Below are positions 1 to 64,000 of a DNA stretch of 64,000 bases, in pieces. Below the pieces are notes generated by a model. That model saw only the letters and a program-made list of their open reading frames with translations, made no database searches and was not told the origin of the DNA. A program made the position numbers and the translations under genes. The stretch comes from an uncultured Roseovarius sp. (GTDB lineage: Bacteria; Pseudomonadota; Alphaproteobacteria; Rhodobacterales; Rhodobacteraceae). The stretch lies in contig OX638333.1 in the NCBI GenBank assembly GCA_951812895.1, forward strand, positions 48,366 through 112,365. Direction: 5' to 3'. The first letter of the stretch is position 1, and every line of letters begins with the position of its first letter.

Positions 1-292
1 GGTAAATCGCAATTGCCCAGACCTGATAACCGAGATTGGACGCTTCCATGCACGTCCCAGTGCGAACTGAAAATCGCTTGCGGCATTCCTTCTCACGGCA
101 ACGGTAGGGCATGGTCTTGTGTGCCGCCCCGGACAGCACGCTGGTCGATCCGCAATGTGGACAGTGAGGACCATCGGCCCAGCGTTCCTCGGTAAACCAC
201 TTCTCGGCGGCTTCGTCGGTGGGGAATATCTTGAACAGCTTTACGAGGCTGATACCTTCACGATAGTGCTTACCGGGTGCTTTCTGTGCCAT
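1..292 (-). CDS. IS1595-family transposase, N-terminal part (cut by window edge)
   Basis: The N-terminal 97 residues are identical to the complete transposase at 47842-48819. The zinc-ribbon with two Cys pairs (residues 44/47 and 65/70) is visible. The catalytic DDNK region would lie left of the window, so intactness cannot be judged. Confidence 0.85.
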   Translation of the reverse strand, partial: MAQKAPGKHYREGISLVKLFKIFPTDEAAEKWFTEERWADGPHCPHCGSTSVLSGAAHKTMPYRCREKECRKRFSVRTGTCMEASNLGYQVWAIAIY

Positions 293-378
293 GTGTATCT
301 CCCTTGATCTTGGGCACTATTGAATCACCTATGGTCTAGGGCGTCAAGCCCTTTTGGGCACTATCGTATATAATTCCC
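1..378 (-). mobile_element. IS1595-family transposon, partial (right end)
   Basis: Left-hand copy of the right end of the transposon seen complete at 46317-48905. It includes the first 97 codons of the transposase, its promoter region and the terminal inverted repeat that ends in CCC at 378. The rest lies to the left of the window. Confidence 0.85.
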
Positions 379-1073
379 TTCGATTGACTGATCAATTGCT
401 GTGTTTAATAGACTCTTCTTGCGTGTCATGTGGTTGATTCCTTTCGTCCACTAGGTTGCGCAAGTGGGCGGCTGCTCTCCAAAGTAGGCCGTCCACTTCT
501 TCCCGATATCGGGGAAGCACTTTGTCACCGACTTGCTCCTTGGTAAGTGCAGTGATCCATTTCAAATTATCCAATAGGTCCAACGTTACACCCGAAATCT
601 CGCGGCGAGATTCTTGCTTTTCCTTACTCCAAGGGTGATGGAGCACCTCACCTGTAGACGTGTCCGTGTAGGTCATTTGAGGATCGGGAGGTTCAAACCC
701 TTCCTTGGTATAGCCACCCGTTTCGTTGCGGACGTAACCCGGTTTTGCACTGCCGATGTTTGCGGTGTTCTGGGTGTAGGTCGTACCGTTGCGGGTGACC
801 TTTCGCTTCGGCTTATCTTCCAACGGTTGGAAGATATTATCTGTGTTTGGAACACAGATAGCTTTTCGCACATCACCCACAAATTTGTTTCCAACACGAC
901 ACTGGCGGGCGATTTCCCGGTCTGACCACTGCGCCCACTCCGGGTCATTCAATAGGCGGCTAACAGCCTGTCTCTTGTCCTCATTGGTTCGGCGCGCACC
1001 ATGTGCGGCATTGGCTCCGACAGAATAAAGTACAGCATTCCGCAACGAGCCTTGCCGAACATCTGCATTGATC
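379..1073. repeat. parB 3' segment, copy 1 of 3
   Basis: This 695-bp segment is identical to 13530-14224 and 48906-49600. It begins at the first base outside the IS terminal repeat and ends at a GATC inside the integrase/ParB junction. It contains the 3' part of the ParB-like gene plus the first codons of the gene that follows it. Confidence 0.9.
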
Positions 1074-1546
1074 ATCGCGCGCGTGATCTGGTCGATTGGT
1101 ACATCAAGCCATTCACCGTCCTTACCGGCATGATTTTGCAGGGTGGACAGGTAGTCGTAGACGGTGTTGGCCGTTTTCTCTTTGGTGCGTGGGTCAACAC
1201 GTTCGGTTGTGTGCCTGAGAAATGCCTGTCTAAGGCTGATCTCCTTGGCTTGGGTAACAACAGGGGCAGGCAAGGCGTGCGTCGCATCAGCGACCCGCTC
1301 AGACATCGTGTCTGCCGCCTGCGCGGCTGAGTGCAGGTTCATGGCAGGCCATTTTCCAAGTGTTTTGGATTTTGTTTTGCCATGCGCAAATTTGACCAGA
1401 CGCCAAGTTTTGGTTTTTGTGCCGACGTCTAAATACAGGTTTGGGAAGACGCCTTTGCGCTGGTCAGCATAACGGTTTGTGCCGGACTTCGAAAACGGCA
1501 GTTTGTCGATACTGCCTTCGGTGAACTTGATACGTTGGGTTGCCAT
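392..1546 (-). pseudogene. Chimeric gene: integrase N-terminus fused in frame to ParB-like C-terminus (copy 1)
   Basis: Residues 1 to about 158 are the arm-binding (DUF4102-type) and core-binding domains of a P4-like tyrosine recombinase. From about residue 159 the sequence is identical to the C-terminal part of the ParB-like protein at 13543-14436. The recombinase catalytic domain (R, HxxR, Y) is absent, so the product cannot cut DNA as an integrase. Start chosen at 1546 because GGAGG lies 5 nt upstream; an ATG at 1558 is the alternative. The open frame across the junction means a DNA-binding fusion protein could still be made. An identical copy is at 48919-50073. Confidence 0.85.
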
Positions 1547-1675
1547 GGAGGCCTCCATTTTTGCAATTATTTTGCAATTTTCGTATCAACCACCACCGGG
1601 TCTGCTCAACCGAAGTGTCTGTATTTATTAGGTAAAAGCAACATAAGCCACCGTCAGCAACCCAATTTTCCCGTA

Positions 1676-1720
1676 TTTGTAATCAGTAGGTCCGCGGTTC
1701 GAGTCCGTGTGGGGGCACCA
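1676..1720 (+). other. Attachment site: 3' fragment of tRNA-Thr(UGU)
   Basis: The segment begins in an anticodon loop (TTTGTAA, anticodon TGT), continues through the 3' anticodon stem, a T-arm with GGTTCGAGTCC and an acceptor 3' strand, and ends in CCA. No D-arm or 5' acceptor precedes it, so it is not a functional gene but the duplicated tRNA end left by site-specific integration. The identical sequence recurs at 50203-50247, and these two sites bound E1. Confidence 0.85.
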
Positions 1721-1967
1721 TTTCAACCGATTGATATTAAATGACAAAGTGAGCGCTCAGCCGTTCGCATTAGTGTGTATTTTCAAACGTTTTTCAAACA
1801 CACCGAAGAATCGAATAATGGTACCATGTTTAGCGATATTCCGCATCGTTCAAAGGAATGGCCACTAAATATGGTTGGTGAATTGGGTTGGTTTGCGCTA
1901 AAACGCAGATAGTTCACCACTAACAAACTTGGGAACGTAATAAGAAGACGAAACAGAGGCGGGTATA

Positions 1968-3557
1968 ATGAACTTCATCGCGTTAGAATCAGAACAGAAG
2001 CTACGCGGTGGATACTACACGCCTGCCGACCTCGCTAATTTCTTAACCCGATGGATAGCTCCGAGCGCCGGAACCCGCGTGCTTGAACCAAGCTGCGGAG
2101 ATGGCGCATTTTTCCCAACGCTTGATGGATCTGACGCAACAGTTACGGCATTCGAACTATCGCCAGAAGAAGCTGCAAAGGCTTCGGCGCGTGGTCTGCC
2201 GGATTGTACCGTTCACAATCGAGATTTCTTAAGTTGGGCGCTGGCAGCGGAACGCGGCCAGTTCGATGCGGTCATCGGCAACCCACCGTTTGTCAAGTAC
2301 CAGTATCTCCCGGCGGACTTCCAAGCCAACGCTGAACGTGTGTTTGCGCGTCTCGGCTGCAAATTCACGAAACACACTAATGCATGGGTTCCTTTCATTC
2401 TCGCGTCGATGGACCTGCTGCGCCCCGGTGGGCGGCTAGCGATGGTGGTTCCGTCCGAGATCGTGCACGTTATGCACGCGCAATCCTTGCGAACCTATCT
2501 CGGACAGCAATGTCGCCGCATAGTGATCGTAGACCCTCAAGAAATCTGGTTCGAAGGCACCTTGCAGGGCGCGGTCCTGCTGATGGCCGAGAAGAAGGCT
2601 GCGCCTGATGTCCACGGCGAAGGGCTAGGCATTCACCGCGTAGCCGGTCGCGACTTCCTACGCGAAGACCCAGAAGCAGTTTTCAACACACCCCGAGCGA
2701 TCAACGGAAAGACTGTTCAAGGCAAGTGGACACGCGCACTGGTGCCCACCGCGACTCTATCCACCCTCGAAGCCTTAGAAGAAGATTCCAGATTCTGCCG
2801 CTTCGACGATGCCGCTAAAGTGGACGTGGGCATAGTCACGGGTGCCAACAAGTTTTTCCTCGTCACAGACGACGTTGTGCGACAGAACGGACTGGAAAAG
2901 TGGGCGCATCCAATGTTTGGGCGCAGCGACCATTGCCCCGGAGTGATCTATGATAACGCGCAGCACGCCCGCAATGCGGCTACAGGCAAGCCTACGAACT
3001 TCCTGTGGCTCGACAGTTCGGTTATGGATAGTGCCAAAGGTCGCGCTTACATCGCTTCGGGCGAACACGAAAAGCTCCACGAGCGATATAAATGCCGTAT
3101 CCGAAAGCCGTGGTACACGGTGCCTTCGGTGCACGCTACCGAGGTTGGAATGCTCAAGCGCAGCCACAACACGCCCCGCCTAATTCATAATCGTGTCGGG
3201 GCCTACACAACCGATACCGCCTATCGCATTCGTGCCCTTCGCGGTACAGCGGATGCTTTGGTTTATGGCTTCTACAACAGCCTGACCGCCCTCAGCGCGG
3301 AACTGGAAGGGCGTCACTATGGCGGTGGTGTTTTAGAGCTGGTGCCCAGCGAAATTGAGAAGCTGCTGTTACCTGCACCCGAAGGCATCTCCCCAAATGT
3401 TGAGAAATTGGACCGTATGGTGCGCGAAGATTCTGTGGCGGACACGCTGGAAGTGCAATCAGAAGATGTGCTTGGTGCTCTGACTAAGGCTGAACAGATG
3501 GACCTGCTTGCCGCTTGGGCTACTCTACGCGACCGCCGCCACCGAATTCCTTCTTAG
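1968..3557 (+). CDS. N6-adenine DNA methyltransferase, XamI/Eco57I-like
   Basis: A 529-residue gamma-class adenine methyltransferase. GGYYTP (residues 14-19) is followed by SAM motif I around VLEPSCGDGAFF (38-49) and the catalytic NPPF at 105-108; the C-terminal half would carry the target-recognition domain. Length and layout match methylases of XamI-type restriction systems. It lies just inside the att site, converges on an endonuclease remnant and shares its stop (TTAG overlap) with it. It is therefore an orphan methylase left from a restriction-modification pair, probably cargo rather than a phage core gene. Recognition sequence cannot be read from the sequence. Confidence 0.85.
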   Translation: MNFIALESEQKLRGGYYTPADLANFLTRWIAPSAGTRVLEPSCGDGAFFPTLDGSDATVTAFELSPEEAAKASARGLPDCTVHNRDFLSWALAAERGQFDAVIGNPPFVKYQYLPADFQANAERVFARLGCKFTKHTNAWVPFILASMDLLRPGGRLAMVVPSEIVHVMHAQSLRTYLGQQCRRIVIVDPQEIWFEGTLQGAVLLMAEKKAAPDVHGEGLGIHRVAGRDFLREDPEAVFNTPRAINGKTVQGKWTRALVPTATLSTLEALEEDSRFCRFDDAAKVDVGIVTGANKFFLVTDDVVRQNGLEKWAHPMFGRSDHCPGVIYDNAQHARNAATGKPTNFLWLDSSVMDSAKGRAYIASGEHEKLHERYKCRIRKPWYTVPSVHATEVGMLKRSHNTPRLIHNRVGAYTTDTAYRIRALRGTADALVYGFYNSLTALSAELEGRHYGGGVLELVPSEIEKLLLPAPEGISPNVEKLDRMVREDSVADTLEVQSEDVLGALTKAEQMDLLAAWATLRDRRHRIPS

Positions 3558-3995
3558 TCGATTTCCAAAGTGAAGCGCGAAGGATCTTCGTTTTCGCGGA
3601 ACAGTTTCAGCACGCGATCCAGCAAATCCTCTTTAGCAACGAGCGGTTTGGCATCGCCCCAGTGTAAGCCGGTCATGCTGTTGCGCTGCCGGTAGGAAGC
3701 TGTGTCAGTCCGCGTATTGTGCGAGAGGTGCATAGTGTGGACTCCGTAATCCACGTCTTTCACGATTAGTCGAATCTGCGCCTCTGCCCGTTCAATGTGG
3801 GCCCGTGCGGGAGCAGCGTCAGGTTCCCAGTCCAACGCCGCAAACACTTCGTCTCGGAAATAGTGTCGTTGGTCGATACCTTCCATTGCGCCAACACCTA
3901 GAAGCATAGAGCCAGTGGGGCTGGTGTTCGCGCCAGTGGGAATGTTCAAGTGGCGACGGGTCAGACCATTGCTTAGTATCGCAGAAATCGCGACA
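3554..3995 (-). pseudogene. Restriction endonuclease 3' remnant (XamI-like)
   Basis: The frame reads for about 145 codons with a well-formed protein (RHLNIPTGANT, then KDVDYGVHTMHLSHNTRTDT) that I recognise as resembling the C-terminus of XamI-family endonucleases. No plausible start exists: upstream of about 3995 the sequence becomes the 3' end of an unrelated phage gene. The N-terminal half is missing, so the enzyme should be dead. Its convergent, stop-overlapping position against the methylase is the expected layout of the pair. The family call is from memory of the sequence style. Confidence 0.55.
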
Positions 3996-3998
3996 TAG

Positions 3999-4295
3999 TT
4001 ACATTTCCTCACCGGGCGCAAGCACTTCACCGACATTCTCAAAATCGTCGCCACTGGCAACCATGCATGTTATCCCATTGTCCAACGTCATAATAATTGT
4101 CCACGTGCCGGTTTCCGCAGAGGCAAACAACTCCATTAAAGCTCCATCTGAATCAAGACCGATTGATTGCTGTGTTTCACCGAATTTATTTTCGAACCAG
4201 TAGAGTGCCACTTCTCGTGGGGCGCAGTTCTGTGCCTGTGCCAAAGTCCCAAAGAAGATCAGAGCAAGTGTCAGTAGCGCGCGCATCACCGACAC
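3999..4295 (-). CDS. Small exported protein, end of lysis operon
   Basis: 98 residues with a clear signal peptide (RALLTLALIFFGTLAQAQ) and a short periplasmic domain with two cysteines (NCAPREVALYWF, GITCMVASGDD) that could form a disulfide. It overlaps the lipoprotein gene upstream and is the last gene of the leftward late operon before the restriction remnant. Function unknown. Confidence 0.7.
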   Translation of the reverse strand: MSVMRALLTLALIFFGTLAQAQNCAPREVALYWFENKFGETQQSIGLDSDGALMELFASAETGTWTIIMTLDNGITCMVASGDDFENVGEVLAPGEEM

Positions 4296-4489
4296 CCGGC
4301 GTCATGCCCGGCCACCACGTCGGCAACCGCCCCACCCGTCACGTCATTGATACCGGGATCGGCCAGCGCAGCATCAGCCAGATTGTCAATTGCCCGGCTG
4401 TACGTTGGACCGCAGAACGCCGCGTCACTTGTCGCGCTGCTGCAACCTGTCACGCCAACCAAGATTAGAACTGTCACCATGAATCGCAT
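4286..4489 (-). CDS. Small outer-membrane lipoprotein, putative o-spanin (Rz1-like)
   Basis: 67 residues with a lipoprotein signal ending in VGVTGC, so Cys16 would be lipidated. Its start lies inside the 3' end of the gene encoding a membrane-anchored coiled-coil protein, the overlapping layout of Rz/Rz1 spanin pairs that fuse inner and outer membranes at lysis. The assignment rests on architecture and position next to the endolysin, not on recognised homology. Confidence 0.6.
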   Translation of the reverse strand: MRFMVTVLILVGVTGCSSATSDAAFCGPTYSRAIDNLADAALADPGINDVTGGAVADVVAGHDAGCR

Positions 4490-4649
4490 CGTCGATCCTT
4501 TCGGTTGTTTCTAGTTTTTCGCGGGTCTGTTTTGTGCGTTCGGACTTCTTGCCGGAACTGCGGGCGCTGAACCACGTAGCCGCCAAGGCGATTGCCCCGG
4601 CGATGTACGGCCAGAACTCGGCAATCAGTGAGGAAATCAAGCCGGTCAT
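4425..4649 (-). CDS. Putative i-spanin (Rz-like)
   Basis: A 74-residue protein with one N-terminal transmembrane segment (about residues 9-28) followed by a charged helix rich in K, E and R that could form a coiled coil. Start at 4649 is fixed by the ATGA overlap with the amidase stop. Overlaps the downstream lipoprotein gene by 65 nt in another frame, as in two-component spanins. Confidence 0.6.
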   Translation of the reverse strand: MTGLISSLIAEFWPYIAGAIALAATWFSARSSGKKSERTKQTREKLETTERIDDAIHGDSSNLGWRDRLQQRDK

Positions 4650-5353
4650 CAACGTCTCCCCCGCTTCCAGTCCTTCCAACGGGACAGCATGACCAGACTG
4701 ACGCCTATCAGTGTAAGGGCCACGAAGGCCCACTGGATTGCCTCTGCATGCTGTATGAGGGGTTGAAGCTTGCTAGCGGCCCCTTGGGCATCAGCTCCCA
4801 GCTTTGCCAGCTCTCCAGCGGCGACAGAGCCCGTGGTGCCGATAGCGGCACCTGTGCCCCCTGTCATTGTCTTGGATTGGGACAAGCCGCGAGGAGCCTT
4901 GCGATTGAGCCACGGTCCGACCTTGAAGCCAGGGCAGGCTTTGGCGGCGACCTCGTTGTGACCAATCACTTTTTTGATGGAAGGGAATTTTCGACGCAAT
5001 TCAGCAATTCGTTTGCGAAGCGCGACCGCTTGTTCATGTGTGAAATGATCCTCGAACTGGTCATTTTCCGAGGAAGCCGCCCCGCCAATCAGACAGAGGT
5101 GAATCGTCCGTTTGTTGTGGCCTCTTGCTCCCGCTGTGACATGTTCCCAAGGGTCCCCGTCGTTATCCAGATCGCGCCCGATAGCCTCATCGCCATTGCG
5201 GCCAATGATCCAAGCGTAGCCGTTCCCCAGCCAGCCACGATCCTCGACGTGCCAGCGTGTGATTTCGTCGCGCTGTTCCTCAACCGATGCATCAGCCATC
5301 CAGCCCGTATGTGTGGCCGAACAATGCACCATGATCGTGTCAACGTGTCTCAT
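4649..5353 (-). CDS. Endolysin: N-acetylmuramoyl-L-alanine amidase with C-terminal membrane segment
   Basis: Residues 1 to about 145 are an Amidase_2/T7-lysozyme-like domain that cuts the amide bond between MurNAc and L-Ala. Zinc-ligand motifs are visible: MVHCSATH near the start, RGHNKRTIH in the middle and VIGHNEVAAKACPGF at the end of the domain. A Gly/Ala linker and a transmembrane segment (VALTLIGVSLVML) follow, which would tether the enzyme to the inner membrane. It sits between membrane proteins and the spanin genes, making this the lysis cassette. Confidence 0.88.
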   Translation of the reverse strand: MRHVDTIMVHCSATHTGWMADASVEEQRDEITRWHVEDRGWLGNGYAWIIGRNGDEAIGRDLDNDGDPWEHVTAGARGHNKRTIHLCLIGGAASSENDQFEDHFTHEQAVALRKRIAELRRKFPSIKKVIGHNEVAAKACPGFKVGPWLNRKAPRGLSQSKTMTGGTGAAIGTTGSVAAGELAKLGADAQGAASKLQPLIQHAEAIQWAFVALTLIGVSLVMLSRWKDWKRGRR

Positions 5354-5871
5354 ATTCCGTCCTCCAGGATAAACGCTTCGGACAGGAAGCTCCCCGCGAT
5401 CACGCGGTCCCCATCGAAGAAGCGATAGTCAGTTTTCAGGTTGTGAGCGCCAACCGGCAGGTTGGGTTGCTCTTGATGCCCGATCCACCACCAAAGAGGG
5501 TGATAAGTGCAGTATTTGGTTTCTGTGGAATATGGGATTTCCGTTGACCATTCCCGGTCGTCGTAATGGTTACGATCTTCGGTCAGGTTACGCATGGACG
5601 TTCGATACTGGCCCGGGCTATTCGTCAGAAGCACAACATCCGCCGCCACAAACAGATCATCGCCCGGAGCGATGCTGTCGGCCTCGACCCCGCTTTGAAT
5701 GCAGGTATCGGAATCGCCCCCAATCTCACTGAGTGCAACCACTCGAATAGAGCGCACTTCGATGTACGAACTGATATCCGGTTTGGTTTGGATGCTAAAA
5801 ATGATGTACCCAAGACCGATCAAAAGGACGCCCGGCATTATCTTCAGGCGAATTCGTTGCACTCTATCCAT
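5350..5871 (-). CDS. Membrane-anchored protein of the lysis cassette
   Basis: 173 residues: a basic N-terminus, one transmembrane segment (PGVLLIGLGYIIF) and a periplasmic domain of about 145 residues. No family recognised. ATGA overlap with the endolysin and a 1-nt overlap with the holin candidate make it part of the lysis operon. Confidence 0.7.
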   Translation of the reverse strand: MDRVQRIRLKIMPGVLLIGLGYIIFSIQTKPDISSYIEVRSIRVVALSEIGGDSDTCIQSGVEADSIAPGDDLFVAADVVLLTNSPGQYRTSMRNLTEDRNHYDDREWSTEIPYSTETKYCTYHPLWWWIGHQEQPNLPVGAHNLKTDYRFFDGDRVIAGSFLSEAFILEDGI

Positions 5872-6254
5872 TACGAACGTCCTCGAATGATTAACAGGAA
5901 ACTTCGCAGTCGGACCGGGTCGGTGATGATTTTGCCGATCAACTCACCGAAAGCTGCCCAAAACCCGGCAACGGGTATCAGGTAGATTTCTCTGGGCCAC
6001 CCCGCCATATCCAGAGTGGCTTCGGTCAAGAGCCAGGACCAAACCAACCCAACCGCGATCCCACGAAGCGTCAGTCTTGCGCCCTCGCGGCCCTCAACTG
6101 GTCGACGTATGAAAACAGCACCGGCTGCGGCGGCTACCCAGAACACACCCGGATATCCGGTCCAATGTTCCACCATCAGGCCAAACGACCCGAAGCCGCT
6201 GACTTTTGCCGCAAAGGTCGCAGCATCGATTGCCGCTTGTGATTTGATTGTCAT
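5871..6254 (-). CDS. Putative holin
   Basis: 127 residues with about three hydrophobic segments (around YPGVFWVAAAAGAVF, GIAVGLVWSWLL and YLIPVAGFWAAFGEL) and a basic C-terminus, the usual look of class I holins that form membrane pores and release endolysin. Its place immediately upstream of the endolysin cassette supports this. Confidence 0.6.
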   Translation of the reverse strand: MTIKSQAAIDAATFAAKVSGFGSFGLMVEHWTGYPGVFWVAAAAGAVFIRRPVEGREGARLTLRGIAVGLVWSWLLTEATLDMAGWPREIYLIPVAGFWAAFGELIGKIITDPVRLRSFLLIIRGRS

Positions 6255-6298
6255 GTCTACTCACTCAGTTGATCGTTTCAGATCACCGGGGATTTTTG

Positions 6299-6475
6299 TT
6301 ATTCGCCGCCCGGTACGGGTTTCTCAGCGCATTGGAGTGCATCAGAAAGCGCCGAAAGCTCTCTCTTGAGTGCGGCAATTTCAGCCTGCGCGTTAACCAA
6401 TTGGTCCAGCGCAGAATTCCGCTGATCCTGGAGTGCGGCGTAGTAATCTTCCGGTGACGCTCTAACTGTGGTCAT
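6299..6475 (-). CDS. Small coiled-coil protein between tail fibre and lysis genes
   Basis: A 58-residue protein starting MTTVRASPEDYYAALQDQ and ending PVPGGE. The middle (NAQAEIAALKRELSALSDAL) has heptad-like spacing and should form a coiled coil. It fills the gap between the tail fibre gene and the holin and points the same way as its neighbours. Function unknown; a tail-fibre accessory role is possible. Confidence 0.55.
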   Translation of the reverse strand: MTTVRASPEDYYAALQDQRNSALDQLVNAQAEIAALKRELSALSDALQCAEKPVPGGE

Positions 6476-6489
6476 TGCGGCGGTGCCTC

Positions 6490-8988
6490 CTATGGTTCGA
6501 TTGCAACTTGCTGTGCAGCACCCGACGGGAACACCGCCATCAGCCGCTGTTTTCCGCCGCTCACATCACTGTAAAGTCGCACCGCTCCCGATGCTGGCGC
6601 AGAGGGTGTCGAGGGCACAGTCAGCATTTCCACGTGCCGTGTATCGATGGCCACCTGGTAGTCCGCTGTAGTGGTTGAGCTGCGCCCGAGCGCAACACCC
6701 CGTGCGTGGGCTGCGACAGAACTGTGTCCGAGCGCTACACTCTCGGTGCCGGTGCATTGCGCGAATGTTCCGAGGGCCACGGTGAGCGGATGCTGAACGG
6801 TAACCGAGTGCCCGATAGCAACGAAGTTGTCAGTGCCGCCGGTGATCGTCTGAACCGCGCCGATGGAAACGAAGTTTTCCGATCCTGACATGTCCCGCGA
6901 AGGCCCGATTAGAACACCGTTCTGACCCGCTATTGATTGCGTGCCGATAACAGTCGACGTTGACCCCTGCGCTTCGGCAAACGCACCCACGGCGACACCT
7001 ATCGGTCCCGACGCCACCGCGTTTGAGCCGATGGCTGTCCCATTGGTGCCGGATACGTTCGCGGACATGCCAACCGCACATCCACCGGCAACGGACACGA
7101 CCGCGCCATCACCACACGCCATCCCGCGGGATTGGTAGGCTGTATAGCTCAATCGCCCACCGCCAATGACACCTCTGTCCAGACGATCAATCCCGCCGCC
7201 GTTTGATATCCTGCCTTCGACCTTTTTGATCCCGACCGCACTCGCTGAACTGGTGACGGCTATGATCGTTTTCCATGGCGTCACAACGATGTTGCTAAAG
7301 TAATTCACTTCCCCGGAACCCGGGACGGTGGCGGCCGCGCCCTCCCAGACTATCCCGGCTTCAGAACCATTAGAGGCGAAGATGGTTAGCGGATTGTAGG
7401 CAGCGCCGTCTACATAGTTTGAGTAAAATCCGAAGTAGATAATGCCCGTTTCGGGATCGAGATGTGCGCATTCGCCAAAGCCGTTCACGCCGCCGCGTCC
7501 GGTTGGCCATTCCATCAATGGTTCTACCATCATGTCGGATGTAGTCGCGCCACGCTGGACAACCCACAATCCGGTGAAAAACCCGTCCGAGGCGCAAACA
7601 ATCCCGTGTTCGGTCGGGAAAATATTGGTTGGCTCACCACCACCGCTCGCGCCGGCACCCAGTGTTCCATCGTCAATGCGTGTCCAGGAAATACTGCCGC
7701 TGGTCGCGGGGGACCAATAGATACCCCGGCTTGATGTGTGCCCCTCAACAAGGAAGAAAGCATCTTGATCTATGTCGTAACAGGCGCCGTGCAGGTGCGT
7801 GTCTGTGTAATCACCCGGGTGTTCGGTGGCCGCGTCATAAACAGCGGTCCAGTTATCCCCGCTGTCAAACGTGGCCCAGGCGTTGGTTGAATCTTCCCAA
7901 CCCGAGCCAGCCGAGCCGGTCGCACACTCTGACACGATCATTTTGACGCCGTTCGATCCAGCCGTGCTGAATGGGCGGAAAATAGCATTTCCGCCATTGT
8001 TCGACTGCTTCAGAGTCCAGCTTACCGAACCGCCCCAATCGGTTGACTTGTAAATACCGGAAGATGTGACAAACACCATCTCTCCGTCGCTCATCAGCTC
8101 CATCGCAACGGGCGTGGAAGGGATTGCACCCACAAGCGTCCACACCCCTCCCTCAACTATCTGGCTGTAAAGATTTGTTCCGTGAAATCCGTACAGAACA
8201 TTGCCGATAGTTCGAAACGGTGTTGGATCACTGGCGCTCGACGTGAAGCTGGCATAGGTCGCGGCACGCAAAATACCAATCTGCCCACCTCTCGCCTGGT
8301 CCAGATTAGACGGTTGTTTAACCAATCTTACACCACCAACGGTGGCATCGGTGTATTCAACTGCGTCCGATGCTGCGACTTTGTACCGTAAGCTTCCTGC
8401 GGTGATATAATCACCTGCCTGAACGGTAAACTGCGCGCCATCTCCAGAATATCCGATAATCACATCGTTGTCGGCAATGAGATCCGCAACCTCTGCAAAG
8501 TATGCTCTATCGACCACCGACAGCGCGTTGGTTCCTGCGCGATCCGCGTCCGCCTCTGCATCAGCCGCGGCCTGTTCTGCCGCGGCCTGAGCCGCGATGG
8601 CTGCGTTGTATTCGGCTTCGGTAAGGACACTGTAAAACGCCGGATCAACAATCGCGCCGCCCGCTCCCAATAAGTCAGATAGATTTACCGGGCCACTTCC
8701 GTCCAGAACTTGGAATCTCCCCAACGTGTACGTACGGACATCTTCCCCCAAAAGAATGCCATGAATTACGGCGGTGTAGTGGGTTCCATTCACGCCATTA
8801 TCGTTCGCCCACAACTCAACGGTGCCCTGCCCCAATGTGTCCAGTTCTCGGATAATTGGTTCGGGTGCTATTGACGCCGTGCCGTCGAAATCGGGGCCGG
8901 AGAGAAGAATGTGTATGCTTACACTCGTAAATACGGTTCCGTCCGGTAGTGGCACATCTATGTTTACTGTTTCTGTATTAAGAGTCAT
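6490..8988 (-). CDS. Tail fibre / receptor-binding protein with beta-propeller and YadA-like head repeats
   Basis: 832 residues. The N-terminal ~110 residues form a beta-rich domain, followed by an Ala-rich helix (QAAAEQAAADAEADADRA). The middle third has Asp-box-like motifs (STDWGGSVSW, FDSGDNWTAVYD) typical of sialidase/BNR beta-propellers. The C-terminal ~250 residues carry repeated GxxAxAxGxxSxAxG-type motifs like the left-handed coil of trimeric YadA heads (GTESVALGHSSVAAHARGVA). This is probably the host-recognition fibre, and it ends the tail module. Confidence 0.75.
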   Translation of the reverse strand: MTLNTETVNIDVPLPDGTVFTSVSIHILLSGPDFDGTASIAPEPIIRELDTLGQGTVELWANDNGVNGTHYTAVIHGILLGEDVRTYTLGRFQVLDGSGPVNLSDLLGAGGAIVDPAFYSVLTEAEYNAAIAAQAAAEQAAADAEADADRAGTNALSVVDRAYFAEVADLIADNDVIIGYSGDGAQFTVQAGDYITAGSLRYKVAASDAVEYTDATVGGVRLVKQPSNLDQARGGQIGILRAATYASFTSSASDPTPFRTIGNVLYGFHGTNLYSQIVEGGVWTLVGAIPSTPVAMELMSDGEMVFVTSSGIYKSTDWGGSVSWTLKQSNNGGNAIFRPFSTAGSNGVKMIVSECATGSAGSGWEDSTNAWATFDSGDNWTAVYDAATEHPGDYTDTHLHGACYDIDQDAFFLVEGHTSSRGIYWSPATSGSISWTRIDDGTLGAGASGGGEPTNIFPTEHGIVCASDGFFTGLWVVQRGATTSDMMVEPLMEWPTGRGGVNGFGECAHLDPETGIIYFGFYSNYVDGAAYNPLTIFASNGSEAGIVWEGAAATVPGSGEVNYFSNIVVTPWKTIIAVTSSASAVGIKKVEGRISNGGGIDRLDRGVIGGGRLSYTAYQSRGMACGDGAVVSVAGGCAVGMSANVSGTNGTAIGSNAVASGPIGVAVGAFAEAQGSTSTVIGTQSIAGQNGVLIGPSRDMSGSENFVSIGAVQTITGGTDNFVAIGHSVTVQHPLTVALGTFAQCTGTESVALGHSSVAAHARGVALGRSSTTTADYQVAIDTRHVEMLTVPSTPSAPASGAVRLYSDVSGGKQRLMAVFPSGAAQQVAIEP

Positions 8989-9066
8989 TTGAACACGCCA
9001 AGTTGCCCCGAAAATCGAGGTGAGGAAATTCTGTTTGAAGGTGCTGGTTCGGAGTTTCGCGGTCGA

Positions 9067-9531
9067 TTATACGTCGGTTGGTATCGCAAAAATTTCGTCG
9101 AGAAGGGCTTGGGCCCCGTTCCCCGAATGAGCTACCGCCAAAGACTGCAAGAGCGGATCGTTGTATCGGATCGAGGTGGCCGCAGCCCATTGGATTTTCG
9201 CCGCGGTGGCCTCGTCTGGATTTAAGGAGGCTATGAAAGCATCAAAGGCTGTGGGCCATTCTCCCCTTGCGGCGAACACAGCATCCTCTTTGGTCAACAC
9301 CCCCACTCGGATAGTCGCCAAACAGAAGTCAGATCGCGAGAGGCTGGCTTTAGATCGAATACCCATCCGGTCCACCGGTGGGGGCACATACGGTGTCACG
9401 TCTCCAAACTCGCCGCTTACGGCCTTGGCCCACAGAACCTTCGTGTACGGCTCAATGACGAACAACGAACCGTCGTCTAAAGTTGCGACGATCTTCTCCT
9501 CGGAAACGTATTTCAGGGAAGTGAAGTTCAC
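9067..9531 (-). CDS. Tail-region hypothetical protein
   Basis: 154 residues from a GTG start that overlaps the upstream stop as GTGA at 9528-9531, which decides the start. Begins VNFTSLKYVSEEKIVATLDD; acidic, no membrane segment. Position between hub/fibre genes suggests a fibre-assembly or minor tail protein. Confidence 0.65.
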   Translation of the reverse strand: MNFTSLKYVSEEKIVATLDDGSLFVIEPYTKVLWAKAVSGEFGDVTPYVPPPVDRMGIRSKASLSRSDFCLATIRVGVLTKEDAVFAARGEWPTAFDAFIASLNPDEATAAKIQWAAATSIRYNDPLLQSLAVAHSGNGAQALLDEIFAIPTDV

Positions 9532-10001
9532 GGTGAAACACCTTGCACACCAAGCGCGAAAAACGATGTCGAACCATCGCCAGTACGTCGGAACTCTATA
9601 GCATCGTAAGTTGTTCCAAGCGCGACGATCGCGCTGAATGTCGCGGCCTTCGTGACCGTTGAACCTTCGGCGACTGTCACACCTATAGTCCAACTCCCCC
9701 AAGTTGATCCGTTGTCTGTAGAAAGACGATACTCGAAAGTTTCGGTCTCATCGCCGCCGGAGCCGCTGCCCGTTACCGAACAAGTCGCGACAACAGCGAT
9801 CTTGTCGCACCTATCCAATCCTGTGAAAGCCGCGAAGGTGCTGGCGATCAAAATATTCATCGCTTCGCTTTGGATTTTTGGTGCGTTCAAAGATCCCTCA
9901 GCAAGGGCCATGGGATTCCGCGCGACCATTTCCGCCCATTCGGCCCTTATCGGTTTTTTAGGATCAGTTTCACCCGTAATCGGATCACGCCAAGTCGTCA
10001 T
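9528..10001 (-). CDS. Minor tail protein, hypothetical
   Basis: 157 residues, Thr/Ser/Gly-rich beta-type sequence (STDNGSTWGSWTIGVTVAEG) like phage structural proteins. Lies between the putative hub and the fibre. No named family recognised. Confidence 0.65.
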   Translation of the reverse strand: MTTWRDPITGETDPKKPIRAEWAEMVARNPMALAEGSLNAPKIQSEAMNILIASTFAAFTGLDRCDKIAVVATCSVTGSGSGGDETETFEYRLSTDNGSTWGSWTIGVTVAEGSTVTKAATFSAIVALGTTYDAIEFRRTGDGSTSFFALGVQGVSP

Positions 10002-10010
10002 TTCATTACC

Positions 10011-11762
10011 TCAACTGATCTCGTAAAGCTCGCTGCCGTCGCTGAAAAAGTCCCCGGTGTTCGGGCCGAACCATGCCCCGCAAGCCTTCTCCTCATCGGT
10101 CGCCAAGTCGTAATCGGGATATGTATTTTCTGAGAACCTGCCGAAATTACCGATCAACAAGTACCGCTGCACCATGAATGTGACCTCACCATCACTGGTC
10201 GGACGAGATTTCGAGACGATCTGATATGCTTCCCGAGAAGGGTTCCCGGTCACATCTGCCGTTTCCGTACTTGTCAGATACACAACGTCCGTCAGACCAG
10301 CGGCACGATACTTCCGGTCTTTGACCGTGATCTTAAAGCGGGTTGGCGGTTCAGAAAATCGTTGCAAATAGCGTATCGAAGCAATTCGCACGGTGGCATC
10401 GGCTCCCTGATTGAGCCATCTGATTGCTTGCTTTTTGACCTTGGTGTCCCCATAGGCCCGTGGGTCTTTTGCATCGGCGTCCAGGCTGAATTCGCCCCGT
10501 ATGAAATTGCCGTCATCAGTACCTGCGGTCGGATCGATTTGCTGGGACCAGAACAAAACCTCAGTCAGGCGTTCTTTATCGCGATCATCGCGGCTTATCT
10601 CCAAGATGTCGCCGTCTGCGATCTCCCAAGTCGTGTCGTCATCAATCGGCCTGTTCAGCTTGTAACCGACCTTTTGAGTGTTTGGGTTCCAGTAAACCGA
10701 CACACCAATTGGCATGATTTCCGCTATCAACTTACTCACTTCGGTTGGCCGCGTGATGATCGCGTCCAAAACCGTACCCGGCGCCCATTCGTCGGTTTCC
10801 GCGTTCCACTCCGAAGTCGGGATGTACGACGCGGGAATTGGGGCGAAATCCGTCAACAAGGTCTCTATCGTCGTGTCGATCCGCTCCCTATCAACGCGAA
10901 GGCATTGTTGCACCGTCGCATCAACATCATGAGTTTGAGCCTCGGTGCCAAGCAGACCCCGACCTGATAAAGTCAAAACGTCTCCGGCCCGATCAAAACT
11001 GATTATCTCGTTGCCAATGGTGGCCCAACCACTCGCAGCATACTCGTCCCCCACGGTTGAAGGAATGAGCGTCAGAGAAGTGTCGTCACTCTCGACTTTC
11101 GCCGACAACTTACCTTTCGATGGTGCCGGAGCGAGTGCGTTTTCATTCTTGGCCAGATCGAGAATGTCCTTCCCGACAAATCTCCATGCGCCGGGTTTGG
11201 TGATGTCAAATTCGGTAAGCACGTAATGCCGCCGCTGGTCCTCAACGAAAGCCCCGTTTGTGATAGTTCCGTCGATTACCCGAAGAGGGCGGCCCGCAAA
11301 GTGGGGCCAACGCGATTTGAGTTTGCGGGCAAAAGAACCGCGCGTTTCCGGGTCGTAACCAGCTTCGTCTGTTTGGGCGATGCCTGAAAGACGTTCCGTC
11401 TGATACTTGTCGGTCAGGCGGTCGTGATAGGTGAAATCCAAGAGGTCGACCGTGACCTTGGCCCGACGCCCAAAGGCTGACAACTTGGGATCGGACCCAG
11501 CGAGATTTACCGTCGTATCTTCCTCTCGGATATTTCTGACCGCAGGAAAGTAGGTCTGACCTTTGGGTAGGTCCGACGAGCCAGTACAAAACCGAAATGT
11601 CAGAACTCCCAAGTCGATGTTGTCTTTGTCCTGGCAGGTCTTGAACGTGTTATAGCACTTTCGCACATTGAGGGCGTCAAGAGCGGCAGTGCAGGGCGCG
11701 GAACCATAAGTCAGATTGCAAAAGTCCACGTCGATTTCGATGAACGTAAATCGCTTATCCAC
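10011..11762 (-). CDS. Putative baseplate hub / tail tip protein
   Basis: 583 residues. The N-terminus has a cluster of cysteines (DVDFCNLTYGSAPC, KCYNTFKTC, LTFRFCTG) reminiscent of the DUF2163-like tail proteins of alphaproteobacterial phages and gene-transfer agents, where such cysteines may bind metal. The rest is beta-rich and ends acidic. Overlaps the distal tail gene by 8 nt and precedes fibre genes, the expected place of the hub. Confidence 0.65.
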   Translation of the reverse strand: MDKRFTFIEIDVDFCNLTYGSAPCTAALDALNVRKCYNTFKTCQDKDNIDLGVLTFRFCTGSSDLPKGQTYFPAVRNIREEDTTVNLAGSDPKLSAFGRRAKVTVDLLDFTYHDRLTDKYQTERLSGIAQTDEAGYDPETRGSFARKLKSRWPHFAGRPLRVIDGTITNGAFVEDQRRHYVLTEFDITKPGAWRFVGKDILDLAKNENALAPAPSKGKLSAKVESDDTSLTLIPSTVGDEYAASGWATIGNEIISFDRAGDVLTLSGRGLLGTEAQTHDVDATVQQCLRVDRERIDTTIETLLTDFAPIPASYIPTSEWNAETDEWAPGTVLDAIITRPTEVSKLIAEIMPIGVSVYWNPNTQKVGYKLNRPIDDDTTWEIADGDILEISRDDRDKERLTEVLFWSQQIDPTAGTDDGNFIRGEFSLDADAKDPRAYGDTKVKKQAIRWLNQGADATVRIASIRYLQRFSEPPTRFKITVKDRKYRAAGLTDVVYLTSTETADVTGNPSREAYQIVSKSRPTSDGEVTFMVQRYLLIGNFGRFSENTYPDYDLATDEEKACGAWFGPNTGDFFSDGSELYEIS

Positions 11763-12537
11763 GATAACCCCGTACGTTCAGATCAACGTTCATATAGACA
11801 GCATCTTTGAAACCGGGATTGATCGCCCGCCCATCGCGCCAACAATACCCCATATCATCGGACAAGGTGGTTGGGGCGCTGCAAAACACGAACGCATTCC
11901 CCTCATTGAACCAAACTCGAAAGCTTTCGAATTTGTCCAAAATGAAGTCTTTCTGCTGAACCTCTAAGTTAAGGTTCGCGGCAAAGCCGGAGCGGTGTAC
12001 TTCAGATCCAAGGAAGTGACCGTTCCGGCTTCTTGACCGGCCCAATAGTTCTACATCATCGGCGAGATTCAGGGGCGTGTGGGGGACGCCAATCGTTCCC
12101 GGAACTGATAGCCGCCTGCAAATGATCGCCACCCCAACAAACGGTGTTGATGCCCCGATTATACGGACCCTCCACTCGTCCGAAGATGCCAACGGAAAGA
12201 AAATAACAAACGGATCGTCCGTAGCGGGCGTGACGGACGCCGATGTGATCCAAGTGGCCCCCGATAGATACTCCACGTAGACGGTGGACCCGCTGGACCC
12301 GAGCGTATGGGCCACGAACGCTGCGGCGTCTGCCAACCGGGCAGCACTCAAGACCACTGACAGTGTTGCGGGCATAACCGATGGCACCCAACCGTCAGAC
12401 GTTGATTGACCCACGGCATTCGCAGCCGCGCCGTCAGCAGTTTCGGTGCTGCCGGTCAATGTCCCGTCCCGCAAGACATTCTCCCAGAGAATTTGCGGGG
12501 ACTTCAGGTCAGGTTGTGGTGTCTTGAGGTGGATCAC
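11755..12537 (-). CDS. Minor/distal tail protein
   Basis: 260 residues, beta-rich, ending in a segment with aromatic and cysteine residues (FNEGNAFVFCSAPTTLSDD, GYCWRDG). In a normal siphovirus this gene directly follows the tape measure; here a 3.2 kb island separates them. A distal-tail role is inferred from order. Confidence 0.65.
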   Translation of the reverse strand: MIHLKTPQPDLKSPQILWENVLRDGTLTGSTETADGAAANAVGQSTSDGWVPSVMPATLSVVLSAARLADAAAFVAHTLGSSGSTVYVEYLSGATWITSASVTPATDDPFVIFFPLASSDEWRVRIIGASTPFVGVAIICRRLSVPGTIGVPHTPLNLADDVELLGRSRSRNGHFLGSEVHRSGFAANLNLEVQQKDFILDKFESFRVWFNEGNAFVFCSAPTTLSDDMGYCWRDGRAINPGFKDAVYMNVDLNVRGYRG

Positions 12538-12575
12538 TTGGGTGGTTTTCCTAAGAGCTTAATACTTACATGCAA

Positions 12576-12601
12576 AGAACCCCCACCGAAGTGAGGGTTC
12601 T
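12576..12601 (-). terminator. Hairpin, probable terminator at edge of cargo island
   Basis: Stem of AGAACCCCCAC against GTGAGGGTTCT around a CGAA loop. It lies downstream of the exported-protein gene on the minus strand; a T run follows on the plus strand, so it may work in both directions. Confidence 0.5.
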
Positions 12602-12623
12602 GGTTCGATTTTTTCGTTGGTGG

Positions 12624-13004
12624 TTAGGCGGTCATTTGAACCGCCCTGACCCCTGCCCCGATGTTGTTCATCGCATTGGCGTAAGCTTCGCCAACCATGT
12701 CCTCGTAGATGTACCCGAGGTCTAGTTGAAACCACTCGTATTGAGCTGCGAGGCCGTCAATAGTTGTGGCCTGCGTATTACAGATCAGCATGGCCAAGCG
12801 ATGATGTTCTGCCGATGCGGCGGCGTCCTCTGGTGTACCGTCCACGCATTGCATCCAATGCTTGTCTACGGACTTCCATTCCTTGAGCCATTGCATGTGC
12901 GGGTCAGTTGGCTTTGCTGTGGCCATTGTGGCCAACGGAAGTGTTGCAGCTGCCGTCAATAGACTGCGACGGTTGAATTTTGCTTTCGAAGTTGATATGT
13001 TCAT
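12624..13004 (-). CDS. Exported protein with Tat-like signal
   Basis: 126 residues starting with NRRSLLTAAATLPLATMATA, a twin-arginine-type signal with cleavage after an AxA motif. The mature part is helical with Trp- and Asp-rich stretches (HMQWLKEWKSVDKHWMQC). Isolated by hairpins on both sides, so probably an independently expressed cargo gene rather than a tail gene. Confidence 0.65.
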   Translation of the reverse strand: MNISTSKAKFNRRSLLTAAATLPLATMATAKPTDPHMQWLKEWKSVDKHWMQCVDGTPEDAAASAEHHRLAMLICNTQATTIDGLAAQYEWFQLDLGYIYEDMVGEAYANAMNNIGAGVRAVQMTA

Positions 13005-13035
13005 TGGTGATTTCCCTTAGCTGGGGTTTCATTAT

Positions 13036-13079
13036 GAAGGGCTGCGCGGCGACCAAACCTTGCGCGGCCCTTCGGTTTT
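13036..13079. terminator. GC-rich hairpin with T run
   Basis: Inverted repeat with GAAGGGC and GCCCTTC arms and internal GCGCG pairing, followed on the plus strand by GGTTTTTT. Sits in the 75-bp gap between two minus-strand genes. Confidence 0.5.
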
Positions 13080-13580
13080 TTAGGCGGCTTCTGGATCGAG
13101 ATACTGTTGAGCCTCTTCAACGATCAGGCGTGGGTGATCCTTCCAGATGGGAGCAAGGATCAATTCCATTGCTCGAAGTGCCCGGATGTGTTTTTCCAAG
13201 CCCTTTCTTTGAACAATTAAATCCCGAATGATGTCGGAGAATTCCTCTTTCGTCATGTGCGCGATCTGCTTGAAAAGTGTTTCGCCATCGCTCGACTTGA
13301 CGGGATAAATCACCTCTGCATCTGGCTGCGCCAAATCAGGGTGCAGCGGCGCAAGGGCCATCAACTGCGACCGACTTACAGCCCGCGTCCTCTCCCGTAT
13401 GCGATCCCTCAATTTTGCATTGCCCAATTCAAGCAATACTTCGCTCATTTCAGTGCCTAGGCTGGTGCGAACTCGCATCTCAACATCGGTATAACCAAAC
13501 CCTTCATCTCCCTTCTTGGTGACAAGAGTTTCGATTGACTGATCAATTGCTGTGTTTAATAGACTCTTCTTGCGTGTCAT
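13080..13580 (-). CDS. ParB-associated protein of unknown function
   Basis: 166 residues, charged and helical, rich in arginine around residues 55-75 (KLRDRIRERTRAVSRSQ). Its first 38 nt overlap the end of the ParB-like gene, so the two are probably translationally coupled and may act together. A copy of its first 17 codons, cut by the IS end, is present beside each chimera. This is the gene into which the IS1595 element originally inserted. Confidence 0.65.
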   Translation of the reverse strand: MTRKKSLLNTAIDQSIETLVTKKGDEGFGYTDVEMRVRTSLGTEMSEVLLELGNAKLRDRIRERTRAVSRSQLMALAPLHPDLAQPDAEVIYPVKSSDGETLFKQIAHMTKEEFSDIIRDLIVQRKGLEKHIRALRAMELILAPIWKDHPRLIVEEAQQYLDPEAA

Positions 13581-14224
13581 GTGGTTGATTCCTTTCGTCC
13601 ACTAGGTTGCGCAAGTGGGCGGCTGCTCTCCAAAGTAGGCCGTCCACTTCTTCCCGATATCGGGGAAGCACTTTGTCACCGACTTGCTCCTTGGTAAGTG
13701 CAGTGATCCATTTCAAATTATCCAATAGGTCCAACGTTACACCCGAAATCTCGCGGCGAGATTCTTGCTTTTCCTTACTCCAAGGGTGATGGAGCACCTC
13801 ACCTGTAGACGTGTCCGTGTAGGTCATTTGAGGATCGGGAGGTTCAAACCCTTCCTTGGTATAGCCACCCGTTTCGTTGCGGACGTAACCCGGTTTTGCA
13901 CTGCCGATGTTTGCGGTGTTCTGGGTGTAGGTCGTACCGTTGCGGGTGACCTTTCGCTTCGGCTTATCTTCCAACGGTTGGAAGATATTATCTGTGTTTG
14001 GAACACAGATAGCTTTTCGCACATCACCCACAAATTTGTTTCCAACACGACACTGGCGGGCGATTTCCCGGTCTGACCACTGCGCCCACTCCGGGTCATT
14101 CAATAGGCGGCTAACAGCCTGTCTCTTGTCCTCATTGGTTCGGCGCGCACCATGTGCGGCATTGGCTCCGACAGAATAAAGTACAGCATTCCGCAACGAG
14201 CCTTGCCGAACATCTGCATTGATC
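13530..14224. repeat. parB 3' segment, copy 2 of 3 (intact context)
   Basis: Same 695 bp as 379-1073 and 48906-49600. Here the segment is embedded in an uninterrupted parB gene and the start of its neighbour, so this is the ancestral arrangement from which the other two copies derive. Confidence 0.9.
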
Positions 14225-14436
14225 TCTAGCAGTCCAGCACCTTCAGCTCCAACTACACGGTGAAAGCCATCAGCCAACCAATAGTTTGAGCCATCAAAGA
14301 AAACGGTAACCGGCGGAAACTCATCACCTTCAGACATTGCCAAAGCGTATTCTTCTGCGACGGTCACATTAGTGCCCACACGGGGTTGAGTTCCCCCATC
14401 GCGCCGGATTTTTGATATGTCGAGATAGGTCGTCAT
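13543..14436 (-). CDS. ParB-like nuclease-domain / DNA-binding protein
   Basis: 298 residues. The N-terminal ~75 residues are a ParB/Srx-type domain (LDISKIRRDGGTQPRVG, then YWLADGFHRVVGA). A helix-turn-helix region follows (LLNDPEWAQWSDREIARQC) with a long charged C-terminus. Such orphan ParB-like proteins act as DNA-binding regulators or in partition; no ParA is present. ATG at 14436 is preferred over TTG at 14445 because AGGGA sits about 10 nt upstream. It lies downstream of a ribbon-helix-helix gene and is the donor of the C-terminal half of the integrase chimera. Confidence 0.75.
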   Translation of the reverse strand: MTTYLDISKIRRDGGTQPRVGTNVTVAEEYALAMSEGDEFPPVTVFFDGSNYWLADGFHRVVGAEGAGLLEINADVRQGSLRNAVLYSVGANAAHGARRTNEDKRQAVSRLLNDPEWAQWSDREIARQCRVGNKFVGDVRKAICVPNTDNIFQPLEDKPKRKVTRNGTTYTQNTANIGSAKPGYVRNETGGYTKEGFEPPDPQMTYTDTSTGEVLHHPWSKEKQESRREISGVTLDLLDNLKWITALTKEQVGDKVLPRYREEVDGLLWRAAAHLRNLVDERNQPHDTQEESIKHSN

Positions 14437-14448
14437 TAACTGCAATCC

Positions 14449-14667
14449 CTACAACCGATTTTCGGTTCTTTGTGGTTTATCTTGAACTGGTGTGCTCAAA
14501 GTTTCCTCTGGCGCTTCCCCTACGAAGTTTCGCAGGCCAGCGTCGATAAGCTGCCTAACCATTTCGCCTCGTGAAGAAATGCGACGCGCAAATTGCAAAT
14601 CCTCTATTTCGCCCAGTTCACCCTTGGTCAGCATGACTGTTATCGGGTGTTCTCGCAGTGTCGACAT
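14449..14667 (-). CDS. Ribbon-helix-helix DNA-binding protein
   Basis: 72 residues: a beta strand (ITVMLTKGEL) followed by two helices ending in RGEMVRQLIDAGL, the pattern of small RHH (Arc/CopG) regulators. First gene of the leftward RHH-ParB-orf166 operon. A related protein is encoded divergently at 14776-14958; they share the SRGEMVRQLI / SRGEAIRQLI core. Confidence 0.7.
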   Translation of the reverse strand: MSTLREHPITVMLTKGELGEIEDLQFARRISSRGEMVRQLIDAGLRNFVGEAPEETLSTPVQDKPQRTENRL

Positions 14668-14757
14668 TGATGCATCCTATCTTGGTAACGCAGTGTTCGA
14701 TTAACCTAATAGGATATTATGTTAGTACTGTCAACGGCACTTGAATGTTAATGAAGC
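14668..14757. promoter_or_regulatory. Divergent promoter region between two RHH genes
   Basis: A 90-bp AT-rich gap between divergent regulators holds an imperfect palindrome at 14706-14725 (CTAATA/TATGTTAG arms), a plausible operator for one or both RHH proteins. No convincing -35/-10 pair stands out. Confidence 0.4.
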
Positions 14758-14775
14758 GTGATGCAAGTGTGGCTC

Positions 14776-14958
14776 ATGGCTGAGAAAAAAGATAAAGTTG
14801 TAACCGTCCTGCTGTCTCCATCGGAGCTTAGCGCTATTGATGACTGGCGATACGAACAACGAATCCCTTCTCGAGGCGAGGCTATCAGGCAACTCATCCG
14901 CCTTGGTTTCAACGTTGCTGTTTTCGGTGGCGGCAAAAATCAAGACGGCAACCAGTAA
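14776..14958 (+). CDS. Ribbon-helix-helix DNA-binding protein (divergent paralogue)
   Basis: 60 residues from MAEKKDKVVTVLLSPSE, with a strand, the helix SELSAIDDWRYEQR and a second helix around RGEAIRQLIRLG. Start at 14776 is preferred over 14758 because RHH proteins begin just before the strand. Paralogous to the product of 14449-14667. Confidence 0.65.
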   Translation: MAEKKDKVVTVLLSPSELSAIDDWRYEQRIPSRGEAIRQLIRLGFNVAVFGGGKNQDGNQ

Positions 14959-14995
14959 CATTGCGCTACCCTGTCTTCCCCACTATGTTCTGATC

Positions 14996-15220
14996 ATGGC
15001 CGACGTAACCAACGAACTTATCCTAGAACACCTGAAAGCTATTCAGGCGAAGCTGGCTGACATGTCGGCTGATATTGCTGACATTAAGGCTGACGGACGC
15101 GCACACCGCTCACTTACTACCGGACTGGTCCAGAGTGAGGATTTGCACGGCGGTCAGATCGCTTCAATGCAAGCCCGGTTGGAGCGCATTGAACGTCGCC
15201 TCGATCTGTCGGAACAGTGA
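14996..15220 (+). CDS. Small coiled-coil protein, often next to antitoxin genes
   Basis: 74 residues: VTNELILEHLKAIQAKL, then repeating ADI/DIK units and a final MQARLERIERRLDL, an almost continuous amphipathic helix. Proteins of this style are common in alphaproteobacteria; from memory they are often beside small toxin-antitoxin loci. The next gene fits an antitoxin remnant. Confidence 0.6.
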   Translation: MADVTNELILEHLKAIQAKLADMSADIADIKADGRAHRSLTTGLVQSEDLHGGQIASMQARLERIERRLDLSEQ

Positions 15221-15227
15221 GGCCGAT

Positions 15228-15392
15228 ATGCCCGTCAAGCTAACTAAATACGATCCCGCAACTGATCTGAGAAATCCCAAAGATCAAGCCGATCTGATTG
15301 CGGAAGCCATTAAATCAGGCGACCCTAAGTTCATTAAGGCAGCGACCGATACAAGTGCGAGGGCGGACGCCCACCTCTGCACTCGCGACTAA
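15228..15392 (+). pseudogene. Truncated HigA-like antitoxin
   Basis: 54 residues starting MPVKLTKYDPATDLRNPKDQ, matching the opening of 'addiction module antidote' proteins (LTKYDPAxDL, then AEAIKSGDPKFIKAA). The helix-turn-helix that should follow is missing: the frame reads into TSARADAHLCTRD and stops. No toxin gene is adjacent. A decayed toxin-antitoxin locus. Confidence 0.55.
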
Positions 15393-15429
15393 GGTTGTTC
15401 TTTCCCTCCTGTGTGGTTAGCGTGATCGA

Positions 15430-15780
15430 ATGTATAGATTAATCGCTTTGCTACTCGCACAACCTGCCTTCGCTCAGGAGCCAATTCCTTTAGATGATGC
15501 GATTGCAGCGATTGAAGAAACAGAAGTTTCCTTCTATGGAAAGATCGCCTTTTCTGAGCGAATCTTGAACCAATTTTACGTTATCCCAGAAGGCCACGAC
15601 AAAACTATTATAGCGACTTTATCCGTTGATCGGGACACGTTTAAAGAAGTCGAAAACTGTCCAGCCCGGAGCGAACCTAGAGTCACCTGTCGCGCCAACA
15701 TGTTGGCAGAGTTGCGGATTAAAGACGGCTTGCTAACACTTCTCATTTACTCAATCATTGACCTTGAACGCTCTGACTAA
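15430..15780 (+). CDS. Small exported protein
   Basis: 116 residues with a signal peptide (MYRLIALLLAQPAFAQ) and a soluble periplasmic domain with two cysteines (ENCPARSEPRVTC). Its stop abuts that of the convergent tape-measure gene at 15781. Function unknown; probably cargo. Confidence 0.6.
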   Translation: MYRLIALLLAQPAFAQEPIPLDDAIAAIEETEVSFYGKIAFSERILNQFYVIPEGHDKTIIATLSVDRDTFKEVENCPARSEPRVTCRANMLAELRIKDGLLTLLIYSIIDLERSD

Positions 15781-18366
15781 TCAGGCCCTCGCGACCTGAA
15801 ACACTACTCCCCTATTGTCGTTTTCCTCAAACACCGCATCGAATATCTGCTGTGTGCTGTCACGCAACATATCTGCAAAGATGCCCCCACCTTCGATATT
15901 CACGCGAACCTCGCGCGGTGAGTTCGTAACACCAGCTACCGTCGGCTCACGTGACGAACCACCGCCTCCTAGCCCACCGCTACTACCGTTGCCCCCAAAC
16001 GCCTGGGCAAGCCCTGTGGCCGCGATTATGCCTATCTGTGCTGCACCGAAGGCCTTAATGCGTGCGGCGGCTGGTGGACCAGCTATCGGGCCGAGTTCTG
16101 CCAGTGCACGAACAGCAGCGGCGGCTGTGTTCTGGATCGTTGATGCGATTGCGAGGCCTTTGTTCAGTGCGATTTGTGCAATCGCTGCCACGCGCGACTT
16201 ACCGGCCAATGCACCAAGAAGATTGCCGACCAGATCAACCGTTTTGCGTCGGGCGTCGACTTCGTGTTTGTTGGTGCGATCCCCAAGTTCCAGACGGCGG
16301 GCCTGATACTCGGCTTCAAGGCGATACTTCAGTTCAAAATGTTCCTGTTCGCTCAGCAGTTCTTCCGCACGGCGATCCGTGATGATTTCGAGATTTTCCA
16401 AATGCCATTCGTCCAAGACCTCTCGTTCGGACATCAGACCTTGTTGAAGCTGCTCAAGACGGGACTTGAATTCGTCCTGCGTCGCCGAACCACTACCACC
16501 TACACTCGGAATGCTTACAGATGGAATTGTCGGCGTGGTAATCACAGGCGTGTTGGGTAGTTGCCCACCACGCAACCCATCATCGGGCGCGCCTGAAGTT
16601 GCTGACGATGCCGCTGAAATCAACGAAATCAATTGGGTCGCCTTTGCGAGCGCGGGGTTGAAGGCCTCGGCCAGTAGTTTCGAAGCGTTTTCACTAAACG
16701 AACCGGCTGCCTGTTCCGCTTGAAAAATTTTAGCATCAAGAAGGCTGGCTTGGGTTTCAGATTTAATTATTGCCAGAGAAACCCTTTCAAACGCGCTCTC
16801 CATTCCAGGTATTGTACTGAGGCCCGAAGAAATAAGACGAAGTACACTGGTCCAACCTTCCTGAACGCTCAGCATCAAGTTCAGATACACCAGTTCAAGC
16901 TGGGCCATCACCGCATCCCACGCCAGCCGGAAAATCCCCAATGTGTCGACCATCCCTCTAAACGTCAGGCCAAAAATCTCACCCAAAGCCGAAAACATGG
17001 CACCAGTGCTTCCCAATTCATTCCTCAGTTCGAGGAACTTGTTGATCAGGAAGCCGGTGCCAACCACCAATGCGCCGATCCCAGTCGCGATCAGAACACC
17101 CCGCAGTGTCACCAAGGAAGTCACTAGGCCCAGTGTTGCCGTTACAGCGCCGTAGATGGCCGGGGTGTACGTTATGGCGAGCGCACCGGCTGCGGCAATC
17201 ACGTATCCCGTCAGGTCGCCAATTGCCTCCAAGCCCCCTGACACGCCCCGCACGAGGTCAGTGACTCCCTGCGTGGCCCCCCTCAAGGCATTGGTCAGGC
17301 CAGCTTCGCCCATCGTCAGTATAAGCCCAGACATCGCCGAAACGAGACCTGCGATATCGCCCCCCAAGTTGTCCCGCATGGTGTCTGCCATGCGTCGAGC
17401 TTCACCGTCTGCCTGCGTCAGTTCACCGCTGAATTCGCGAAGCCTGTCGGATGCTCCGGCCAATACAAGAGCGCCCGAGGCCGCTTCGCGCCCGAAGATC
17501 GTCATGGCGTCTGCCGTCGACAGACCAACCGAGCCGAGCCGGTCCATAATATCTGCAAGATCGTCGGTGGCCGGGTTAACATCCGCCGCCGTCAATCCAT
17601 ATCGGGCCAGCGCGTCGCGGGCCTGATCAGTTGGGCCAGTGAGCGAAGCAAGCACACCCCGCAGGGCCGTACCCGCCCGTTCGCCTTGAATGCCCGCGTC
17701 CGACATCACGCCAATTGCCGCCGCCGTGTCACTCAGAGATATATCGAGAGCCGCCGCGACTGGGCCTACTGTCGACATGGCGGCTCCGAGTTGCCCGACC
17801 GTGGTGTTGGCCCTGCTGGACGCAGCCGCGAGTACATCAGACACCTTTGCAGAACCCAAGGCGTTAATCGAAAACGCACTCATGATGTTCGACGCCGTAT
17901 CGGCAGCCTGTGCCAATTCCAATCCCGAGGCGGTGGCTAAGTTAAGCACGTTCGGTAAGGTATTGATGCTCTCGGTCGCGGAGAAACCCGCCATACCGAG
18001 GAACCGTAGCCCGTTCGCCGCCTGTGTGGCGCTGAACTCAGTTGTGGCTCCCATGTCCCGCGCAAGATCGCGCATGGCAGCCAGATCGGCGGCGCTGGCC
18101 CGTGTGACCGCACCAACGCTGGACATCGATGTTTCAAATTCCGAAATTCCGCGAATAACTTCTCGGGAAGCAAAGAAACCGATAAAGGCTGCTGCTGCCG
18201 CTCCGATACTGCGTCCCATGTTGGACATCGCCCGCTCTGTGACCTTAGCAGACCGGCCCACGCGACGCCCTGTGCGCTCACCGGTCGCAGCGAACCGATC
18301 CAATTCAGCCCGACCCCTCGCAAGATCGTCTGTCCGCGCCCGAAATCCGAGTTCAGCTATGTCCAT
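15781..18366 (-). CDS. Phage tail tape measure protein
   Basis: 861 residues. The N-terminal ~350 residues carry the TP901-type tape-measure signature (ASAADLAAMRDLARDMGAT, TEFSATQAANGLRFLGMAG). A hydrophobic section follows (YTPAIYGAVTATLGLV, ALVVGTGFLINKF), then a coiled coil and a Gly-rich C-terminus (GGNGSSGGLGGGGSS). It sets tail length and helps DNA entry. It overlaps the tail-assembly-chaperone extension by 14 nt. Confidence 0.9.
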   Translation of the reverse strand: MDIAELGFRARTDDLARGRAELDRFAATGERTGRRVGRSAKVTERAMSNMGRSIGAAAAAFIGFFASREVIRGISEFETSMSSVGAVTRASAADLAAMRDLARDMGATTEFSATQAANGLRFLGMAGFSATESINTLPNVLNLATASGLELAQAADTASNIMSAFSINALGSAKVSDVLAAASSRANTTVGQLGAAMSTVGPVAAALDISLSDTAAAIGVMSDAGIQGERAGTALRGVLASLTGPTDQARDALARYGLTAADVNPATDDLADIMDRLGSVGLSTADAMTIFGREAASGALVLAGASDRLREFSGELTQADGEARRMADTMRDNLGGDIAGLVSAMSGLILTMGEAGLTNALRGATQGVTDLVRGVSGGLEAIGDLTGYVIAAAGALAITYTPAIYGAVTATLGLVTSLVTLRGVLIATGIGALVVGTGFLINKFLELRNELGSTGAMFSALGEIFGLTFRGMVDTLGIFRLAWDAVMAQLELVYLNLMLSVQEGWTSVLRLISSGLSTIPGMESAFERVSLAIIKSETQASLLDAKIFQAEQAAGSFSENASKLLAEAFNPALAKATQLISLISAASSATSGAPDDGLRGGQLPNTPVITTPTIPSVSIPSVGGSGSATQDEFKSRLEQLQQGLMSEREVLDEWHLENLEIITDRRAEELLSEQEHFELKYRLEAEYQARRLELGDRTNKHEVDARRKTVDLVGNLLGALAGKSRVAAIAQIALNKGLAIASTIQNTAAAAVRALAELGPIAGPPAAARIKAFGAAQIGIIAATGLAQAFGGNGSSGGLGGGGSSREPTVAGVTNSPREVRVNIEGGGIFADMLRDSTQQIFDAVFEENDNRGVVFQVARA

Positions 18367-18709
18367 TGTTCATACGCTCCACCGGTGGAATACAAAGGGG
18401 GTTTTGCCCGTCAAACTTGGCCGACACATAAGCTCTGCTTGCCGCCATCACGGTCTCAAATTCCCAACGTTCAAACTTCAATTGACAGGCCTGCGCATAG
18501 GCCAGCAACTCTTGCCAAAGAACGGGTTTTTCGTGTTCGCCATCCATGCGCGAAGGGCCAAGCTTAAACAGACAATCCAGCAAATATTCCCCGGGCAATC
18601 CCGCTTCGATTCCTTCGGCGTGGCCCAGAAACTTTAATCGGTTTTTCTTCTGGTCTTTGGGGACGGAATGTAACCAGCCGAACTGGGCAGCCTGTATGAT
18701 CAGGCGCTC
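18353..18709 (-). CDS. Tail assembly chaperone, -1 frameshift extension (gpGT-like)
   Basis: Open frame without its own good start, continuing the upstream chaperone in the -1 frame. At 18709-18715 the minus strand reads CGAAAAG just before the chaperone stop, a possible slippery site (Lys AAG to AAA). The extension encodes about 118 residues including WQELLAYAQACQLKFERWEF, typical of the second tail-chaperone domain before a tape measure. The internal ATG at 18598 could also start a short form. Frameshifting is inferred. Confidence 0.6.
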   Translation of the reverse strand, partial: ERLIIQAAQFGWLHSVPKDQKKNRLKFLGHAEGIEAGLPGEYLLDCLFKLGPSRMDGEHEKPVLWQELLAYAQACQLKFERWEFETVMAASRAYVSAKFDGQNPLCIPPVERMNNGHS

Positions 18710-19176
18710 TTTTCGGCTTTCGAATAGTTTCCCAAGTCACCTGCGAACCTGAGAACCTGTTGTGCAAAACTGGCACCTTTCCAGCCCTGCTTTTCTTCGG
18801 CCATCAGATCCTTGATTGAAACGAATGTCAGATCGAACAGCCAGTGCAAATCGGCCTGCGAGGTTGTGCAGGGTTCATTTCCGCGGTCAATGTTTACGCA
18901 CTCTGCAACCAAAAGACTTGCGCTCTCGATCAGTTCCAGATGGATGGTCTCAAGGGCGCGGTTTTTATCTACGTCATCACCATCACTCGCGGCGGCCATC
19001 TTGGCCCGTGCCACTTCCATCGATTTGGCCTGAACATTGCGCGACTGAGTACCGAAGACCATCAGGCCACACGGTTCTTTGCCGTCCATGATCGGCTCAC
19101 CCGTGGCTTGGTTTTTCAGATGCAGAAATTGTGGAATTTCGGACGCGCTTCGGCTGTCTTCCTTAGTGAAATCCAT
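18700..19176 (-). CDS. Tail assembly chaperone (gpG-like)
   Basis: 158 residues between the major tail protein and the tape measure, the conserved site of this gene. Contains a helical core (DLHWLFDLTFVSIKDLMAE) and ends GNYSKAEKSA. It should coat the tape measure during tail assembly. A -1 slip near its end would make the longer gpGT form. Confidence 0.7.
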   Translation of the reverse strand: MDFTKEDSRSASEIPQFLHLKNQATGEPIMDGKEPCGLMVFGTQSRNVQAKSMEVARAKMAAASDGDDVDKNRALETIHLELIESASLLVAECVNIDRGNEPCTTSQADLHWLFDLTFVSIKDLMAEEKQGWKGASFAQQVLRFAGDLGNYSKAEKSA

Positions 19177-19256
19177 GGTTAAATCCTTCGGTTCTGGTTC
19201 AGATCGGGCCGAGACAGATGAACCACGCCCACCCCGGCCCTACCGGCTAGGCCGGA

Positions 19257-19694
19257 TCAGACACTGACATCGGCGTAGTTTGTGGTGATGTTGTACGTGA
19301 AACCAGCATACGACGTTGTGCTGCGCTCGTTCCGCTTCCACCCGGTCACTGGTCCCGCGATGTATTGGATGGTACCGCCGGGTTCGGTGATCCGCAGGCT
19401 GTGTTCACCGCCCAATGCATCAGATGCGGTCTTGGCCGCTGCCTGCCCGGCGTCTGCCGGGACTTCTCGCAGCGCAATGGCGATGGTGGTACCGGTCTTA
19501 ACGCCCTTGATCGTACGATTTCGGCCCGCGGTTACATCTGGGATGGTGATCGTTTCCTGATCGTCCCCAACTTCACCAACGGAAACCAGACCGTTAACGG
19601 CCACGAAGGTCAGCGCCTCAAATCCGGCTTGGTCAATCGTGGCCGGAGCGCCCGTTGCGATGGCAATCGTTGTGCCAATATCATTTGTGCTCAT
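19257..19694 (-). CDS. Major tail tube protein
   Basis: 145 residues, beta-rich and Thr-rich (STNDIGTTIAIATGAPATI, then GVKTGTTIAIALRE), the size and style of lambda gpV-like tube proteins. It follows the terminator/neck genes and precedes the chaperones. A GC-rich inverted repeat lies just after its stop (about 19229-19256). Confidence 0.75.
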   Translation of the reverse strand: MSTNDIGTTIAIATGAPATIDQAGFEALTFVAVNGLVSVGEVGDDQETITIPDVTAGRNRTIKGVKTGTTIAIALREVPADAGQAAAKTASDALGGEHSLRITEPGGTIQYIAGPVTGWKRNERSTTSYAGFTYNITTNYADVSV

Positions 19695-19741
19695 GTTCTT
19701 GCCCTTTCGGCGTTGTGTGGCGCGTAGTTAAACGCAAAAGA

Positions 19742-19756
19742 CCCCACTTAGTGGGG
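19742..19756 (-). terminator. Intra-operon terminator between head and tail modules
   Basis: On the minus strand CCCCAC-TAA-GTGGGG is followed by TCTTTTGCGTTT, a compact intrinsic terminator. It lies inside the late operon, so read-through, perhaps by the phage NusG-like antiterminator, would be needed for full tail-gene expression. Confidence 0.6.
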
Positions 19757-19806
19757 CGTGGCGCAAGCGCGCCTACAAAGCCCGATCAGGGCCTATTCAG
19801 TGAAAG

Positions 19807-19950
19807 TTAGGTTGTTGATGGTTTCTCCGCGTCGACGGTCCAACCCGCCTGCTTCCATACTTTGACATCGTCCTTCTGGACGTTGGCGTGCGCGGTCTGG
19901 TAGCGATCCGTTTTTGTCATAGCAACGCGGTCATCTGTTTTCTTGGTCAT
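19807..19950 (-). CDS. Small tail-region protein
   Basis: A 47-residue protein (MTKKTDDRVAMTKTDRYQ, ending DAEKPSTT) between the tail terminator and the major tail protein. Hydrophilic, with a single Trp-rich turn (VWKQAGW). Function unknown. Confidence 0.5.
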   Translation of the reverse strand: MTKKTDDRVAMTKTDRYQTAHANVQKDDVKVWKQAGWTVDAEKPSTT

Positions 19951-19961
19951 TGGATTTTCCT

Positions 19962-20336
19962 TCAGGTAAATGAGTAACTGCCCCGGATGATCACCGGTAC
20001 AGAGTAGGTTGGCCCCGGCAGTGGAGGGCGGGGCAATGGCGCGTCCAAAATCGTTAAGGTGCCGATACGGGTTCCCGGTGTGAAACGATTGACCAGCGCT
20101 TTGACCAGAGCATCGTTTTCCGTCGTGTACTCATTGCGGGTTTCTACCCGTACAACGATCTCAGGTGAGGCGTCTGTTTCGCCGCCGTGTGTCGCTGTTC
20201 GCTGCGCACCTCCGGCGATTTCAACAACATATCTCGGCAGCTCTTTACCCGGTCCGTTTGGTAACGCGATATCGGTGCTCCCCGGCATATCTATGAGATG
20301 CTGAACCAAAAGCTGATGACCGTCCGTGATGCTCAT
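19962..20336 (-). CDS. Tail terminator protein
   Basis: 124 residues starting with an amphipathic helix (TDGHQLLVQHLIDMPG) and then strands, with the size and location of lambda gpU-type proteins that cap the tail. 4-nt overlap with the upstream gene. Call based mainly on position. Confidence 0.6.
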   Translation of the reverse strand: MSITDGHQLLVQHLIDMPGSTDIALPNGPGKELPRYVVEIAGGAQRTATHGGETDASPEIVVRVETRNEYTTENDALVKALVNRFTPGTRIGTLTILDAPLPRPPLPGPTYSVPVIIRGSYSFT

Positions 20337-20752
20337 TCTTTAAATCTCGCGGCGTTTGCGTCGACGATGTTTGACCATTGCTGAACTGCGTTTCTCACAA
20401 AAAACCGGCCCGGAAACTTGCCCGAAACCCCGTACTCCTGCGGGCGCGCATGGCCCGCAGTGAACACAGCCTCAACAGTATCCCCCAAGTTCATCCCGGC
20501 AACGAGGGCTGCGTAGCTGATGTCGCCGCTTCCGGCGACACTGCCGTTCACTGATCCAATTTGCGAGTTGATCAGCTCTCCTTCGTCAACTGGAACGAAG
20601 CCCTCTTGGTAAGAACCGGTTTCTTTGATGCTGGCCTGACGGCGCGTCATCAGTTCTCCGACGTCCTGGATCGATCCTTTGGCCACCAACTCGGCATTTC
20701 GGGTGGCTTTTTCAGTCCATTGCCGGATGTCGGCGATCTGATAAACGGTCAT
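20333..20752 (-). CDS. Head-tail joining / tail completion protein (HK97 gp10-like)
   Basis: 139 residues from MTVYQIADIRQWTEK; start at 20752 is set by an ATGA overlap with the upstream stop. Ends in a segment with GKFPGRFFVRNAVQQWS, resembling minor tail/neck proteins in which a C-terminal helix follows aromatic residues. Lies at the expected neck position. Confidence 0.6.
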   Translation of the reverse strand: MTVYQIADIRQWTEKATRNAELVAKGSIQDVGELMTRRQASIKETGSYQEGFVPVDEGELINSQIGSVNGSVAGSGDISYAALVAGMNLGDTVEAVFTAGHARPQEYGVSGKFPGRFFVRNAVQQWSNIVDANAARFKE

Positions 20753-21777
20753 GCTGCCAAGGCCGCCCAATCAATTCTAAACCGAGCGCTGCACCGACAG
20801 TTAATCAGCTCGGACGCTGGTGCGCCGTGGCTGGTATCGTGCGGATAAAGCAACCTCGCCCCGGTTACAGGCGAAACAAATATCCCCTCCCAGTCCACGC
20901 TTTGGGCGTTCAACTCGCGGTGGCTGTCCCTCGTTCGCACACCGGGCGTTGCATCCCAAATCTTGGTCACAACATCGGCCCTGATTTTGCCGTCGTCGAT
21001 CATTTGCTGAATCGCTTCAGCTTTCCCGGCGTTCATTGCCCGGTTCGTTTCCGTGCGAGCGATGTTCTTACCACGCAGGGCTAAAAGTCGATCTGCGTAA
21101 CGTCCGGTGATCCGGTTGATTTGTGTCTTTGTCAGGGGTGCATTTTCTCGCACGGCCTTCTGAATGGTTCGGTCAAAGCGTTTGTCGCGCCGTGAACGCC
21201 TCATATAGTCTGACATTGAGTCAATGCCCTGTAATTCCCTGCGGGCCTTGCGAACCGCCTCTGCTTGCCTGCTGTGAAGCCCGATCAGACCCCCGCGTCG
21301 CTGATTGCCGTCCAGACGACCAACAAGATCACGGGCAATCGTTCTGGTGCCTCTGTTCGTTTCCAAACCCTCAAGAATGGTTTCACGTATCAGATTTCGG
21401 GTGTTCTCCGATATCTCCGAAATCAGTTCCGCCGCCCTCTGACGTGCCCATGCCTCTGCCCGGGGGTGTCTCCCCTGAAACCGGACCAAGAGCGGCCCCG
21501 TATTCTGCCAAGGCTTTTTTGGCAAAGTCGATAACTGAAATATCGCCCCCTGCTCAAATGCATTGGAAATGGCCCGATCCAGCGGGGCAAAGAACTCGGC
21601 GCCAAGCTGAATGGCCCGTATCGCGGCAGCGATATCGCCCCGTGCAATAGCGGCCTCAAGTGCGGTTAGCTGTGCTGTGCTTTGAATGTCCTGGATGGCC
21701 CGCTCAAACGCGGTGCGCAATTGGGGTTCAATCTTGTCCAATGCTTCCAGAAAGGCGCGACGACTATCACGGGGCAT
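20749..21777 (-). CDS. Minor head protein / phage Mu F-like head morphogenesis
   Basis: 342 residues. The N-terminal half is helical; the C-terminal half carries NIARTETNRAMNAGKAEAI, KIWDATPGVRTRDSH and NCRCSARF, the hallmarks of Mu gpF / SPP1 gp7 minor capsid proteins. These are injected or internal head components. It usually lies near the portal; here connectors separate it from the capsid gene. Confidence 0.85.
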   Translation of the reverse strand: MPRDSRRAFLEALDKIEPQLRTAFERAIQDIQSTAQLTALEAAIARGDIAAAIRAIQLGAEFFAPLDRAISNAFEQGAIFQLSTLPKKPWQNTGPLLVRFQGRHPRAEAWARQRAAELISEISENTRNLIRETILEGLETNRGTRTIARDLVGRLDGNQRRGGLIGLHSRQAEAVRKARRELQGIDSMSDYMRRSRRDKRFDRTIQKAVRENAPLTKTQINRITGRYADRLLALRGKNIARTETNRAMNAGKAEAIQQMIDDGKIRADVVTKIWDATPGVRTRDSHRELNAQSVDWEGIFVSPVTGARLLYPHDTSHGAPASELINCRCSARFRIDWAALAA

Positions 21778-22159
21778 CTTGCCCTACCTCTCTGCACTGT
21801 ACATCCCACATCAAAACTCCACCGCCTGGTTTAACCGCGTTGACCGCAAGCATTCTGTACGTTTTACCGGAAACGATCAAGGAATCCCCGTTTCTCGGAT
21901 CTGATTCTGCATCCGCAGCAATCAACGCCTGTAGATCCCCGATCCGAATGTTTGTACCGTCGCGGTCCCGATCTGAGTATTCCAACAAGATCAGAGTACA
22001 CGCGAACGTGGTCGGAGCCGCTGGTGTGACTGGATATGAGCTTTCGTCAGCCACGCCGGGGCGCGAAATAGTTCCGGTCAGTTCACCGTCGCCCGTGGCC
22101 GCGCCCGCTTCAGCAATGGCGGCACTGACTTCTGCCGCGATATCGGTTCCCGCGCTCAT
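21767..22159 (-). CDS. Head completion / stopper protein
   Basis: 130 residues beginning with an Ala-rich helix and then beta strands (GKTYRMLAVNAVKPGG). Position between the connector and minor head protein suggests a head-closure role. Overlaps its neighbour upstream by 1 nt. Confidence 0.55.
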   Translation of the reverse strand: MSAGTDIAAEVSAAIAEAGAATGDGELTGTISRPGVADESSYPVTPAAPTTFACTLILLEYSDRDRDGTNIRIGDLQALIAADAESDPRNGDSLIVSGKTYRMLAVNAVKPGGGVLMWDVQCREVGQDAP

Positions 22160-22680
22160 CAGACCGCCATAATGCCCGTGGTCAGTTTTGTGCCAAGCAC
22201 AATACCGGACAACAGATCATCAACGACTTGCAGGGTGATCTTGTAGGCGCCTTTACCCTTTTCACCAGTGACCGTCCACTTAACGCCCCTAACCTCTGTC
22301 AGAACCCGCTGTTCGGCGGCTGTGAAAGTTTTGTGGAGCTTGCCTGTATTCGCAAGATCGAAGGCCGCCGCTTCTGCGACTGAACCCTCGATTTCTGCCG
22401 GAACAGTAGCGCTGTCGATTGTGGTTCCGTCAATGTCTGCAGCGGAAGAACGCGGCCAATCTCTCGACTGGCCACGCCCGTTTGTTTTGACCCCCGGCCA
22501 ACGGGCACGATACGTACCCTCCACCCATACCGTCGCCCGACGCAAGGACTCCTCCATCTTTGCGTCGGTGTATGCGGGTGTGGTGTAGTCAAAGCCGTTG
22601 TCGTTCCAATAGGACTTGGCATCGGCCAAGCTAATCAGGCTGTCGTCATTGGCTCCACCGGGAGTGACAGTGAGGGCCAT
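22159..22680 (-). CDS. Head-tail adaptor (DnaT-like connector)
   Basis: 173 residues starting with SLADAKSYWNDNGFDY, a pattern of phage adaptor proteins annotated as 'DnaT-like'. Helical body with YTDAKMEESLRRATVWVE. Follows capsid genes as expected for the connector that bridges portal and tail. Confidence 0.7.
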   Translation of the reverse strand: MALTVTPGGANDDSLISLADAKSYWNDNGFDYTTPAYTDAKMEESLRRATVWVEGTYRARWPGVKTNGRGQSRDWPRSSAADIDGTTIDSATVPAEIEGSVAEAAAFDLANTGKLHKTFTAAEQRVLTEVRGVKWTVTGEKGKGAYKITLQVVDDLLSGIVLGTKLTTGIMAV

Positions 22681-22955
22681 CAGTTATCGGATGGTCCAGA
22701 AGTCGGCCCAACTTCGGCATCCGTTGCGTCAGTCGCATTGGTTGCATCTGTCACCTTGGAGGCATCGACCTTCTTGGCGGAAGCTTTTTTGGTGGTCGCG
22801 CCAGCTTTTGACGTCAACCACTCATCATCCACCCATTTCGCAATGGCCTTATTTTCCAGATGCTTCTTGGAAAGCTCACAAGAACCACCACGAGGAACGT
22901 CTGTCCCATCCGGAAGAACCAAGGCGCAAGGTCCAGCGTTTATAAATTGTGCCAT
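22680..22955 (-). CDS. Small head-region protein with Ala/Lys/Asp-rich tail
   Basis: 91 residues: a folded ~50-residue start (MAQFINAGPCALVLPDGTD) then a low-complexity tail of A, T, K and D (KKVDASKVTDATNATDATDA). Overlaps the capsid stop by 1 nt. Function unknown; possibly a decoration or linker protein. Confidence 0.6.
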   Translation of the reverse strand: MAQFINAGPCALVLPDGTDVPRGGSCELSKKHLENKAIAKWVDDEWLTSKAGATTKKASAKKVDASKVTDATNATDATDAEVGPTSGPSDN

Positions 22956-23869
22956 TATGCAAGCCCTGTCACGTAACGCATCGCACCAGGGCGACGGATG
23001 TTAATCGGAGCGAAGCGGAACATGCCAAATACATCGATCTGCAACCCGCGCGATTGAGGCGGGATAAAGGTCAATGGCATGGGCATGTGCATCTTCACAA
23101 CACTCGGATCGCGGCGATAGACCACCATCTTATCCGTAAGGCGATGATCCGCCTCAATGGTAAGCGGCTGGCCTGTGCGCGCCGTGTAGACGTTCGACCG
23201 GCGAATGAACTCAAGGATCGTCATGTCGCTGGTCGCATCAATACGCTTGGTTGCGATGATGCCGAAAGACGCAAGCGGGATAACAATAGTGTTGGCCCAC
23301 TCGATACCCTTCGTTGCGTTCCAAACCCCGGTAATCGCGTTGTTGATATCCGTGAGGATTTGATCCGCAGTTGCCGAGGCCCAAACAGCCGCAGCAGCAG
23401 CCGAGGTAATGCCGGTCGTGTTGTACAGGCCTTCGACGTTCAGGTCTGTGTTGCCAACAAAAGCAACTTCATCAACCAGTTGCTCATAGGCCTGACGTGC
23501 TGCATCAGCACCATCAGACGTGAGCGACATGCCGAGCTGTTGGGCCGCACCAATTTCTTCGAGCGAGAACGAATAGCCGATACCGGCCATGTTGATGCCT
23601 TGCTCGAATTTGTTCATCATCACGTTGGCGAGAGGGATATCATCACCCTTGCCGTTGATGAATTTGGCCTTACCCGTTGAGTCTTGCGAGAAGTGCGTGA
23701 CCGAAGGGGCAAACGCCGGTGCCGAGGTATCTACCGGAATCATCCGGGAATACTTGATCTCGGGGTACGGCTTTTTCAGCACCTCACTTTCAATGTGGGT
23801 GCGTTGGGACGTCACAAAGCCAATAGCGGCCTGTGCGTCCATCATGTGGACAGGAACGGGAGCGTTCAT
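22955..23869 (-). CDS. Major capsid protein (DUF2184 family)
   Basis: 304 residues. Features of DUF2184 capsids include MIPVDTSAPAFAPSVTHF, a central KFEQGINMAGIGYSFSLEE and a C-terminal PLTFIPPQSRGLQIDVFGMF. HK97-fold coat protein forming the icosahedral shell. It follows a scaffold/protease and a cement protein gene. Confidence 0.88.
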   Translation of the reverse strand: MNAPVPVHMMDAQAAIGFVTSQRTHIESEVLKKPYPEIKYSRMIPVDTSAPAFAPSVTHFSQDSTGKAKFINGKGDDIPLANVMMNKFEQGINMAGIGYSFSLEEIGAAQQLGMSLTSDGADAARQAYEQLVDEVAFVGNTDLNVEGLYNTTGITSAAAAAVWASATADQILTDINNAITGVWNATKGIEWANTIVIPLASFGIIATKRIDATSDMTILEFIRRSNVYTARTGQPLTIEADHRLTDKMVVYRRDPSVVKMHMPMPLTFIPPQSRGLQIDVFGMFRFAPINIRRPGAMRYVTGLA

Positions 23870-23883
23870 GATTTCAGGCCTCC

Positions 23884-24315
23884 TTAGCCCAGATAGACGC
23901 GTACGAGTTCATTGAGAGTCGCTGTGGTCTCGAACTTCGCGCCGGTAATTGTGGTTGCAAGTCCTGCACCAATCACGCCGGTTGCGGCTGTGAAAGTTAC
24001 AGGGTCGGATGGGTCAACAGCCGTTGAAGCAGTTACCCAGATCGTGCCTTTGCGCATGACGCCGGCAACTTCGCCCACGTCAAACTTATCGGCGTCACGG
24101 CTCTTGTCAGCAACAGTGATACCGTCGAAGCCTGCACCCGACAGTTTGACACTGCCGTCTCCGGTGCCTCGACCCACGGCCAAGCCGAAGGCAACTTCCG
24201 CCGTCTCGACAACCTTGGACGCGACATCACGTGCGGTTTGACCTTCCGCCACCATGCCCGCAAACGCGGTTGGCTGATTGGCGTCATAAGTCCCAATGTG
24301 ATCTTGAATAGGCAT
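23884..24315 (-). CDS. Capsid decoration (cement) protein
   Basis: 143 residues, small and beta-rich (VEVAFGLAVGRGTGDG-like stretch followed by ADKFDVGEVAGVMRKG). Such proteins between scaffold and capsid genes are structural cement proteins that stabilise expanded heads. Confidence 0.7.
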   Translation of the reverse strand: MPIQDHIGTYDANQPTAFAGMVAEGQTARDVASKVVETAEVAFGLAVGRGTGDGSVKLSGAGFDGITVADKSRDADKFDVGEVAGVMRKGTIWVTASTAVDPSDPVTFTAATGVIGAGLATTITGAKFETTATLNELVRVYLG

Positions 24316-24318
24316 GGA

Positions 24319-25467
24319 TCAGGCCTCCTCTTTCTGGGGTTCGCCCTTCCAGGCATCGGCAAGACTGGTGCGGCGGTCCGAATAGACCTTTCCGAGATCG
24401 TCTTGGGTTTTCTTGGCGTCTCCGAGTGCCAGTTTCAGAGGATCGTCGCCTACCTTGTCAGCATCTTCGACCAGCACGTCGAAACGGGCGTCGATATACG
24501 CCTGTGAACGATCAGCAATGGCATCATCACCGAGTTTGGCAACGACCACCTTCTTGCGGATATCCGAATCGGTAAGGCCCTCGGGTTTGAAGTCCTTGAC
24601 GATCAAACGAGCCTTGTCGACCAATACGGCGCGATCTGTGACGCGTTTGTCGATCTCCTCATCACTGATCTGAGCGTCGGTCAGCTTTTGGATTTCCGCG
24701 TCCTTCTTTGCGATCTCGGCGTCTTTTGCGTCGATCTGGGCTTTGTGGGCATCCGCAGCATCGGTCAGAGCCTTTTCCTGACCGGTCTTGAATGCCTCGA
24801 TGGTGATGGTGTCTGCGGCAGAGACCTGTACGGCCTTGTCCCCCAGAACCACCGTTTTCAGAGCATCGGACATGGTGTCCTCCTTTGTTACTGCTCGGGG
24901 GGTTGAGGGCGCGAGGCCCCACGGGTTTGCATCGTCGCCGATGCGGAGGTTCTCCCCGCCGCGCGCCTTATCGACGATAGCGAGGTGGTTGATTTTGATT
25001 GGTCCGGTTTGGATGGCTTGGTAAGTGGTTCCGTCTGGTGCGACGCCGTCTTCCATGTTGACGGGGGTCGTGTACCCCATCGAAATTTCGCGAGTGCCGT
25101 CTTCAACTGCTTGGATCGCGGCTGCGTCCATCAGCTTAATAGGGACACGGATGAATTCGCCGTCACGCGCAATATCCTCTCCGATATCGCCCACTGCATG
25201 ATCCTTCCAATTGTCCGCTGTGACCCTTTCCGAAGGATGTCCGATGGTCACGGGTTTACCTGCGAAGGTCGCCATGCTGTCTTTATTGAACACTGCCGAT
25301 TCAGGGCGAAACACTGTGATTGTTGCCTCATCGACAACGCCCAACTCAGAACCACGGTAGGTTTGGCAACCTGTTCTGGCGCATCGGACCTCGGCAACAA
25401 GATACCCGTCATTGGTCTTTCGTGCGCCGGTAAGCGTCACGGTGTCCGTAAAGCGATGTTCGGTCAT
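24319..25467 (-). CDS. DUF2213 prohead protease fused to scaffold
   Basis: 382 residues. The N-terminal ~180 residues are a DUF2213 domain (TFAGKPVTIGHPSERV, GTREISMGYT, KINHLAIVDKARGG), a phage maturation-protease type. The C-terminal half is a charged coiled coil (IDAKDAEIAKKDAEIQKL) acting as scaffold. Start at 25467 by ATGA overlap with the portal stop. Confidence 0.85.
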   Translation of the reverse strand: MTEHRFTDTVTLTGARKTNDGYLVAEVRCARTGCQTYRGSELGVVDEATITVFRPESAVFNKDSMATFAGKPVTIGHPSERVTADNWKDHAVGDIGEDIARDGEFIRVPIKLMDAAAIQAVEDGTREISMGYTTPVNMEDGVAPDGTTYQAIQTGPIKINHLAIVDKARGGENLRIGDDANPWGLAPSTPRAVTKEDTMSDALKTVVLGDKAVQVSAADTITIEAFKTGQEKALTDAADAHKAQIDAKDAEIAKKDAEIQKLTDAQISDEEIDKRVTDRAVLVDKARLIVKDFKPEGLTDSDIRKKVVVAKLGDDAIADRSQAYIDARFDVLVEDADKVGDDPLKLALGDAKKTQDDLGKVYSDRRTSLADAWKGEPQKEEA

Positions 25468-27293
25468 GTTTCTTGGATCCTTTCCGCCCAATCCGCTTTG
25501 ACTTCCTGAAATATTTCAGGGCCTAGTCGGATTTTTCCGGTATAGGCTTCGATCTCGGTGATCTCCGGTGCATCAGCGTCGTAGCTAATCGTGATGTGCG
25601 GCTGATACTCGGGATGATCCCAGGTCGCCCCTTCGCGCTTCATACTTTCGTGTCGCCACGAAAGTTCGGAAGACGAGAACAACAGAACGCGGGCGTCTCC
25701 AAATTGTTCCATTAGTCGGGCGCCACCCGCTGGTAACTCTATTTCTTCGCTCCACGCTTCCCCCATCTTCATCCAGTCGACGGGCGTCCGGCTGAAGGTG
25801 ATGGTGACATGCATGTCGTCCGCGGGCAAAGTAGTGTTAAACCCCTGTTTCTTGGCCCACGCGATGATGTCACCGGCGTTCAGAACGTCGCGCCGAACAT
25901 AGAGCGTGCGTGGTGCTGCATCCGTGAGGCCTTCAATGCCTTCGCCTTCTGGATCGTTTTCGTTTTGCCCAGCCGAACCGCTGGTAAATTCGTCAACTGC
26001 GGCTTCAAGGCCCGGAAATGCTCCACTTTCTGTCAGAGCATTCACCGCTGCCTTCCCAACAGCCTCTGGGGGGACGGTGTCTGTGCGGTGCAGCTTTTCG
26101 ATGGCCGACATGGTTTTGTCGCCGATCTCGGCCCGCTCTTTCTCTGTCATCTGCCAGAGGGCTCGCCATTGATAGAAAACATCTTCGGGCCGTGTTCCCA
26201 AGGACGATCTAATCAAAGCTTCGTCCAGAATATGGATCGCCGATCCGATGTCGACTTCCTGCATCGATTGGACATGGTCGTAGTAGTTCTTCAGATCCCC
26301 GTCGCCCGTCGCGTTCATTCCGGCCGCAGATCGTCCGAACAATCGGGTCATCGGAATATCTGCTGCACCACTGACGTTCTGAAAGAAACGATCCATAATA
26401 TCGGGTAGCGTTCCGAAGTTGGCCGTTTTCTGATCGTAGGCTTCGTCATCATCACGGACGAGCGTGCCGTTAATCGATTTCATAGTCGCGGCAACCTGCA
26501 ACCGCTTTGTTAATTGGGCTTCATATCGTGGGTCTGCCAGATTTTGCATCAGTCCCGGGATTGCAATGACGTCGATCTTTGCCTCAAACACCAAAGACGC
26601 AATATTGGCCGTGGTGCTGTCGGCCTGCGTTGTGGCTTGGTAAACGGCGTCCAAAACGCTGTCTCCCCAGCCATCGTTGATGTCGAACGCATCCTCAGGG
26701 ATAGGCGCACCAAGGAATACGCAAAGTCGTGACGGATGAATGTTCTGCTGGCCCTGCGATGTGGTCGAGAGCGTCCAATGCGCCGGTCGATTGAAATACG
26801 GGCTTTCCGGGTTTTCGTCCCTCTGGCCACCGTGAAGGCTGTCCCGCGTTAGAACCGTCAAATACTTGATCCCGCCCTTGCGAATACGCTCAAGGTTCAA
26901 GGGCAGCTCTGGGTTCGGTGAGCCATCTCCAATCAGAAGCGCCGCACCTCCTCGTAGTCTGGCACTGATCAAAGCCCGGCGTATTTTCCCTCGCACGTCG
27001 AGCCGTTTTTCTTCGGCTTCAATTGCGCTGATCTGGTCTTTGGTTGCCGACCATTCCCGCCACTTGCGCGTGGCGTCGAAGGCTGGAATGTTGACGATCT
27101 TTCGGGGCAACCATGAACCGCGGTACGCGGCGTGCAGTTGATCTTGGGTTAGCGGGCTGAAGAAGTAAGCAGAAGCAGACGCCTTGTCCCGATCTGTCAT
27201 GATGTTACCCAGAACATTTCTGAGACCATCATTTGCGCGTATCGCAGGCATAACGTTGCCGTCTGCCAACATGCGGTAGTGCGGTTTTGACAT
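25464..27293 (-). CDS. Portal protein (DUF1073) with C-terminal Acb1-like 2H phosphodiesterase domain
   Basis: 609 residues. The first ~440 form a DUF1073 portal (AYRGSWLPRKIVNIPAFDAT; GRSAAGMNATGDGDLKNYYD), the ring through which DNA is packaged. The last ~130 residues carry two HxT motifs, H495-V-T497 and H566-I-T568, the active-site pattern of 2H phosphodiesterases. Acb1, the T4 anti-CBASS enzyme that cleaves cyclic nucleotides, is of this type, and DUF1073 proteins are linked to Acb1 in current family naming. Whether the fused domain degrades cyclic nucleotides here is inference. Confidence 0.85.
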   Translation of the reverse strand: MSKPHYRMLADGNVMPAIRANDGLRNVLGNIMTDRDKASASAYFFSPLTQDQLHAAYRGSWLPRKIVNIPAFDATRKWREWSATKDQISAIEAEEKRLDVRGKIRRALISARLRGGAALLIGDGSPNPELPLNLERIRKGGIKYLTVLTRDSLHGGQRDENPESPYFNRPAHWTLSTTSQGQQNIHPSRLCVFLGAPIPEDAFDINDGWGDSVLDAVYQATTQADSTTANIASLVFEAKIDVIAIPGLMQNLADPRYEAQLTKRLQVAATMKSINGTLVRDDDEAYDQKTANFGTLPDIMDRFFQNVSGAADIPMTRLFGRSAAGMNATGDGDLKNYYDHVQSMQEVDIGSAIHILDEALIRSSLGTRPEDVFYQWRALWQMTEKERAEIGDKTMSAIEKLHRTDTVPPEAVGKAAVNALTESGAFPGLEAAVDEFTSGSAGQNENDPEGEGIEGLTDAAPRTLYVRRDVLNAGDIIAWAKKQGFNTTLPADDMHVTITFSRTPVDWMKMGEAWSEEIELPAGGARLMEQFGDARVLLFSSSELSWRHESMKREGATWDHPEYQPHITISYDADAPEITEIEAYTGKIRLGPEIFQEVKADWAERIQET

Positions 27294-27300
27294 GTAAATC

Positions 27301-28731
27301 TCAGATGTTTGTTAGGGTGTACGTCCCCGAGCGTGGGGCAAACGCCATGACAAAGGCATCAGCACGGTTCGGAGATGGGATGTCTCGTTTTTCGAGGTCT
27401 TTTTTACTCTCGACCTTGACCTTACCTCGTGTGTCAAAGTCCCGTTTCGGTGTGGACAACTCGTCGATCAACAAATCGACTTCAGGCAATTCCGATGAGA
27501 TGCTGACCAATTCATCCTCAACGAATTCCGCGCCTTTGGTCACGGCATTGAAGGTATTTCGAAACCTTGCGGCCAACTCCCACCAGGCTTGCGCCTTTAT
27601 GTTGCAGTAGTAGTCCCCGTTTTTCGGGGAGAGCGGGTCTTTCGGATCGACCCGCTTGTTCTTGTTCAGTACCTCACCGCCCGCATTGAACTTATGATAA
27701 GCAACTCGTATCTCGTTAGCCGCATTCAGAGCCTTGAAGTGTGAACCCGCGAACGCGCCGATCCCGATACTATCGTAGTCGATTTCCGCACCAATAGATG
27801 ATGCATAGGAATGGACCCTTGTCGCTGACTTCAGAAGCTCGTCTTCGCCGCCCTTCCATTCTTCGAGATGTGTGGCCAAAATTCCGTGTGCCGCAACCAA
27901 GGCGTTTTTATCAGCGCCGTCATCCGCAACATCAAATCCCACCCTGTTTCGGCCAGTCGGAGTGATGTCCAATTTTTTATGGGCGTCGATGGCCGCCATG
28001 ATCCACGACCGTTTGATAATAACTGAGTCGTCATCCTGTAGTGGCTCACCGCCGTAGATGTGGTCGTACTCGTCCTGGTCCTCTTGTCGCTTCCGCTCGA
28101 TGACCCGAAGTATGGTTTTCGATAAGAACGGGTTCTCATCGAAGTTGATCTTTCGTTTGATCGTGTCACCGACAACACCAAAAATCTTGCCGGTGATCTT
28201 CTTCGAAGGAGTGCCGGTTACGAATTTCCTATAGACAAAATCCGTTACCAGCTTCGGGTTGAAGATAATCCAGAACTGGCTTTCTTCACCCCGAAGGGTC
28301 GGTTCCAAAATCTCCCATTGTTCCTTGATGAGACCATGTGCCTCCTCGACCCAGCATATGTCGATGCTCTCAAGCGACTTGATCTCGTCAATGTGCCGCC
28401 AGAGGCCGTAGAACAGAAACTCAGAACCGGTATGCTTGTGTTTTATTCCATCGCGCGTGATATCGAATTCACTTTGAAGTCCAAACCGCTCGATTTGGAT
28501 CTTCAGCAGGGTATAAACGCTTTCGGCAATCTTGTTTTGGAACTGTCGGGCGCAGAGAACCCGTATCTTGTAATTGGATGCCAAGAATATCGCAAAGCCT
28601 GCAGCATCCCATGACTTGGAAGAAGAACGCCCGCCGAAAAGAACCCGGTTTCGGGCTGGTGTTTCCCAGAACTCTCTAAGTGCCGGATTGAGAGTCGGAA
28701 GGTTTTCCCTTGTCTGCGTAGAATTCTGCAA
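27301..28731 (-). CDS. Terminase large subunit (PBSX family)
   Basis: 476 residues. Walker A GGRSSSKS at 33-40, Walker B around IDICWVEEAH (123-132), then the RNase H-like nuclease with RVGFDVADDGADKNALV. ATP-driven motor and nuclease of DNA packaging. Overlaps the small subunit by 56 nt. Confidence 0.93.
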   Translation of the reverse strand: MQNSTQTRENLPTLNPALREFWETPARNRVLFGGRSSSKSWDAAGFAIFLASNYKIRVLCARQFQNKIAESVYTLLKIQIERFGLQSEFDITRDGIKHKHTGSEFLFYGLWRHIDEIKSLESIDICWVEEAHGLIKEQWEILEPTLRGEESQFWIIFNPKLVTDFVYRKFVTGTPSKKITGKIFGVVGDTIKRKINFDENPFLSKTILRVIERKRQEDQDEYDHIYGGEPLQDDDSVIIKRSWIMAAIDAHKKLDITPTGRNRVGFDVADDGADKNALVAAHGILATHLEEWKGGEDELLKSATRVHSYASSIGAEIDYDSIGIGAFAGSHFKALNAANEIRVAYHKFNAGGEVLNKNKRVDPKDPLSPKNGDYYCNIKAQAWWELAARFRNTFNAVTKGAEFVEDELVSISSELPEVDLLIDELSTPKRDFDTRGKVKVESKKDLEKRDIPSPNRADAFVMAFAPRSGTYTLTNI

Positions 28732-29242
28732 GTGTCCTCACCCTGACCTCTCCCGAGTGTTCTACTTTTTCGGTGAACATACCTAAATGCTTGCCCAGCT
28801 TTTCAAGCGCGCCCAGCTTGTCATACGTCTTCACTTTGATGCCCGTTTGAGTAAGCGATACCTCTGCCACACTGGCCGCTGTATCGTCGTCAATCAATTC
28901 GCTCGGCACCAGTTCCACGGGGTATACGCCCAACCCGTTAGGATCGGCGTTGTCGCTGTCTTCATCTACCGGGCTACGGCCCCACCGGGCCACCTTTCGA
29001 ATATCCGAAAAGCCAACTTTAGCCAACTCCTCAACGACCATATCTTGCGTAACGCTTGTGCGTTGTGACCGTTCTTTTTGGGCCTCTGCGATAGCTTCTG
29101 CAATGTCAGGTTTTGATAGGTTTTCACAACCAGTTTGTTTTGCGGTCTTTTCGCTGTACCCAGCTCGGATAGCTGCCTGCGTCGCATTGAGGTCAATCAG
29201 ATACTCCTCAACGAAACGCTCCTGTTTCGCTGTGAGCGTCAT
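28676..29242 (-). CDS. Terminase small subunit (Terminase_2)
   Basis: 188 residues starting LTAKQERFVEEYLIDLNATQ with AIRAGYSEKTAKQ, the helix-turn-helix signature of Terminase_2 proteins. Recognises the packaging site and recruits the large subunit. Confidence 0.92.
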   Translation of the reverse strand: MTLTAKQERFVEEYLIDLNATQAAIRAGYSEKTAKQTGCENLSKPDIAEAIAEAQKERSQRTSVTQDMVVEELAKVGFSDIRKVARWGRSPVDEDSDNADPNGLGVYPVELVPSELIDDDTAASVAEVSLTQTGIKVKTYDKLGALEKLGKHLGMFTEKVEHSGEVRVRTLAEFYADKGKPSDSQSGT

Positions 29243-29337
29243 GTCGTAATTCCTCTATTGATTGATTGTATTTAAATTGCAGTAGCACTCCGGCTGCCTG
29301 ACCTTTCGGTGCCGAGGTGCTCTCGCAGCGGTGGGTA

Positions 29338-29430
29338 TCAGCTCAGTTCTACCCGGTGCCGGTCCTTGGGTGAAATGTAAATCCCTGCGGAATCATAATC
29401 AAGTTCTTTTTTTACACCCTTTTTGTTCAT
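29338..29430 (-). CDS. 30-residue coupled peptide downstream of antiterminator
   Basis: MNKKGVKKELDYDSAGIYIS plus ten residues; starts at an ATGA overlap with the NusG-like gene. Too short to assign and might be chance. The remaining gap to the small terminase (29243-29337) shows nothing clear. Confidence 0.35.
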   Translation of the reverse strand: MNKKGVKKELDYDSAGIYISPKDRHRVELS

Positions 29431-30008
29431 GGTATTTCCCGGGAAACGATATCTTGAGCCGACTCCCCCTTGATACTCAAACCACCGGTTACAAGTTCCC
29501 ACCAGACTTTGCCTTTTTCCACCTTTGTCACATCCACCAAGAAGCCCTCAAACGGCCCTTCGTTAATGTTTGCCTTTTCGCCTTCACGGACACGCAGAAG
29601 CTCTCGCTGTGCGGCCTCCAGCTTGTCTGCTACGGTTGGTAGGCCCATGAGAGACCGAACAAGATCCCCCTTAATTTCAATTGGCCTGCCATTGTAGGCA
29701 AAGACGCCGGTTATCAGTTGGCGCGCCCGAAGAATGTCCCACTGTGGCTGGTGACGGAACTTGGCGTACACAATCCCTGAAATGATGGGATATTTCTGCA
29801 CGTGACGCTTGCCACGAATAACCCAGGACTTTTCACGCTCAGGATAACAGGCGTGAATTCCCTTTTGCTTTAGCCGCTCACTGACCGCACGCTCTTTCAT
29901 GCGCACGACAGTGAGGGCAAACCATTTCGGCTTGTCCAATCTTGGCCCGATCACGCTTCGGCTGTAATCTAGTGGATAACTCTGCCCGTATTGATATGTC
30001 ACTTCCAT
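29427..30008 (-). CDS. NusG-like transcription antiterminator
   Basis: 193 residues. An NGN-type domain (PKWFALTVVRMKERAVSERL, RHVQKYPIISGIVYAKF) is followed by a KOW-like motif (EGEKANINEGPFEGFLVD). Specialised NusG paralogues such as RfaH and LoaP bind RNA polymerase and prevent termination on long operons. Located at the head of the leftward late operon, which contains internal terminators, so it is likely the late-gene antiterminator of E1. Confidence 0.75.
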   Translation of the reverse strand: MEVTYQYGQSYPLDYSRSVIGPRLDKPKWFALTVVRMKERAVSERLKQKGIHACYPEREKSWVIRGKRHVQKYPIISGIVYAKFRHQPQWDILRARQLITGVFAYNGRPIEIKGDLVRSLMGLPTVADKLEAAQRELLRVREGEKANINEGPFEGFLVDVTKVEKGKVWWELVTGGLSIKGESAQDIVSREIP

Positions 30009-30069
30009 GCCCCCGATATTACTGCTTTATGTTTCCGCCCTGCCCGCTTTGGCTAGTGTGTGAGGATGG

Positions 30070-30807
30070 TCATTTTCCGGCCAACTTTCTAAATCTCGCA
30101 ACGTTTGAATCCTCAGAACCGCCAGAGAATTCGTCCTTCCACCTCTCCCCGTTGAGGTAGCTTGACGGATGAATATCGTTCGCCCCCGGGTTAGAGGCAC
30201 GCCATTGCCTTCCCCAACCTACGACACCGTCAATAGCTGCACGCTTGTTTTGCTGAGAAAGCCTGCGAAACGCCTGCTCCGCTTTCTTCTTTCCCTGCTT
30301 TCTCAAAGGCCAGATTTCCCAAAATTCAGGGAAGGTTGGATCATCCAAAGGGTGATCTTTATTTCTTATCTGGCTTCTAGCCTCTGGCTTCTGGGGTTTA
30401 TCCTGTGCCTTATGTGGGGGGTTATCCAACGTTGATTTTTCTGTTTCTTTTCTGAGCTTTGGATTGCCACCCTTACGGCCATTATTGCGCGCCGTTGCCG
30501 CCTTTTTGATCATACGGGTCATTTTCCGCGAGTAGATCACGCCAGAGCGGGTCCGGGAGAATACGCCCGCCATATCCAGTTCACCAAGCATTGCTGTGAT
30601 CTGGCTGGGGGGCGCTCCTACCAAGACGCCGATTTGCGCGTCAGTCGGGGAATGGCCGTTGACTAAAAGATGGCCGTAAGGGTGGGCTTCATGCATTACA
30701 CACAGCATTTCGACCCAAAGGCCGCGTGCTGCGAGGCTGCACATTCTAAGGGCGGGATCAGACCGCCAATCTGTTGGGTAAAACTTAAACCAAGGGTCAG
30801 CCATCAA
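30070..30807 (-). CDS. Phage replication initiator-like protein (lambda O-like position)
   Basis: 245 residues: an N-terminal winged-helix/DUF1376-like region (WFKFYPTDWRSDPALRMCSL), a low-complexity linker and a C-terminal region with FPEFWEIWPLRKQGKKKAEQ found in phage replication proteins. Overlaps the DnaB-type helicase by 4 nt, the usual initiator-helicase pair. Confidence 0.75.
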   Translation of the reverse strand: MMADPWFKFYPTDWRSDPALRMCSLAARGLWVEMLCVMHEAHPYGHLLVNGHSPTDAQIGVLVGAPPSQITAMLGELDMAGVFSRTRSGVIYSRKMTRMIKKAATARNNGRKGGNPKLRKETEKSTLDNPPHKAQDKPQKPEARSQIRNKDHPLDDPTFPEFWEIWPLRKQGKKKAEQAFRRLSQQNKRAAIDGVVGWGRQWRASNPGANDIHPSSYLNGERWKDEFSGGSEDSNVARFRKLAGK

Positions 30808-32207
30808 TACCCCTCCCAGATCAAGTTCAGGGCTGGGTTGAACCGCACGTGCGCGGTCCCGATGGCTCCCTGTCTTTGCTTGGCGACGATCAGCTCAAGC
30901 TTGTTGCGCTGTGCTGACATGGCGTCACGCCAAGCCTGATGGGCCTCGCAATCACCAACGTCAGGTTCTTCGCGTTCCAGATAGTATTGCTCTCTGAAAC
31001 AGAAGATCACCCCATCTGCGTCTTGCTCTAGCTGACCTGACTCCCGAAGGTCCGAAAGCATCGGCCTTTTATCCTCGCGCTGCTCAACTGCTCTGGAAAG
31101 TTGGGAGAGTGGAATCACAGGGCACTCCAAACTCATAGCCATGGACTTCAAAGCAATGCTTACGTCTGTGATCTGCTCAACGCGGCTTCTCGCCTTTGAC
31201 TTTAGAAGTTGGGCATAATCCACAATGACCAAGGGTAGTTTTTCGGCTTTAGAGCGGCGTAATACTTGCTTGACGCCAACCTGCAATAAATCTGTGTCTT
31301 GGAATTCTCTGGGCAGGAAGGTGATAGGCAGGTTCGCAACCTCAATGGCCGCCCGCTTGAGCGCTTCACCCTGTTTTTCTGTGAAATCTCCGCGTCTCAG
31401 GTTGGTGTAGTTTGTTGCGGCATGCTCTCTTGAGGTGCCTTCTGATAGAGCGCGCATCGCCATGGCCTGAGGCGTCATTTCTAGGCTAACGATGATTACC
31501 GGGTGCCCTGCCCTTGCGGCGTTCAATCCCATGCTAAGGGCCACAGCCGTTTTGCCCATGCTTGGCCTGCCGCCGATCAACCACATTTCGCCGGGAGAAA
31601 ACCCCGGCACAAACTTATCCAGTGCACCAATTCCCGAGTAAACCGCACGGCGTTCCTCGCCACTGTAAGCGGCATAGATTTCCTGCATCGCATCCGTGAC
31701 GGCCTTGGTCATGGAAACCGGCTTGGCGCGTGTTTCTGTGGGTTCTAACGCTTGAAGGCAAACCTCCATTTGCGCGGCTACGTCGGAGGCAGTCATTTCA
31801 CCCCCGGAAAGCCCTTGCTGTGCATTTCGCATAATCTCGATGACGCGGCGCTTTGACTTCGCCTCTGCGATTACCCCGGCATAATCCTTGATGAGGCTTG
31901 GTGTTATTGATGCCCCCGCAAGTGTAACCAAATACCCCTTACCGCCAAGGCTGGACAGCGCTGCTGACAAGTCAGGCGTGAGCATAGCCGCGACCGTTAT
32001 GGGTGTTACGGTTTTGTCGTTGACCTCAAGATTTCGGCAAATACTGTAGATCCCGGCGTGTACCGGATCATAGAATATATCCTTACCCCCAACTGCCTGC
32101 ACCTCTGCTGTTGATTGACCAAGAAGCAACGCGCCCAAAAGCTGCTGCTCCGCCTCAACAGAATGCGGCTCATGCGCTTCCTGATTTATGGAGGCGATTT
32201 GATTCAA
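30804..32207 (-). CDS. dnaB: Replicative DNA helicase (DnaB-like)
   Basis: 467 residues. N-terminal DnaB domain (PHSVEAEQQLLGALLLG), then a RecA-fold helicase domain with Walker A GGRPSMGKT (212-220) and DnaB motifs VIVSLEM and LPLVIVDYAQLL. Unwinds DNA at the phage replication fork. Coupled to the initiator and the RusA gene by 4-nt overlaps. Confidence 0.92.
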   Translation of the reverse strand: MNQIASINQEAHEPHSVEAEQQLLGALLLGQSTAEVQAVGGKDIFYDPVHAGIYSICRNLEVNDKTVTPITVAAMLTPDLSAALSSLGGKGYLVTLAGASITPSLIKDYAGVIAEAKSKRRVIEIMRNAQQGLSGGEMTASDVAAQMEVCLQALEPTETRAKPVSMTKAVTDAMQEIYAAYSGEERRAVYSGIGALDKFVPGFSPGEMWLIGGRPSMGKTAVALSMGLNAARAGHPVIIVSLEMTPQAMAMRALSEGTSREHAATNYTNLRRGDFTEKQGEALKRAAIEVANLPITFLPREFQDTDLLQVGVKQVLRRSKAEKLPLVIVDYAQLLKSKARSRVEQITDVSIALKSMAMSLECPVIPLSQLSRAVEQREDKRPMLSDLRESGQLEQDADGVIFCFREQYYLEREEPDVGDCEAHQAWRDAMSAQRNKLELIVAKQRQGAIGTAHVRFNPALNLIWEGY

Positions 32208-32638
32208 GTCACCACTCCCCGCACCATTTTCTCGGCAAGCGATCCTATGGGTTGCCAGTTATCGACTTCCTCTTGCCCCCTGACATGGACCAGAACGCCA
32301 CCGCCTTTGATTTTTTCTTTGAATTCTTCCGGCCAAATGACCTTAAACTGGTGGTCATCGGTGCCCATTGAATCGGCCAAACCGTCGATACCCGCTTTCA
32401 TTGTCTCGGGCATGTTGTGCAGATCGCGGTGACGGTAGCATGGCGGGTAGAATTCGAATGTCAGAACCGCCTTGGGATCTTTATCTTTGTGCAGGCCGTG
32501 TTCAAGCCCCTTGTCGCGCGCAAGAGTGCGGTATGCCTTGATTTGGGGTTGGTATCGGCTCCAATGCTTACTGCGCTTGAAATTGGGCGTCAGCTCCTTT
32601 GGTGGCCACGGTAGGCGTATGAGATATTCACGCTGCAT
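32204..32638 (-). CDS. rusA: RusA-like Holliday junction resolvase
   Basis: 144 residues from MQREYLIRLPWPPKELTPN. Conserved acidic and basic residues are visible: RHRDLHNMPETMKAGIDGL and MGTDDHQFK, the RusA divalent-metal site. Resolves branched DNA in recombination and packaging. The start at 32638 fits better than 32653. Confidence 0.85.
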   Translation of the reverse strand: MQREYLIRLPWPPKELTPNFKRSKHWSRYQPQIKAYRTLARDKGLEHGLHKDKDPKAVLTFEFYPPCYRHRDLHNMPETMKAGIDGLADSMGTDDHQFKVIWPEEFKEKIKGGGVLVHVRGQEEVDNWQPIGSLAEKMVRGVVT

Positions 32639-32699
32639 GCTTGAGCCTCCCAACGAATTCTGTAGGGGCTTCCCGGCTCTGATCGAACAGATACATCAT
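32628..32699 (-). pseudogene. Methyltransferase C-terminal scar left by HNH insertion
   Basis: A 23-residue frame (MMYLFDQSREAPTEFVGRLK plus HAA) that closely resembles the last residues of the methyltransferase at 33214-33756 (HLFDQGREGPTEFIGRQT). It lies on the far side of the HNH gene. The likely history is that an HNH gene entered the end of the methyltransferase and brought its own version of that end, stranding the original as this scar. Confidence 0.6.
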
Positions 32700-33217
32700 G
32701 CCCAACTCCGCCCAGTGGAAATTGCACTGACGGTGCTACGGGCTATGCCAAAATGTGACGCGATATCCCGCTGACGCACACCAAGGCGGAGAAGGTCTTT
32801 AATATGAGAAACGCTTGCATTAGTTAGCCGCGCTCCAGGGTGCTGCGCATGACGGCGGCAGGTGCCGTGCTTTATTTTGTCCTGCTGATTTTCCTTTGGT
32901 GTTGCATATCTTAGATTTTCCAACCGGTTGTTGTTGGGGTTGCCATCACTATGCGCGACCTCCTTACCAACCGGCCTTTTCCCAATGAACCCCAAGGCAA
33001 CCAGTGAGTGAATGTAGAGAAGCTTTACTTTGCCGCAATCCATTCGAACGGGAACCTTGTGATGTCCGTATTGGTTTGTGGTCCAGCGAAGGAGTTTGCC
33101 TGAATATCGTCGGCATTGACCATTCGAGGTTTGGATTGTCCTATCAAGACTTCGAACTCGACCGTCATTTGAAACTTCATAATTTTTTGCGCCAGATATC
33201 GGCCTCCATTCGGTCAT
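32696..33217 (-). CDS. HNH homing-type endonuclease (NUMOD4/HNH)
   Basis: 173 residues: N-terminal NUMOD4 (EWRPISGAKNYEVSNDGRV), an HNH core (VAHSDGNPNNNRLENLRYAT) and a C-terminal helix-turn-helix (LRLGVRQRDIASHFGIARS) for DNA targeting. A free-standing selfish endonuclease. It overlaps its neighbour by 4 nt, so it sits neatly in the operon. Confidence 0.88.
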   Translation of the reverse strand: MTEWRPISGAKNYEVSNDGRVRSLDRTIQTSNGQCRRYSGKLLRWTTNQYGHHKVPVRMDCGKVKLLYIHSLVALGFIGKRPVGKEVAHSDGNPNNNRLENLRYATPKENQQDKIKHGTCRRHAQHPGARLTNASVSHIKDLLRLGVRQRDIASHFGIARSTVSAISTGRSWA

Positions 33218-33756
33218 GTCTGCCTCCCGATAAACTCTGTTGGCCCTTCTCTGCCTTGATCAAACAGGTGCCATTGAACGTTGTCTTTACCCGTATGAGG
33301 ACTGTCGGGAATCCATTTGACCCGGCCAACTGACACGATCTTATGGCACCATTTCATGTACGGTTCTGATTGCTTGGTGTGCATCCAATCTGCATCGAAT
33401 AAGAGCCATGTGGGCAGCAATGCACTAAAGTGCTCAATCATCGGGTGAAGGATTTCACGGGTCCAAGGCGGGTTGGTGATGATGTAGTCTGCGCCCGCTG
33501 TTTTGAGGGCGGATTCACTCACGCTCAATGCGTCACAGGTTTGGACCCAAGGAAATTTATCCGGGTCCACACGAGGTGAAATATCACTCGCTGCTACACA
33601 CCCAAACGGAAGTGCATCTATTAGGTCGCCACGGCCCGCACAGGGTTCCCAATAATGAAGGATGTGGGGGAGATGTGGCAACAACGGCAACACGGCCTCT
33701 CTGGGCGTGTCATAGGCGTCCTGGGGTCTGCGTTTGAAGTTGCTGCGCTTACCCAT
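33214..33756 (-). CDS. Phage DNA methyltransferase-like protein (NPPW)
   Basis: 180 residues from MGKRSNFKRRPQDAYDTP, start fixed by a TAATG junction at 33756. SAM-binding region ILHYWEPCAGRGDLIDAL and catalytic ADYIITNPPW. Compact phage adenine methyltransferases of this type modify phage DNA. Its C-terminus is duplicated beyond the HNH gene. Confidence 0.75.
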   Translation of the reverse strand: MGKRSNFKRRPQDAYDTPREAVLPLLPHLPHILHYWEPCAGRGDLIDALPFGCVAASDISPRVDPDKFPWVQTCDALSVSESALKTAGADYIITNPPWTREILHPMIEHFSALLPTWLLFDADWMHTKQSEPYMKWCHKIVSVGRVKWIPDSPHTGKDNVQWHLFDQGREGPTEFIGRQT

Positions 33757-34067
33757 TAGGCCAACTCCAACCACATAAGTTTGTGTGTCGCCTCTCTCAG
33801 GTCCGTGTAAGCGCGTTTTTCGTCTCTGGTGTCGCCTCGGTCCTTAGCGTCTGCGTAGGCTTGCTGTGCGGCTTGTCTGGCGTATTTGAGGCGTGCGGGG
33901 GCCGTGCGGGCGTAATACTTGTTTGGGAAGCCACGTCGGGCCGCTGCTCGCGAGACAGACGCTATGGATACACCGATCTCACCAGCAATTTCCGAAAGGG
34001 GCTTTTCAGAGAACCAGTAAGCTTTAAACTGGTCTGTCTCGTAAAACGCATTGCGAGGCTTAAGCAT
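33756..34067 (-). CDS. Small helix-turn-helix protein
   Basis: 103 residues with SEKPLSEIAGEIGVSIASVS, a typical HTH, and an Arg/Ala-rich helical C-terminus. Probably a DNA-binding regulator of the replication block. Confidence 0.6.
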   Translation of the reverse strand: MLKPRNAFYETDQFKAYWFSEKPLSEIAGEIGVSIASVSRAAARRGFPNKYYARTAPARLKYARQAAQQAYADAKDRGDTRDEKRAYTDLREATHKLMWLELA

Positions 34068-34068
34068 G

Positions 34069-34242
34069 TCAGCCCTCCAGTTTGTGTGTGAAATTGAGTT
34101 GGCGGGCGCGGTTCAATAGTGCTGCACGCTCGCCGTAGAATTCTTGACGGTGCTTGCCTAATGATCCCCACCAGCCTTGTAGTTCTTCGCGGGGAAGGCA
34201 TCGAATGTGGGTTAGCTTTTGTTCGCGTTCTTCGGGGGTCAT
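34069..34242 (-). CDS. Small hypothetical protein
   Basis: 57 residues (MTPEEREQKLTHIRCLPREE, ending FTHKLEG). Start overlaps the cytosine-methyltransferase stop as ATGA and its stop lies 2 nt before the next start, so it fits an unbroken operon. Function unknown. Confidence 0.6.
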   Translation of the reverse strand: MTPEEREQKLTHIRCLPREELQGWWGSLGKHRQEFYGERAALLNRARQLNFTHKLEG

Positions 34243-35225
34243 GCTGCCCTCTCTGCTTCGAGAATGGCGTGACCGATCATTTCAGGTATTTGGGGAACTA
34301 CTGCGTTTCCACATCCTTTAAGTCTGTCCACCCTATCGGGAACCCCATGAGCCACTCGACCCACGTTGGGTTCAGTGAGCCAGATTCTCCCTGGGTGCTT
34401 ATCCGCATCGCGTCTGGAAGAGAATTCATCCACCCACGGCCAGCTTCGTTCTGTGCTTTGAGCGTTCGTGCTCCCCTGTGCATTGACGCTGTCGGTGTCG
34501 GCCACATTTGCGGATGCAATACTTGAGCCGGCAAGCCGCTTCGATCGTCTGGTGCTAAACGTCCCCGTTTCTGACTGTCGTTCGCTCGAGGTGTGTGCCA
34601 AAACCGATGCGCTTGAGCCAGGTTCAGTCCGAACCCGTTTCCCGTATGGTGCTTGCCCTTCCGGATCGTCTCGGCCTTCACTTCCGCTTGACGTTCTGCA
34701 ATTTGTTCGGGTGTCCAGTTTTCGCGGCTGTAGAACGTCACCGGAGTGGGCAACAGTCCAACATCTGTCACGCCTGTGGTGCGCGCCAACGGCGCAAGCT
34801 GGAATAACAAACGTCCGGCAGGCGTAACCTTGTCCCTCCAAGTCAGAAAGCACGTCATCGAGGCCCATGCTGATGTGCCCAGCAACGTTTTCTCCAATGA
34901 CCCAAGAGGGCCTGAGTTCAGCCACGAGCCTATTAAATTCTGGCCAGAGGTGGCGGTCATCTTTCTCGCCGCGTCGCTTCCCGGCTGTGGAAAAGGGCTG
35001 GCATGGGTATCCTCCACAAATAAGGTCAACTGCTCCAACATCAGATCCTTTCAACTTGCGCACATCTTCAAAGCACCGAATTTCCGGCCAATGTTTTTTC
35101 AAAACCTTTCGGGGGAATTCTTCGATTTCGCAAAACGCTACGGTTTCAAAGCCCCCTGTGCGTTCAAGGCCAAGGCTGAAACCTCCAATTCCTGAGAATA
35201 AATCGAGAACCTTTAGCTTGGTCAC
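34239..35225 (-). CDS. dcm: C5-cytosine DNA methyltransferase (Dcm family)
   Basis: 328 residues from a GTG at 35225 (GGGAGG about 8 nt upstream). Motif I VLDLFSGIGGFSLGLE, catalytic Cys75 in GGYPCQPFS, ENV at 112-114, HHRRDRCW, and motif IX/X region GCGNAVVPQIPEMIGHAIL are all present. Transfers methyl to C5 of cytosine. Target unknown. A second long reading frame lies entirely inside this gene (34298-35041). Confidence 0.9.
   Translation of the reverse strand: MTKLKVLDLFSGIGGFSLGLERTGGFETVAFCEIEEFPRKVLKKHWPEIRCFEDVRKLKGSDVGAVDLICGGYPCQPFSTAGKRRGEKDDRHLWPEFNRLVAELRPSWVIGENVAGHISMGLDDVLSDLEGQGYACRTFVIPACAVGAHHRRDRCWTVAHSGDVLQPRKLDTRTNCRTSSGSEGRDDPEGQAPYGKRVRTEPGSSASVLAHTSSERQSETGTFSTRRSKRLAGSSIASANVADTDSVNAQGSTNAQSTERSWPWVDEFSSRRDADKHPGRIWLTEPNVGRVAHGVPDRVDRLKGCGNAVVPQIPEMIGHAILEAERAA
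34298..35041 (-). CDS. Overlapping gene nested in dcm (second frame)
   Basis: A 247-residue frame fully inside the methyltransferase gene on the same strand. It starts MLEQLTLFVEDTHASPFPQP with AAGGA 4 nt before the ATG, and contains LLPTPVTFYSRENWTPEQIA, WPTPTASMHRGARTLKAQNE and SLNPTWVEWLMGFPIGWTDL. I recognise these segments as a recurrent phage protein normally met beside or overlapping dcm genes. That makes dual coding likely, since random frames do not keep such motifs. Function unknown. Confidence 0.65.
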   Translation of the reverse strand: MLEQLTLFVEDTHASPFPQPGSDAARKMTATSGQNLIGSWLNSGPLGSLEKTLLGTSAWASMTCFLTWRDKVTPAGRLLFQLAPLARTTGVTDVGLLPTPVTFYSRENWTPEQIAERQAEVKAETIRKGKHHTGNGFGLNLAQAHRFWHTPRANDSQKRGRLAPDDRSGLPAQVLHPQMWPTPTASMHRGARTLKAQNEAGRGWMNSLPDAMRISTQGESGSLNPTWVEWLMGFPIGWTDLKDVETQ

Positions 35226-35229
35226 ACCC

Positions 35230-35475
35230 CTACCTCCCGAAAAGACCGACGCCACAAAGGACGCCGGTGAGTTTCAGGGAGGGACAGAAATTTACCCACT
35301 CACCCAAGCCTCCCGCCTGAATGTGTGAGGACTCTCCTTTTGATGAGTTGACATGGTCTCGCTCATTTACCCCTGAGCGAATGGGGATTGCGTGCTGGTT
35401 TGTGACCCCCTCAGTGCCAGCATGAAGGACTGGTGACGCCGTAACGTCTGGCCTGCTCGTGTTAGGTGTCATCAC
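35230..35475 (-). CDS. Small hypothetical protein
   Basis: 81 residues, Gly/Val-rich at the end (GLGEWVNFCPSLKLTGVLCG). Overlaps the upstream gene as ATGA and ends 5 nt before dcm. Unusual composition; may be real because of the coupling. Confidence 0.45.
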   Translation of the reverse strand: MMTPNTSRPDVTASPVLHAGTEGVTNQHAIPIRSGVNERDHVNSSKGESSHIQAGGLGEWVNFCPSLKLTGVLCGVGLFGR

Positions 35476-35873
35476 TCACCCCCTTGTGCTGTGGGGTGGG
35501 TGGGGTCAGTCAGTTCTGAAAGGTTCAGGGCTTCGACCAAGCCCGACATTTTGAGAAGTTCAAACACATGTTTGCCTGCGTCCGTTAGGCAATAAATCCC
35601 CGGCCACTGCTCATAGGGTGACCAGATTAAGCCCCTGCGAAGAAGGGCGTTACCCGGTGTTACGGTGTCGTACCTGCCTGTGGTGGCGACGTAGATTTTC
35701 CGCTTGCGCGTGTATTCGTCTGTTCTGCCATATCTTGCGGCGGCGGGATCGTTATCAGGGTTATCCTCACTTGCGACCAACGCCAAGAACGCAATCATTG
35801 GCTTTGAGAGGCGAAGATTGAATGCAGTGCTGGTTACGTGCTCCTTGAACAGGTCATTTGGTTTGCGGCTCAT
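35472..35873 (-). CDS. Winged-helix-like protein
   Basis: 133 residues. The C-terminal half reads as a winged helix (GNALLRRGLIWSPYEQWPGI, YCLTDAGKHVFELLKMSGLV). Probable DNA-binding accessory protein of the replication/early block. No specific family. Confidence 0.6.
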   Translation of the reverse strand: MSRKPNDLFKEHVTSTAFNLRLSKPMIAFLALVASEDNPDNDPAAARYGRTDEYTRKRKIYVATTGRYDTVTPGNALLRRGLIWSPYEQWPGIYCLTDAGKHVFELLKMSGLVEALNLSELTDPTHPTAQGGE

Positions 35874-35958
35874 AGGTGCGCCCCCTCTTGTGCTGCAGGG
35901 TGGGAGGGGTCTTGAATAAGATTGAAAGAGTTCCTAAATCCTCTAATTGAGGTGGAAG

Positions 35959-36069
35959 TCATTGTTTTTGCAATTTTTTGCAAATTTTGGAAACGCGAAC
36001 GCCAATGGCTTTGAGAAGCCGAAAAAACGTGAACACAAACAGCTTTCCAAGCAGAACCAGCCATTTCAT
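35959..36069 (-). CDS. Small membrane peptide
   Basis: 36 residues (MKWLVLLGKLFVFTFFRLLK, then IGVRVSKICKKLQKQ): one hydrophobic segment followed by a basic tail. Start overlaps the upstream stop (ATGA at 36066-36069). Function unknown. Confidence 0.5.
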   Translation of the reverse strand: MKWLVLLGKLFVFTFFRLLKAIGVRVSKICKKLQKQ

Positions 36070-36440
36070 CTATATCCCTCAATCCTGCGGGCAAACCGTT
36101 CGACACCGGCGAGATAAAGACCCACCGCTTTAACCGCCCATGAGGGCATGTCGCTTTCAAGCTGCATCCAGTTGATAATTGTGCGCGGGCTGACACCTAA
36201 AGCACGACTGCCCTTCTTGGCGATTTCGTCTTGTGTGCGCCCATCAAACGCCCTGCGAAGCTTCTCAGCATCTTCCCTTCGGGACTTGAGCCGAAAATCC
36301 ACGTTCGATTTTGCAAGATTTTGCAAGCCTTTCCTCCTATATTCATCACGTGGTTTACGAGCGTCATGTAGTTCGTGAAAAAGGGTGCGGGCCGGGGCTG
36401 GATAGGCTCCGGTCCGTGCGCGCTTTGGGGTCGCCGTCAT
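36066..36440 (-). CDS. Early DNA-binding protein with HTH
   Basis: 124 residues from MTATPKRARTGAYPAPARTL. The helical C-terminal half includes RTQDEIAKKGSRALGVSPRT, a likely helix-turn-helix. Coupled by ATGA overlap to the Cro-like gene. Probably an early regulator. Confidence 0.6.
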   Translation of the reverse strand: MTATPKRARTGAYPAPARTLFHELHDARKPRDEYRRKGLQNLAKSNVDFRLKSRREDAEKLRRAFDGRTQDEIAKKGSRALGVSPRTIINWMQLESDMPSWAVKAVGLYLAGVERFARRIEGYR

Positions 36441-36640
36441 TGAACGGCCTCTTTTGGCGCAGGATTGCTGGCTATGTATGCGCGGATCTTGTCGAGCTGT
36501 CGCACTCCACAGTCGCCTCCAGACTTCAAGCGCTTGTAGAGGGCTCCGTTGCGCACAACATTCAAACAAAACGACGACGGCGCCTGATTAGTGGCAGCGC
36601 AATATTCTTCTATTTCCTTAATGAGAGCATCATGTTCCAT
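36437..36640 (-). CDS. Cro-like early regulator
   Basis: 67 residues from MEHDALIKEIEEYCAATNQA. Helical with KRLKSGGDCGVRQLDKIRAY, a compact helix-turn-helix arrangement. First gene of the leftward lytic operon, divergent from the repressor, separated by a three-operator region. A -10-like AATATA (minus TATATT) only 5 nt upstream suggests the transcript may start at or next to the ATG, i.e. be leaderless. Confidence 0.6.
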   Translation of the reverse strand: MEHDALIKEIEEYCAATNQAPSSFCLNVVRNGALYKRLKSGGDCGVRQLDKIRAYIASNPAPKEAVQ

Positions 36641-36644
36641 GTTC

Positions 36645-36710
36645 AATATATTTAGCAATTGCTAATCTTTGTCAATTGCCAAGTGCTAAATTGTTTTTAG
36701 CGACTGCTAA
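36645..36710. promoter_or_regulatory. Operator region OR of E1 (three repressor sites)
   Basis: Three 14-bp sites share the palindrome TTAGCAATTGCTAA: 36652-36665 (perfect), 36676-36689 (11/14) and 36697-36710 (12/14). On the minus strand TTGACA (36675-36670) and TATATT (36650-36645) flank the perfect site with a 19-bp spacer, so repressor there would block the leftward lytic promoter. The same palindrome appears twice at 38346-38389. Confidence 0.8.
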
Positions 36711-36726
36711 ATGTATTGTTTGGACT

Positions 36727-37083
36727 ATGCCGATGAACCCTGTAGCTCAACGAATCCAAACCCTTCTCGATAGCCGAGATGAGAAGATGAAGCCCGCTGC
36801 CGAAAAAGCGGGAGTGAGCTACTATTCTGTTTATCCTTGGTGGCAACGCGAAAATTCTACACCGGACCCCGAAAAAGTTAATCTATGGGCCAAATATTTT
36901 GGCGTACCTGTGGGGCATCTTTTATACGGCGATCCCCTTGACGCAGACCCTAATGATTATGAATCTTTATTGGAAAGGGCCAAGTCTCTTGAAGGTGATG
37001 AAAGAAGGTCTGTTGAAACGATCCTGAAGACCCTCCTTCAGTCAAAAACTGGCTCAATGCTCGATCAAAAGCGGACCGAATAA
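36727..37083 (+). CDS. Phage repressor (CI-like, XRE family, no peptidase domain)
   Basis: 118 residues from MPMNPVAQRIQTLLDSRDEK. HTH around PAAEKAGVSYYSVYPWWQRE; the rest (YFGVPVGHLLYGDP and a helical tail) lacks an S24 autocleavage domain, so induction probably does not rely on RecA-driven self-cleavage. It sits beside the three operators and most likely binds the TTAGCAATTGCTAA sites. MNPVAQ at 36733 is an alternative start. Confidence 0.75.
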   Translation: MPMNPVAQRIQTLLDSRDEKMKPAAEKAGVSYYSVYPWWQRENSTPDPEKVNLWAKYFGVPVGHLLYGDPLDADPNDYESLLERAKSLEGDERRSVETILKTLLQSKTGSMLDQKRTE

Positions 37084-37143
37084 TCCTCAGCTCATCGGCT
37101 GTAAAATCTTGTAGCAATTTTTCCATTCTATGATGATCGTTCA
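36950..37143 (-). CDS. Possible small gene antisense to repressor 3' end
   Basis: A 64-residue frame starting MNDHHRMEKLLQDFTADELR, with GAGGGG 7 nt upstream. It overlaps the repressor's last 134 nt on the opposite strand. The opening looks protein-like, but the overlap makes it doubtful. Confidence 0.3.
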
Positions 37144-37246
37144 TATAAATTCCCCTCGAAAAACTTAGCAATGTTGCCGCCTGTGGCGGAATTTTTCGTG
37201 GGCCAGCTCAAGGAAATTAACCGAACAAAATGGGCCTACATGGCAT

Positions 37247-37438
37247 CTAAACCATACGGGAACAATACAAGAACATCAACACCGCTACATATTGTAGTGG
37301 GTTCGCGCTAACTATTTGTTTGACCGTCGGAGCGTTAATATATGTGGTAGAATCATGACCATTTTGTGGCTCTATTACGAGAGCGAATAACATTGGTTCT
37401 CGCTTTTTGATTGTATTCTGGTTTACCTGACGCGACAT
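37247..37438 (-). CDS. Uncertain 63-residue frame in AT-rich gap
   Basis: The 37084-37526 gap is AT-rich and holds only this frame of note, starting MSRQVNQNTIKKREPMLFAL and ending in a hydrophobic segment. No good ribosome site. It may be non-coding DNA between repressor and lipoprotein. Confidence 0.25.
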   Translation of the reverse strand: MSRQVNQNTIKKREPMLFALVIEPQNGHDSTTYINAPTVKQIVSANPLQYVAVLMFLYCSRMV

Positions 37439-37526
37439 TTTTCATCATTGAGGTAAGTTAATTGGTGCCCAGTGTATTAAGTTCATACGGAGAATCGTGA
37501 CTGGCTAGCACCCAAAGGAATAGAAG

Positions 37527-38231
37527 ATGAAGCCATATATACCCTGTTTTTCTGCGTTGCTTGTGTTTACGTTGTGCGGATGCATCCCGGAGTCTGGCCA
37601 AAGCAGCTCTAGTAGTTCGACTGTTTCTTCTGGCCTGCAAGGTGGCTTCCGTGAAGGAGAATCGCTCGTCGTTTTAAGGGCAAACTCAGACGCAATCCCT
37701 CCGACACCTGCTCGCGTAGGAAGAGATTCAAATACAAATCGCGCATACAGGTACTTTGGCAATCGACACGGCGGCGAAATTGACACTCCGACAGGGCAAA
37801 CCGCAGTAAGTAACCCACAATACGTTGGGTGGATTGTGGGTTGTCATGTAGATCAAATGACGGACCAAAAAAAATGCCACATAAACCCAAGATCTGACCT
37901 TAGCGGCGCCATTATGATCAACCGTGTAAGTGCAGCGGGTAAAACGTTGTTGTGGTGTGTTATTAAGCACGACTTCCCAGGCCGAAGTGCGAGAGTTCGA
38001 GTTGATAGTCATACTGTCATTACTACGGATTACGAAGGGTGTGTGAGCGGTGGTACAGCACGGCTTCTAACAAACCAAATTAGGCAAGGGTCCACCCTAC
38101 TATTAGAGTACGTGGAGTGGCCCTATGATTACGGACGCCAATCTGAGTACAAACTTGGAGGCACAAGGATTTTGGCCGAAGAGTTGTTCCGATTTTCGCG
38201 TGACCGCTCCCCAACCTTGTTTTCCAATTAG
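37527..38231 (+). CDS. Lipoprotein, candidate lysogenic-conversion gene
   Basis: 234 residues with a lipoprotein signal (SALLVFTLCGC, lipidation at Cys19), a Ser-rich linker and a soluble domain with several cysteines (GWIVGCHVDQ, TLLWCVIKHDF, YEGCVSGG). AAGGAAT before the ATG is a good ribosome site. It lies in the immunity region next to the repressor, where genes expressed from the prophage often sit. Surface exclusion or host alteration is possible; function unproven. Confidence 0.65.
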   Translation: MKPYIPCFSALLVFTLCGCIPESGQSSSSSSTVSSGLQGGFREGESLVVLRANSDAIPPTPARVGRDSNTNRAYRYFGNRHGGEIDTPTGQTAVSNPQYVGWIVGCHVDQMTDQKKCHINPRSDLSGAIMINRVSAAGKTLLWCVIKHDFPGRSARVRVDSHTVITTDYEGCVSGGTARLLTNQIRQGSTLLLEYVEWPYDYGRQSEYKLGGTRILAEELFRFSRDRSPTLFSN

Positions 38232-38345
38232 TGCAGACCATCAGGTGTTCTTGGTTAAACCAGCGCCGCCGAAATTCATCTTGCACTTGGCCGTTCAAAT
38301 TTTTGTGAACACTTTGTTTGTATAATCAGAGTCATTACCAATTAT

Positions 38346-38396
38346 TTAGCAATTGCTAATTTATTTGTTGACTATTTAGCAATTGCTAAATATATT
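38346..38396 (+). promoter_or_regulatory. Promoter PL-like with two repressor operators (OL)
   Basis: Two perfect TTAGCAATTGCTAA sites at 38346-38359 and 38376-38389, 30 bp apart. TTGACT at 38368-38373 and TATATT at 38391-38396 are separated by exactly 17 bp, with the second operator filling the spacer. Repressor binding would therefore shut the rightward early operon starting at 38422. Confidence 0.85.
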
Positions 38397-38421
38397 ACTC
38401 CCAACACACGGGAGAAACACC

Positions 38422-38670
38422 ATGCACCTTGCGCCTCAGAAACTCCACGCAACCAGTGACCAAATCGCAGCGCTTTTGCGCCACGCCAGAAACACAAGCG
38501 AAGGCTCACACCCGACATTCGGAAACCACGTTGCTGACGTGCTTGATTGCCTCGTTGCTGTGATCTGGAGCGATGACGAGGAAGACAAAGCCTCTGCCGC
38601 AGAAGACCTTGTGGACGCAGCAAGTGCCCTGCGTGACCGTGCTGATATCGAAATGCAGGAGGCCGCGTAA
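38422..38670 (+). CDS. First gene of rightward early operon, hypothetical
   Basis: 82 residues from MHLAPQKLHATSDQIAALLR with GGGAGA upstream. Acidic helical C-terminus (WSDDEEDKASAAEDLVDAAS). Stop and next start overlap as TAATG. Unknown early protein. Confidence 0.65.
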   Translation: MHLAPQKLHATSDQIAALLRHARNTSEGSHPTFGNHVADVLDCLVAVIWSDDEEDKASAAEDLVDAASALRDRADIEMQEAA

Positions 38671-39398
38671 TGTCCAAGTTTGACGTTCTCAAAAGATTTA
38701 CTGGCGAAGTTCTTTTCACGGCTGAGTTGGACTGTGACGACGATACACCAAGTTCCATAAGGCTAGGCCTTGCCGTTAAGTGGGGTGTTAAGAACAGAGC
38801 GAACCTCAACGGAGCGAACCTCGACGGAGCGAGCCTCTACAGAGCGAACCTCAACGGAGCGAACCTCGACGGAGCGAACCTCAACGGAGCGAACCTCGAC
38901 GGAGCGAACCTCAACGGAGCGAACCTCGACGGAGCGAACCTCAACGGAGCGAACCTCGACGGAGCGAACCTCAACGGAGCGAGCCTCTACAGAGCGAACC
39001 TCGACGGAGCGAGCCTCTACAGAGCGAACCTCAACGGAGCGAGCCTCTACAGAGCGAACCTCGACGGAGCGAGCCTCTACAGAGCGAACCTCAACGGAGC
39101 GAACCTCGACGGAGCGAGCCTCTACAGAGCGAGCCTCTACAGAGCGAGCGGAATCAACGAATACATCAAATGCATTCAGATAGATCAGTACCCGATCACC
39201 TACACCTCAGAGGTGATGCAGATCGGATGCCAAAGACATTTGATCGCGGAATGGCGTGGCTTTGACGATGAACGCATTGCGGGAATGGATGGCAAAAAAG
39301 CCCTGCGGTTCTGGCGCAAGTACAAAGATTGGATATTTCAAACGATTGATCTTTGCCCCGCGACACCCACGAAAAAAAACGAAGCGGACGCAGCATGA
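38670..39398 (+). CDS. Pentapeptide-repeat protein
   Basis: 242 residues. From about residue 44 there are some 23 consecutive pentapeptides of type A(N/S)L-x-x ([15 protein letters not shown]), which fold as a right-handed quadrilateral beta helix. Some such proteins mimic DNA and protect gyrase. N-terminal 40 and C-terminal 80 residues are non-repetitive ([20 protein letters not shown]-like). Encoded by near-identical 15-bp units, so copy number is likely to vary. Confidence 0.85.
38798..39150 (+). repeat. 15-bp tandem repeats in pentapeptide gene
   Basis: Units such as GGAGCGAACCTCAAC, GGAGCGAACCTCGAC and AGAGCGAGCCTCTAC repeat about 23 times with very few changes, suggesting recent expansion. 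Confidence 0.9.
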
Positions 39399-39664
39399 CC
39401 CCTCCCCTCCCCCCTCAAGTGTCGTCTGGTCCCTCTGATGGCACAAAGTCCTCGGCTGGTAATTCTCCCCAGACTGGCCGGGGCACCTTCAACATGCCTC
39501 GCTACGCAAACTTGCGCGATGGTGATCTGGTCAAACGCAAATCAAACGGGTGTCAGAACATTGTCGGCACACTCGTGTTTGTCGTCACTCTTATTCTGCT
39601 TGGCTGCGCCATAGCTCAGGCAGCGGGGCCGCACCCTGATTGCATGGGAATACCGGCATGCTGA
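39395..39664 (+). CDS. Small membrane protein
   Basis: 89 residues; low-complexity Pro/Ser start, then one transmembrane segment (IVGTLVFVVTLILLGCAIAQ). ATGA overlap with the pentapeptide gene. The inner MPRYANLRDG could be the true start. Unknown. Confidence 0.5.
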   Translation: MTPPLPPQVSSGPSDGTKSSAGNSPQTGRGTFNMPRYANLRDGDLVKRKSNGCQNIVGTLVFVVTLILLGCAIAQAAGPHPDCMGIPAC

Positions 39665-39969
39665 ACCGTTACGCCACCTCACTGAAACACAAGAAAAACG
39701 TGTCCCTGTTTGAGCGGATTTTAGACAGGTATTCATGGCTAGAACTACACCAGCCAAACCCCGAAAAAGCGCCATGGCACGAGCGGGCGATACTGACTGA
39801 TGAATTCGGCGGAACAATCGTTTTGAACTTCTGGCCATGCTCTCTCACCGCACAGCGTGAAGGGTGCAAGTCAGTCAAGGGAGTGGATGAAATTCGCCTC
39901 ATGATTTCTGAGGCAATAGACGATTGCCAAGCCGCAGAAGCCTTTGACGTTCTGGAGGCCGGCCAATGA
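39658..39969 (+). CDS. Early hypothetical protein
   Basis: 103 residues from MLNRYATSLKHKKNVSLFER, soluble, with several Trp (WLELHQPNPEKAPWHERA). Overlaps the genes on both sides. Unknown. Confidence 0.6.
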   Translation: MLNRYATSLKHKKNVSLFERILDRYSWLELHQPNPEKAPWHERAILTDEFGGTIVLNFWPCSLTAQREGCKSVKGVDEIRLMISEAIDDCQAAEAFDVLEAGQ

Positions 39970-40046
39970 CCCACCCCCTATTCATAGCCCTACAAGGCAC
40001 AATTCTGGCCTGCTTGTACGCAATCGCTCTTACGGGGGCTTGGTGA
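39966..40046 (+). CDS. 26-residue membrane peptide
   Basis: MTHPLFIALQGTILACLYAI plus six residues: essentially one transmembrane segment. Coupled at both ends (ATGA upstream, TGATG downstream). Confidence 0.45.
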   Translation: MTHPLFIALQGTILACLYAIALTGAW

Positions 40047-40273
40047 TGAAACATAACCTACCTCAATTCTTCTCTGATTCCTATGAAATCGGTCAGAAGA
40101 AAGTAGCCCAAATCCACTTTGATCTTGCTTCGGAGCAAATGGCGGAAGCCGCGCCAGAGGCGTTTTCAACCGGATACGAAAACCCTGACTGGCGTGCCAT
40201 GCGCCGCCGCCAGTTTCAACGGGGTTGGTCTGAATATCAAAGAGCTAAATCAATACTGGAGGCCCTCACATGA
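40046..40273 (+). CDS. Early hypothetical protein
   Basis: 75 residues from MKHNLPQFFSDSYEIGQKKV, helical, with RRRQFQRGWSEYQRAKS near the end. Start set by the TGATG junction. Just upstream of the Gp157 gene. Confidence 0.6.
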   Translation: MKHNLPQFFSDSYEIGQKKVAQIHFDLASEQMAEAAPEAFSTGYENPDWRAMRRRQFQRGWSEYQRAKSILEALT

Positions 40274-40767
40274 ATGTACGCGCTGACATACCACTCATTT
40301 CTAGAATCTCCGAAGAACTACGGGATATGCTGGGTGACGAATTTGATCCTGAGACCTTTTGGGATAGCCTTGATGGCGAAACCGATGCAGTAGACATTGC
40401 GGATCGGTTGATTTCTTCGATGCAGGATGATGCCACGCTTGCAGATGCGGCCAAGGAATATGCTGCTGAAATATCTAGCCGCGCAAAACGTATTTCAGAG
40501 CGCGCAGGCGCAAAGAAGAAAGCTCTACTGCAAATTCTGGATGCGACTGGCGAGAAAAAACTAGAGCGCCCACTTGCCACCATTAGCCGACGCGCTGGAA
40601 GTATATCGGTGAGCATCACAGAAGAATCTGTGATCCCCTCGCAGTTGATGAAAACAACCGTCTTCCCCGATAAATCGGAGATCAAAAAGCAATTGCAGGC
40701 AGGAGAGGTCGTTCCGGGCGCAGAACTGGTACGCGGTCCGGACACGGTTTCAGTGAGGGTTAAGTGA
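40270..40767 (+). CDS. Gp157-family siphovirus protein
   Basis: 165 residues. Helical N-terminus, then RAKRISERAGAKKKALLQIL and a beta-rich end (ISVSITEESVIPSQLMKT), the pattern of Gp157 proteins of siphoviruses. Usually adjacent to single-strand annealing proteins, as here. Precise role unclear. Confidence 0.8.
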   Translation: MNVRADIPLISRISEELRDMLGDEFDPETFWDSLDGETDAVDIADRLISSMQDDATLADAAKEYAAEISSRAKRISERAGAKKKALLQILDATGEKKLERPLATISRRAGSISVSITEESVIPSQLMKTTVFPDKSEIKKQLQAGEVVPGAELVRGPDTVSVRVK

Positions 40768-41465
40768 TGCGCCTCCCTGATCTTGCTAAAGAATTCCCCC
40801 GTGACGCTATTCACTGGCGTGCGCAAACCCTCACCAGAGATGGTGATAAAGCCTTAGCCCTTGCCTATCTGGATGCACGGGACGTTATGGATCGGCTGGA
40901 CGAAGTATGTGGTCCTGAAAATTGGCAGACCAAATATTTAGAGACCCCCACGGGGCGCGTCCTGTGTAACATCGGCATTAAGATTGGTGATGAGTGGGTA
41001 TGGAAGTCTGACGGGGCTGGGGCCACCGATATAGAGGGCGAAAAGGGTGGGATCAGCGACAGCCTAAAGCGTGCGGCGGTGCTTTGGGGCATTGGCCGTT
41101 ATCTCTACCGCCTAGATGCCGTTTGGGCACCTTGTGAAACATATCAAAAGGGTGATCGAAAATACTTTTCCAAGTGGAGGGGTTCGCCTTGGGACCATGT
41201 GCGCAACGCGCCTCCGAAAGCCCGAGAGCCTGAAAAAGAGCAGCCCAGAAACCCCAAAGATATCGCAGACTCGTTGATTGCCGTTATAGGAAAGCCAGAA
41301 AATCGCGACGAACTAAACCTCGCCGTAACGGGTGAAAAATTTGCCACGGCCTCGGCATGGCTGAAAGAAACCAACACCGCCGAAAGTGAGCGGGTAACAA
41401 CCGCCTTAGATGCGCGCCGCAAAGAACTTGACCAGCCCACCCCCGAAGAACTGATGAGGGCATAA
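40767..41465 (+). CDS. Rad52/22-like single-strand annealing protein
   Basis: 232 residues from MRLPDLAKEFPRDAIHWRAQ, with AYLDARDVMDRLDEVCGPEN, DGAGATDIEGEKGGISDSLK and RAAVLWGIGRYLY, the Rad52-type core. Anneals complementary single strands in phage recombination. GTG at 40764 is an alternative start. Confidence 0.88.
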   Translation: MRLPDLAKEFPRDAIHWRAQTLTRDGDKALALAYLDARDVMDRLDEVCGPENWQTKYLETPTGRVLCNIGIKIGDEWVWKSDGAGATDIEGEKGGISDSLKRAAVLWGIGRYLYRLDAVWAPCETYQKGDRKYFSKWRGSPWDHVRNAPPKAREPEKEQPRNPKDIADSLIAVIGKPENRDELNLAVTGEKFATASAWLKETNTAESERVTTALDARRKELDQPTPEELMRA

Positions 41466-41467
41466 AA

Positions 41468-41935
41468 GTGCCTGACCGCATTCTCAGAACACAACACGAC
41501 ATAGTTAGCTTCGCCACCTTCCTTGAAGGTTTAAAGCTTCCGTTGACCGTTGAATGGCAGGCAGGAAAGCACCGCAGCCAAGAGCAAAACCGCCTTCAAT
41601 GGCTTTGGTCAAAAGAAGTGGCAGAACAACTTGGCGACCGCGATCAATCTGACGTGCAGGCAGAATTCAAGCTTGAAATCGGCATACCCATTTTGCGCGA
41701 AGAACCAACGTTCCGCGAAAAGTATGACCGCATTCTTCGCAATCATACCTATGAGGAAAAAATCATTATCATGCGTGATTTTGATTTCCCCGTTACCCGT
41801 CTGATGAAAACACCCCAGATGGTGCGGTTCCTAGACACCATTCAGAACCGATATTTGGAGCGCGGCTTTCAATTGACCGATCCCGATCCCGACATGGCAA
41901 AGCACATGGATCGATACAGGGACAAAGCAGCATGA
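41468..41935 (+). CDS. NinB-like recombination protein
   Basis: 155 residues from a GTG start. VEWQAGKHRSQEQNRLQWLW and a DxD-rich C-terminus match NinB (lambda Orf) proteins that bind single-stranded DNA and aid recombination. Directly follows the annealing protein. Confidence 0.78.
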   Translation: MPDRILRTQHDIVSFATFLEGLKLPLTVEWQAGKHRSQEQNRLQWLWSKEVAEQLGDRDQSDVQAEFKLEIGIPILREEPTFREKYDRILRNHTYEEKIIIMRDFDFPVTRLMKTPQMVRFLDTIQNRYLERGFQLTDPDPDMAKHMDRYRDKAA

Positions 41936-42273
41936 CAGACCGCATGGAATTCCCTGTAAAGGTCCGTAAGGCCGCTTATGACCGCTCAGGTGGGATTTGT
42001 GAGTGCGGGTGCGGCGTGCCTTTTGGCAAAGAGCGTGTCGAGTATGACCATGACATACCGGCCTATCACGGCGGCAAGCCCACATTGGAAAACTGCCGCG
42101 CGCTTCGCTGGTCCTGCCACAAGGTGAAAACCGCTCAGGACATGCAGGCAATCAAGAAAACCCGCCGGATCATTAAAAAGCAACGCGGCCTGACAGCGCA
42201 GAAAGCCACGATACCCGGATCAAAGAATAGCCACTTCAAAAAGAAGCTGGACGGAACGGTGATCAAGCGATGA
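41932..42273 (+). CDS. HNH endonuclease
   Basis: 113 residues with an HNH zinc-type site (ICECGCGVPFGKERVEYDHD, then NCRALRWSCHKVKT) and a basic tail. ATGA overlap with NinB. Likely a phage recombination/packaging nuclease rather than a selfish one. Confidence 0.85.
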   Translation: MTDRMEFPVKVRKAAYDRSGGICECGCGVPFGKERVEYDHDIPAYHGGKPTLENCRALRWSCHKVKTAQDMQAIKKTRRIIKKQRGLTAQKATIPGSKNSHFKKKLDGTVIKR

Positions 42274-42298
42274 CCCACCAAAAACTAGGAGCGAAAAC

Positions 42299-42556
42299 AT
42301 GAAACTAACGTCACTCATTATCAGCCCGAAACATTCATGGGACAAGCCGGGTCGTGAAAACCCCTTGCGTGCTGTCGTGAAGCTGAACTCAGAGCAATCC
42401 ACTATTGAGTGCGTTCTTAGCGAAGAAACCGTTCGGAAAATGCTTGATCTTTGTGCGGATGAAATTGCCAGCGATGCAAAGAAGAACGTTGATGATTTTG
42501 CTCAAGCTGTCTCTGCAATCGACGTCGATAAGAGCAAGGCGCTCTTGGCTGGATAG
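42299..42556 (+). CDS. Early hypothetical protein
   Basis: 85 residues from MKLTSLIISPKHSWDKPGRE; beta strands then a helix (TVRKMLDLCADEIASDAK). Good ribosome site (AGGAGC). Unknown. Confidence 0.6.
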   Translation: MKLTSLIISPKHSWDKPGRENPLRAVVKLNSEQSTIECVLSEETVRKMLDLCADEIASDAKKNVDDFAQAVSAIDVDKSKALLAG

Positions 42557-42586
42557 AAGTAACGCAGGATAAACTAGGAGAGCAGT

Positions 42587-43759
42587 ATGACCAAAGAGCG
42601 AATTGAAGAACTAACCCCTGAGCAAGAGAAATATCTCCCGGTCTTTCGCGAGGAGTGGCTTCGAATTGGTCTGTCCACCAAGAACGTGGATAAAGACGCC
42701 TCAACTCACGCGGTTAAGCGGCTATACCAAGCAGGCGGGCTTGATGAGCCGCTGGTAATGCACTTCGACAGTCCGATGCAGTGCATTCTGGCAATTCATG
42801 TAATGCGCAGCCTTGGCGAAATTTCTGAGGCCAACCTCAGGGACAACCTCGGGGCCAACCTCGGGGCCAACCTCTGGGACAACCTCTGGGACAACCTCTG
42901 GGACAACCTCTGGGACAACCTCGGGGCCAACCTCTGGGACAACCTCAGGGACAACCTCTGGGACAACTTCGGGGACAACCTCAGGGCCAACCTCGGGGCC
43001 AACCTCTGGGCCAACCTCTGGGACAACCTCTGGGACAACCTCTGGGCCAACCTCAGGGACAACCTCAGGGCCAACCTCTGGGACAACCTCGGGGACAGGG
43101 ATTTGTATGTTCCCACGTACTTCTGGGGCAACTTAGATGCCTACTGGATGGCATGGGCAGAGTTCGCGGAAAAGATTGGTGTTCCAATTGATAAAAAGGA
43201 ACACTTTCACGCCTACATCGAATTTTCGAAGACCTCAGGCGTCAGTTATTTTTATCCGGGATTCGCGTTTGTCTCAGATAGACCAGACTTCATCGGCAAG
43301 GACGACCTGACCAGACTCCACTGTGAAACCGGGCCAGCGCTTTCGTTCCGCGACGGATATTCTGTTCACGCATGGCATGGGGTGAATGTTCCGGGCCATT
43401 GGATTGAAAACCCGCAGGAAGTCGATCCGGCTGAAATCCTGAAATCCGAAAATGTTGAACAGCGGGCGGCGGGCGCGCAGATAATCGGGTGGCCTCGAAT
43501 GGCCGAAAAGCTGGACCGCAAGATTATCGAAGGAGACCCGGAAAGTGACGTTGGCGCTCTTGTTGAGTTCACGCTGCCGGGCCTGCCCGATCCCGGGCGG
43601 TTCCTCATGGCGAAATGCCCCAGAAACGGGATCATCTGCGAAGGTGTTCCTCGTGTGTCCGACATAGACGATCAACCAATAAGCACAGCGATTGCGGCGC
43701 AAGCATGGCGGGACTGCCTGCCGCAGGCTGAATACATTCATCCCGCCATTCGCACATAG
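42587..43759 (+). CDS. Tetrapeptide-repeat protein with DUF6745-like domain
   Basis: 390 residues. Residues 84-171 are about 22 copies of L-x-(D/A)-N (LWDN, LGAN, LRDN), a four-residue period. The rest resembles DUF6745 proteins: RLHCETGPALSFRDGYSVHA, WHGVNVPGHWIENP, then RAAGAQIIGWPRMAE. Function unknown. In the same operon as the pentapeptide protein, but the repeat period and sequence differ. Confidence 0.7.
   Translation: MTKERIEELTPEQEKYLPVFREEWLRIGLSTKNVDKDASTHAVKRLYQAGGLDEPLVMHFDSPMQCILAIHVMRSLGEISEANLRDNLGANLGANLWDNLWDNLWDNLWDNLGANLWDNLRDNLWDNFGDNLRANLGANLWANLWDNLWDNLWANLRDNLRANLWDNLGDRDLYVPTYFWGNLDAYWMAWAEFAEKIGVPIDKKEHFHAYIEFSKTSGVSYFYPGFAFVSDRPDFIGKDDLTRLHCETGPALSFRDGYSVHAWHGVNVPGHWIENPQEVDPAEILKSENVEQRAAGAQIIGWPRMAEKLDRKIIEGDPESDVGALVEFTLPGLPDPGRFLMAKCPRNGIICEGVPRVSDIDDQPISTAIAAQAWRDCLPQAEYIHPAIRT
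42836..43099 (+). repeat. 12-bp tandem repeats
   Basis: About 22 units such as CTCTGGGACAAC, CTCGGGGCCAAC and CTCAGGGACAAC, near-perfect at DNA level. Prone to slippage; changes are multiples of 12, so frame is kept. Confidence 0.9.
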
Positions 43760-43768
43760 GAGAACAAC

Positions 43769-44116
43769 ATGCGCGTAGCTATTGCAAACCAAGGTGAGGT
43801 CCGAATTGACCGGATCGACGCCATACCCAAAGTTGAAACGAAGGAGTTCAAAGAGAAGAGCACCAAAGGCTGGATCATTAGCCATTCTGAGCAGGGGCAT
43901 CATCACACATTAGGTGGTGACTGCGAGGTTTTGGAGCGCGCGGAATGTCCGGCAGGCGCACGTATTCTCTATGCCATCGTTAAGGAGCCAACCAAGCTCT
44001 TTCAAGACGCGGCTGTGCCCCATGATCCAGTGGATTTGAGCGAGGGTATTTATGAATTCCGTATCAAGCGGGAATACGATCCTTTTGCGGATCAGGCGCG
44101 CCGGGTAGCGGACTGA
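43769..44116 (+). CDS. Small protein with HHH motif, partner of DUF6745 gene
   Basis: 115 residues including SHSEQGHHHTLGGDCEVLER, a potential metal site, and a C-terminal YEFRIKREYDPF. Lies 9 nt after the DUF6745-like gene; probably a functional pair. Unknown. Confidence 0.6.
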   Translation: MRVAIANQGEVRIDRIDAIPKVETKEFKEKSTKGWIISHSEQGHHHTLGGDCEVLERAECPAGARILYAIVKEPTKLFQDAAVPHDPVDLSEGIYEFRIKREYDPFADQARRVAD

Positions 44117-44137
44117 CTTTAACCCCACCCACAACAA

Positions 44138-44159
44138 GCCCCCGCTAACAGGCGGGGGC
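44138..44159. terminator. Hairpin between convergent operons
   Basis: GCCCCCGC/GCGGGGGC stem with a 6-nt loop between the rightward early operon and the leftward small-gene block. No long T run, but ideally placed for a shared terminator. Confidence 0.55.
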
Positions 44160-44202
44160 GGAAAGGAGAACGGATACGGAACATGAGGGCGGGGCGTCAA
44201 GG

Positions 44203-44451
44203 TTAAAACGGGTTTGATGACCACCAGCCATGCGCGGAAATTGCCAGTGCCAATACCGCGATCACGAGAGCGACGGTTGCTTTACGGTCCGCTAGGATAT
44301 TCGAACGCCTGGTTAGTTCGCGCTCAGCCAAAAGCCGATCAATCGAACCGGCTGGCCAAGTTGAAATGTACTGAATCAGATCGTCATCGGATAGTCGGCG
44401 TAGGGTTTCGGGCTTTCCGTCGGTCATATTGTAGAGTGTCGTCTCGGCCAT
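44203..44451 (-). CDS. Small tail-anchored membrane protein
   Basis: 82 residues from MAETTLYNMTDGKPETLRRL with one C-terminal transmembrane segment (ATVALVIAVLALAISAHGWW). Last of the leftward block. Unknown. Confidence 0.6.
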   Translation of the reverse strand: MAETTLYNMTDGKPETLRRLSDDDLIQYISTWPAGSIDRLLAERELTRRSNILADRKATVALVIAVLALAISAHGWWSSNPF

Positions 44452-44492
44452 CCAGTTCTCCTTGTGTAAAACAAAGATAGGCATTCAAGCTG

Positions 44493-44690
44493 TCAGTTTC
44501 CACCTCCGCAATCAGGCTCCTGTTTGTTGCGCGATTCAAAATCTACACATTCGGTTTTCTTGAATGGGAACTGCTTGAGATTTGCTATTGCAGGGCGTCT
44601 TTTGCATTCGACCCATTCCGCCGTGATATAGTGATCATCGCTGTCTTGATTCCATTCATAATGAACGCAGTCGGTGCAAGCATTGAACAT
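44493..44690 (-). CDS. Cys-rich small metal-binding protein
   Basis: 65 residues with CTDCVHYEW, ECKRRP and TECVDF, four cysteines that could hold zinc. Common style of phage accessory protein. Unknown. Confidence 0.6.
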   Translation of the reverse strand: MFNACTDCVHYEWNQDSDDHYITAEWVECKRRPAIANLKQFPFKKTECVDFESRNKQEPDCGGGN

Positions 44691-44693
44691 CCC

Positions 44694-45026
44694 TCAGGCC
44701 TCCTTATTAGGCATTGCTTTCCCGCGAGCCTCACCCAACTTTAGACGCTGCTCCAACCGCCAATTCACGTTCTTTACACAGGCCGCAAGATCAGCCTCGT
44801 AGAAGCCAAGGCGCTTTTGGCCAAGGAAGAACTCAGAGCCGCCGACGGTTAATCCAGTAAGCGTTTTGGTGATCTCAATTGCGTATCCGCGCAGCTTCTC
44901 GATCTCTCGCTTCTGTTGGTCGATCTTCATCTGTTTGATCAGCAATTCGTCGGACGCCCTACCGCAGAGGTCGGCTATGTGCGTCTTAGGTCCGACCTCG
45001 GCCAGCAATTCATCTCGCAGTCCCAT
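44694..45026 (-). CDS. Early coiled-coil protein
   Basis: 110 residues with QMKIDQQKREIEKLRGYAI, a short coiled coil. Unknown phage protein of the leftward small-gene block. Confidence 0.6.
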   Translation of the reverse strand: MGLRDELLAEVGPKTHIADLCGRASDELLIKQMKIDQQKREIEKLRGYAIEITKTLTGLTVGGSEFFLGQKRLGFYEADLAACVKNVNWRLEQRLKLGEARGKAMPNKEA

Positions 45027-45041
45027 TAGTCATGGCCTCCC

Positions 45042-45209
45042 TCATGTACCAATTTCTACTTCGTTTTTGCGTACCATTTTCGCGCCGCACTTAGGGCAAC
45101 CACGACAGGCATTTGTGTAATGTCCACGCTTGACCGTATGGCTGCACATCAGCTTTGTGCAGACGAACCAGAATTTAGGAACCCACGGTCTGCCGCGATA
45201 CCCGCTCAT
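45042..45209 (-). CDS. Small zinc-ribbon protein
   Basis: 55 residues from MSGYRGRPWVPKFWFVCTKL, with cysteines at CTKLMC and ACRGCPKCGAK, a probable zinc ribbon. Fits between its neighbours in the block. Confidence 0.55.
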   Translation of the reverse strand: MSGYRGRPWVPKFWFVCTKLMCSHTVKRGHYTNACRGCPKCGAKMVRKNEVEIGT

Positions 45210-45222
45210 CAAATCGTCTCCT

Positions 45223-45426
45223 TTATCGTGAGTTCGCGCGATCCCGGATCACACGATTTTGGTTTTCAATTTTGCGGTCAAAGACCAAAGGATCAACATC
45301 CCTCTCGCTAAAAACGAAAGGCAGCTTTCCCGGCTTGCGACACATGCAATAGCCGTCCGCGACAGCCAATACCTTTACGTCGCCACCATCGCCCGGATAC
45401 GAGAACCAATCGCCACTCACTGCCAT
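45223..45426 (-). CDS. Small hypothetical protein
   Basis: 67 residues from MAVSGDWFSYPGDGGDVKVL, with CMCRKPGKLPFVFSERDVDP. Unknown. Confidence 0.5.
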   Translation of the reverse strand: MAVSGDWFSYPGDGGDVKVLAVADGYCMCRKPGKLPFVFSERDVDPLVFDRKIENQNRVIRDRANSR

Positions 45427-45444
45427 CAAATCGTCTCCAATTAG

Positions 45445-45654
45445 TTAAGTTTGATTTCCATGCATGGCGTAGTGATCTGCTGCAGCTTTCAACACCTCAG
45501 ACACCATGCGACGCCCTTCAGCTTTCTGTTCGTCCGACATTCCATCGAAGTCCGGCAGAGGTTCACCTTGGGAGATAGAATAGTCTTCTGCACACCTCAT
45601 AAGCGCCGCCTCGCCTGCATCAATCATGCCGGTTGTGATCTTTATGCGTACCAA
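45445..45654 (-). CDS. Small hypothetical protein
   Basis: 69 residues, helical (TTGMIDAGEAALMRCAEDYS, EGRRMVSEVLKAAADHYAMH). Typical of small phage early proteins; unknown. Confidence 0.6.
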   Translation of the reverse strand: MVRIKITTGMIDAGEAALMRCAEDYSISQGEPLPDFDGMSDEQKAEGRRMVSEVLKAAADHYAMHGNQT

Positions 45655-45673
45655 CGGTCATCGCTCCCTTGAA

Positions 45674-45916
45674 TCATATGTAGGCACCAGCATCTAGGCC
45701 ATCCCAGACACGGTGCAGTTCATCAGCTTTGCCCGCTGCTATGAGGTCAACAGGCAGTTGGTTTGCAAGAAGCGGTTGAGGCAGGTTGAACCACTTAACC
45801 GCGTCCTCGAATTCGTAATATTCAGTGAGGCGCTTGAACATGTCGACGGTTTCTTGAGACGCGCGGCGACGATCGTCCTCCATCGCTTGGTAAAGCTCAT
45901 TGCGTATTTCACCCAT
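45674..45916 (-). CDS. Protein with MbcA/ParS/Xre-like C-terminal segment
   Basis: 80 residues. EDAVKWFNLPQPLLANQLPV followed by DLIAAGKADELHRVWDGLDA resembles the toxin-binding domain (DUF2384) of Xre/MbcA antitoxins. No RES toxin is adjacent, so it may be an orphan phage antitoxin. Family call tentative. Confidence 0.45.
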   Translation of the reverse strand: MGEIRNELYQAMEDDRRRASQETVDMFKRLTEYYEFEDAVKWFNLPQPLLANQLPVDLIAAGKADELHRVWDGLDAGAYI

Positions 45917-45930
45917 AGCTCAGTCGCTCC

Positions 45931-46044
45931 TTATTGATGTTCAGCCCAATCCATTAGGCGGTCGCCAGTCTTGAACAAAACGAACCCGATCCAATGAACC
46001 AGCCTAGCAATTCCGAGGCGCTTTGGTCGCGTGTACGGTGACAT
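45931..46044 (-). CDS. 37-residue hypothetical protein
   Basis: MSPYTRPKRLGIARLVHWIG followed by 17 residues; basic start and a short hydrophobic stretch. Fills the gap between its neighbours. Confidence 0.45.
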   Translation of the reverse strand: MSPYTRPKRLGIARLVHWIGFVLFKTGDRLMDWAEHQ

Positions 46045-46074
46045 CAAGACGTCTCCCTTTAGCAAGCACAAAGT

Positions 46075-46257
46075 TCATTTATAAAACCAGCCATACGGCC
46101 TCGCAGACTCACTGCCGTACGGAAATGGCAATTCAACCCGTTTCGGGGCCGATGGTAGATCATCCAGAAAGTCAAGATCGCCGAAGGCCGCTTTAGCCTT
46201 CTTTCCAATCTCCTCCAACTTCTTTGCGAGATCCTCGTTGTTTTGTGTATTGCTCAT
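46075..46257 (-). CDS. First gene of the leftward small-gene block
   Basis: 60 residues (NNEDLAKKLEEIGKKAKAAF, then SAPKRVELPFPYGSES). It starts 60 bp from the IS end, so its original promoter has probably been removed and the IS may now drive the block. Unknown. Confidence 0.55.
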   Translation of the reverse strand: MSNTQNNEDLAKKLEEIGKKAKAAFGDLDFLDDLPSAPKRVELPFPYGSESARPYGWFYK

Positions 46258-46316
46258 GCTACCCTCCTAAGGCCAAGTTTAGAGTGTATGTACGATCTAA
46301 TGTCCATCTTTCTAAA

Positions 46317-46350
46317 GGGAATTATATGAATTATATATACGATAGTGCCC
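46317..46350 (+). repeat. IS terminal inverted repeat, left
   Basis: Begins GGGAATTATAT and ends ACGATAGTGCCC; a duplicated GAATTATATA-like stretch interrupts it relative to the right repeat. Confidence 0.7.
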
Positions 46351-46357
46351 AGATCTC

Positions 46358-46528
46358 TCAAGTTTCTTCGTCTTCAGGTTCTTGTCGGGTTGCACCGCCT
46401 TTCATGACTGCCTTTATCAACCTCTCCGGTTTTACCGGTACACTTATGTCCTTGTTCATATCGGCTTTTGTTGGCTGGTAACTCCGGTCCATGACCTTGT
46501 TATAGTAGTCAGACTTCTGTTTGGTCAT
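46358..46528 (-). CDS. 56-residue passenger protein of the transposon
   Basis: Starts MTKQKSDYYNKVMDRSYQPT and continues KADMNKDISVPVKPERLIKA, then an acidic end. It overlaps the endonuclease stop by 20 nt and stops 8 bp from the left terminal repeat. Basic with no clear fold; not a recognisable controller (C) protein. Conservation of its tight position suggests a role in transposition or in the restriction system. Confidence 0.6.
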   Translation of the reverse strand: MTKQKSDYYNKVMDRSYQPTKADMNKDISVPVKPERLIKAVMKGGATRQEPEDEET

Positions 46529-47207
46529 CGCTTTCTCCAATGCATTCCTGCGTGATCCCGATTGCCAAGACGGGACAACCGCCATTGCGTCCTGCGTCCA
46601 ATCTGTAAAGCAATTTGCCCATCCATGTTGTTGATGCTCCAAACTTCTTATACACGTATTCGCTGCCTTGGGTTCCATCCTTGTTCAAAACCTTCCCAAG
46701 ACTCCGAAAGAACTCATTGTCCAGCGAGGAACCGCGTGTCAGTATAACACCAACGTCGATTGCGCCAGCATCATAGAAGGCTGAAAACGCATACAGGTCT
46801 CTATCATAAGTCTGGTCTTTGCTATTCCACTCGAAGTCAAGTGCGACTTTCCCGGAAACAAAATCAATCCTGTGACCATCTAGAAAACCTTTTTTGACGT
46901 ATTTGTGAAGAATATTTCCAATTTGCTTCGCATGTTCCAACCGGACCAGAAGATCAGCGGAAATGCGGGTTTCTATCCAGTCGGGCAACGGGAATAGCGT
47001 ATCCACATATTGGGCGATTGGCCCCTTGCTGCCGCCCGGTCTCCTTATCATCTCCGTTGTGATCTCAAACGTTTCCAAAGCATCTGTCACATGTGAGAAC
47101 TGATCAGGAAAACTGTTGGCCAGAATGGACGCTGCGTTCCTATAACTGTGAATTTCAAACTTCTGCCTGACGTTTTTCGAGAACAAATGTCTCTCGCCTT
47201 CTGACAT
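46509..47207 (-). CDS. Restriction endonuclease, BglII/BstYI-like
   Basis: 232 residues. HSYRNAASILANSFPDQFSH at the start, then a PD-(D/E)xK-type core with D115 in GHRIDFVSG and D124-F-E126-W-N128-S-K130, close to the variant E-x-Q/N active site of BglII. Also FPLPDWIETRISADLLVRLE and GASTTWMGKLLYRLDAGRNG, characteristic of this family. Cuts a palindromic site, probably GATC-centred if like BglII or BstYI. Lies 2 nt from the methyltransferase. Full length with no frameshift, so probably active. Confidence 0.8.
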   Translation of the reverse strand: MSEGERHLFSKNVRQKFEIHSYRNAASILANSFPDQFSHVTDALETFEITTEMIRRPGGSKGPIAQYVDTLFPLPDWIETRISADLLVRLEHAKQIGNILHKYVKKGFLDGHRIDFVSGKVALDFEWNSKDQTYDRDLYAFSAFYDAGAIDVGVILTRGSSLDNEFFRSLGKVLNKDGTQGSEYVYKKFGASTTWMGKLLYRLDAGRNGGCPVLAIGITQECIGESDDQTEV

Positions 47208-47209
47208 GC

Positions 47210-47845
47210 CTATTCCGCCGCAACTGACGAATTGTATTTATACGTGTCCCATGTCGGCTTATAGTCATCGCCCGCCTGGTTGCCCCAGACCGTCCAGTTT
47301 TCACGGCACCCGCGCCCGAACAATTCCAGGTATGGTCCCCAGCTGCAACTTTCGATGATATCATACTGTTCATCCGGTTTACGGGAATGCTCCCGCTTGC
47401 GCGTCCCGAACAGATTGACCTGTCGCCGCCCGGGTTGAAGTGTGCGCGCGTTTTTTCCACGTATCCCGAACAACAGGACTTCGGTGACGTTTCGGAAGTA
47501 AAACCCAACACCCCGCCCATCAGAGCCACCATCCTTGCGGACCTTGTGCCAGATGATGTTTGACTTGTAAGCAAAGCCCCACTTGGTCATGACCTGTAAT
47601 CCCTCAGGGAGCAAAGCATTTGGAACCCAAAGGTAACAATGCGCCCGATCTTCGACAAAATCTGAAACGGGAAGAGTGCATATGTCTTCAAGCGTCATTG
47701 TCGGATATCTGGCAAGACGTTTATGTTCAGGGGCCATTTTTCCTGTCCGGTTGGCAAAGCGCCAAGGTGGATCGGCCATGATTGTTGAAAACTTTTCAGA
47801 CCCGAGAAATTGAGAAAGATCATTCGCGACGCTTGAATCACTCAT
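47210..47845 (-). CDS. MT-A70-family adenine methyltransferase (modification partner)
   Basis: 211 residues. Catalytic DPPW at 25-28 (STIMADPPWRF), followed by CYLWVPNALLPEGLQVMTKW, KSNIIWHKVRKDGG and a C-terminal EQYDIIESCSWGPYLELFGR. MT-A70 enzymes make N6-methyladenine. Start overlaps the transposase stop as ATGA, so translation is coupled to the transposase. It would protect the host from the adjacent endonuclease. Confidence 0.85.
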   Translation of the reverse strand: MSDSSVANDLSQFLGSEKFSTIMADPPWRFANRTGKMAPEHKRLARYPTMTLEDICTLPVSDFVEDRAHCYLWVPNALLPEGLQVMTKWGFAYKSNIIWHKVRKDGGSDGRGVGFYFRNVTEVLLFGIRGKNARTLQPGRRQVNLFGTRKREHSRKPDEQYDIIESCSWGPYLELFGRGCRENWTVWGNQAGDDYKPTWDTYKYNSSVAAE

Positions 47846-48819
47846 GACCGCGCTCCGCTTGCCAAACCGTTGTCTGCAATCAAATCAACGTAGCGAAGGC
47901 GCTTGCCCTCCATGCCAGTAACCACGCCTGACATTTGGTCGATGGTGTTTTGCGGACGGACATTGTGACGGCCTGAGAACTCATTCACATAACGGTTCAG
48001 GTGCTTGGGGCTCATTTTGTGGAACGTGCCCTTGTGAGCGCGTTTGAGCGGTGCCCAGAAGCTTTCCAGACCGTTGATGTGAGCTTGTTCCCGAACATAC
48101 TCACCAACGGAATGGCGAACTGCCTCGTGCGTCCTGTTGATCCCCTTATAAGCGCTGGCATCATCTGTGTAGACGGCCGCGCACTCGGTGGTGTGGTCAA
48201 TGACAAAGCCTTGCAGCGTCTTCGACGTGGTGTCCCGTACGACCTTGGCAATAACCTGATTGGTTTCCCGATCCTTCACGCCAGCGACGATGGCTTTGCC
48301 AACGCCGCCGCGCCCGGCATTCAACTTCTTGCCCTTGTGCTTATTCTTTTCGAGTCCGCCGATGTAGGTTTCGTCGGCTTCCACCGGGCCACCAAAGGGC
48401 AGTGCAACACCATCATCCTCAAGCGCTTTGCGCACCCGGTGCGCCAAATGCCAAGCGGCTTTCTGGGTAATCTCCAGATCGCGATGCAACTTCATAGACG
48501 AAACACCCTTGAGGCTGGTGGTCATGAGGTAAATCGCAATTGCCCAGACCTGATAACCGAGATTGGACGCTTCCATGCACGTCCCAGTGCGAACTGAAAA
48601 TCGCTTGCGGCATTCCTTCTCACGGCAACGGTAGGGCATGGTCTTGTGTGCCGCCCCGGACAGCACGCTGGTCGATCCGCAATGTGGACAGTGAGGACCA
48701 TCGGCCCAGCGTTCCTCGGTAAACCACTTCTCGGCGGCTTCGTCGGTGGGGAATATCTTGAACAGCTTTACGAGGCTGATACCTTCACGATAGTGCTTAC
48801 CGGGTGCTTTCTGTGCCAT
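47842..48819 (-). CDS. IS1595-family transposase (ISXO2-like, DDNK)
   Basis: 325 residues. Zinc ribbon with C44, C47, C65 and C70, a helical region, then the RNase H-like core: D149 in VEADETYIGG, D219/D220 in AAVYTDDASAY, N249 in HINGLESFW and a nearby Lys (KRAHKG). This DDNK layout is typical of the IS1595/ISXO2 group. Complete and in frame. First gene of the passenger operon, with GGGAG before the start. Confidence 0.92.
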   Translation of the reverse strand: MAQKAPGKHYREGISLVKLFKIFPTDEAAEKWFTEERWADGPHCPHCGSTSVLSGAAHKTMPYRCREKECRKRFSVRTGTCMEASNLGYQVWAIAIYLMTTSLKGVSSMKLHRDLEITQKAAWHLAHRVRKALEDDGVALPFGGPVEADETYIGGLEKNKHKGKKLNAGRGGVGKAIVAGVKDRETNQVIAKVVRDTTSKTLQGFVIDHTTECAAVYTDDASAYKGINRTHEAVRHSVGEYVREQAHINGLESFWAPLKRAHKGTFHKMSPKHLNRYVNEFSGRHNVRPQNTIDQMSGVVTGMEGKRLRYVDLIADNGLASGARS

Positions 48820-48837
48820 GTGTATCTCCCTTGATCT

Positions 48838-48905
48838 TGGGCACTATTGAATCACCTATGGTCTAGGGCGTCAAGCCCTTTTGGGCACTATCGTATATAA
48901 TTCCC
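48838..48905 (-). promoter_or_regulatory. Right IS end: terminal repeat and transposon promoter
   Basis: Reading leftward, the repeat GGGAATTATATACGATAGTGCCC (48905-48883) is followed by TTGACG, a 17-bp spacer and TTCAAT, a weak promoter for the operon. A second ATAGTGCCCAA lies inside the repeat by about 40 bp, probably a subterminal transposase-binding site; it overlaps the region just after the -10 and could give self-repression. Confidence 0.55.
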
Positions 48906-49600
48906 TTCGATTGACTGATCAATTGCTGTGTTTAATAGACTCTTCTTGCGTGTCATGTGGTTGATTCCTTTCGTCCACTAGGTTGCGCAAGTGGGCGGCT
49001 GCTCTCCAAAGTAGGCCGTCCACTTCTTCCCGATATCGGGGAAGCACTTTGTCACCGACTTGCTCCTTGGTAAGTGCAGTGATCCATTTCAAATTATCCA
49101 ATAGGTCCAACGTTACACCCGAAATCTCGCGGCGAGATTCTTGCTTTTCCTTACTCCAAGGGTGATGGAGCACCTCACCTGTAGACGTGTCCGTGTAGGT
49201 CATTTGAGGATCGGGAGGTTCAAACCCTTCCTTGGTATAGCCACCCGTTTCGTTGCGGACGTAACCCGGTTTTGCACTGCCGATGTTTGCGGTGTTCTGG
49301 GTGTAGGTCGTACCGTTGCGGGTGACCTTTCGCTTCGGCTTATCTTCCAACGGTTGGAAGATATTATCTGTGTTTGGAACACAGATAGCTTTTCGCACAT
49401 CACCCACAAATTTGTTTCCAACACGACACTGGCGGGCGATTTCCCGGTCTGACCACTGCGCCCACTCCGGGTCATTCAATAGGCGGCTAACAGCCTGTCT
49501 CTTGTCCTCATTGGTTCGGCGCGCACCATGTGCGGCATTGGCTCCGACAGAATAAAGTACAGCATTCCGCAACGAGCCTTGCCGAACATCTGCATTGATC
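48906..49600. repeat. parB 3' segment, copy 3 of 3
   Basis: Same 695 bp as 379-1073 and 13530-14224. Starts at the first base outside the IS and ends at the integrase junction. Confidence 0.9.
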
Positions 49601-50073
49601 ATCGCGCGCGTGATCTGGTCGATTGGTACATCAAGCCATTCACCGTCCTTACCGGCATGATTTTGCAGGGTGGACAGGTAGTCGTAGACGGTGTTGGCCG
49701 TTTTCTCTTTGGTGCGTGGGTCAACACGTTCGGTTGTGTGCCTGAGAAATGCCTGTCTAAGGCTGATCTCCTTGGCTTGGGTAACAACAGGGGCAGGCAA
49801 GGCGTGCGTCGCATCAGCGACCCGCTCAGACATCGTGTCTGCCGCCTGCGCGGCTGAGTGCAGGTTCATGGCAGGCCATTTTCCAAGTGTTTTGGATTTT
49901 GTTTTGCCATGCGCAAATTTGACCAGACGCCAAGTTTTGGTTTTTGTGCCGACGTCTAAATACAGGTTTGGGAAGACGCCTTTGCGCTGGTCAGCATAAC
50001 GGTTTGTGCCGGACTTCGAAAACGGCAGTTTGTCGATACTGCCTTCGGTGAACTTGATACGTTGGGTTGCCAT
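48919..50073 (-). pseudogene. Chimeric integrase/ParB gene (copy 2), the only integrase of E1
   Basis: Identical to 392-1546. Integrase residues 1-158 include the DUF4102 arm-binding domain (FTEGSIDKLPFSKSGTNRYA) and the start of the core-binding domain (LRQAFLRHTTERVDPRTKEK). ParB sequence follows from NADVRQGSLRNAVLY. Catalytic domain lost. Its 5' end faces the tRNA fragment 130 bp away, the normal place for a P4-type integrase, so E1 originally carried a working one here. Confidence 0.85.
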
Positions 50074-50202
50074 GGAGGCCTCCATTTTTGCAATTATTTT
50101 GCAATTTTCGTATCAACCACCACCGGGTCTGCTCAACCGAAGTGTCTGTATTTATTAGGTAAAAGCAACATAAGCCACCGTCAGCAACCCAATTTTCCCG
50201 TA

Positions 50203-50247
50203 TTTGTAATCAGTAGGTCCGCGGTTCGAGTCCGTGTGGGGGCACCA
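50203..50247 (+). other. Attachment site: tRNA-Thr(UGU) 3' fragment, boundary of E1 and E2
   Basis: Same 45 bp as 1676-1720. To its left is the integrase chimera of E1, to its right the integrase of E2 (stop codon 75 bp away). It is therefore both the right end of E1 and the left end of E2. Confidence 0.85.
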
Positions 50248-50289
50248 GATCAAAAATAAGATACTGAAATAATTGCATTAATTTCGATT

Positions 50290-50320
50290 GTGGACCGCAT
50301 TGAAATTACACGTGGTCCAC
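50290..50320 (-). terminator. Inverted repeat after the E2 integrase
   Basis: GTGGACC / GGTCCAC arms separated by 17 nt immediately after the integrase stop. Either an intrinsic terminator (T-poor) or an integrase arm site next to att. Confidence 0.4.
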
Positions 50321-50321
50321 A

Positions 50322-51413
50322 TTACCAAGAAAAACCCCGAATCGAACGCATGGCTTCTGCGGCCATTGCGCGGCGTTCTGCGCCTTTGGTATAGATCGCA
50401 GACGTGCTGGGCTGCGTGTGAGAAAGAACAGCCATGATCTGATGTTCGCTGCACCCTTCTTCGGCCAATTGTTCGGCCAAAGCCTTACGGATGCCGTGGG
50501 ATGATCTGCCCTGTAGCCCAGCTTCATCACAGCGCTTTCTGAACCAGTTGCGGTAGCTGTCGGCATTTTTGAACGGATTGCCGTGTTCGTTTAGAATGAA
50601 TGATTCACCAATTCTGGCCACTGCAGTGATAGCTTCACGCAAAGGTGCGGCCATCGGTATTTCCACAAATGCTGCACCGCGTTTCTTTGGCTGCCAAGCC
50701 AGCCACCGGGTGCTGTGGCTTTCAAATTCCTGTTTGCGCCCCAGCCAGATTGCGTCGTTCGATCTGGCCGCTGTGAACATGTGTAGCGTCAGTGCCAGAT
50801 GAGCCATAGTTCCGACCGGATGTACCTCTTTAAATTTGCGCAGGTCTTCTGATGTCCATGGCGTTGCCCCGCCTTGGCTGCGGTGGATCTTCTTTATCCC
50901 GACAAGTGGGTTTACTTCCGCATGGCCAGAATCACATGCCCAATGATACATAGATCGAGCAGCTTTCATCATGTTATCAGCTTCAGCTGGAGTTGCTGCG
51001 CGCGCATCCCGAACCTTCACAAAGGCCGCTGATGGTGCGTTCAAGCTCATTTCACCATATTCATCGCCATCATCGGTTTTGTGTTGGCACAGTCGTGAAA
51101 GAAGGCTCTTGCGTTGGCGCAACGTTGCGGCAGCGGCGTGCTCAGCTTCCACCATGCGTTCCAAGTGCAGAAGATACTTGTCAGTCAGCCACTGAATCGA
51201 CTGGCGTATGGCGGTTGTTTCCGGCTCATACTCCAATTCCAGTCCTGCGCGGGCGCTCCAATAGTGTTCTGAAAACTTGGGGTGATCCATCCCGATATGA
51301 AGGCGAATTTTGCGATTTGGGTGCCCTTCTACTCGCACCCGAATGCGTTTCTTTCCAGATTTCAGTGTTTCAATTGTTAGACCGGGATAGTTCTTACGCA
51401 CATCGCTTACCAT
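50322..51413 (-). CDS. int: Tyrosine integrase of E2
   Basis: 363 residues. Catalytic residues are visible: R217 (FTAARSNDAIWLG), H306-G-I-R309, H332 (AVLSHTQPSTSAI) and nucleophile Y341. Full-length phage integrase next to the att site. As E1 lacks a catalytic integrase and shares the att core, this enzyme might excise E1 or the whole array. Overlaps the next gene by 7 nt. Confidence 0.92.
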   Translation of the reverse strand: MVSDVRKNYPGLTIETLKSGKKRIRVRVEGHPNRKIRLHIGMDHPKFSEHYWSARAGLELEYEPETTAIRQSIQWLTDKYLLHLERMVEAEHAAAATLRQRKSLLSRLCQHKTDDGDEYGEMSLNAPSAAFVKVRDARAATPAEADNMMKAARSMYHWACDSGHAEVNPLVGIKKIHRSQGGATPWTSEDLRKFKEVHPVGTMAHLALTLHMFTAARSNDAIWLGRKQEFESHSTRWLAWQPKKRGAAFVEIPMAAPLREAITAVARIGESFILNEHGNPFKNADSYRNWFRKRCDEAGLQGRSSHGIRKALAEQLAEEGCSEHQIMAVLSHTQPSTSAIYTKGAERRAMAAEAMRSIRGFSW

Positions 51414-51580
51414 TGTTTCGGTTCCGGACTATTGCGCTTATTTTCGGATTCGTCCACTGGACAGCAGATTTTAATCGTTCCGTCCGGTCCGATTTCTACT
51501 GCGGATACCACCAGATTACAGGCTTTCGCGGCCTCCACCGCGCGGGTAATTTCTGCCTTTGTGAACCGCGTTGCTGCCAT
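51407..51580 (-). CDS. Small integrase-adjacent protein
   Basis: 57 residues from MAATRFTKAEITRAVEAAKA, then a strand pair (VVSAVEIGPDGTIKICCP). Similar small proteins commonly sit next to integrases in rhodobacterial prophages. Not a clear excisionase. ATG at 51580 is preferred over 51628. Confidence 0.65.
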   Translation of the reverse strand: MAATRFTKAEITRAVEAAKACNLVVSAVEIGPDGTIKICCPVDESENKRNSPEPKQW

Positions 51581-51581
51581 T

Positions 51582-51902
51582 TTACGCGTTACCTTGCGGC
51601 GTGGACGATAAGAGGTCGCCCCGTTCAAGCAAACGGATCATGGCCTTGCGGCGACGGTCGATCTGGTCGGGTGGATTTGCCTTTGCCTTGATCATTTTGG
51701 CGCTGGCATCCAGTAGTGAGGCAGTGGCGGTGCGATCAACATGCGACAATGCGCCATGACTGATGTCGAACACCATCAGCATCAGGGACCAATAGTTAAC
51801 GCCTGTGACTGCGGAATAGGCCATCAGGAATTGGGCCATATTGGCTTCCAGATTGTTGATCAACTGATCATCTTCCGGGCCGATTTCGATTGTGTTGGTC
51901 AT
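51582..51902 (-). CDS. Hypothetical early protein of E2
   Basis: 106 residues, mainly helical (NLEANMAQFLMAYSAVTGVN, RRRKAMIRLLERGDLL). In the leftward early operon. Unknown. Confidence 0.6.
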   Translation of the reverse strand: MTNTIEIGPEDDQLINNLEANMAQFLMAYSAVTGVNYWSLMLMVFDISHGALSHVDRTATASLLDASAKMIKAKANPPDQIDRRRKAMIRLLERGDLLSSTPQGNA

Positions 51903-51958
51903 CGGTCTTCCTCTGGTTTCCGTCGCTGGCCCCTGTCGCCAAGGGCCAGAAAGAGAAA

Positions 51959-52960
51959 TCAGTTTTCGGGTGTGCCCATGAACGTGGGCAGGCTGGTTTT
52001 GTCTGTCGCCTCTTCGACCGCTTCCTTGAAGGCCGCTTCGAATGCCTTTTCCGGGTTGTAGATCGACAGGATGAACCGTACTTCGCCGCCCAGTTTACGA
52101 TAGCGGAAGCGCACGGGCATCCGGTAAGGTGCGCCGCCCATGAAGACAGGGATGGCGATGATGATCAGGTTCGGGATCTGCAGCGGCTTGCCATCCGGGG
52201 CTTTGTGTTCATTGACAAACTGGATTTCCTGTTCGCCGCTGTCCCGGTTGGTCTTCACCGTCAGGTTACTGGTTTCATGCACCTGAAACTGTTTGGACAT
52301 TGCCAGCAGTTGCTTTAGCTGACCATAGCGCCCTTCGATCTTTTGGGCGGTTTCGATCAGGCGGTTTTCCCATGGTTGGTTCTTGTTGCTAGCACTGCCC
52401 TTCAGGATGGCGGGCGACGGGTCCATGATATCCTTGGCTTGTGCTTCGATGAATTCGCCCAGATCGTCTTTCTTGAGCGGTTCGCCTGACACGCCCATCC
52501 ATGCCTTCCATTCGTCCGACAGCGGAAAGTCGTAGATGGCCCGGTGATGGCAGTGCCGGGCGCTGGAATCGCCAGTAGCCGCAGTTACGTCGACCGCACC
52601 AGCGGCGTGATAGTCGGCAATACAGGTCAGTGTTGGCGCTTCCATGTCGGGATTGGCAAACAGGGCCGATGTTTCGCCTTTGAAACGATTCACCCATGTG
52701 ATCAGGCTTTGCAGGTCAGCCAATTTCGCCGTACCCTTGCGGCGCGCTGGTTTCAGAAATTCCAGCGCATCGCGGCGGTATTTTGAGACATCGACCACAT
52801 CGCGCTTTTCCGGCACCGTGATCAGATCGGCGGCGCTTGGAGTCCAGTCGGGGTCGGCATCCACAATGGTGTGGTGCATCAGCTCCGCCATTACATCGCG
52901 CATGGTTTCTGCCGGGTTTTCGCTGCCTACTACGGCAAGGGTTTCGGTTTTGTCTGACAT
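51959..52960 (-). CDS. DUF2303 family protein (YfdQ-like)
   Basis: 333 residues with TLTCIADYHAAGAVDVTAAT-type segment, HHRAIYDFPLSDEWKAWMGV and PNLIIIAIPVFMGGAPYRMP, features of DUF2303. Common in early operons of prophages; role unknown, possibly DNA metabolism. Confidence 0.8.
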   Translation of the reverse strand: MSDKTETLAVVGSENPAETMRDVMAELMHHTIVDADPDWTPSAADLITVPEKRDVVDVSKYRRDALEFLKPARRKGTAKLADLQSLITWVNRFKGETSALFANPDMEAPTLTCIADYHAAGAVDVTAATGDSSARHCHHRAIYDFPLSDEWKAWMGVSGEPLKKDDLGEFIEAQAKDIMDPSPAILKGSASNKNQPWENRLIETAQKIEGRYGQLKQLLAMSKQFQVHETSNLTVKTNRDSGEQEIQFVNEHKAPDGKPLQIPNLIIIAIPVFMGGAPYRMPVRFRYRKLGGEVRFILSIYNPEKAFEAAFKEAVEEATDKTSLPTFMGTPEN

Positions 52961-52995
52961 GGTCAGTTCCTTTGTTTTTGGGATTGGTTTCGGAG

Positions 52996-53418
52996 TTAAA
53001 CGTCGCGCACTTCACCGGTTTCAGGATCGTGCGGGGTGACATCGCGCACACCGCCGTGCATGCGCTTCATCAACGGGCTGTAGAGCGTCATTTGCCCGTT
53101 TTCGTCGATGAAGGCCGACGCCGATGCGGGTGGCGCTTTGGGGGCGTTGAAACTGGCGGTGGCACCCATGTCCACATCACCCTGCTTGCCAAGGGCATAG
53201 TTCACGGTGATGGTCATCGACCCTTTGCAGCCCTTGGTGCCGTGCAATTCCTTATGGTCCAGCATGTCGATCTGCAGCTGACGGTGGCCTTCCAGAACTT
53301 CGGCAAGGAAATCGCCGCCATCGAACAACGAAAACAGGTGTTCAATGGTGCGGATTGCATAGGGGTCGCGAACGTCTGACACGACAACTTCGGCGGATTC
53401 GTCTTTTTGGTTGGCCAT
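52996..53418 (-). CDS. Hypothetical early protein
   Basis: 140 residues from MANQKDESAEVVVSDVRDPY; beta-rich middle (SMTITVNYALGKQGDVDMGA). Precedes the DUF2303 gene in the operon and is probably its partner. Unknown. Confidence 0.65.
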   Translation of the reverse strand: MANQKDESAEVVVSDVRDPYAIRTIEHLFSLFDGGDFLAEVLEGHRQLQIDMLDHKELHGTKGCKGSMTITVNYALGKQGDVDMGATASFNAPKAPPASASAFIDENGQMTLYSPLMKRMHGGVRDVTPHDPETGEVRDV

Positions 53419-53434
53419 CACGGGCTTGGTCCTT

Positions 53435-53668
53435 TCACTGGTTTAACTTGAGGTAGGCGCGCCCTGCGGCGCTGATTTTCACGAACGCATCCTTGCGGCG
53501 TTCCAGATCGCCGGGGGCGTGGTCGGTCAATTTGGCAAAACCCATGTCGATCAGGCGCATCCACATTTTGCGCACGCCATTGAGCTTCAGTTCGATGGTG
53601 CGGTGTGCCATCAGAGTGTGGAGAAAAATCATTTCGTCATCGTTCAGGGTATCGTCTGGTCTGATCAT
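53435..53668 (-). CDS. Small winged-helix-like protein
   Basis: 77 residues from MIRPDDTLNDDEMIFLHTLM; GFAKLTDHAPGDLERRKDAF and VKISAAGRAYLKLN resemble a winged helix. Possible DNA-binding protein. Confidence 0.6.
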   Translation of the reverse strand: MIRPDDTLNDDEMIFLHTLMAHRTIELKLNGVRKMWMRLIDMGFAKLTDHAPGDLERRKDAFVKISAAGRAYLKLNQ

Positions 53669-53673
53669 TGGGG

Positions 53674-53949
53674 TTACCTTTGGCTTGCGATTTTGCCGGT
53701 CCATGCGTCGAATTCGGTGCGCAGGATCTGAAATTTCTGTTGGGCCGCGTTGCACGTCGTCAGTTGACGGCGGCTGTCGATCTGGCAGCAATCGCGCAGA
53801 TACTGCGCAGCGGCGCTGGTGCTGAACTGCTGCTTTGGCATGCCGCAGCGGCTGGCAGCGAATTGCTGAAATCGCGGATCGTTGCACAGAATGCCCGCCT
53901 GCTGGGCGGGGTTCATGTCATCAAACCGCTGGCGGACAGGCGCGTTCAT
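53674..53949 (-). CDS. Hypothetical protein
   Basis: 91 residues from MNAPVRQRFDDMNPAQQAGI, with three cysteine pairs or singles (ILCNDP, RCGMPK, RDCCQID). Start fixed by ATGA overlap. Unknown. Confidence 0.6.
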   Translation of the reverse strand: MNAPVRQRFDDMNPAQQAGILCNDPRFQQFAASRCGMPKQQFSTSAAAQYLRDCCQIDSRRQLTTCNAAQQKFQILRTEFDAWTGKIASQR

Positions 53950-54305
53950 TCCATCCACTCCAGAATGGTTACGACGAGGCCGTTTTTTTCCATGTCATCC
54001 ATGAAGCGAAGACAGGTTGAGCGCCTGATGCTGATGTCCTGTTGAGTGGCGACCAAAAGAATATCGCCCGCGCGCATGCAGCGGCGTAACGCTTTAAGTG
54101 TAGGGCGGCGTTCTATTCGTCCGCCAGCATCGTGCGCAATCGCGGTAACGTCCGTCCAAACAGAAATTTCCGCTGCTTTTCGAGCGGCATTGGCAGGATC
54201 ACGATCATTGACATAGCCGATGGTGTATCCGCCATTTGGGTTTTTGACGGGATCGTCGTCAAGAAAGCGACGCCGAATGAAGTAAATGGCGCTGCACGAC
54301 TTCAT
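53946..54305 (-). CDS. Small resolvase-like protein
   Basis: 119 residues from MKSCSAIYFIRRRFLDDDPV. The second half (TLKALRRCMRAGDILLVATQ, then ISIRRSTCLRFMDDME) resembles part of serine-resolvase N-domains, but the catalytic Ser motif is not clear. Probably a phage early protein, function unknown. Confidence 0.5.
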   Translation of the reverse strand: MKSCSAIYFIRRRFLDDDPVKNPNGGYTIGYVNDRDPANAARKAAEISVWTDVTAIAHDAGGRIERRPTLKALRRCMRAGDILLVATQQDISIRRSTCLRFMDDMEKNGLVVTILEWME

Positions 54306-54550
54306 GACTTTACACCCACCCGTGCTTTCAGGCCGGGGCATTCCGGGCGCATAGTGCCGCCGGGGCATCCGCAACCGGGCCATTCGGGGCAGTGAAATGT
54401 CGGGGTGTTGTCCGCAATGAGTTTGGGAGTTTTGCTGCGCCCGCGCCGTTTACGGGAAAAGAAGCCGGGAATGGCGAGCAGACCACGCCCGGCCAGTTTA
54501 CCGGCAAACAGGCGATTGCCGGTTGTGGGGAATTGGTGCCGCGCAAACAT
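54302..54550 (-). CDS. Hypothetical protein, Arg/Gly/Cys-rich
   Basis: 82 residues with CPEWPGCGCPGG near the end. Overlaps both neighbours in a tightly packed operon. Unknown. Confidence 0.5.
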   Translation of the reverse strand: MFARHQFPTTGNRLFAGKLAGRGLLAIPGFFSRKRRGRSKTPKLIADNTPTFHCPEWPGCGCPGGTMRPECPGLKARVGVKS

Positions 54551-54912
54551 CAGGTTGCACCTGTGACAGCTGCTGCGCGGACGTTGACAATCTCTTCGGC
54601 GTGATTGCGTGGGTTTTCAAATGGGGGGTAAACGGTGATGAAGCCATCATCCTCTGGAAGTGGTGCCCGTTCGCGGGCCGCTTTTTTCCAGTTGCGAATG
54701 GCCTCACTTAGGGATCTGCCCAATGCGCGAACTTCATGAAGGTCAATCACGAGTGCGGGCATGTCGAAATAGTCGTCGTCACACGGCAGTGGAAATGTTC
54801 CACCCGTTTCCAGTGCTTCATGAACAAATGCATCTTCCTGCCCTGCCATGTCGAGGCATTCGAGGTTCAGAAGGAAGCAGGTCAGGCGGTCAAAGTTGTC
54901 GTGAAAGCTCAT
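54550..54912 (-). CDS. Hypothetical early protein
   Basis: 120 residues from MSFHDNFDRLTCFLLNLECL, acidic, helical. Unknown. Confidence 0.6.
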   Translation of the reverse strand: MSFHDNFDRLTCFLLNLECLDMAGQEDAFVHEALETGGTFPLPCDDDYFDMPALVIDLHEVRALGRSLSEAIRNWKKAARERAPLPEDDGFITVYPPFENPRNHAEEIVNVRAAAVTGAT

Positions 54913-55124
54913 AGCAAACTCCCCTGATTTTTGTCGCGCGGTGCGATTTCTCCCACGGGTTCCAGAATGAGCATCCGCTTGCCGGTTTGATCGGCTACTT
55001 TTTGGGCGGCTTTTGCAGCGTCAGCGCGGGTTTCATACCGGGCGCGCGGTTCTGTCTTGGAGTGTGGGCCGGTGGGTTTCCGGCAGATCATCCAGAAGCG
55101 GGCATATTGGGCAATGTCGGCCAT
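54909..55124 (-). CDS. Hypothetical early protein
   Basis: 71 residues from MADIAQYARFWMICRKPTGP, with RYETRADAAKAAQKVADQTG, a strand-helix pattern. Start set by a 1-nt overlap with the upstream gene. Confidence 0.6.
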   Translation of the reverse strand: MADIAQYARFWMICRKPTGPHSKTEPRARYETRADAAKAAQKVADQTGKRMLILEPVGEIAPRDKNQGSLL

Positions 55125-55363
55125 CAGAGTGCTGGCCCGTCTGGAATGTCGCCATCGGCAATCATAACCAATGCGTAGATTGCGCTGCGCACCTGTTCCG
55201 TAGTGCGCGCGATGACTGCAAAGCCGCAAGTGGGGCAGGTGGCGCTGCAGCCATCTTTGAAATGGCCCTTGTTGCTGGCCGTCCCGATAGTCAACTGCGT
55301 TCGTATGGGCATTTCGCCAGCACCGCAGTTAATCCACCCGGATGTGCAATATGGGCAGAGCAT
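55124..55363 (-). CDS. Zinc-ribbon protein
   Basis: 79 residues from MLCPYCTSGWINCGAGE, with a second pair in SATCPTCGFAV. Two CxxC knuckles suggest zinc binding. Early operon. Confidence 0.65.
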   Translation of the reverse strand: MLCPYCTSGWINCGAGEMPIRTQLTIGTASNKGHFKDGCSATCPTCGFAVIARTTEQVRSAIYALVMIADGDIPDGPAL

Positions 55364-55527
55364 CACGTGCCCGCCCCTTTGTCGGCAACTGTCGCCTTTA
55401 CCCGGTGCTGATAGAAGGTCTGCCCCCGTGCAGATTTGAGTGCAGCCCATGCCAGAATGCGCAGACCTATGCCGTGATTGGCGTTGGGTTTTCCGACGAT
55501 ATCGCGAACTTCTTGGGATAAAGGCAT
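55363..55527 (-). CDS. First gene of E2 leftward operon
   Basis: 54 residues (MPLSQEVRDIVGKPNANHGI, ending VADKGAGT). Starts about 26 bp from the first promoter -10, with TGATG coupling to the next gene. Unknown. Confidence 0.55.
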   Translation of the reverse strand: MPLSQEVRDIVGKPNANHGIGLRILAWAALKSARGQTFYQHRVKATVADKGAGT

Positions 55528-55552
55528 TGTTGACTCCAGTTAGCTTCATTTA

Positions 55553-55611
55553 TGCATATCGACAAAACGTCGAGTGTCAACATAAAATATCGAAGAAACG
55601 TCGATTGACAA
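55553..55611 (-). promoter_or_regulatory. E2 leftward promoters with two operators
   Basis: Two 15-bp palindromes, TCGACAAAACGTCGA (55559-55573) and TCGAAGAAACGTCGA (55590-55604). Each fills the spacer of a leftward promoter: TTGACA (55580-55575) with TATGCA (55558-55553), and TTGTCA (55611-55606) with TATTTT (55589-55584). Repressor binding would shut both. Confidence 0.75.
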
Positions 55612-55736
55612 TGCGTGCAAAAGACTGCCAGATGCAATCTGGGGGTGAAGAAAAGAGAATTTACGATGAATTATGATTTAGAAGAACGGCTGCTTTTCGC
55701 CGTCGCACGTATTCTCAGAGTTTCCGTTGATACCGC

Positions 55737-56024
55737 TTACTCTTGGTTGCCGGTTAGGTGTTGCATGAGAGTGTTGGCCAGCGGTTCCGGCAGCTCTGTC
55801 AGCCGCCCGCGATAGAGGAAATCCATTGAAACCCCCCATCGTTCTGCAATCCTGTAAGCCATATCAGCCTTGAGTGGTTTCAGGCCTTTTTCAATTCGAC
55901 CGTAGCTGGTGGCGTCGATCTGAACTGAATCTGCGAATTCAGCGCGTGTTTTATCGTGATGCAATCTAAGAGCATATAAGCGCTTGCCTACTGCAATGGG
56001 GTGAAACGGGCTGTGTGTACTCAT
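55737..56024 (-). CDS. E2 repressor (XRE family)
   Basis: 95 residues. HTH (KTRAEFADSVQIDATSYGRI) followed by EKGLKPLKADMAYRIAERWG. Lies between the two operator pairs, so it should bind the TCGAcgAAACGTCGA sites. No peptidase domain. Confidence 0.75.
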   Translation of the reverse strand: MSTHSPFHPIAVGKRLYALRLHHDKTRAEFADSVQIDATSYGRIEKGLKPLKADMAYRIAERWGVSMDFLYRGRLTELPEPLANTLMQHLTGNQE

Positions 56025-56064
56025 GACAAAACTCCAAAGGATATGATCAGTTTTGCCCTTTGAT

Positions 56065-56127
56065 TCGAAGAATCGTCTATCGGAGTTTTATCAAGTATTG
56101 ACATATCGACGAAACGTCGATTTATGT
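56065..56127 (+). promoter_or_regulatory. E2 rightward promoter with operators
   Basis: TCGACGAAACGTCGA (56106-56120) lies in the spacer after TTGACA (56098-56103), with a weak -10 around TTTATG. A second, degenerate site (TCGAAGAATCGTCTA) is at 56065-56079, close to the repressor start. Mirrors the leftward operators. Confidence 0.7.
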
Positions 56128-56134
56128 GGATACT

Positions 56135-56383
56135 ATGAAGAAAGTTTCCAGCATTCAGGAATTGATTAACTTGTGGCCGACGCGATCTTCGTTGGCTGAC
56201 GATGTCAACGCCGTTGCGGGGCACAGTGCCGTCAGTGTTTCGCAGGTACACAAATGGGCCGAGCGCGGATCTATCGCCGCCATTTACCATCAGTATGTCC
56301 TGACAGCCGCTGAACGCCGTGACTATCCGGTGACCGCTGCCTTGCTGGTTGAATTGCACGCACCCAAGGAGAAGGCCGCATAA
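56135..56383 (+). CDS. Cro-like protein of E2
   Basis: 82 residues from MKKVSSIQELINLWPTRSSL, with VAGHSAVSVSQVHKWAERGS, a clear Cro/HTH segment found in many rhodobacterial phages. First gene of the rightward operon; GTG at 56126 is an alternative start. Leader very short. Confidence 0.7.
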   Translation: MKKVSSIQELINLWPTRSSLADDVNAVAGHSAVSVSQVHKWAERGSIAAIYHQYVLTAAERRDYPVTAALLVELHAPKEKAA

Positions 56384-56455
56384 TGTTTCAAATCCCAGTT
56401 TCATCCTTCGAAGATCGCACAGTTCTGACGATCTGCACAGGAAACGAGGTTTCCC

Positions 56456-56896
56456 ATGTCTGATCCTGTTACCCATGGCATCTTCGACGGGCTGGTGCGG
56501 CGCGCAGGCGGTGTTGAGGCGGTCGCAGCGGTATTGGAGGCCCGCTACGGCAAGGGCTGTAAGGGCACAGTTTCCAAAATGTGTTCCGGGCATATTGGCG
56601 TCACAATAGATGCGGCAGAAGCTCTGGAAGATTTTGTAGGGGCATTTCCTCTGACCAATCGTCTTTTTGAACGCACGGGCCGGGAAGGTGTGCGCGTTGG
56701 TTGCCTAAAGGAACTGGCGGCGCAAAGTTCCATCGCAACAGGGCGGGCACACTCTGCCCTGATCCGGGCCTTTTCGTACAAAAGCCCCGGCGGAGAACGT
56801 ATTACCGCCGAAGAGCGTGCCGAAGTCATCGCAGAAATGCGCGCCGCCCGTCAGGTGTTGACGGACATCATTGAGGCGGCGGAGGCGGCAGGCTGA
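56456..56896 (+). CDS. CII-like phage regulator
   Basis: 146 residues. GGVEAVAAVLEARYGKGCKG and TVSKMCSGHIGVTIDAAEAL match an HTH, followed by a helical C-terminus (AEERAEVIAEMRAARQVLTD). Position after Cro fits a CII-type activator. Confidence 0.65.
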   Translation: MSDPVTHGIFDGLVRRAGGVEAVAAVLEARYGKGCKGTVSKMCSGHIGVTIDAAEALEDFVGAFPLTNRLFERTGREGVRVGCLKELAAQSSIATGRAHSALIRAFSYKSPGGERITAEERAEVIAEMRAARQVLTDIIEAAEAAG

Positions 56897-56919
56897 TGTC
56901 GGAGGATGTAGCGGTTGGA

Positions 56920-57228
56920 TTAGTTCTTAGGGAAATCAATGAAACGCGCATCCGGGTTCAGCACGCAATACGTCAGGATGTCCTTGTCCGATATGTCGCT
57001 ACTGACTTCAACGCCGTTCATAAAAGTAAATGCCAGCATTGCGATGGTGATTTGACTGGTCGATTGGGTGCCGCCGATAGACTCGATGGCGTCAATTACA
57101 GTTTCGCAAGGCATCGTGGTCGTCATGTACTTTATTGTGTCGCCAATGAAAGCGGAATCGATATCGCGCGCGGATGCGTTGGTTGCGAGGGACGCGGTCA
57201 CAAAGGTAATTATGGCCAATCGCTTCAT
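56920..57228 (-). CDS. Small periplasmic protein, antisense to operon
   Basis: 102 residues with a good signal peptide (MKRLAIITFVTASLATNASA) and a helical soluble part with two cysteines. It opposes all neighbours. The same DNA has a plus-strand frame (56896-57321, 141 residues) that overlaps both neighbours by TGATG and ATGA. I favour this exported protein as a cargo insertion, but the plus frame cannot be excluded. Confidence 0.6.
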   Translation of the reverse strand: MKRLAIITFVTASLATNASARDIDSAFIGDTIKYMTTTMPCETVIDAIESIGGTQSTSQITIAMLAFTFMNGVEVSSDISDKDILTYCVLNPDARFIDFPKN

Positions 57229-57317
57229 CTGAATTCCCTATCCTACGCTCAATCTATGATTGACAGCATACGCGCCGTGCTTCCGGTGTCCAGCGGGTTG
57301 AACAAAGGGGGTGCGCA

Positions 57318-57656
57318 ATGAATGCCATCACCGTCAGCTCTGCAAGCCAGCGCCGTATTTTCAATCACTTTGCCACGCGGCTGAAAGAGCGCTTCGGGGA
57401 GGGGCTGGACGCGCTGACGTTATGGCGCGCACTGGCCTACGCCCTGGCGGAAGAAAAGTGGGGCCTGTTGCATCCCGTGACGCGTGTCAACCGCAGCGGT
57501 CGGCGCATTTTTGTCTGTCGTCTGATCGACGGGCGCTGGTGTTTCGTTCTGTTCGATTGCCCGCTTGGTTTGCCGATCACCGTGTTTCGCGAGGGCATGG
57601 TTGTCACGCGCGAGGGCAAGCCGTCCCTGCGATTGGGGGTGCCGCGTGAACTTTGA
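57318..57656 (+). CDS. Hypothetical early protein
   Basis: 112 residues from MNAITVSSASQRRIFNHFAT; beta-rich end (RIFVCRLIDGRWCFVLFDCP). Unknown. Confidence 0.65.
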   Translation: MNAITVSSASQRRIFNHFATRLKERFGEGLDALTLWRALAYALAEEKWGLLHPVTRVNRSGRRIFVCRLIDGRWCFVLFDCPLGLPITVFREGMVVTREGKPSLRLGVPREL

Positions 57657-57915
57657 TGATCCCAACACCAATCAAATCGAAGAACAGGGCATTGATCCGA
57701 TTGCCTGTCGGGCGTTGTGGTGCGCGGTGATCGAAGAGCATTTTCACCTAGTGGTGTCACCGAAGTCATCCGATCAGCCCCATGAAATCGCCGCTGCACA
57801 GAACTGGTTCGGGTCGCGGGATTTCTATGCAGTCTGCGCATTGGCCGGGCTTGATGGTGCGTGGGTGTTGTGGGGCGTTCGCCATCACTTTCGGCTGCGC
57901 GGGGTGGCGGGATGA
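57646..57915 (+). CDS. Hypothetical early protein
   Basis: 89 residues from a GTG (VNFDDPNTNQIEEQGIDPIA), overlapping the gene before it by 11 nt. Contains aromatic-rich NWFGSRDFYAVCALAGLDGA. Unknown. Confidence 0.6.
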   Translation: MNFDDPNTNQIEEQGIDPIACRALWCAVIEEHFHLVVSPKSSDQPHEIAAAQNWFGSRDFYAVCALAGLDGAWVLWGVRHHFRLRGVAG

Positions 57916-58715
57916 GCGCAATCAAGAAAGACATAGGCATTGGTCCCTGCCGCCTGATTTTGGGCGATATGTGCGATGTGTTGCCCTCGCTTCAGCCCCG
58001 CGCCAAGCTCTGCCTGTCTGATGTGCCATACCGTTTGACTGCAGGTGGAAAGAGCCATGCGCTTGGCGGAATATTGGGCGGTGATGCCTATGACAATTCC
58101 GGCGAATTGTTTGATATGGTTGAATGGGCTGATATGGCCCCGCTGATCTATGATGCGCTGGCAGACGATGCCGATGCCATTATCATGACATCAGATCGGG
58201 AAGAGGGTGCCGCACGCGCTGCGTTTGATGCTGCTGGCTTTGACTTTCACCGGCTGCTGGTCTGGGACAAAATCACGGCCACGCCCAACCGCTGGTACAT
58301 GCCCAATTGTGAATTCGGCCTTTACCTCTACAAGGGGCAGGCCCGGCGCATCAATGACTGTTCTTCAAAAGCCCTGATCCGCTGTCCACAACAGGACGTG
58401 TCGCATCTTTATCTGAGTGCCGATGTGCCCCCTGATCAGCGGCGTCCGCACGCAACGGAAAAACCGGTGGCGCTGATGGCGCACTGGATGGGCAATTCGA
58501 CTGCACCGGGGGATCTGGTTATCGACCCTTTCATGGGGTCGGGGTCAACCATCGTGGCCGCAGCCCGGACGGGGCGGATGGCTATCGGGATTGAGAAGAA
58601 CCCAAAGTGGTTCGACGTAGCCTGTGCGCGGGTTGCAGAAGCGGTGCAGAACCCGCAGCCTGTGTGGTCCGGTTTTGACGCAGGGACGCCGTTACAGGAG
58701 GTCTTGGCGCTATGA
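57912..58715 (+). CDS. DNA methyltransferase of E2 (beta class)
   Basis: 267 residues from MSAIKKDIGIGPCRLILGDM. Catalytic motif is SDVPY (36-40), a DPPY variant with Val in place of the first Pro, followed by RLTAGG; the SAM motif DPFMGSGSTIVAAART lies near the C-terminus. Probably N6-adenine methylation of phage DNA. Coupled upstream by ATGA and downstream by overlap. Confidence 0.85.
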   Translation: MSAIKKDIGIGPCRLILGDMCDVLPSLQPRAKLCLSDVPYRLTAGGKSHALGGILGGDAYDNSGELFDMVEWADMAPLIYDALADDADAIIMTSDREEGAARAAFDAAGFDFHRLLVWDKITATPNRWYMPNCEFGLYLYKGQARRINDCSSKALIRCPQQDVSHLYLSADVPPDQRRPHATEKPVALMAHWMGNSTAPGDLVIDPFMGSGSTIVAAARTGRMAIGIEKNPKWFDVACARVAEAVQNPQPVWSGFDAGTPLQEVLAL

Positions 58716-59104
58716 CCCTTCTGCTACCCCCGACCGCGAATGCCGTGGCACGGCATATTGAGCCGGAAGATTTTCGCACCTTTGCGCATCAGGAATTAGA
58801 GGCATCAGCCCCATGGCGTGACGGGATCTGCTTTCGCCCGGAATGCGGGCGTGTGTTTGAGCCGCGTCGTAGCTGGCAGATTTATTGCTGCACTGATTGC
58901 GAACGCGCGGGCAGGGCAGAGCTGCGCAAGTGGGGCCATCGTCTGGCCCTGTCTGCGCTGATCTGGCGCATGGGGAAGTATGAAAAACAGGACGCGGGCA
59001 TCCGTGATCTGACACGCGCGGCCCGGCGGCATGTGACACATGTGCAATCGGCTTGGTTGGCAGATCGCCAAGCCCGTGCAGCACTGTCTGGAGGTGTCTT
59101 ATGA
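58712..59104 (+). CDS. Zinc-finger-like early protein
   Basis: 130 residues with CFRPECGRVFEPRRSWQIYC followed by CTDCERAGR, a likely zinc site. Arg-rich helices follow. Unknown role in replication block. Confidence 0.65.
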   Translation: MTLLLPPTANAVARHIEPEDFRTFAHQELEASAPWRDGICFRPECGRVFEPRRSWQIYCCTDCERAGRAELRKWGHRLALSALIWRMGKYEKQDAGIRDLTRAARRHVTHVQSAWLADRQARAALSGGVL

Positions 59105-59739
59105 GTTTTGAACCTGTCCGCTCAGATACTGGTCAGCCTTGTATCAAGTGTTCCTGCGGGGATTGCGGCAAGACAGAAGTTGTGCCCGCGATTCACGGCA
59201 AAACCGGCCATGACGGCGAAGGCCAAGCCGTGAAAAAGCTGCAGCAGCGCAGTTGGACCTACATCGGCAAGCGCCTGCGCTGCCCGACCTGTGAAGCCAA
59301 ACGCAAGGTGGTGAACATGCAAGATCGGAAAAAAGTGAAACAGGAACCGGCCATGGTTACACCCGCGCGTGAACCCACACGCGCCGATAAGCGTCAGATC
59401 ATGGATTTGCTGGAAGATGTCTATGACACCGATCTGGAGCGCTATCGGCATGGTGATACTGATGACACTGTGGCCGATGTACTAAATGTATTGCCCGGCT
59501 GGGTCGCAGCGATCCGCGAAGATTTCTTCGGCCCGGACGGTGGGAATCAGGAAATAGCTGATCTTGATGCGCGTTTGTCTGAGTTGGTTGCACCAATGGA
59601 AGCCGCTTCTGAAAAGGCCAGCGCCGCTGCAGCTGAGCTGGGCAAGCTTCGGGTGGAAACTGCTGAAATCCGTAAAAAACTGGAGGCTATCAAAGTTGCC
59701 GTTGGCCCCCGCAATCTGCTGAAAGCGGGGATCAAATGA
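59101..59739 (+). CDS. Hypothetical protein with Cys cluster and coiled coil
   Basis: 212 residues from MSFEPVRSDTGQPCIKCSCG, with CSCGDCG and CPTCEAK pairs near the N-terminus, then a helical C-terminal half ending in a coiled coil. Unknown. Confidence 0.6.
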   Translation: MSFEPVRSDTGQPCIKCSCGDCGKTEVVPAIHGKTGHDGEGQAVKKLQQRSWTYIGKRLRCPTCEAKRKVVNMQDRKKVKQEPAMVTPAREPTRADKRQIMDLLEDVYDTDLERYRHGDTDDTVADVLNVLPGWVAAIREDFFGPDGGNQEIADLDARLSELVAPMEAASEKASAAAAELGKLRVETAEIRKKLEAIKVAVGPRNLLKAGIK

Positions 59740-60209
59740 ACCATGTAGAGTTGGAATTCGCAGATGTGTGCGATCACATAACGCAGGTCAGGCCGGAAAG
59801 AGAGCCTGATTTTATCATTGGACCTGCGGACAATCCCTATTTGTTGCGCTGGTGGCTGATCCCCCGGAATCCGACCTTCAACATCTATTATCACCGGGTG
59901 GTTCGGAACGACGATGAACGCGCGCTTCACGATCACCCTTGGCCCAGTTTTTCGGTCATGGTGCGGGGTCGGTTGCGTGAAATTACTGAATCCGGCCCGC
60001 GCATTATCGAAGCGGGCGGCTGCGTGTATCGCGGCCCTGAAATGGCGCATCGTCTGGAACTGGTGGATGGCCCGGCAGAAACGCTGTTCATCACCGGGCC
60101 GCGCGTTCGGGACTGGGGATTTCACTGCCCAAAAGGGTGGGTGCATTGGCAAGATTTCGTAGCTGCAAACCCCGGTGAAATCGGACGTGGGTGCGGGGAG
60201 TTGGATTGA
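59736..60209 (+). CDS. Cupin-like protein
   Basis: 157 residues. ERALHDHPWPSFSVMVRGRL and MAHRLELVDGPAETLFITGP resemble the two cupin motifs (His metal ligands). Small beta-barrel; substrate unknown. Occurs in early operons of related phages. Confidence 0.7.
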   Translation: MNHVELEFADVCDHITQVRPEREPDFIIGPADNPYLLRWWLIPRNPTFNIYYHRVVRNDDERALHDHPWPSFSVMVRGRLREITESGPRIIEAGGCVYRGPEMAHRLELVDGPAETLFITGPRVRDWGFHCPKGWVHWQDFVAANPGEIGRGCGELD

Positions 60210-60817
60210 TGTCAAAGCTGGCCCCAATACTGGTCGATACCGGCACGCTGGAAGAATATCCGATTTCATCCGATGAACGGTTGGACTCGCATTACTTTCT
60301 GCAGTGGAACCTCAAACGCTGGCGCGGCAGCACTTTCCGCAAGAAGGCAGACCCGGAAGTTGGCTGGTATGGGTTTCAGCTGTTCTGCATCGCGCAGGAT
60401 GGATCGCCCATCGGCACATTGCCCTGTGATGACCAGCAGCTGGCCTTTGACCTGAACCTGCCCTTGGAGCGCTGGCAGGCGTTGTTGAAGCGGGACATTA
60501 CGCCGCTGCATAACTGGCGCAAAGTCCAGTGCGACAACGGCGAAATTCGATTTGCCCATCCCGTTGTCACTGAAACTGCGAAGGACGCCCTAAAGTCCAA
60601 GCGCAGGAATGCCGACGAATTGGCCAAACGTCGTGAACGCAAGCAGCTCAAGGATCTGGTGGAAAAGATCAAACAGATCGGCGCGACACCGCTTGCCGGG
60701 AACCCGGCGTTTGTAGAGCGGGTGCATGGCTGGATCTTGGAAAACTACCCTGACCGCAACCGGACAGAGCCGATCATACGCGAGGCCATGGACGCGGTCA
60801 GTATGGAGGGAAATTGA
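60209..60817 (+). CDS. Replication-related protein (DUF1376-like start)
   Basis: 202 residues from MSKLAPILVDTGTLEEYPIS. PEVGWYGFQLFCIAQDGSPI with PCDDQQLAFDLNLPLERWQA resembles the N-domain of phage replication initiators; C-terminal basic helices. Function inferred from pattern and position. Confidence 0.55.
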   Translation: MSKLAPILVDTGTLEEYPISSDERLDSHYFLQWNLKRWRGSTFRKKADPEVGWYGFQLFCIAQDGSPIGTLPCDDQQLAFDLNLPLERWQALLKRDITPLHNWRKVQCDNGEIRFAHPVVTETAKDALKSKRRNADELAKRRERKQLKDLVEKIKQIGATPLAGNPAFVERVHGWILENYPDRNRTEPIIREAMDAVSMEGN

Positions 60818-61158
60818 TGACCAAGCAGGGCTGGATCGGAGTAGACCTTGACGGAACGCTTGCACACTACGGTGGGTGGGTTGGGCCAGATCATATAGGG
60901 CCACCAATCGCCATCATGGTTGATCGGGTGAAAAGCTGGCTTGGGGATGGAATAGAAGTTCGGATCATGACGGCCCGTGCATGGCGTGCAGATCAAGCGG
61001 ACATTGATCGCATACAAGATTGGGCCGAGGAACATATCGGTCATCGCCTGCCTGTTACCTGTGAAAAGGACTACGGCATGATCGAACTTTGGGATGATCG
61101 CGCAGTGCGTGTCGTAGAAAACACCGGGCAGACCTGCTGTCGCCCGAAATCTCCGTAA
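60814..61158 (+). CDS. HAD-family phosphatase-like protein
   Basis: 114 residues. Nucleophile motif GVDLDGTLAHYGG, threonine motif VRIMTARAW and an acidic end (MIELWDDRAVRVVENTG). Resembles small phage 5' nucleotidase/polynucleotide-type HAD enzymes. Substrate unknown. Confidence 0.8.
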   Translation: MMTKQGWIGVDLDGTLAHYGGWVGPDHIGPPIAIMVDRVKSWLGDGIEVRIMTARAWRADQADIDRIQDWAEEHIGHRLPVTCEKDYGMIELWDDRAVRVVENTGQTCCRPKSP

Positions 61159-61168
61159 GGGACACGCC

Positions 61169-61444
61169 ATGGCCGTTTATGTTGATGACATGCACAAGCA
61201 TCCGATGGGCCAATTTGGCCGTATGAAGATGTGCCACATGATTGCAGACACAACGGAAGAGTTAATCGCGATGGCAGACATGATCGGAGTGTCTAGAAAG
61301 TGGATTCAGCATCCGAATTCGCCGAATGAACATTTTGATATCGCCATGAGTAAACGCGTTATCGCAGTGCGAAATGGTGCTGTTGAAATCACCATGAGGG
61401 AGTGCGCGCTAAAGACGATGCAACGCCGCAAGAGCAGCACCTAA
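61169..61444 (+). CDS. DUF4031 family protein
   Basis: 91 residues with AVYVDDMHKHPMGQFGRMKM and HFDIAMSKRVIAVRNGAVEI, typical of DUF4031. Common phage accessory protein; unknown. Confidence 0.8.
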   Translation: MAVYVDDMHKHPMGQFGRMKMCHMIADTTEELIAMADMIGVSRKWIQHPNSPNEHFDIAMSKRVIAVRNGAVEITMRECALKTMQRRKSST

Positions 61445-61470
61445 ACACGACACCATTCTGTGCCGTTCTG

Positions 61471-61507
61471 TAACGGTTACGGAAAGTTACGGAACAGTTA
61501 CGGAAAA
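61471..61507 (+). repeat. Short direct repeats GTTACGGAA, possible iterons
   Basis: Three copies of GTTACGGAA at spacings of 11-12 bp (61476, 61487 and 61498 or within a base of these), preceded by a related GTAACG. The surrounding 61445-61640 gap has no gene. May be a replication origin or regulatory site. Confidence 0.5.
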
Positions 61508-61640
61508 TCACAAAAAGGGCCGGAAATTCGCCACAAATTCATAGATTTCGCGCCAATTCCGTCACCACTGAAAGGATAAGAGAAGAAAAGAAAAGATAAT
61601 TGCGCAAACCCAACCGAAATCGAGCAAGGGGGACAGGGCT

Positions 61641-62222
61641 GTGGAAGGTGAAGAACTGCGACAGGGCAAAGAAAGGGTAAGGCTATACCTGACCGATGCG
61701 CTGAAACAGACAGGGCTGGAACGTAAACGCGGTGTGACCGTGAAAGACCATGAAGCGATGCTGAACAATTTGCAGGCGCGTCTGGCCTATATGAGCAAGG
61801 AAAACCTGCAGGCGCTGGCTGAAACCGTTGGGGTCTATGCCGGTGGTCCGCTTAAAAACATCTGGCCTGCAGAGGTGTCAATCTGTAACTGGGCACGCCG
61901 GATTCAGCGTCCACCCGCCGGTCAGAGCCGCCTTGTGCGGTCATATCTGCAATCCGGTGCCGGGGATCTGGCCAAATCATCGGGCTATCTGGTCGAACTG
62001 TTTGATCATCTGCGGAAGTTTGGAGCGCCACCCAATAGCTACAGTCTGGAGGCCATTCGCGAAGAAGCAGAGCGCAATCGGCGGCGGCGCAAAGAGATCA
62101 TGCGCGACCGTGAACGTGGCCGTGCCAGCCCAAGCGAAGAGGAATGGGTGCATAGCTATATGACCCGGCGGCTGCGCTGTCTGGACATCATCAAAGCGAA
62201 AGAAGAAAGGGCTGTGGCATGA
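61641..62222 (+). CDS. Hypothetical protein, possible replication accessory
   Basis: 193 residues, helical and basic (EAERNRRRRKEIMRDRERGR). Follows the repeat cluster. NIWPAEVSICNWARRIQRPP is distinctive. Unknown. Confidence 0.6.
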   Translation: MEGEELRQGKERVRLYLTDALKQTGLERKRGVTVKDHEAMLNNLQARLAYMSKENLQALAETVGVYAGGPLKNIWPAEVSICNWARRIQRPPAGQSRLVRSYLQSGAGDLAKSSGYLVELFDHLRKFGAPPNSYSLEAIREEAERNRRRRKEIMRDRERGRASPSEEEWVHSYMTRRLRCLDIIKAKEERAVA

Positions 62223-63046
62223 ACGGGGACGCAGTTGAGGCGGTTTGGAACCGTATGGAGCGCCGCGAAGAGATCGCACAGAAAGAGGCGGGCCGGATTG
62301 TCGAAGTGAAGGCCATGGGCTTTGTGCCTGAAGAGGTTGGGCCGATGGTCCCTGAAGCCCCGGCGCGTGGCCCGGTGCGTATGTTTGAAACAATATCTGC
62401 GTTCCCCAAAGGCGAAGATCAATTCGAATACAAACCCGGTGGGTATCGCGGGCGCAAGACCCTGCAGCGCGCGGATAGCTTTGACGTGATGGCTGCAAAG
62501 GCCGCGCGGCACAAGAAGCCTTCCCCCTTCAGTCCGGCACAGATTGAAATGGGGCGGCAGTATCGCAGGCTCTTTGATGACACCGAAGGTCGCGGGATGT
62601 GCTGTTCTTCGCTGGAAGGCCGGTCTGGAAACGGTGGCGACGGCACAGGGATTATGGATGCGTTCATTGATGATCGGCGTTCACTTGAATCCCTGCGGCG
62701 GCGCATTGGCAGTGGGTCGGCCATGGTGGTCAGGCGTATCCGCCCATCGGATAGGGGAACGAAGGCCAGCATCATGGACAGGCGTCTGGTTGACATCGTC
62801 TGTCTGGAAGATGGCAGCATCACCGATGTTCTGCGTGCGCATGGCTGGGTACGTGAAGGAGCAACGGCCCAATCAAAACATATCAAGGCTTTGCAGGTGG
62901 CGCTGCAGCGCGCTCTGGACCGCATGATGGGTCCGGTGCGTGGTGGCAGTCGCAGGGCCAAGACCTTCGGGGATCAGGTGTTGCCGGACCATTTGTTCGT
63001 TGATGAACGTGGTCGCGTTCAGAGTGCCGCTGGAAAAAGTCCTTGA
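62219..63046 (+). CDS. Hypothetical protein at end of early operon, possible late regulator
   Basis: 275 residues. C-terminal half includes FSPAQIEMGRQYRRLFDDTE, MCCSSLEG and RRLVDIVCLEDGSITDVLRA with an HTH-like ending (LRAHGWVREG). Located where lambdoid phages place the late activator, before the terminator and packaging genes. The role is inferred from position. Confidence 0.5.
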   Translation: MNGDAVEAVWNRMERREEIAQKEAGRIVEVKAMGFVPEEVGPMVPEAPARGPVRMFETISAFPKGEDQFEYKPGGYRGRKTLQRADSFDVMAAKAARHKKPSPFSPAQIEMGRQYRRLFDDTEGRGMCCSSLEGRSGNGGDGTGIMDAFIDDRRSLESLRRRIGSGSAMVVRRIRPSDRGTKASIMDRRLVDIVCLEDGSITDVLRAHGWVREGATAQSKHIKALQVALQRALDRMMGPVRGGSRRAKTFGDQVLPDHLFVDERGRVQSAAGKSP

Positions 63047-63090
63047 CGGTTAGTACGTCAGCAGACTACTAAATGTGCATCATCAACAAG

Positions 63091-63121
63091 AACGCCCACC
63101 AGAATATGGTAGGGCGTTTTT
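63091..63121 (+). terminator. Intrinsic terminator of E2 early operon
   Basis: AACGCCCACC ... GGTAGGGCGTT hairpin followed by TTTTT; ends the rightward early operon before the HNH and terminase genes. Confidence 0.85.
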
Positions 63122-63204
63122 GCTTTGCGATGTTTCAATCTATCAGGGGAAAGTTATGCACCAGATCGGGGAAAGCCCGGTAACTGGTTCCGTTCGGATG
63201 TGCC

Positions 63205-63627
63205 GTGCCTAAGAAGCCTTGCGCACATCCGGGCTGTTCCCGGTTGGTTGATCTGGGAACTACATACTGCGAAACCCACGCGGCTCAAAACAAGAGGGAC
63301 AGGGATCGGCTTACGGATGCTAAGCGGGCCAATAAACCTTGTCGCAAATGGTACAAGCGCACGGCGTGGAAGGGTCCGAAAGGGCGGCGCGAGCGGCAAT
63401 TTGAGGCTGAACCAAGGTGTGAGATGTGCCCGGCGCATTCACGTCAACTAGCCACCATTGCGGACCATGTGATCCCACACAATGGGGATTATGGACTGTT
63501 TTGGTTCGGAGAGCTGCAGTCACTCTGCAAGCCATGCCACGACATCAAGAAACAACGGGCCGAACGGCGCGAGGGTAGGGGGGGTGCAAAAGTCCACACC
63601 CTAAGCACCGGGGACCGGCGTGGGTAA
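63205..63627 (+). CDS. HNH endonuclease (packaging-associated)
   Basis: 140 residues from a GTG start. CAHPGCSRLVDLGTTYCETH zinc part, then CEMCPAHSRQLATIADHVIP and LQSLCKPCHDIKKQRAERRE, the HNH core. HNH enzymes just before P27-type small terminases take part in genome packaging of HK97-like phages. Confidence 0.88.
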   Translation: MPKKPCAHPGCSRLVDLGTTYCETHAAQNKRDRDRLTDAKRANKPCRKWYKRTAWKGPKGRRERQFEAEPRCEMCPAHSRQLATIADHVIPHNGDYGLFWFGELQSLCKPCHDIKKQRAERREGRGGAKVHTLSTGDRRG

Positions 63628-63665
63628 TGAGATTTATTCGCATGAAAGTTTAAGGGGGGGGTATC

Positions 63666-64000
63666 TTGACCGATTTAACATCTGGCATCGAACGGCTGAT
63701 CACCCTTCTGGGTGGATGGCCGGAACACTTCAAGGATGAAGAACGACGGTATGGTGAAAGCCTGTTGGCTGTTCTTCGTCGTGACAAAGTTTTGGATGAA
63801 GCAGTCTTTGGCCTTGTGGTGCGCTATGCAACGCACCGTGCAGCCTATGACCGGCTGTCTGCTGAAATTGCCAATGAGGAATTCGAGGCCACGGCCAGCA
63901 ATTATCTTTCGGGTAAAGAGCAAAGCCGGGCCTTTCATGAAAACAAGTTGCTGACGCTTGAACGCGAACTGTTGGCCACTCCTTACGCCCGTGCCAAGAA
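63666..64000 (+). CDS. Terminase small subunit, P27-like (cut by window edge)
   Basis: Reads from TTG at 63666 (LTDLTSGIERLITLLGGWPE) to the window end. Helical, with a C-terminal ENKLLTLERELLATPYARAK that matches P27-type small terminases. Other starts are possible. Distinct from the Terminase_2 protein of E1. Confidence 0.65.
   Translation, partial: MTDLTSGIERLITLLGGWPEHFKDEERRYGESLLAVLRRDKVLDEAVFGLVVRYATHRAAYDRLSAEIANEEFEATASNYLSGKEQSRAFHENKLLTLERELLATPYARAK

Follow-up and report, generated by a model that had tools for sequence, protein, structure and literature searches.

The window (the whole 64,000-nt stretch of contig OX638333.1, from an uncultured Roseovarius sp.) carries at positions 46317–48905 an IS1595-family element of 2589 bp with four leftward ORFs. 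An initial annotation had described terminal repeats, an intact transposase, an MT-A70 methylase, a BglII-type endonuclease, and a 56-residue protein in one leftward cluster, and our repeat, ORF, and Pfam analyses recovered all of these (Table 1). The ORF coordinates likewise contain the tight spacing it reported, with a 4-nt ATGA overlap coupling transposase to methylase and a 20-nt overlap between the endonuclease gene and the last gene; 2 nt separate the methylase from the endonuclease.

Table 1. Features of the element and its surroundings in window coordinates
Feature	Position	Strand	Remarks
Right terminal inverted repeat	48882..48905	-	24 nt, TGGGCACTATCGTATATAATTCCC on + strand, transposase-proximal; same in 6/6 genome copies
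Left terminal inverted repeat	46317..46351	-	35 nt versus 24, 11 extra nt (repeated GAATTATATAT)
IS1595-family transposase, 325 aa	47842..48819	-	PF12762, PF12760, NF033547
MT-A70 DNA adenine methyltransferase, 211 aa	47210..47845	-	PF05063, PADLOC MTase_II
BglII/BstYI-type restriction endonuclease, 232 aa	46509..47207	-	PF09195
Small protein, 56 aa	46358..46528	-	20-nt overlap with endonuclease gene
Second, imperfect (88%) copy of right repeat's inner part	48837..48852	-	44 nt inside right repeat
TTCGATTG adjoining right end	48906..48913	.	Same stretch without element at 13530-13537
Right end of another full copy starting upstream of window	1..378	-	Identical to 48528-48905

The transposase belongs to the IS1595 family by virtue of its DDE domain (DDE_Tnp_IS1595, PF12762, 1.1e-36) and zinc ribbon (Zn_ribbon_IS1595, PF12760, 2.3e-8), and it matches NF033547 at 9.8e-52 (175.9 bits, cut-off 75). 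Residues D149, D219, N249, E252, and K259 are present and conserved in 41, 41, 37, 41, and 38 of 41 aligned transposase rows, respectively; among the plasmid matches listed (60 of 95), those with ISfinder-style names include ISPepr2 (32% identical) and ISRhtr1 (30%).

The methylase aligns to the full MT-A70 profile (PF05063, 5.9e-29, positions 1–172 of 172) and to PADLOC MTase_II (6.9e-88), with its DPPW motif invariant in all rows covering it (78–79 of 81 aligned). The endonuclease falls within the BglII/BstYI family over the full length of the Endonuc-BglII profile (PF09195, 5.4e-38, positions 1–163 of 163), and none of the 82 aligned rows departs from its residues D115, E126, and N128; a search against PDB chains gave no sequence match at E ≤ 1. 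With adjacent genes and retained catalytic residues, judged at the sequence level, the two enzymes constitute a predicted type II restriction-modification (RM) pair. Eleven pairwise comparisons of the transposase, methylase, and endonuclease with relatives gave dN values of 0.114–0.252; dS lay beyond the range of the method in ten of them, and the single computable ratio (transposase versus L136) was 0.148. By these estimates, the protein sequences change far more slowly than silent sites.

The window copy sits within a prophage and by itself is no proof of mobility. It lacks an 8-bp target duplication (TTTCTAAA in the left flank, TTCGATTG in the right), and given this and its altered left end, it may be recombinant and less mobile. 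Because TTCGATTG also occurs free of the element at 13530–13537, that stretch may be a former insertion site; it lies just downstream of a prophage parB-like gene.

Transposition of the whole unit

Six full copies of the element are present in the host genome, their 2530-nt cores identical; four are inside a prophage array and two (L005 and L006) at unrelated chromosomal loci. The latter two are each 2578 bp, with exact 24-nt repeats (24/24) and perfect 8/8 duplications, ATTCATTT at L005 and, read on one strand, CAATTTTG at L006. These repeats and duplications make the borders of the element certain, and the duplications rule out chance terminal repeats. Duplication of 8 bp at the target is typical of the IS1595 family, and L005 and L006 thus combine this hallmark with terminal repeats, whereas the window copy lacks the duplication.

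For one of these two copies, at C1:2021561, we compared the insertion site across 11 same-genus genomes. Both flanks lay on a single contig in ten, spaced 92–319 nt apart in nine genomes and 1408 nt apart in G340, too close together to hold the element; the site is therefore empty in these relatives. The eleventh genome, G436, gave no match to the left flank. Since copies share identical cores, two have exact ends and duplications, and relatives have one of these two sites unoccupied, we conclude that the whole RM unit transposes. The annotation's proposal of a complete RM-type gene pair carried within an IS1595 unit and mobilized with it is thus borne out by the L005 and L006 insertions: genes dispensable for transposition lie within one pair of IS ends and move with them, as in tIS elements.

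These observations bear on whether the unit is only apparent, an IS1595 element lying beside a separate phage-borne RM pair. Such a juxtaposition would fit the window copy, which is in a prophage and without a duplication, and it would fit the occurrence of the same RM pair without IS1595 on plasmids (e.g., of Comamonas resistens) and viral contigs. It is ruled out because, at two unrelated sites in the chromosome, the whole unit is bounded by exact ends and 8/8 duplications, and the empty site in relatives argues against it as well, leaving it barely conceivable. We regard the feature, with high confidence, as a 2578-bp transposon of the IS1595 family, autonomous and cargo-carrying, comprising a transposase, a predicted type II RM pair, and a small protein in one leftward cluster. 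At least 80% of the unit was found in none of 18 matching plasmid records and none of five phage records.

RM-type cargo among related elements

We scanned 71 related loci for element ends, 66 chosen regardless of repeats and five weak ones (L122, L124, L126, L132, and L134) added after their repeats were known. Clear ends with 8/8 duplications were present at 42 of the 71 (41 distinct elements), a count favored by inclusion of the five, without which it is 39 of 66; the 29 loci without accepted ends were left uncounted. Bases adjoining the 42 duplications matched at a mean of 2.05 of 8 positions (maximum 4). Transposase rows other than the element's own came from overlapping samples (the best 20 of 63, 11 of 11 with two already in the sample, and 31 of 36). 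Twelve further loci (ten of L121–L135, L119, and L043) entered a preliminary end scan only and lie outside the 71. One of these twelve, L130, has repeats matching at 21/22 and TTTTTTTT as its duplication; it may represent a genuine element from a different subgroup.

DNA-methylase or RM-type cargo occurs in 14 of the 41 distinct elements, and no recognized methylase in the other 27. All 14 fall in a single 27-member transposase clade, interspersed with elements carrying other cargo. Non-RM cargo among the related elements includes an EamA transporter, proteins of P63C or RhuM type, a GIY-YIG protein on its own, and unknowns. Ten elements with a shared cargo motif, placed under the one label P63C on the transposase tree, comprise six P63C, two RhuM, and two without a match by Pfam. 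None of the 42 duplication-bounded elements is a bare IS. The main end scan began 200 nt past the transposase and was blind to bare ISs, so a separate rescan was made; it yielded only three low-scoring pairs (14/24), so that none of the 71 scanned loci gave a homologue that shares the ends but lacks cargo. One element, L136, has identical 24-nt ends at a different place and encloses different content in which no RM genes were seen.

To the initial annotation, a full RM pair in an IS1595 unit looked rare or undescribed; rarity as a kind is not supported, given these 14 elements and a second duplication-bounded MT-A70 plus BglII-type unit that we found in another genome. This unit (L150) has four genes in 2584 bp, 25-nt ends (24/25 match), and the duplication TTTCATTT; its transposase, methylase, and endonuclease are 50%, 71%, and 29% identical to those of the window unit. 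Assignment to the RM type rests for L142, whose methylase is frameshifted, solely on similarity to L144, and the methylase-nuclease fusions, L243, and L247 are RM-like by domain only.

It is possible that the methylase acts alone, controlling transposition by methylation of the element or its target, with the endonuclease secondary. The directly overlapping (ATGA) transposase and methylase genes of the window unit are compatible with this, as is the finding that, among the 14 RM-type elements, eight have their first cargo gene coupled to the transposase in the ATGA manner, that gene being a methylase in six. Against it, 12 of the 13 RM-type elements with a Pfam-scanned methylase either encode a separate endonuclease or have an HNH, T5orf172, or HSDR_N domain fused to the methylase (the Pfam scan of L243 found neither), and the invariance of the endonuclease residues noted above also counts against it; we consider a solitary role for the methylase improbable.

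The same enzyme pair, present on plasmids and chromosomes, usually occurs apart from such elements. Among 80 MT-A70 plus BglII-type genome loci, kept from 154 relatives and encoding the same two enzymes as the window unit, no adjacent IS1595 transposase was found in 79. The exception, L043, is decayed: its transposase is 37% identical and stop-broken, with a GTGA junction to the methylase, and no terminal repeats were found there. The methylase comes first in 43 of the 80, the endonuclease first in 30, the genes lie on opposite strands in six, and a contig end cuts the methylase in one. In the methylase tree, L150 and L043 share a starred set of three (97*) apart from the window methylase, the third row probably being L046, the next nearest row and one without an IS1595 label; the row nearest the window methylase is the non-transposon L026. 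As to a possible single capture of this RM pair by IS1595, constraining all three transposon methylases together was not rejected (p-AU 0.47), and constraining the window methylase with L150 alone was borderline (p-AU 0.057).

The best reading of these comparisons is that a cargo-carrying IS1595 lineage has repeatedly picked up RM systems. Alternatively, the RM genes could be neutral passengers, caught by chance in a cargo-tolerant IS1595 element with no gain to element or host. The many other cargos of related elements and the 27 of 41 without a recognized methylase accord with this, as do the at least ten changes of the RM label on the transposase tree, where overall clustering was not significant (69 of 500 shuffles as low). 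Yet, as a raw count, DNA-methylase or RM-type cargo of several classes in 14 of 41 distinct elements is hard to attribute to chance, and the slowness of protein change relative to silent sites also argues for more than passive carriage. We judge neutral carriage unlikely without being negligible. As for the broader form of the repeated-capture reading, we think it possible, at a shade below even, that this alphaproteobacterial IS1595 lineage is a general RM carrier that swaps RM classes (often at ATGA/TGATG junctions), keeps its own small protein, and uses RM as an addiction module for persistence.

The longest frame of the small-protein ORF encodes 106 aa, an internal ATG giving the 56-aa product, which has no Pfam match. 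A search confined to the region behind the transposase found related small ORFs in 12 of 36 non-seed elements (E ≤ 0.1, with 0.086 the weakest match); six further elements served as seeds and match by construction. Elements of the clade that have such ORFs carry various cargo. An antitoxin- or controller-like role as an RM component is disfavored because these relatives accompany other cargo.

Proposed behavior and known systems

In the model we favor, the transposase would act on the 24-nt ends and insert the unit into AT-rich targets, duplicating 8 bp. The cluster, in the order transposase, overlapping adenine methylase, endonuclease, and small protein, would be co-expressed from a promoter of the element. 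Were the methylase and endonuclease active with cognate specificity, the gene order, methylase before endonuclease, could allow an incoming copy to mark the host's DNA ahead of cutting, and any stabilizing effect would take the form of post-segregational killing. By analogy with another RM system (PMC3031569), a selfish or addiction role for the RM genes is plausible.

IS1595-family elements with passenger genes are termed tIS, examples being tISCpe8 and MTnSag1/tISSag10, and in the passages describing them they resemble the window unit in having an IS1595-type transposase, a single pair of ends, and cargo dispensable for transposition (PMC5704250, PMC3129680). Those two are described as mobilizable elements, and tISCpe8, per a reference title, as a lincomycin resistance element (PMC5704250), whereas the window unit carries a type II RM pair and its clade as a whole is rich in RM-type cargo. 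Movement together with an IS is also described for the PaeR7I RM system, whose endonuclease activity selects survivors keeping the RM genes; there, chromosomal IS1 or IS5 copies were associated with mobilization of an RM system on a plasmid, and the study's introduction raises the possibility that RM genes with IS repeats on both sides are composite transposons (PMC3031569). In the window unit, by contrast, the RM genes lie inside one self-contained element. A partial literature search, with Siguier et al. 2009 outside its scope, found no description of an RM pair within an IS1595 unit.

RM systems are described as the commonest and most widespread immune cargo of Tn7-like transposons (947 transposons, Table 1 of PMC8649781). 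RM cargo is common to these and the window element, although the kinds of transposon are unrelated. Tn7-like transposons are usually far larger and have several transposition genes. IS1 and IS1595 are reportedly related, going by the title of Siguier et al. 2009. In a large survey, the pair "IS1 - Site specific DNA methyltransferase" was over-represented, at 37.2% of IS1 couples; the survey counted neighboring genes, and its relevant passages give no ends, duplications, or RM pair, unlike what we describe here (PMC9208149). Given the reported relationship, that pairing may have been an early hint of the association seen here.

RM systems spread between distant bacteria by vehicles that are often unclear. 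An IS-sized element with a complete RM gene pair and identical, duplication-flanked copies offers a direct, testable vehicle, and a clade of RM-carrying elements may help explain the spread of these defenses. The element also brings to bench scale the question of whether a simple transposon gains persistence from post-segregational killing, for which the clade provides natural comparisons in relatives with different RM types and in L136, with the same ends and no RM genes seen. One RM system present six times per genome in identical copies, four of them in a prophage array, is in itself an unusual gene dosage.

The window element is a mobile transposon carrying a restriction-modification gene pair

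The IS1595-family element of the window is a genuine transposon that has moved recently and carries a complete restriction-modification (RM) gene pair. ORF coordinates and Pfam matches bear out the anatomy drawn in the initial annotation, a leftward cluster of transposase, methylase, endonuclease and 56-aa ORF (see table). NCBIfam assigns the transposase to IS1595 (175.9 bits, cut-off 75) and PADLOC places the methylase among the type II MTases (6.9e-88); the endonuclease had no PADLOC match and the 56-aa protein no Pfam match.

Genes of the window element, cargo of the RM-type elements, and locations of a second IS1595 transposon in the same genome (C1, its contig)
Feature	Position	Strand	Assignment and remarks
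Transposase	window 47842-48819	-	Pfam DDE_Tnp_IS1595, 1.1e-36; IS1595 zinc ribbon
Methylase	window 47210-47845	-	Pfam MT-A70, 5.9e-29; 4-nt ATGA overlap with transposase
Endonuclease	window 46509-47207	-	Pfam Endonuc-BglII, 5.4e-38, full profile; 2-nt gap after methylase
56-aa ORF	window 46358-46528	-	20-nt overlap with endonuclease
Window unit, L150			MT-A70 + BglII-type
L232			N6/N4 methylase + BglII-type endonuclease, 1.7e-32
L237			C5 methylase + GIY-YIG
L243			N6 methylase + specificity protein
L247			Fused HSDR_N-N6 methylase-specificity protein
L102, L219, L222, L231, L145, L146			Methylase-HNH fusions
L144			Methylase-T5orf172 fusion
L142			Methylase-T5orf172 type, assigned by similarity to L144; frameshifted
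L102	C1:4278001-		
L103	C1:1391001-		
L104	C1:1018001-		
L105	C1:440001-		

Taken alone, the window copy leaves doubt, because its left repeat spans 35 nt rather than 24 and its flanks (TTTCTAAA and TTCGATTG) are unlike. The genome, a single contig of 4,544,618 bases, holds six full copies with identical 2530-nt cores, four of which, the window copy included, have common flanks. L005 and L006, two copies away from the prophage array, end in exact repeats of 24 nt (GGGAATTATATACGATAGTGCCCA) flanked by perfect duplications of 8 bp, giving an element length of 2578 bp. In 10 of 11 same-genus genomes the two flanks of the L006 site share a contig and leave no space for the element (gaps of 92-319 nt in nine genomes and 1408 nt in G340); in G436, one of the 11, the left flank had no match. 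Joining the flanks puts the L005 site inside a 148-aa ORF and the L006 site in the interval between two larger ORFs, where an 85-aa ORF spans it.

In an alignment with 40 relatives, transposase residues D149, D219 and E252 are kept in 41/41 sequences, N249 in 37/41 and K259 in 38/41. The methylase DPPW motif is invariant in the 78-79 of 81 aligned rows covering that stretch, and endonuclease D115, E126 and N128 are invariant across 82 aligned rows. Pairwise dN between the element's genes and relatives was 0.114-0.252 (n = 11 comparisons); dS fell outside the method's range in 10 of the 11, the exception being the transposase against that of the related element L136, with a ratio of 0.148. These residues and dN/dS comparisons indicate that selection has kept the genes, from which present protein activity does not follow. 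Most likely, we predict, the element is moved by its own transposase and its RM cargo functions. With the methylase gene between those of the transposase and the endonuclease, modification would be favoured ahead of restriction, and the element may be stabilised through post-segregational killing, by analogy with other systems (PMC3031569, in excerpt).

Cargo across related IS1595 elements

Transposase matches occurred in 37/295 family genomes (E≤1e-40), 12/390 order genomes (E≤1e-60) and 16/385 class genomes (E≤1e-70), in overlapping samples that include the window's own genome. We accepted as elements those loci whose repeats match at 17/24 or better and whose duplication is 8/8: 42 of 71 scanned loci (1706-5285 bp), and 39 of the 66 chosen irrespective of repeats. 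A rescan of the 71 loci found no bare IS without cargo. The duplications are 81% A+T, versus 39.5% in the 200 nt leftward, and the bases beside them match on average at 2.05 of 8.

DNA-methylase or RM-type cargo is present in 14 of 41 elements (L005 and L006 counted once), and the window element is one of several RM-type carriers within its clade. The first cargo gene is coupled to the transposase stop via ATGA or TGATG in eight of these 14 (L005, L150, L219, L102, L231, L232, L243; L237); the methylase gene lies on the same strand without coupling in L222 and L247, and on the opposite strand in L142, L144, L145 and L146. For L219 and L231, what is coupled to the transposase stop is a gene for a 141-aa protein preceding the methylase; the L219 protein had no Pfam match. 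Similar-looking proteins of 133-141 aa are encoded by the first ORF behind the transposase in L219, L231 and L223, twice ahead of a methylase-HNH gene. In ten further elements the cargo protein located at the transposase end measures 313-383 aa; Pfam assigns six of these proteins to P63C and two to RhuM, and gives no match for the other two. Within this group (L151-L155, L248-L251, L254) the first cargo gene mostly overlaps the transposase end, and L154 has an additional DUF3800 protein. The other 17 elements, few of whose ORFs were scanned, carry other or unidentified cargo, including a lone GIY-YIG protein (L245) and an EamA transporter (L224).

A second four-gene element, L150 (2584 bp), lies in G201, a genome of the same family. 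Its 25-nt ends match at 24/25 and its duplication is TTTCATTT. Relative to the window's, its transposase is 50% identical, its ATGA-coupled MT-A70 methylase 71% and its BglII-type endonuclease (Pfam 1.3e-29) 28.6%; the fourth gene is a 55-aa ORF. By the methylase tree, the window and L150 units may go back to a shared capture or to separate ones. L136 shares its 24-nt ends with the window element, has a 70% identical transposase and gave no match to any of the RM queries used.

A quick transposase tree of the 41 elements placed all 14 RM-type elements inside one 27-row clade (starred branch, 98) alongside 13 others, and the ten P63C/RhuM-group elements in a separate, neighbouring clade (starred, 99). 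The RM label requires at least 10 changes on this tree, 5 forced by starred branches, and its overall clustering was not significant (69/500 shuffles as low), a pattern consistent with cargo having been repeatedly gained, lost or swapped. Small ORFs related to the 56-aa protein turned up in 12 of the 36 non-seed elements when a profile built from five seeds was searched with matches taken at E≤0.1; the 12 elements belong to the 27-row clade and differ in cargo, and the weakest matches may be chance. The 56-aa protein is better read as an element gene than as a component of the RM system.

The gene pair elsewhere and in published work

A search of 84,980 species genomes found 154 endonuclease relatives, of which the best 80 were kept. 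The methylase is also present at 79 of these 80 loci (the L048 stretch ends at a contig end), methylase first in 43, endonuclease first in 30 and on opposite strands in 6; 36 of the 43 methylase-first loci have at least 1.7 kb of upstream sequence. Among the 80, a recognisable IS1595 transposase adjoins the pair at L043 only, a count that would miss very divergent transposases or ones past a contig end. The L043 transposase is 37% identical, interrupted by a stop and followed by a GTGA junction, and a search for terminal ends there found none. Seven viral contigs carry the RM pair without a transposase, and at least 80% of the window unit was present in 0/18 plasmid and 0/5 phage records with a match. 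On viral contig L262:4791-7159, a 5'-truncated IS1595 transposase comes ahead of genes for an N6/N4 methylase and for an Eco47II-type endonuclease; this locus yielded no established ends.

According to excerpts of the literature, passenger genes are an established feature of some ISs, the 'transporter ISs', a 2009 IS1595 paper being cited for them (PMC3129680, PMC5704250), RM is common cargo of Tn7-like transposons (PMC8649781), and a survey found the pairing 'IS1 - Site specific DNA methyltransferase' over-represented (PMC9208149). Excerpts of PMC7371123, PMC11092175, PMC3942029, PMC9296519, PMC5446998, PMC6211672, PMC3281130, PMC8370563 and PMC4046053 do not describe IS1595 elements with RM cargo, which Siguier et al. 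2009 may already list.

Neighbouring features of the same genome

A second IS1595 transposon (4545 bp) is present in four copies, L102-L105, about 99.9% identical; its cargo comprises a methylase-HNH fusion, coupled via ATGA, and IS630-like ORFs (labelled by eye). The L102 duplication is perfect (AAACATTT). Flanks of the other three are exchanged in a ring (left L103 = right L104, left L104 = right L105, left L105 = right L103), as would be expected from recombination between copies.

Mosaic prophages form a tandem array that covers window 1721-50247 and, provided that the contig is circular, runs in the genome from about C1:4487671 to 98612; four of the six full copies of the RM transposon occupy successive units. 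The repeat of the array terminates in a core of 46-47 nt (window 50202-50248) resembling a tRNA 3' end and present in 11/11 same-genus genomes (8 at 98-100%, 3 at 87%); a tRNA search of the window with ARAGORN had no hit. A 388-aa ORF (window 392-1558 and 48919-50085) joins an Arm-DNA-bind_3 integrase-type N-terminus to the C-terminal part of a prophage ParB-like protein, whose gene (window 13543-14445) shares 695 identical bp with it; since the ORF adjoins the transposon end, this fusion may come from recombination. Two prophage ORFs (window 38670-39398 and 42587-43759) contain strongly repetitive pentapeptide-like runs, and a 529-aa protein of the same prophage unit (window 1968-3557) matches phage DNA methyltransferases in PHROGs (5.1e-11 for the best match with a name).
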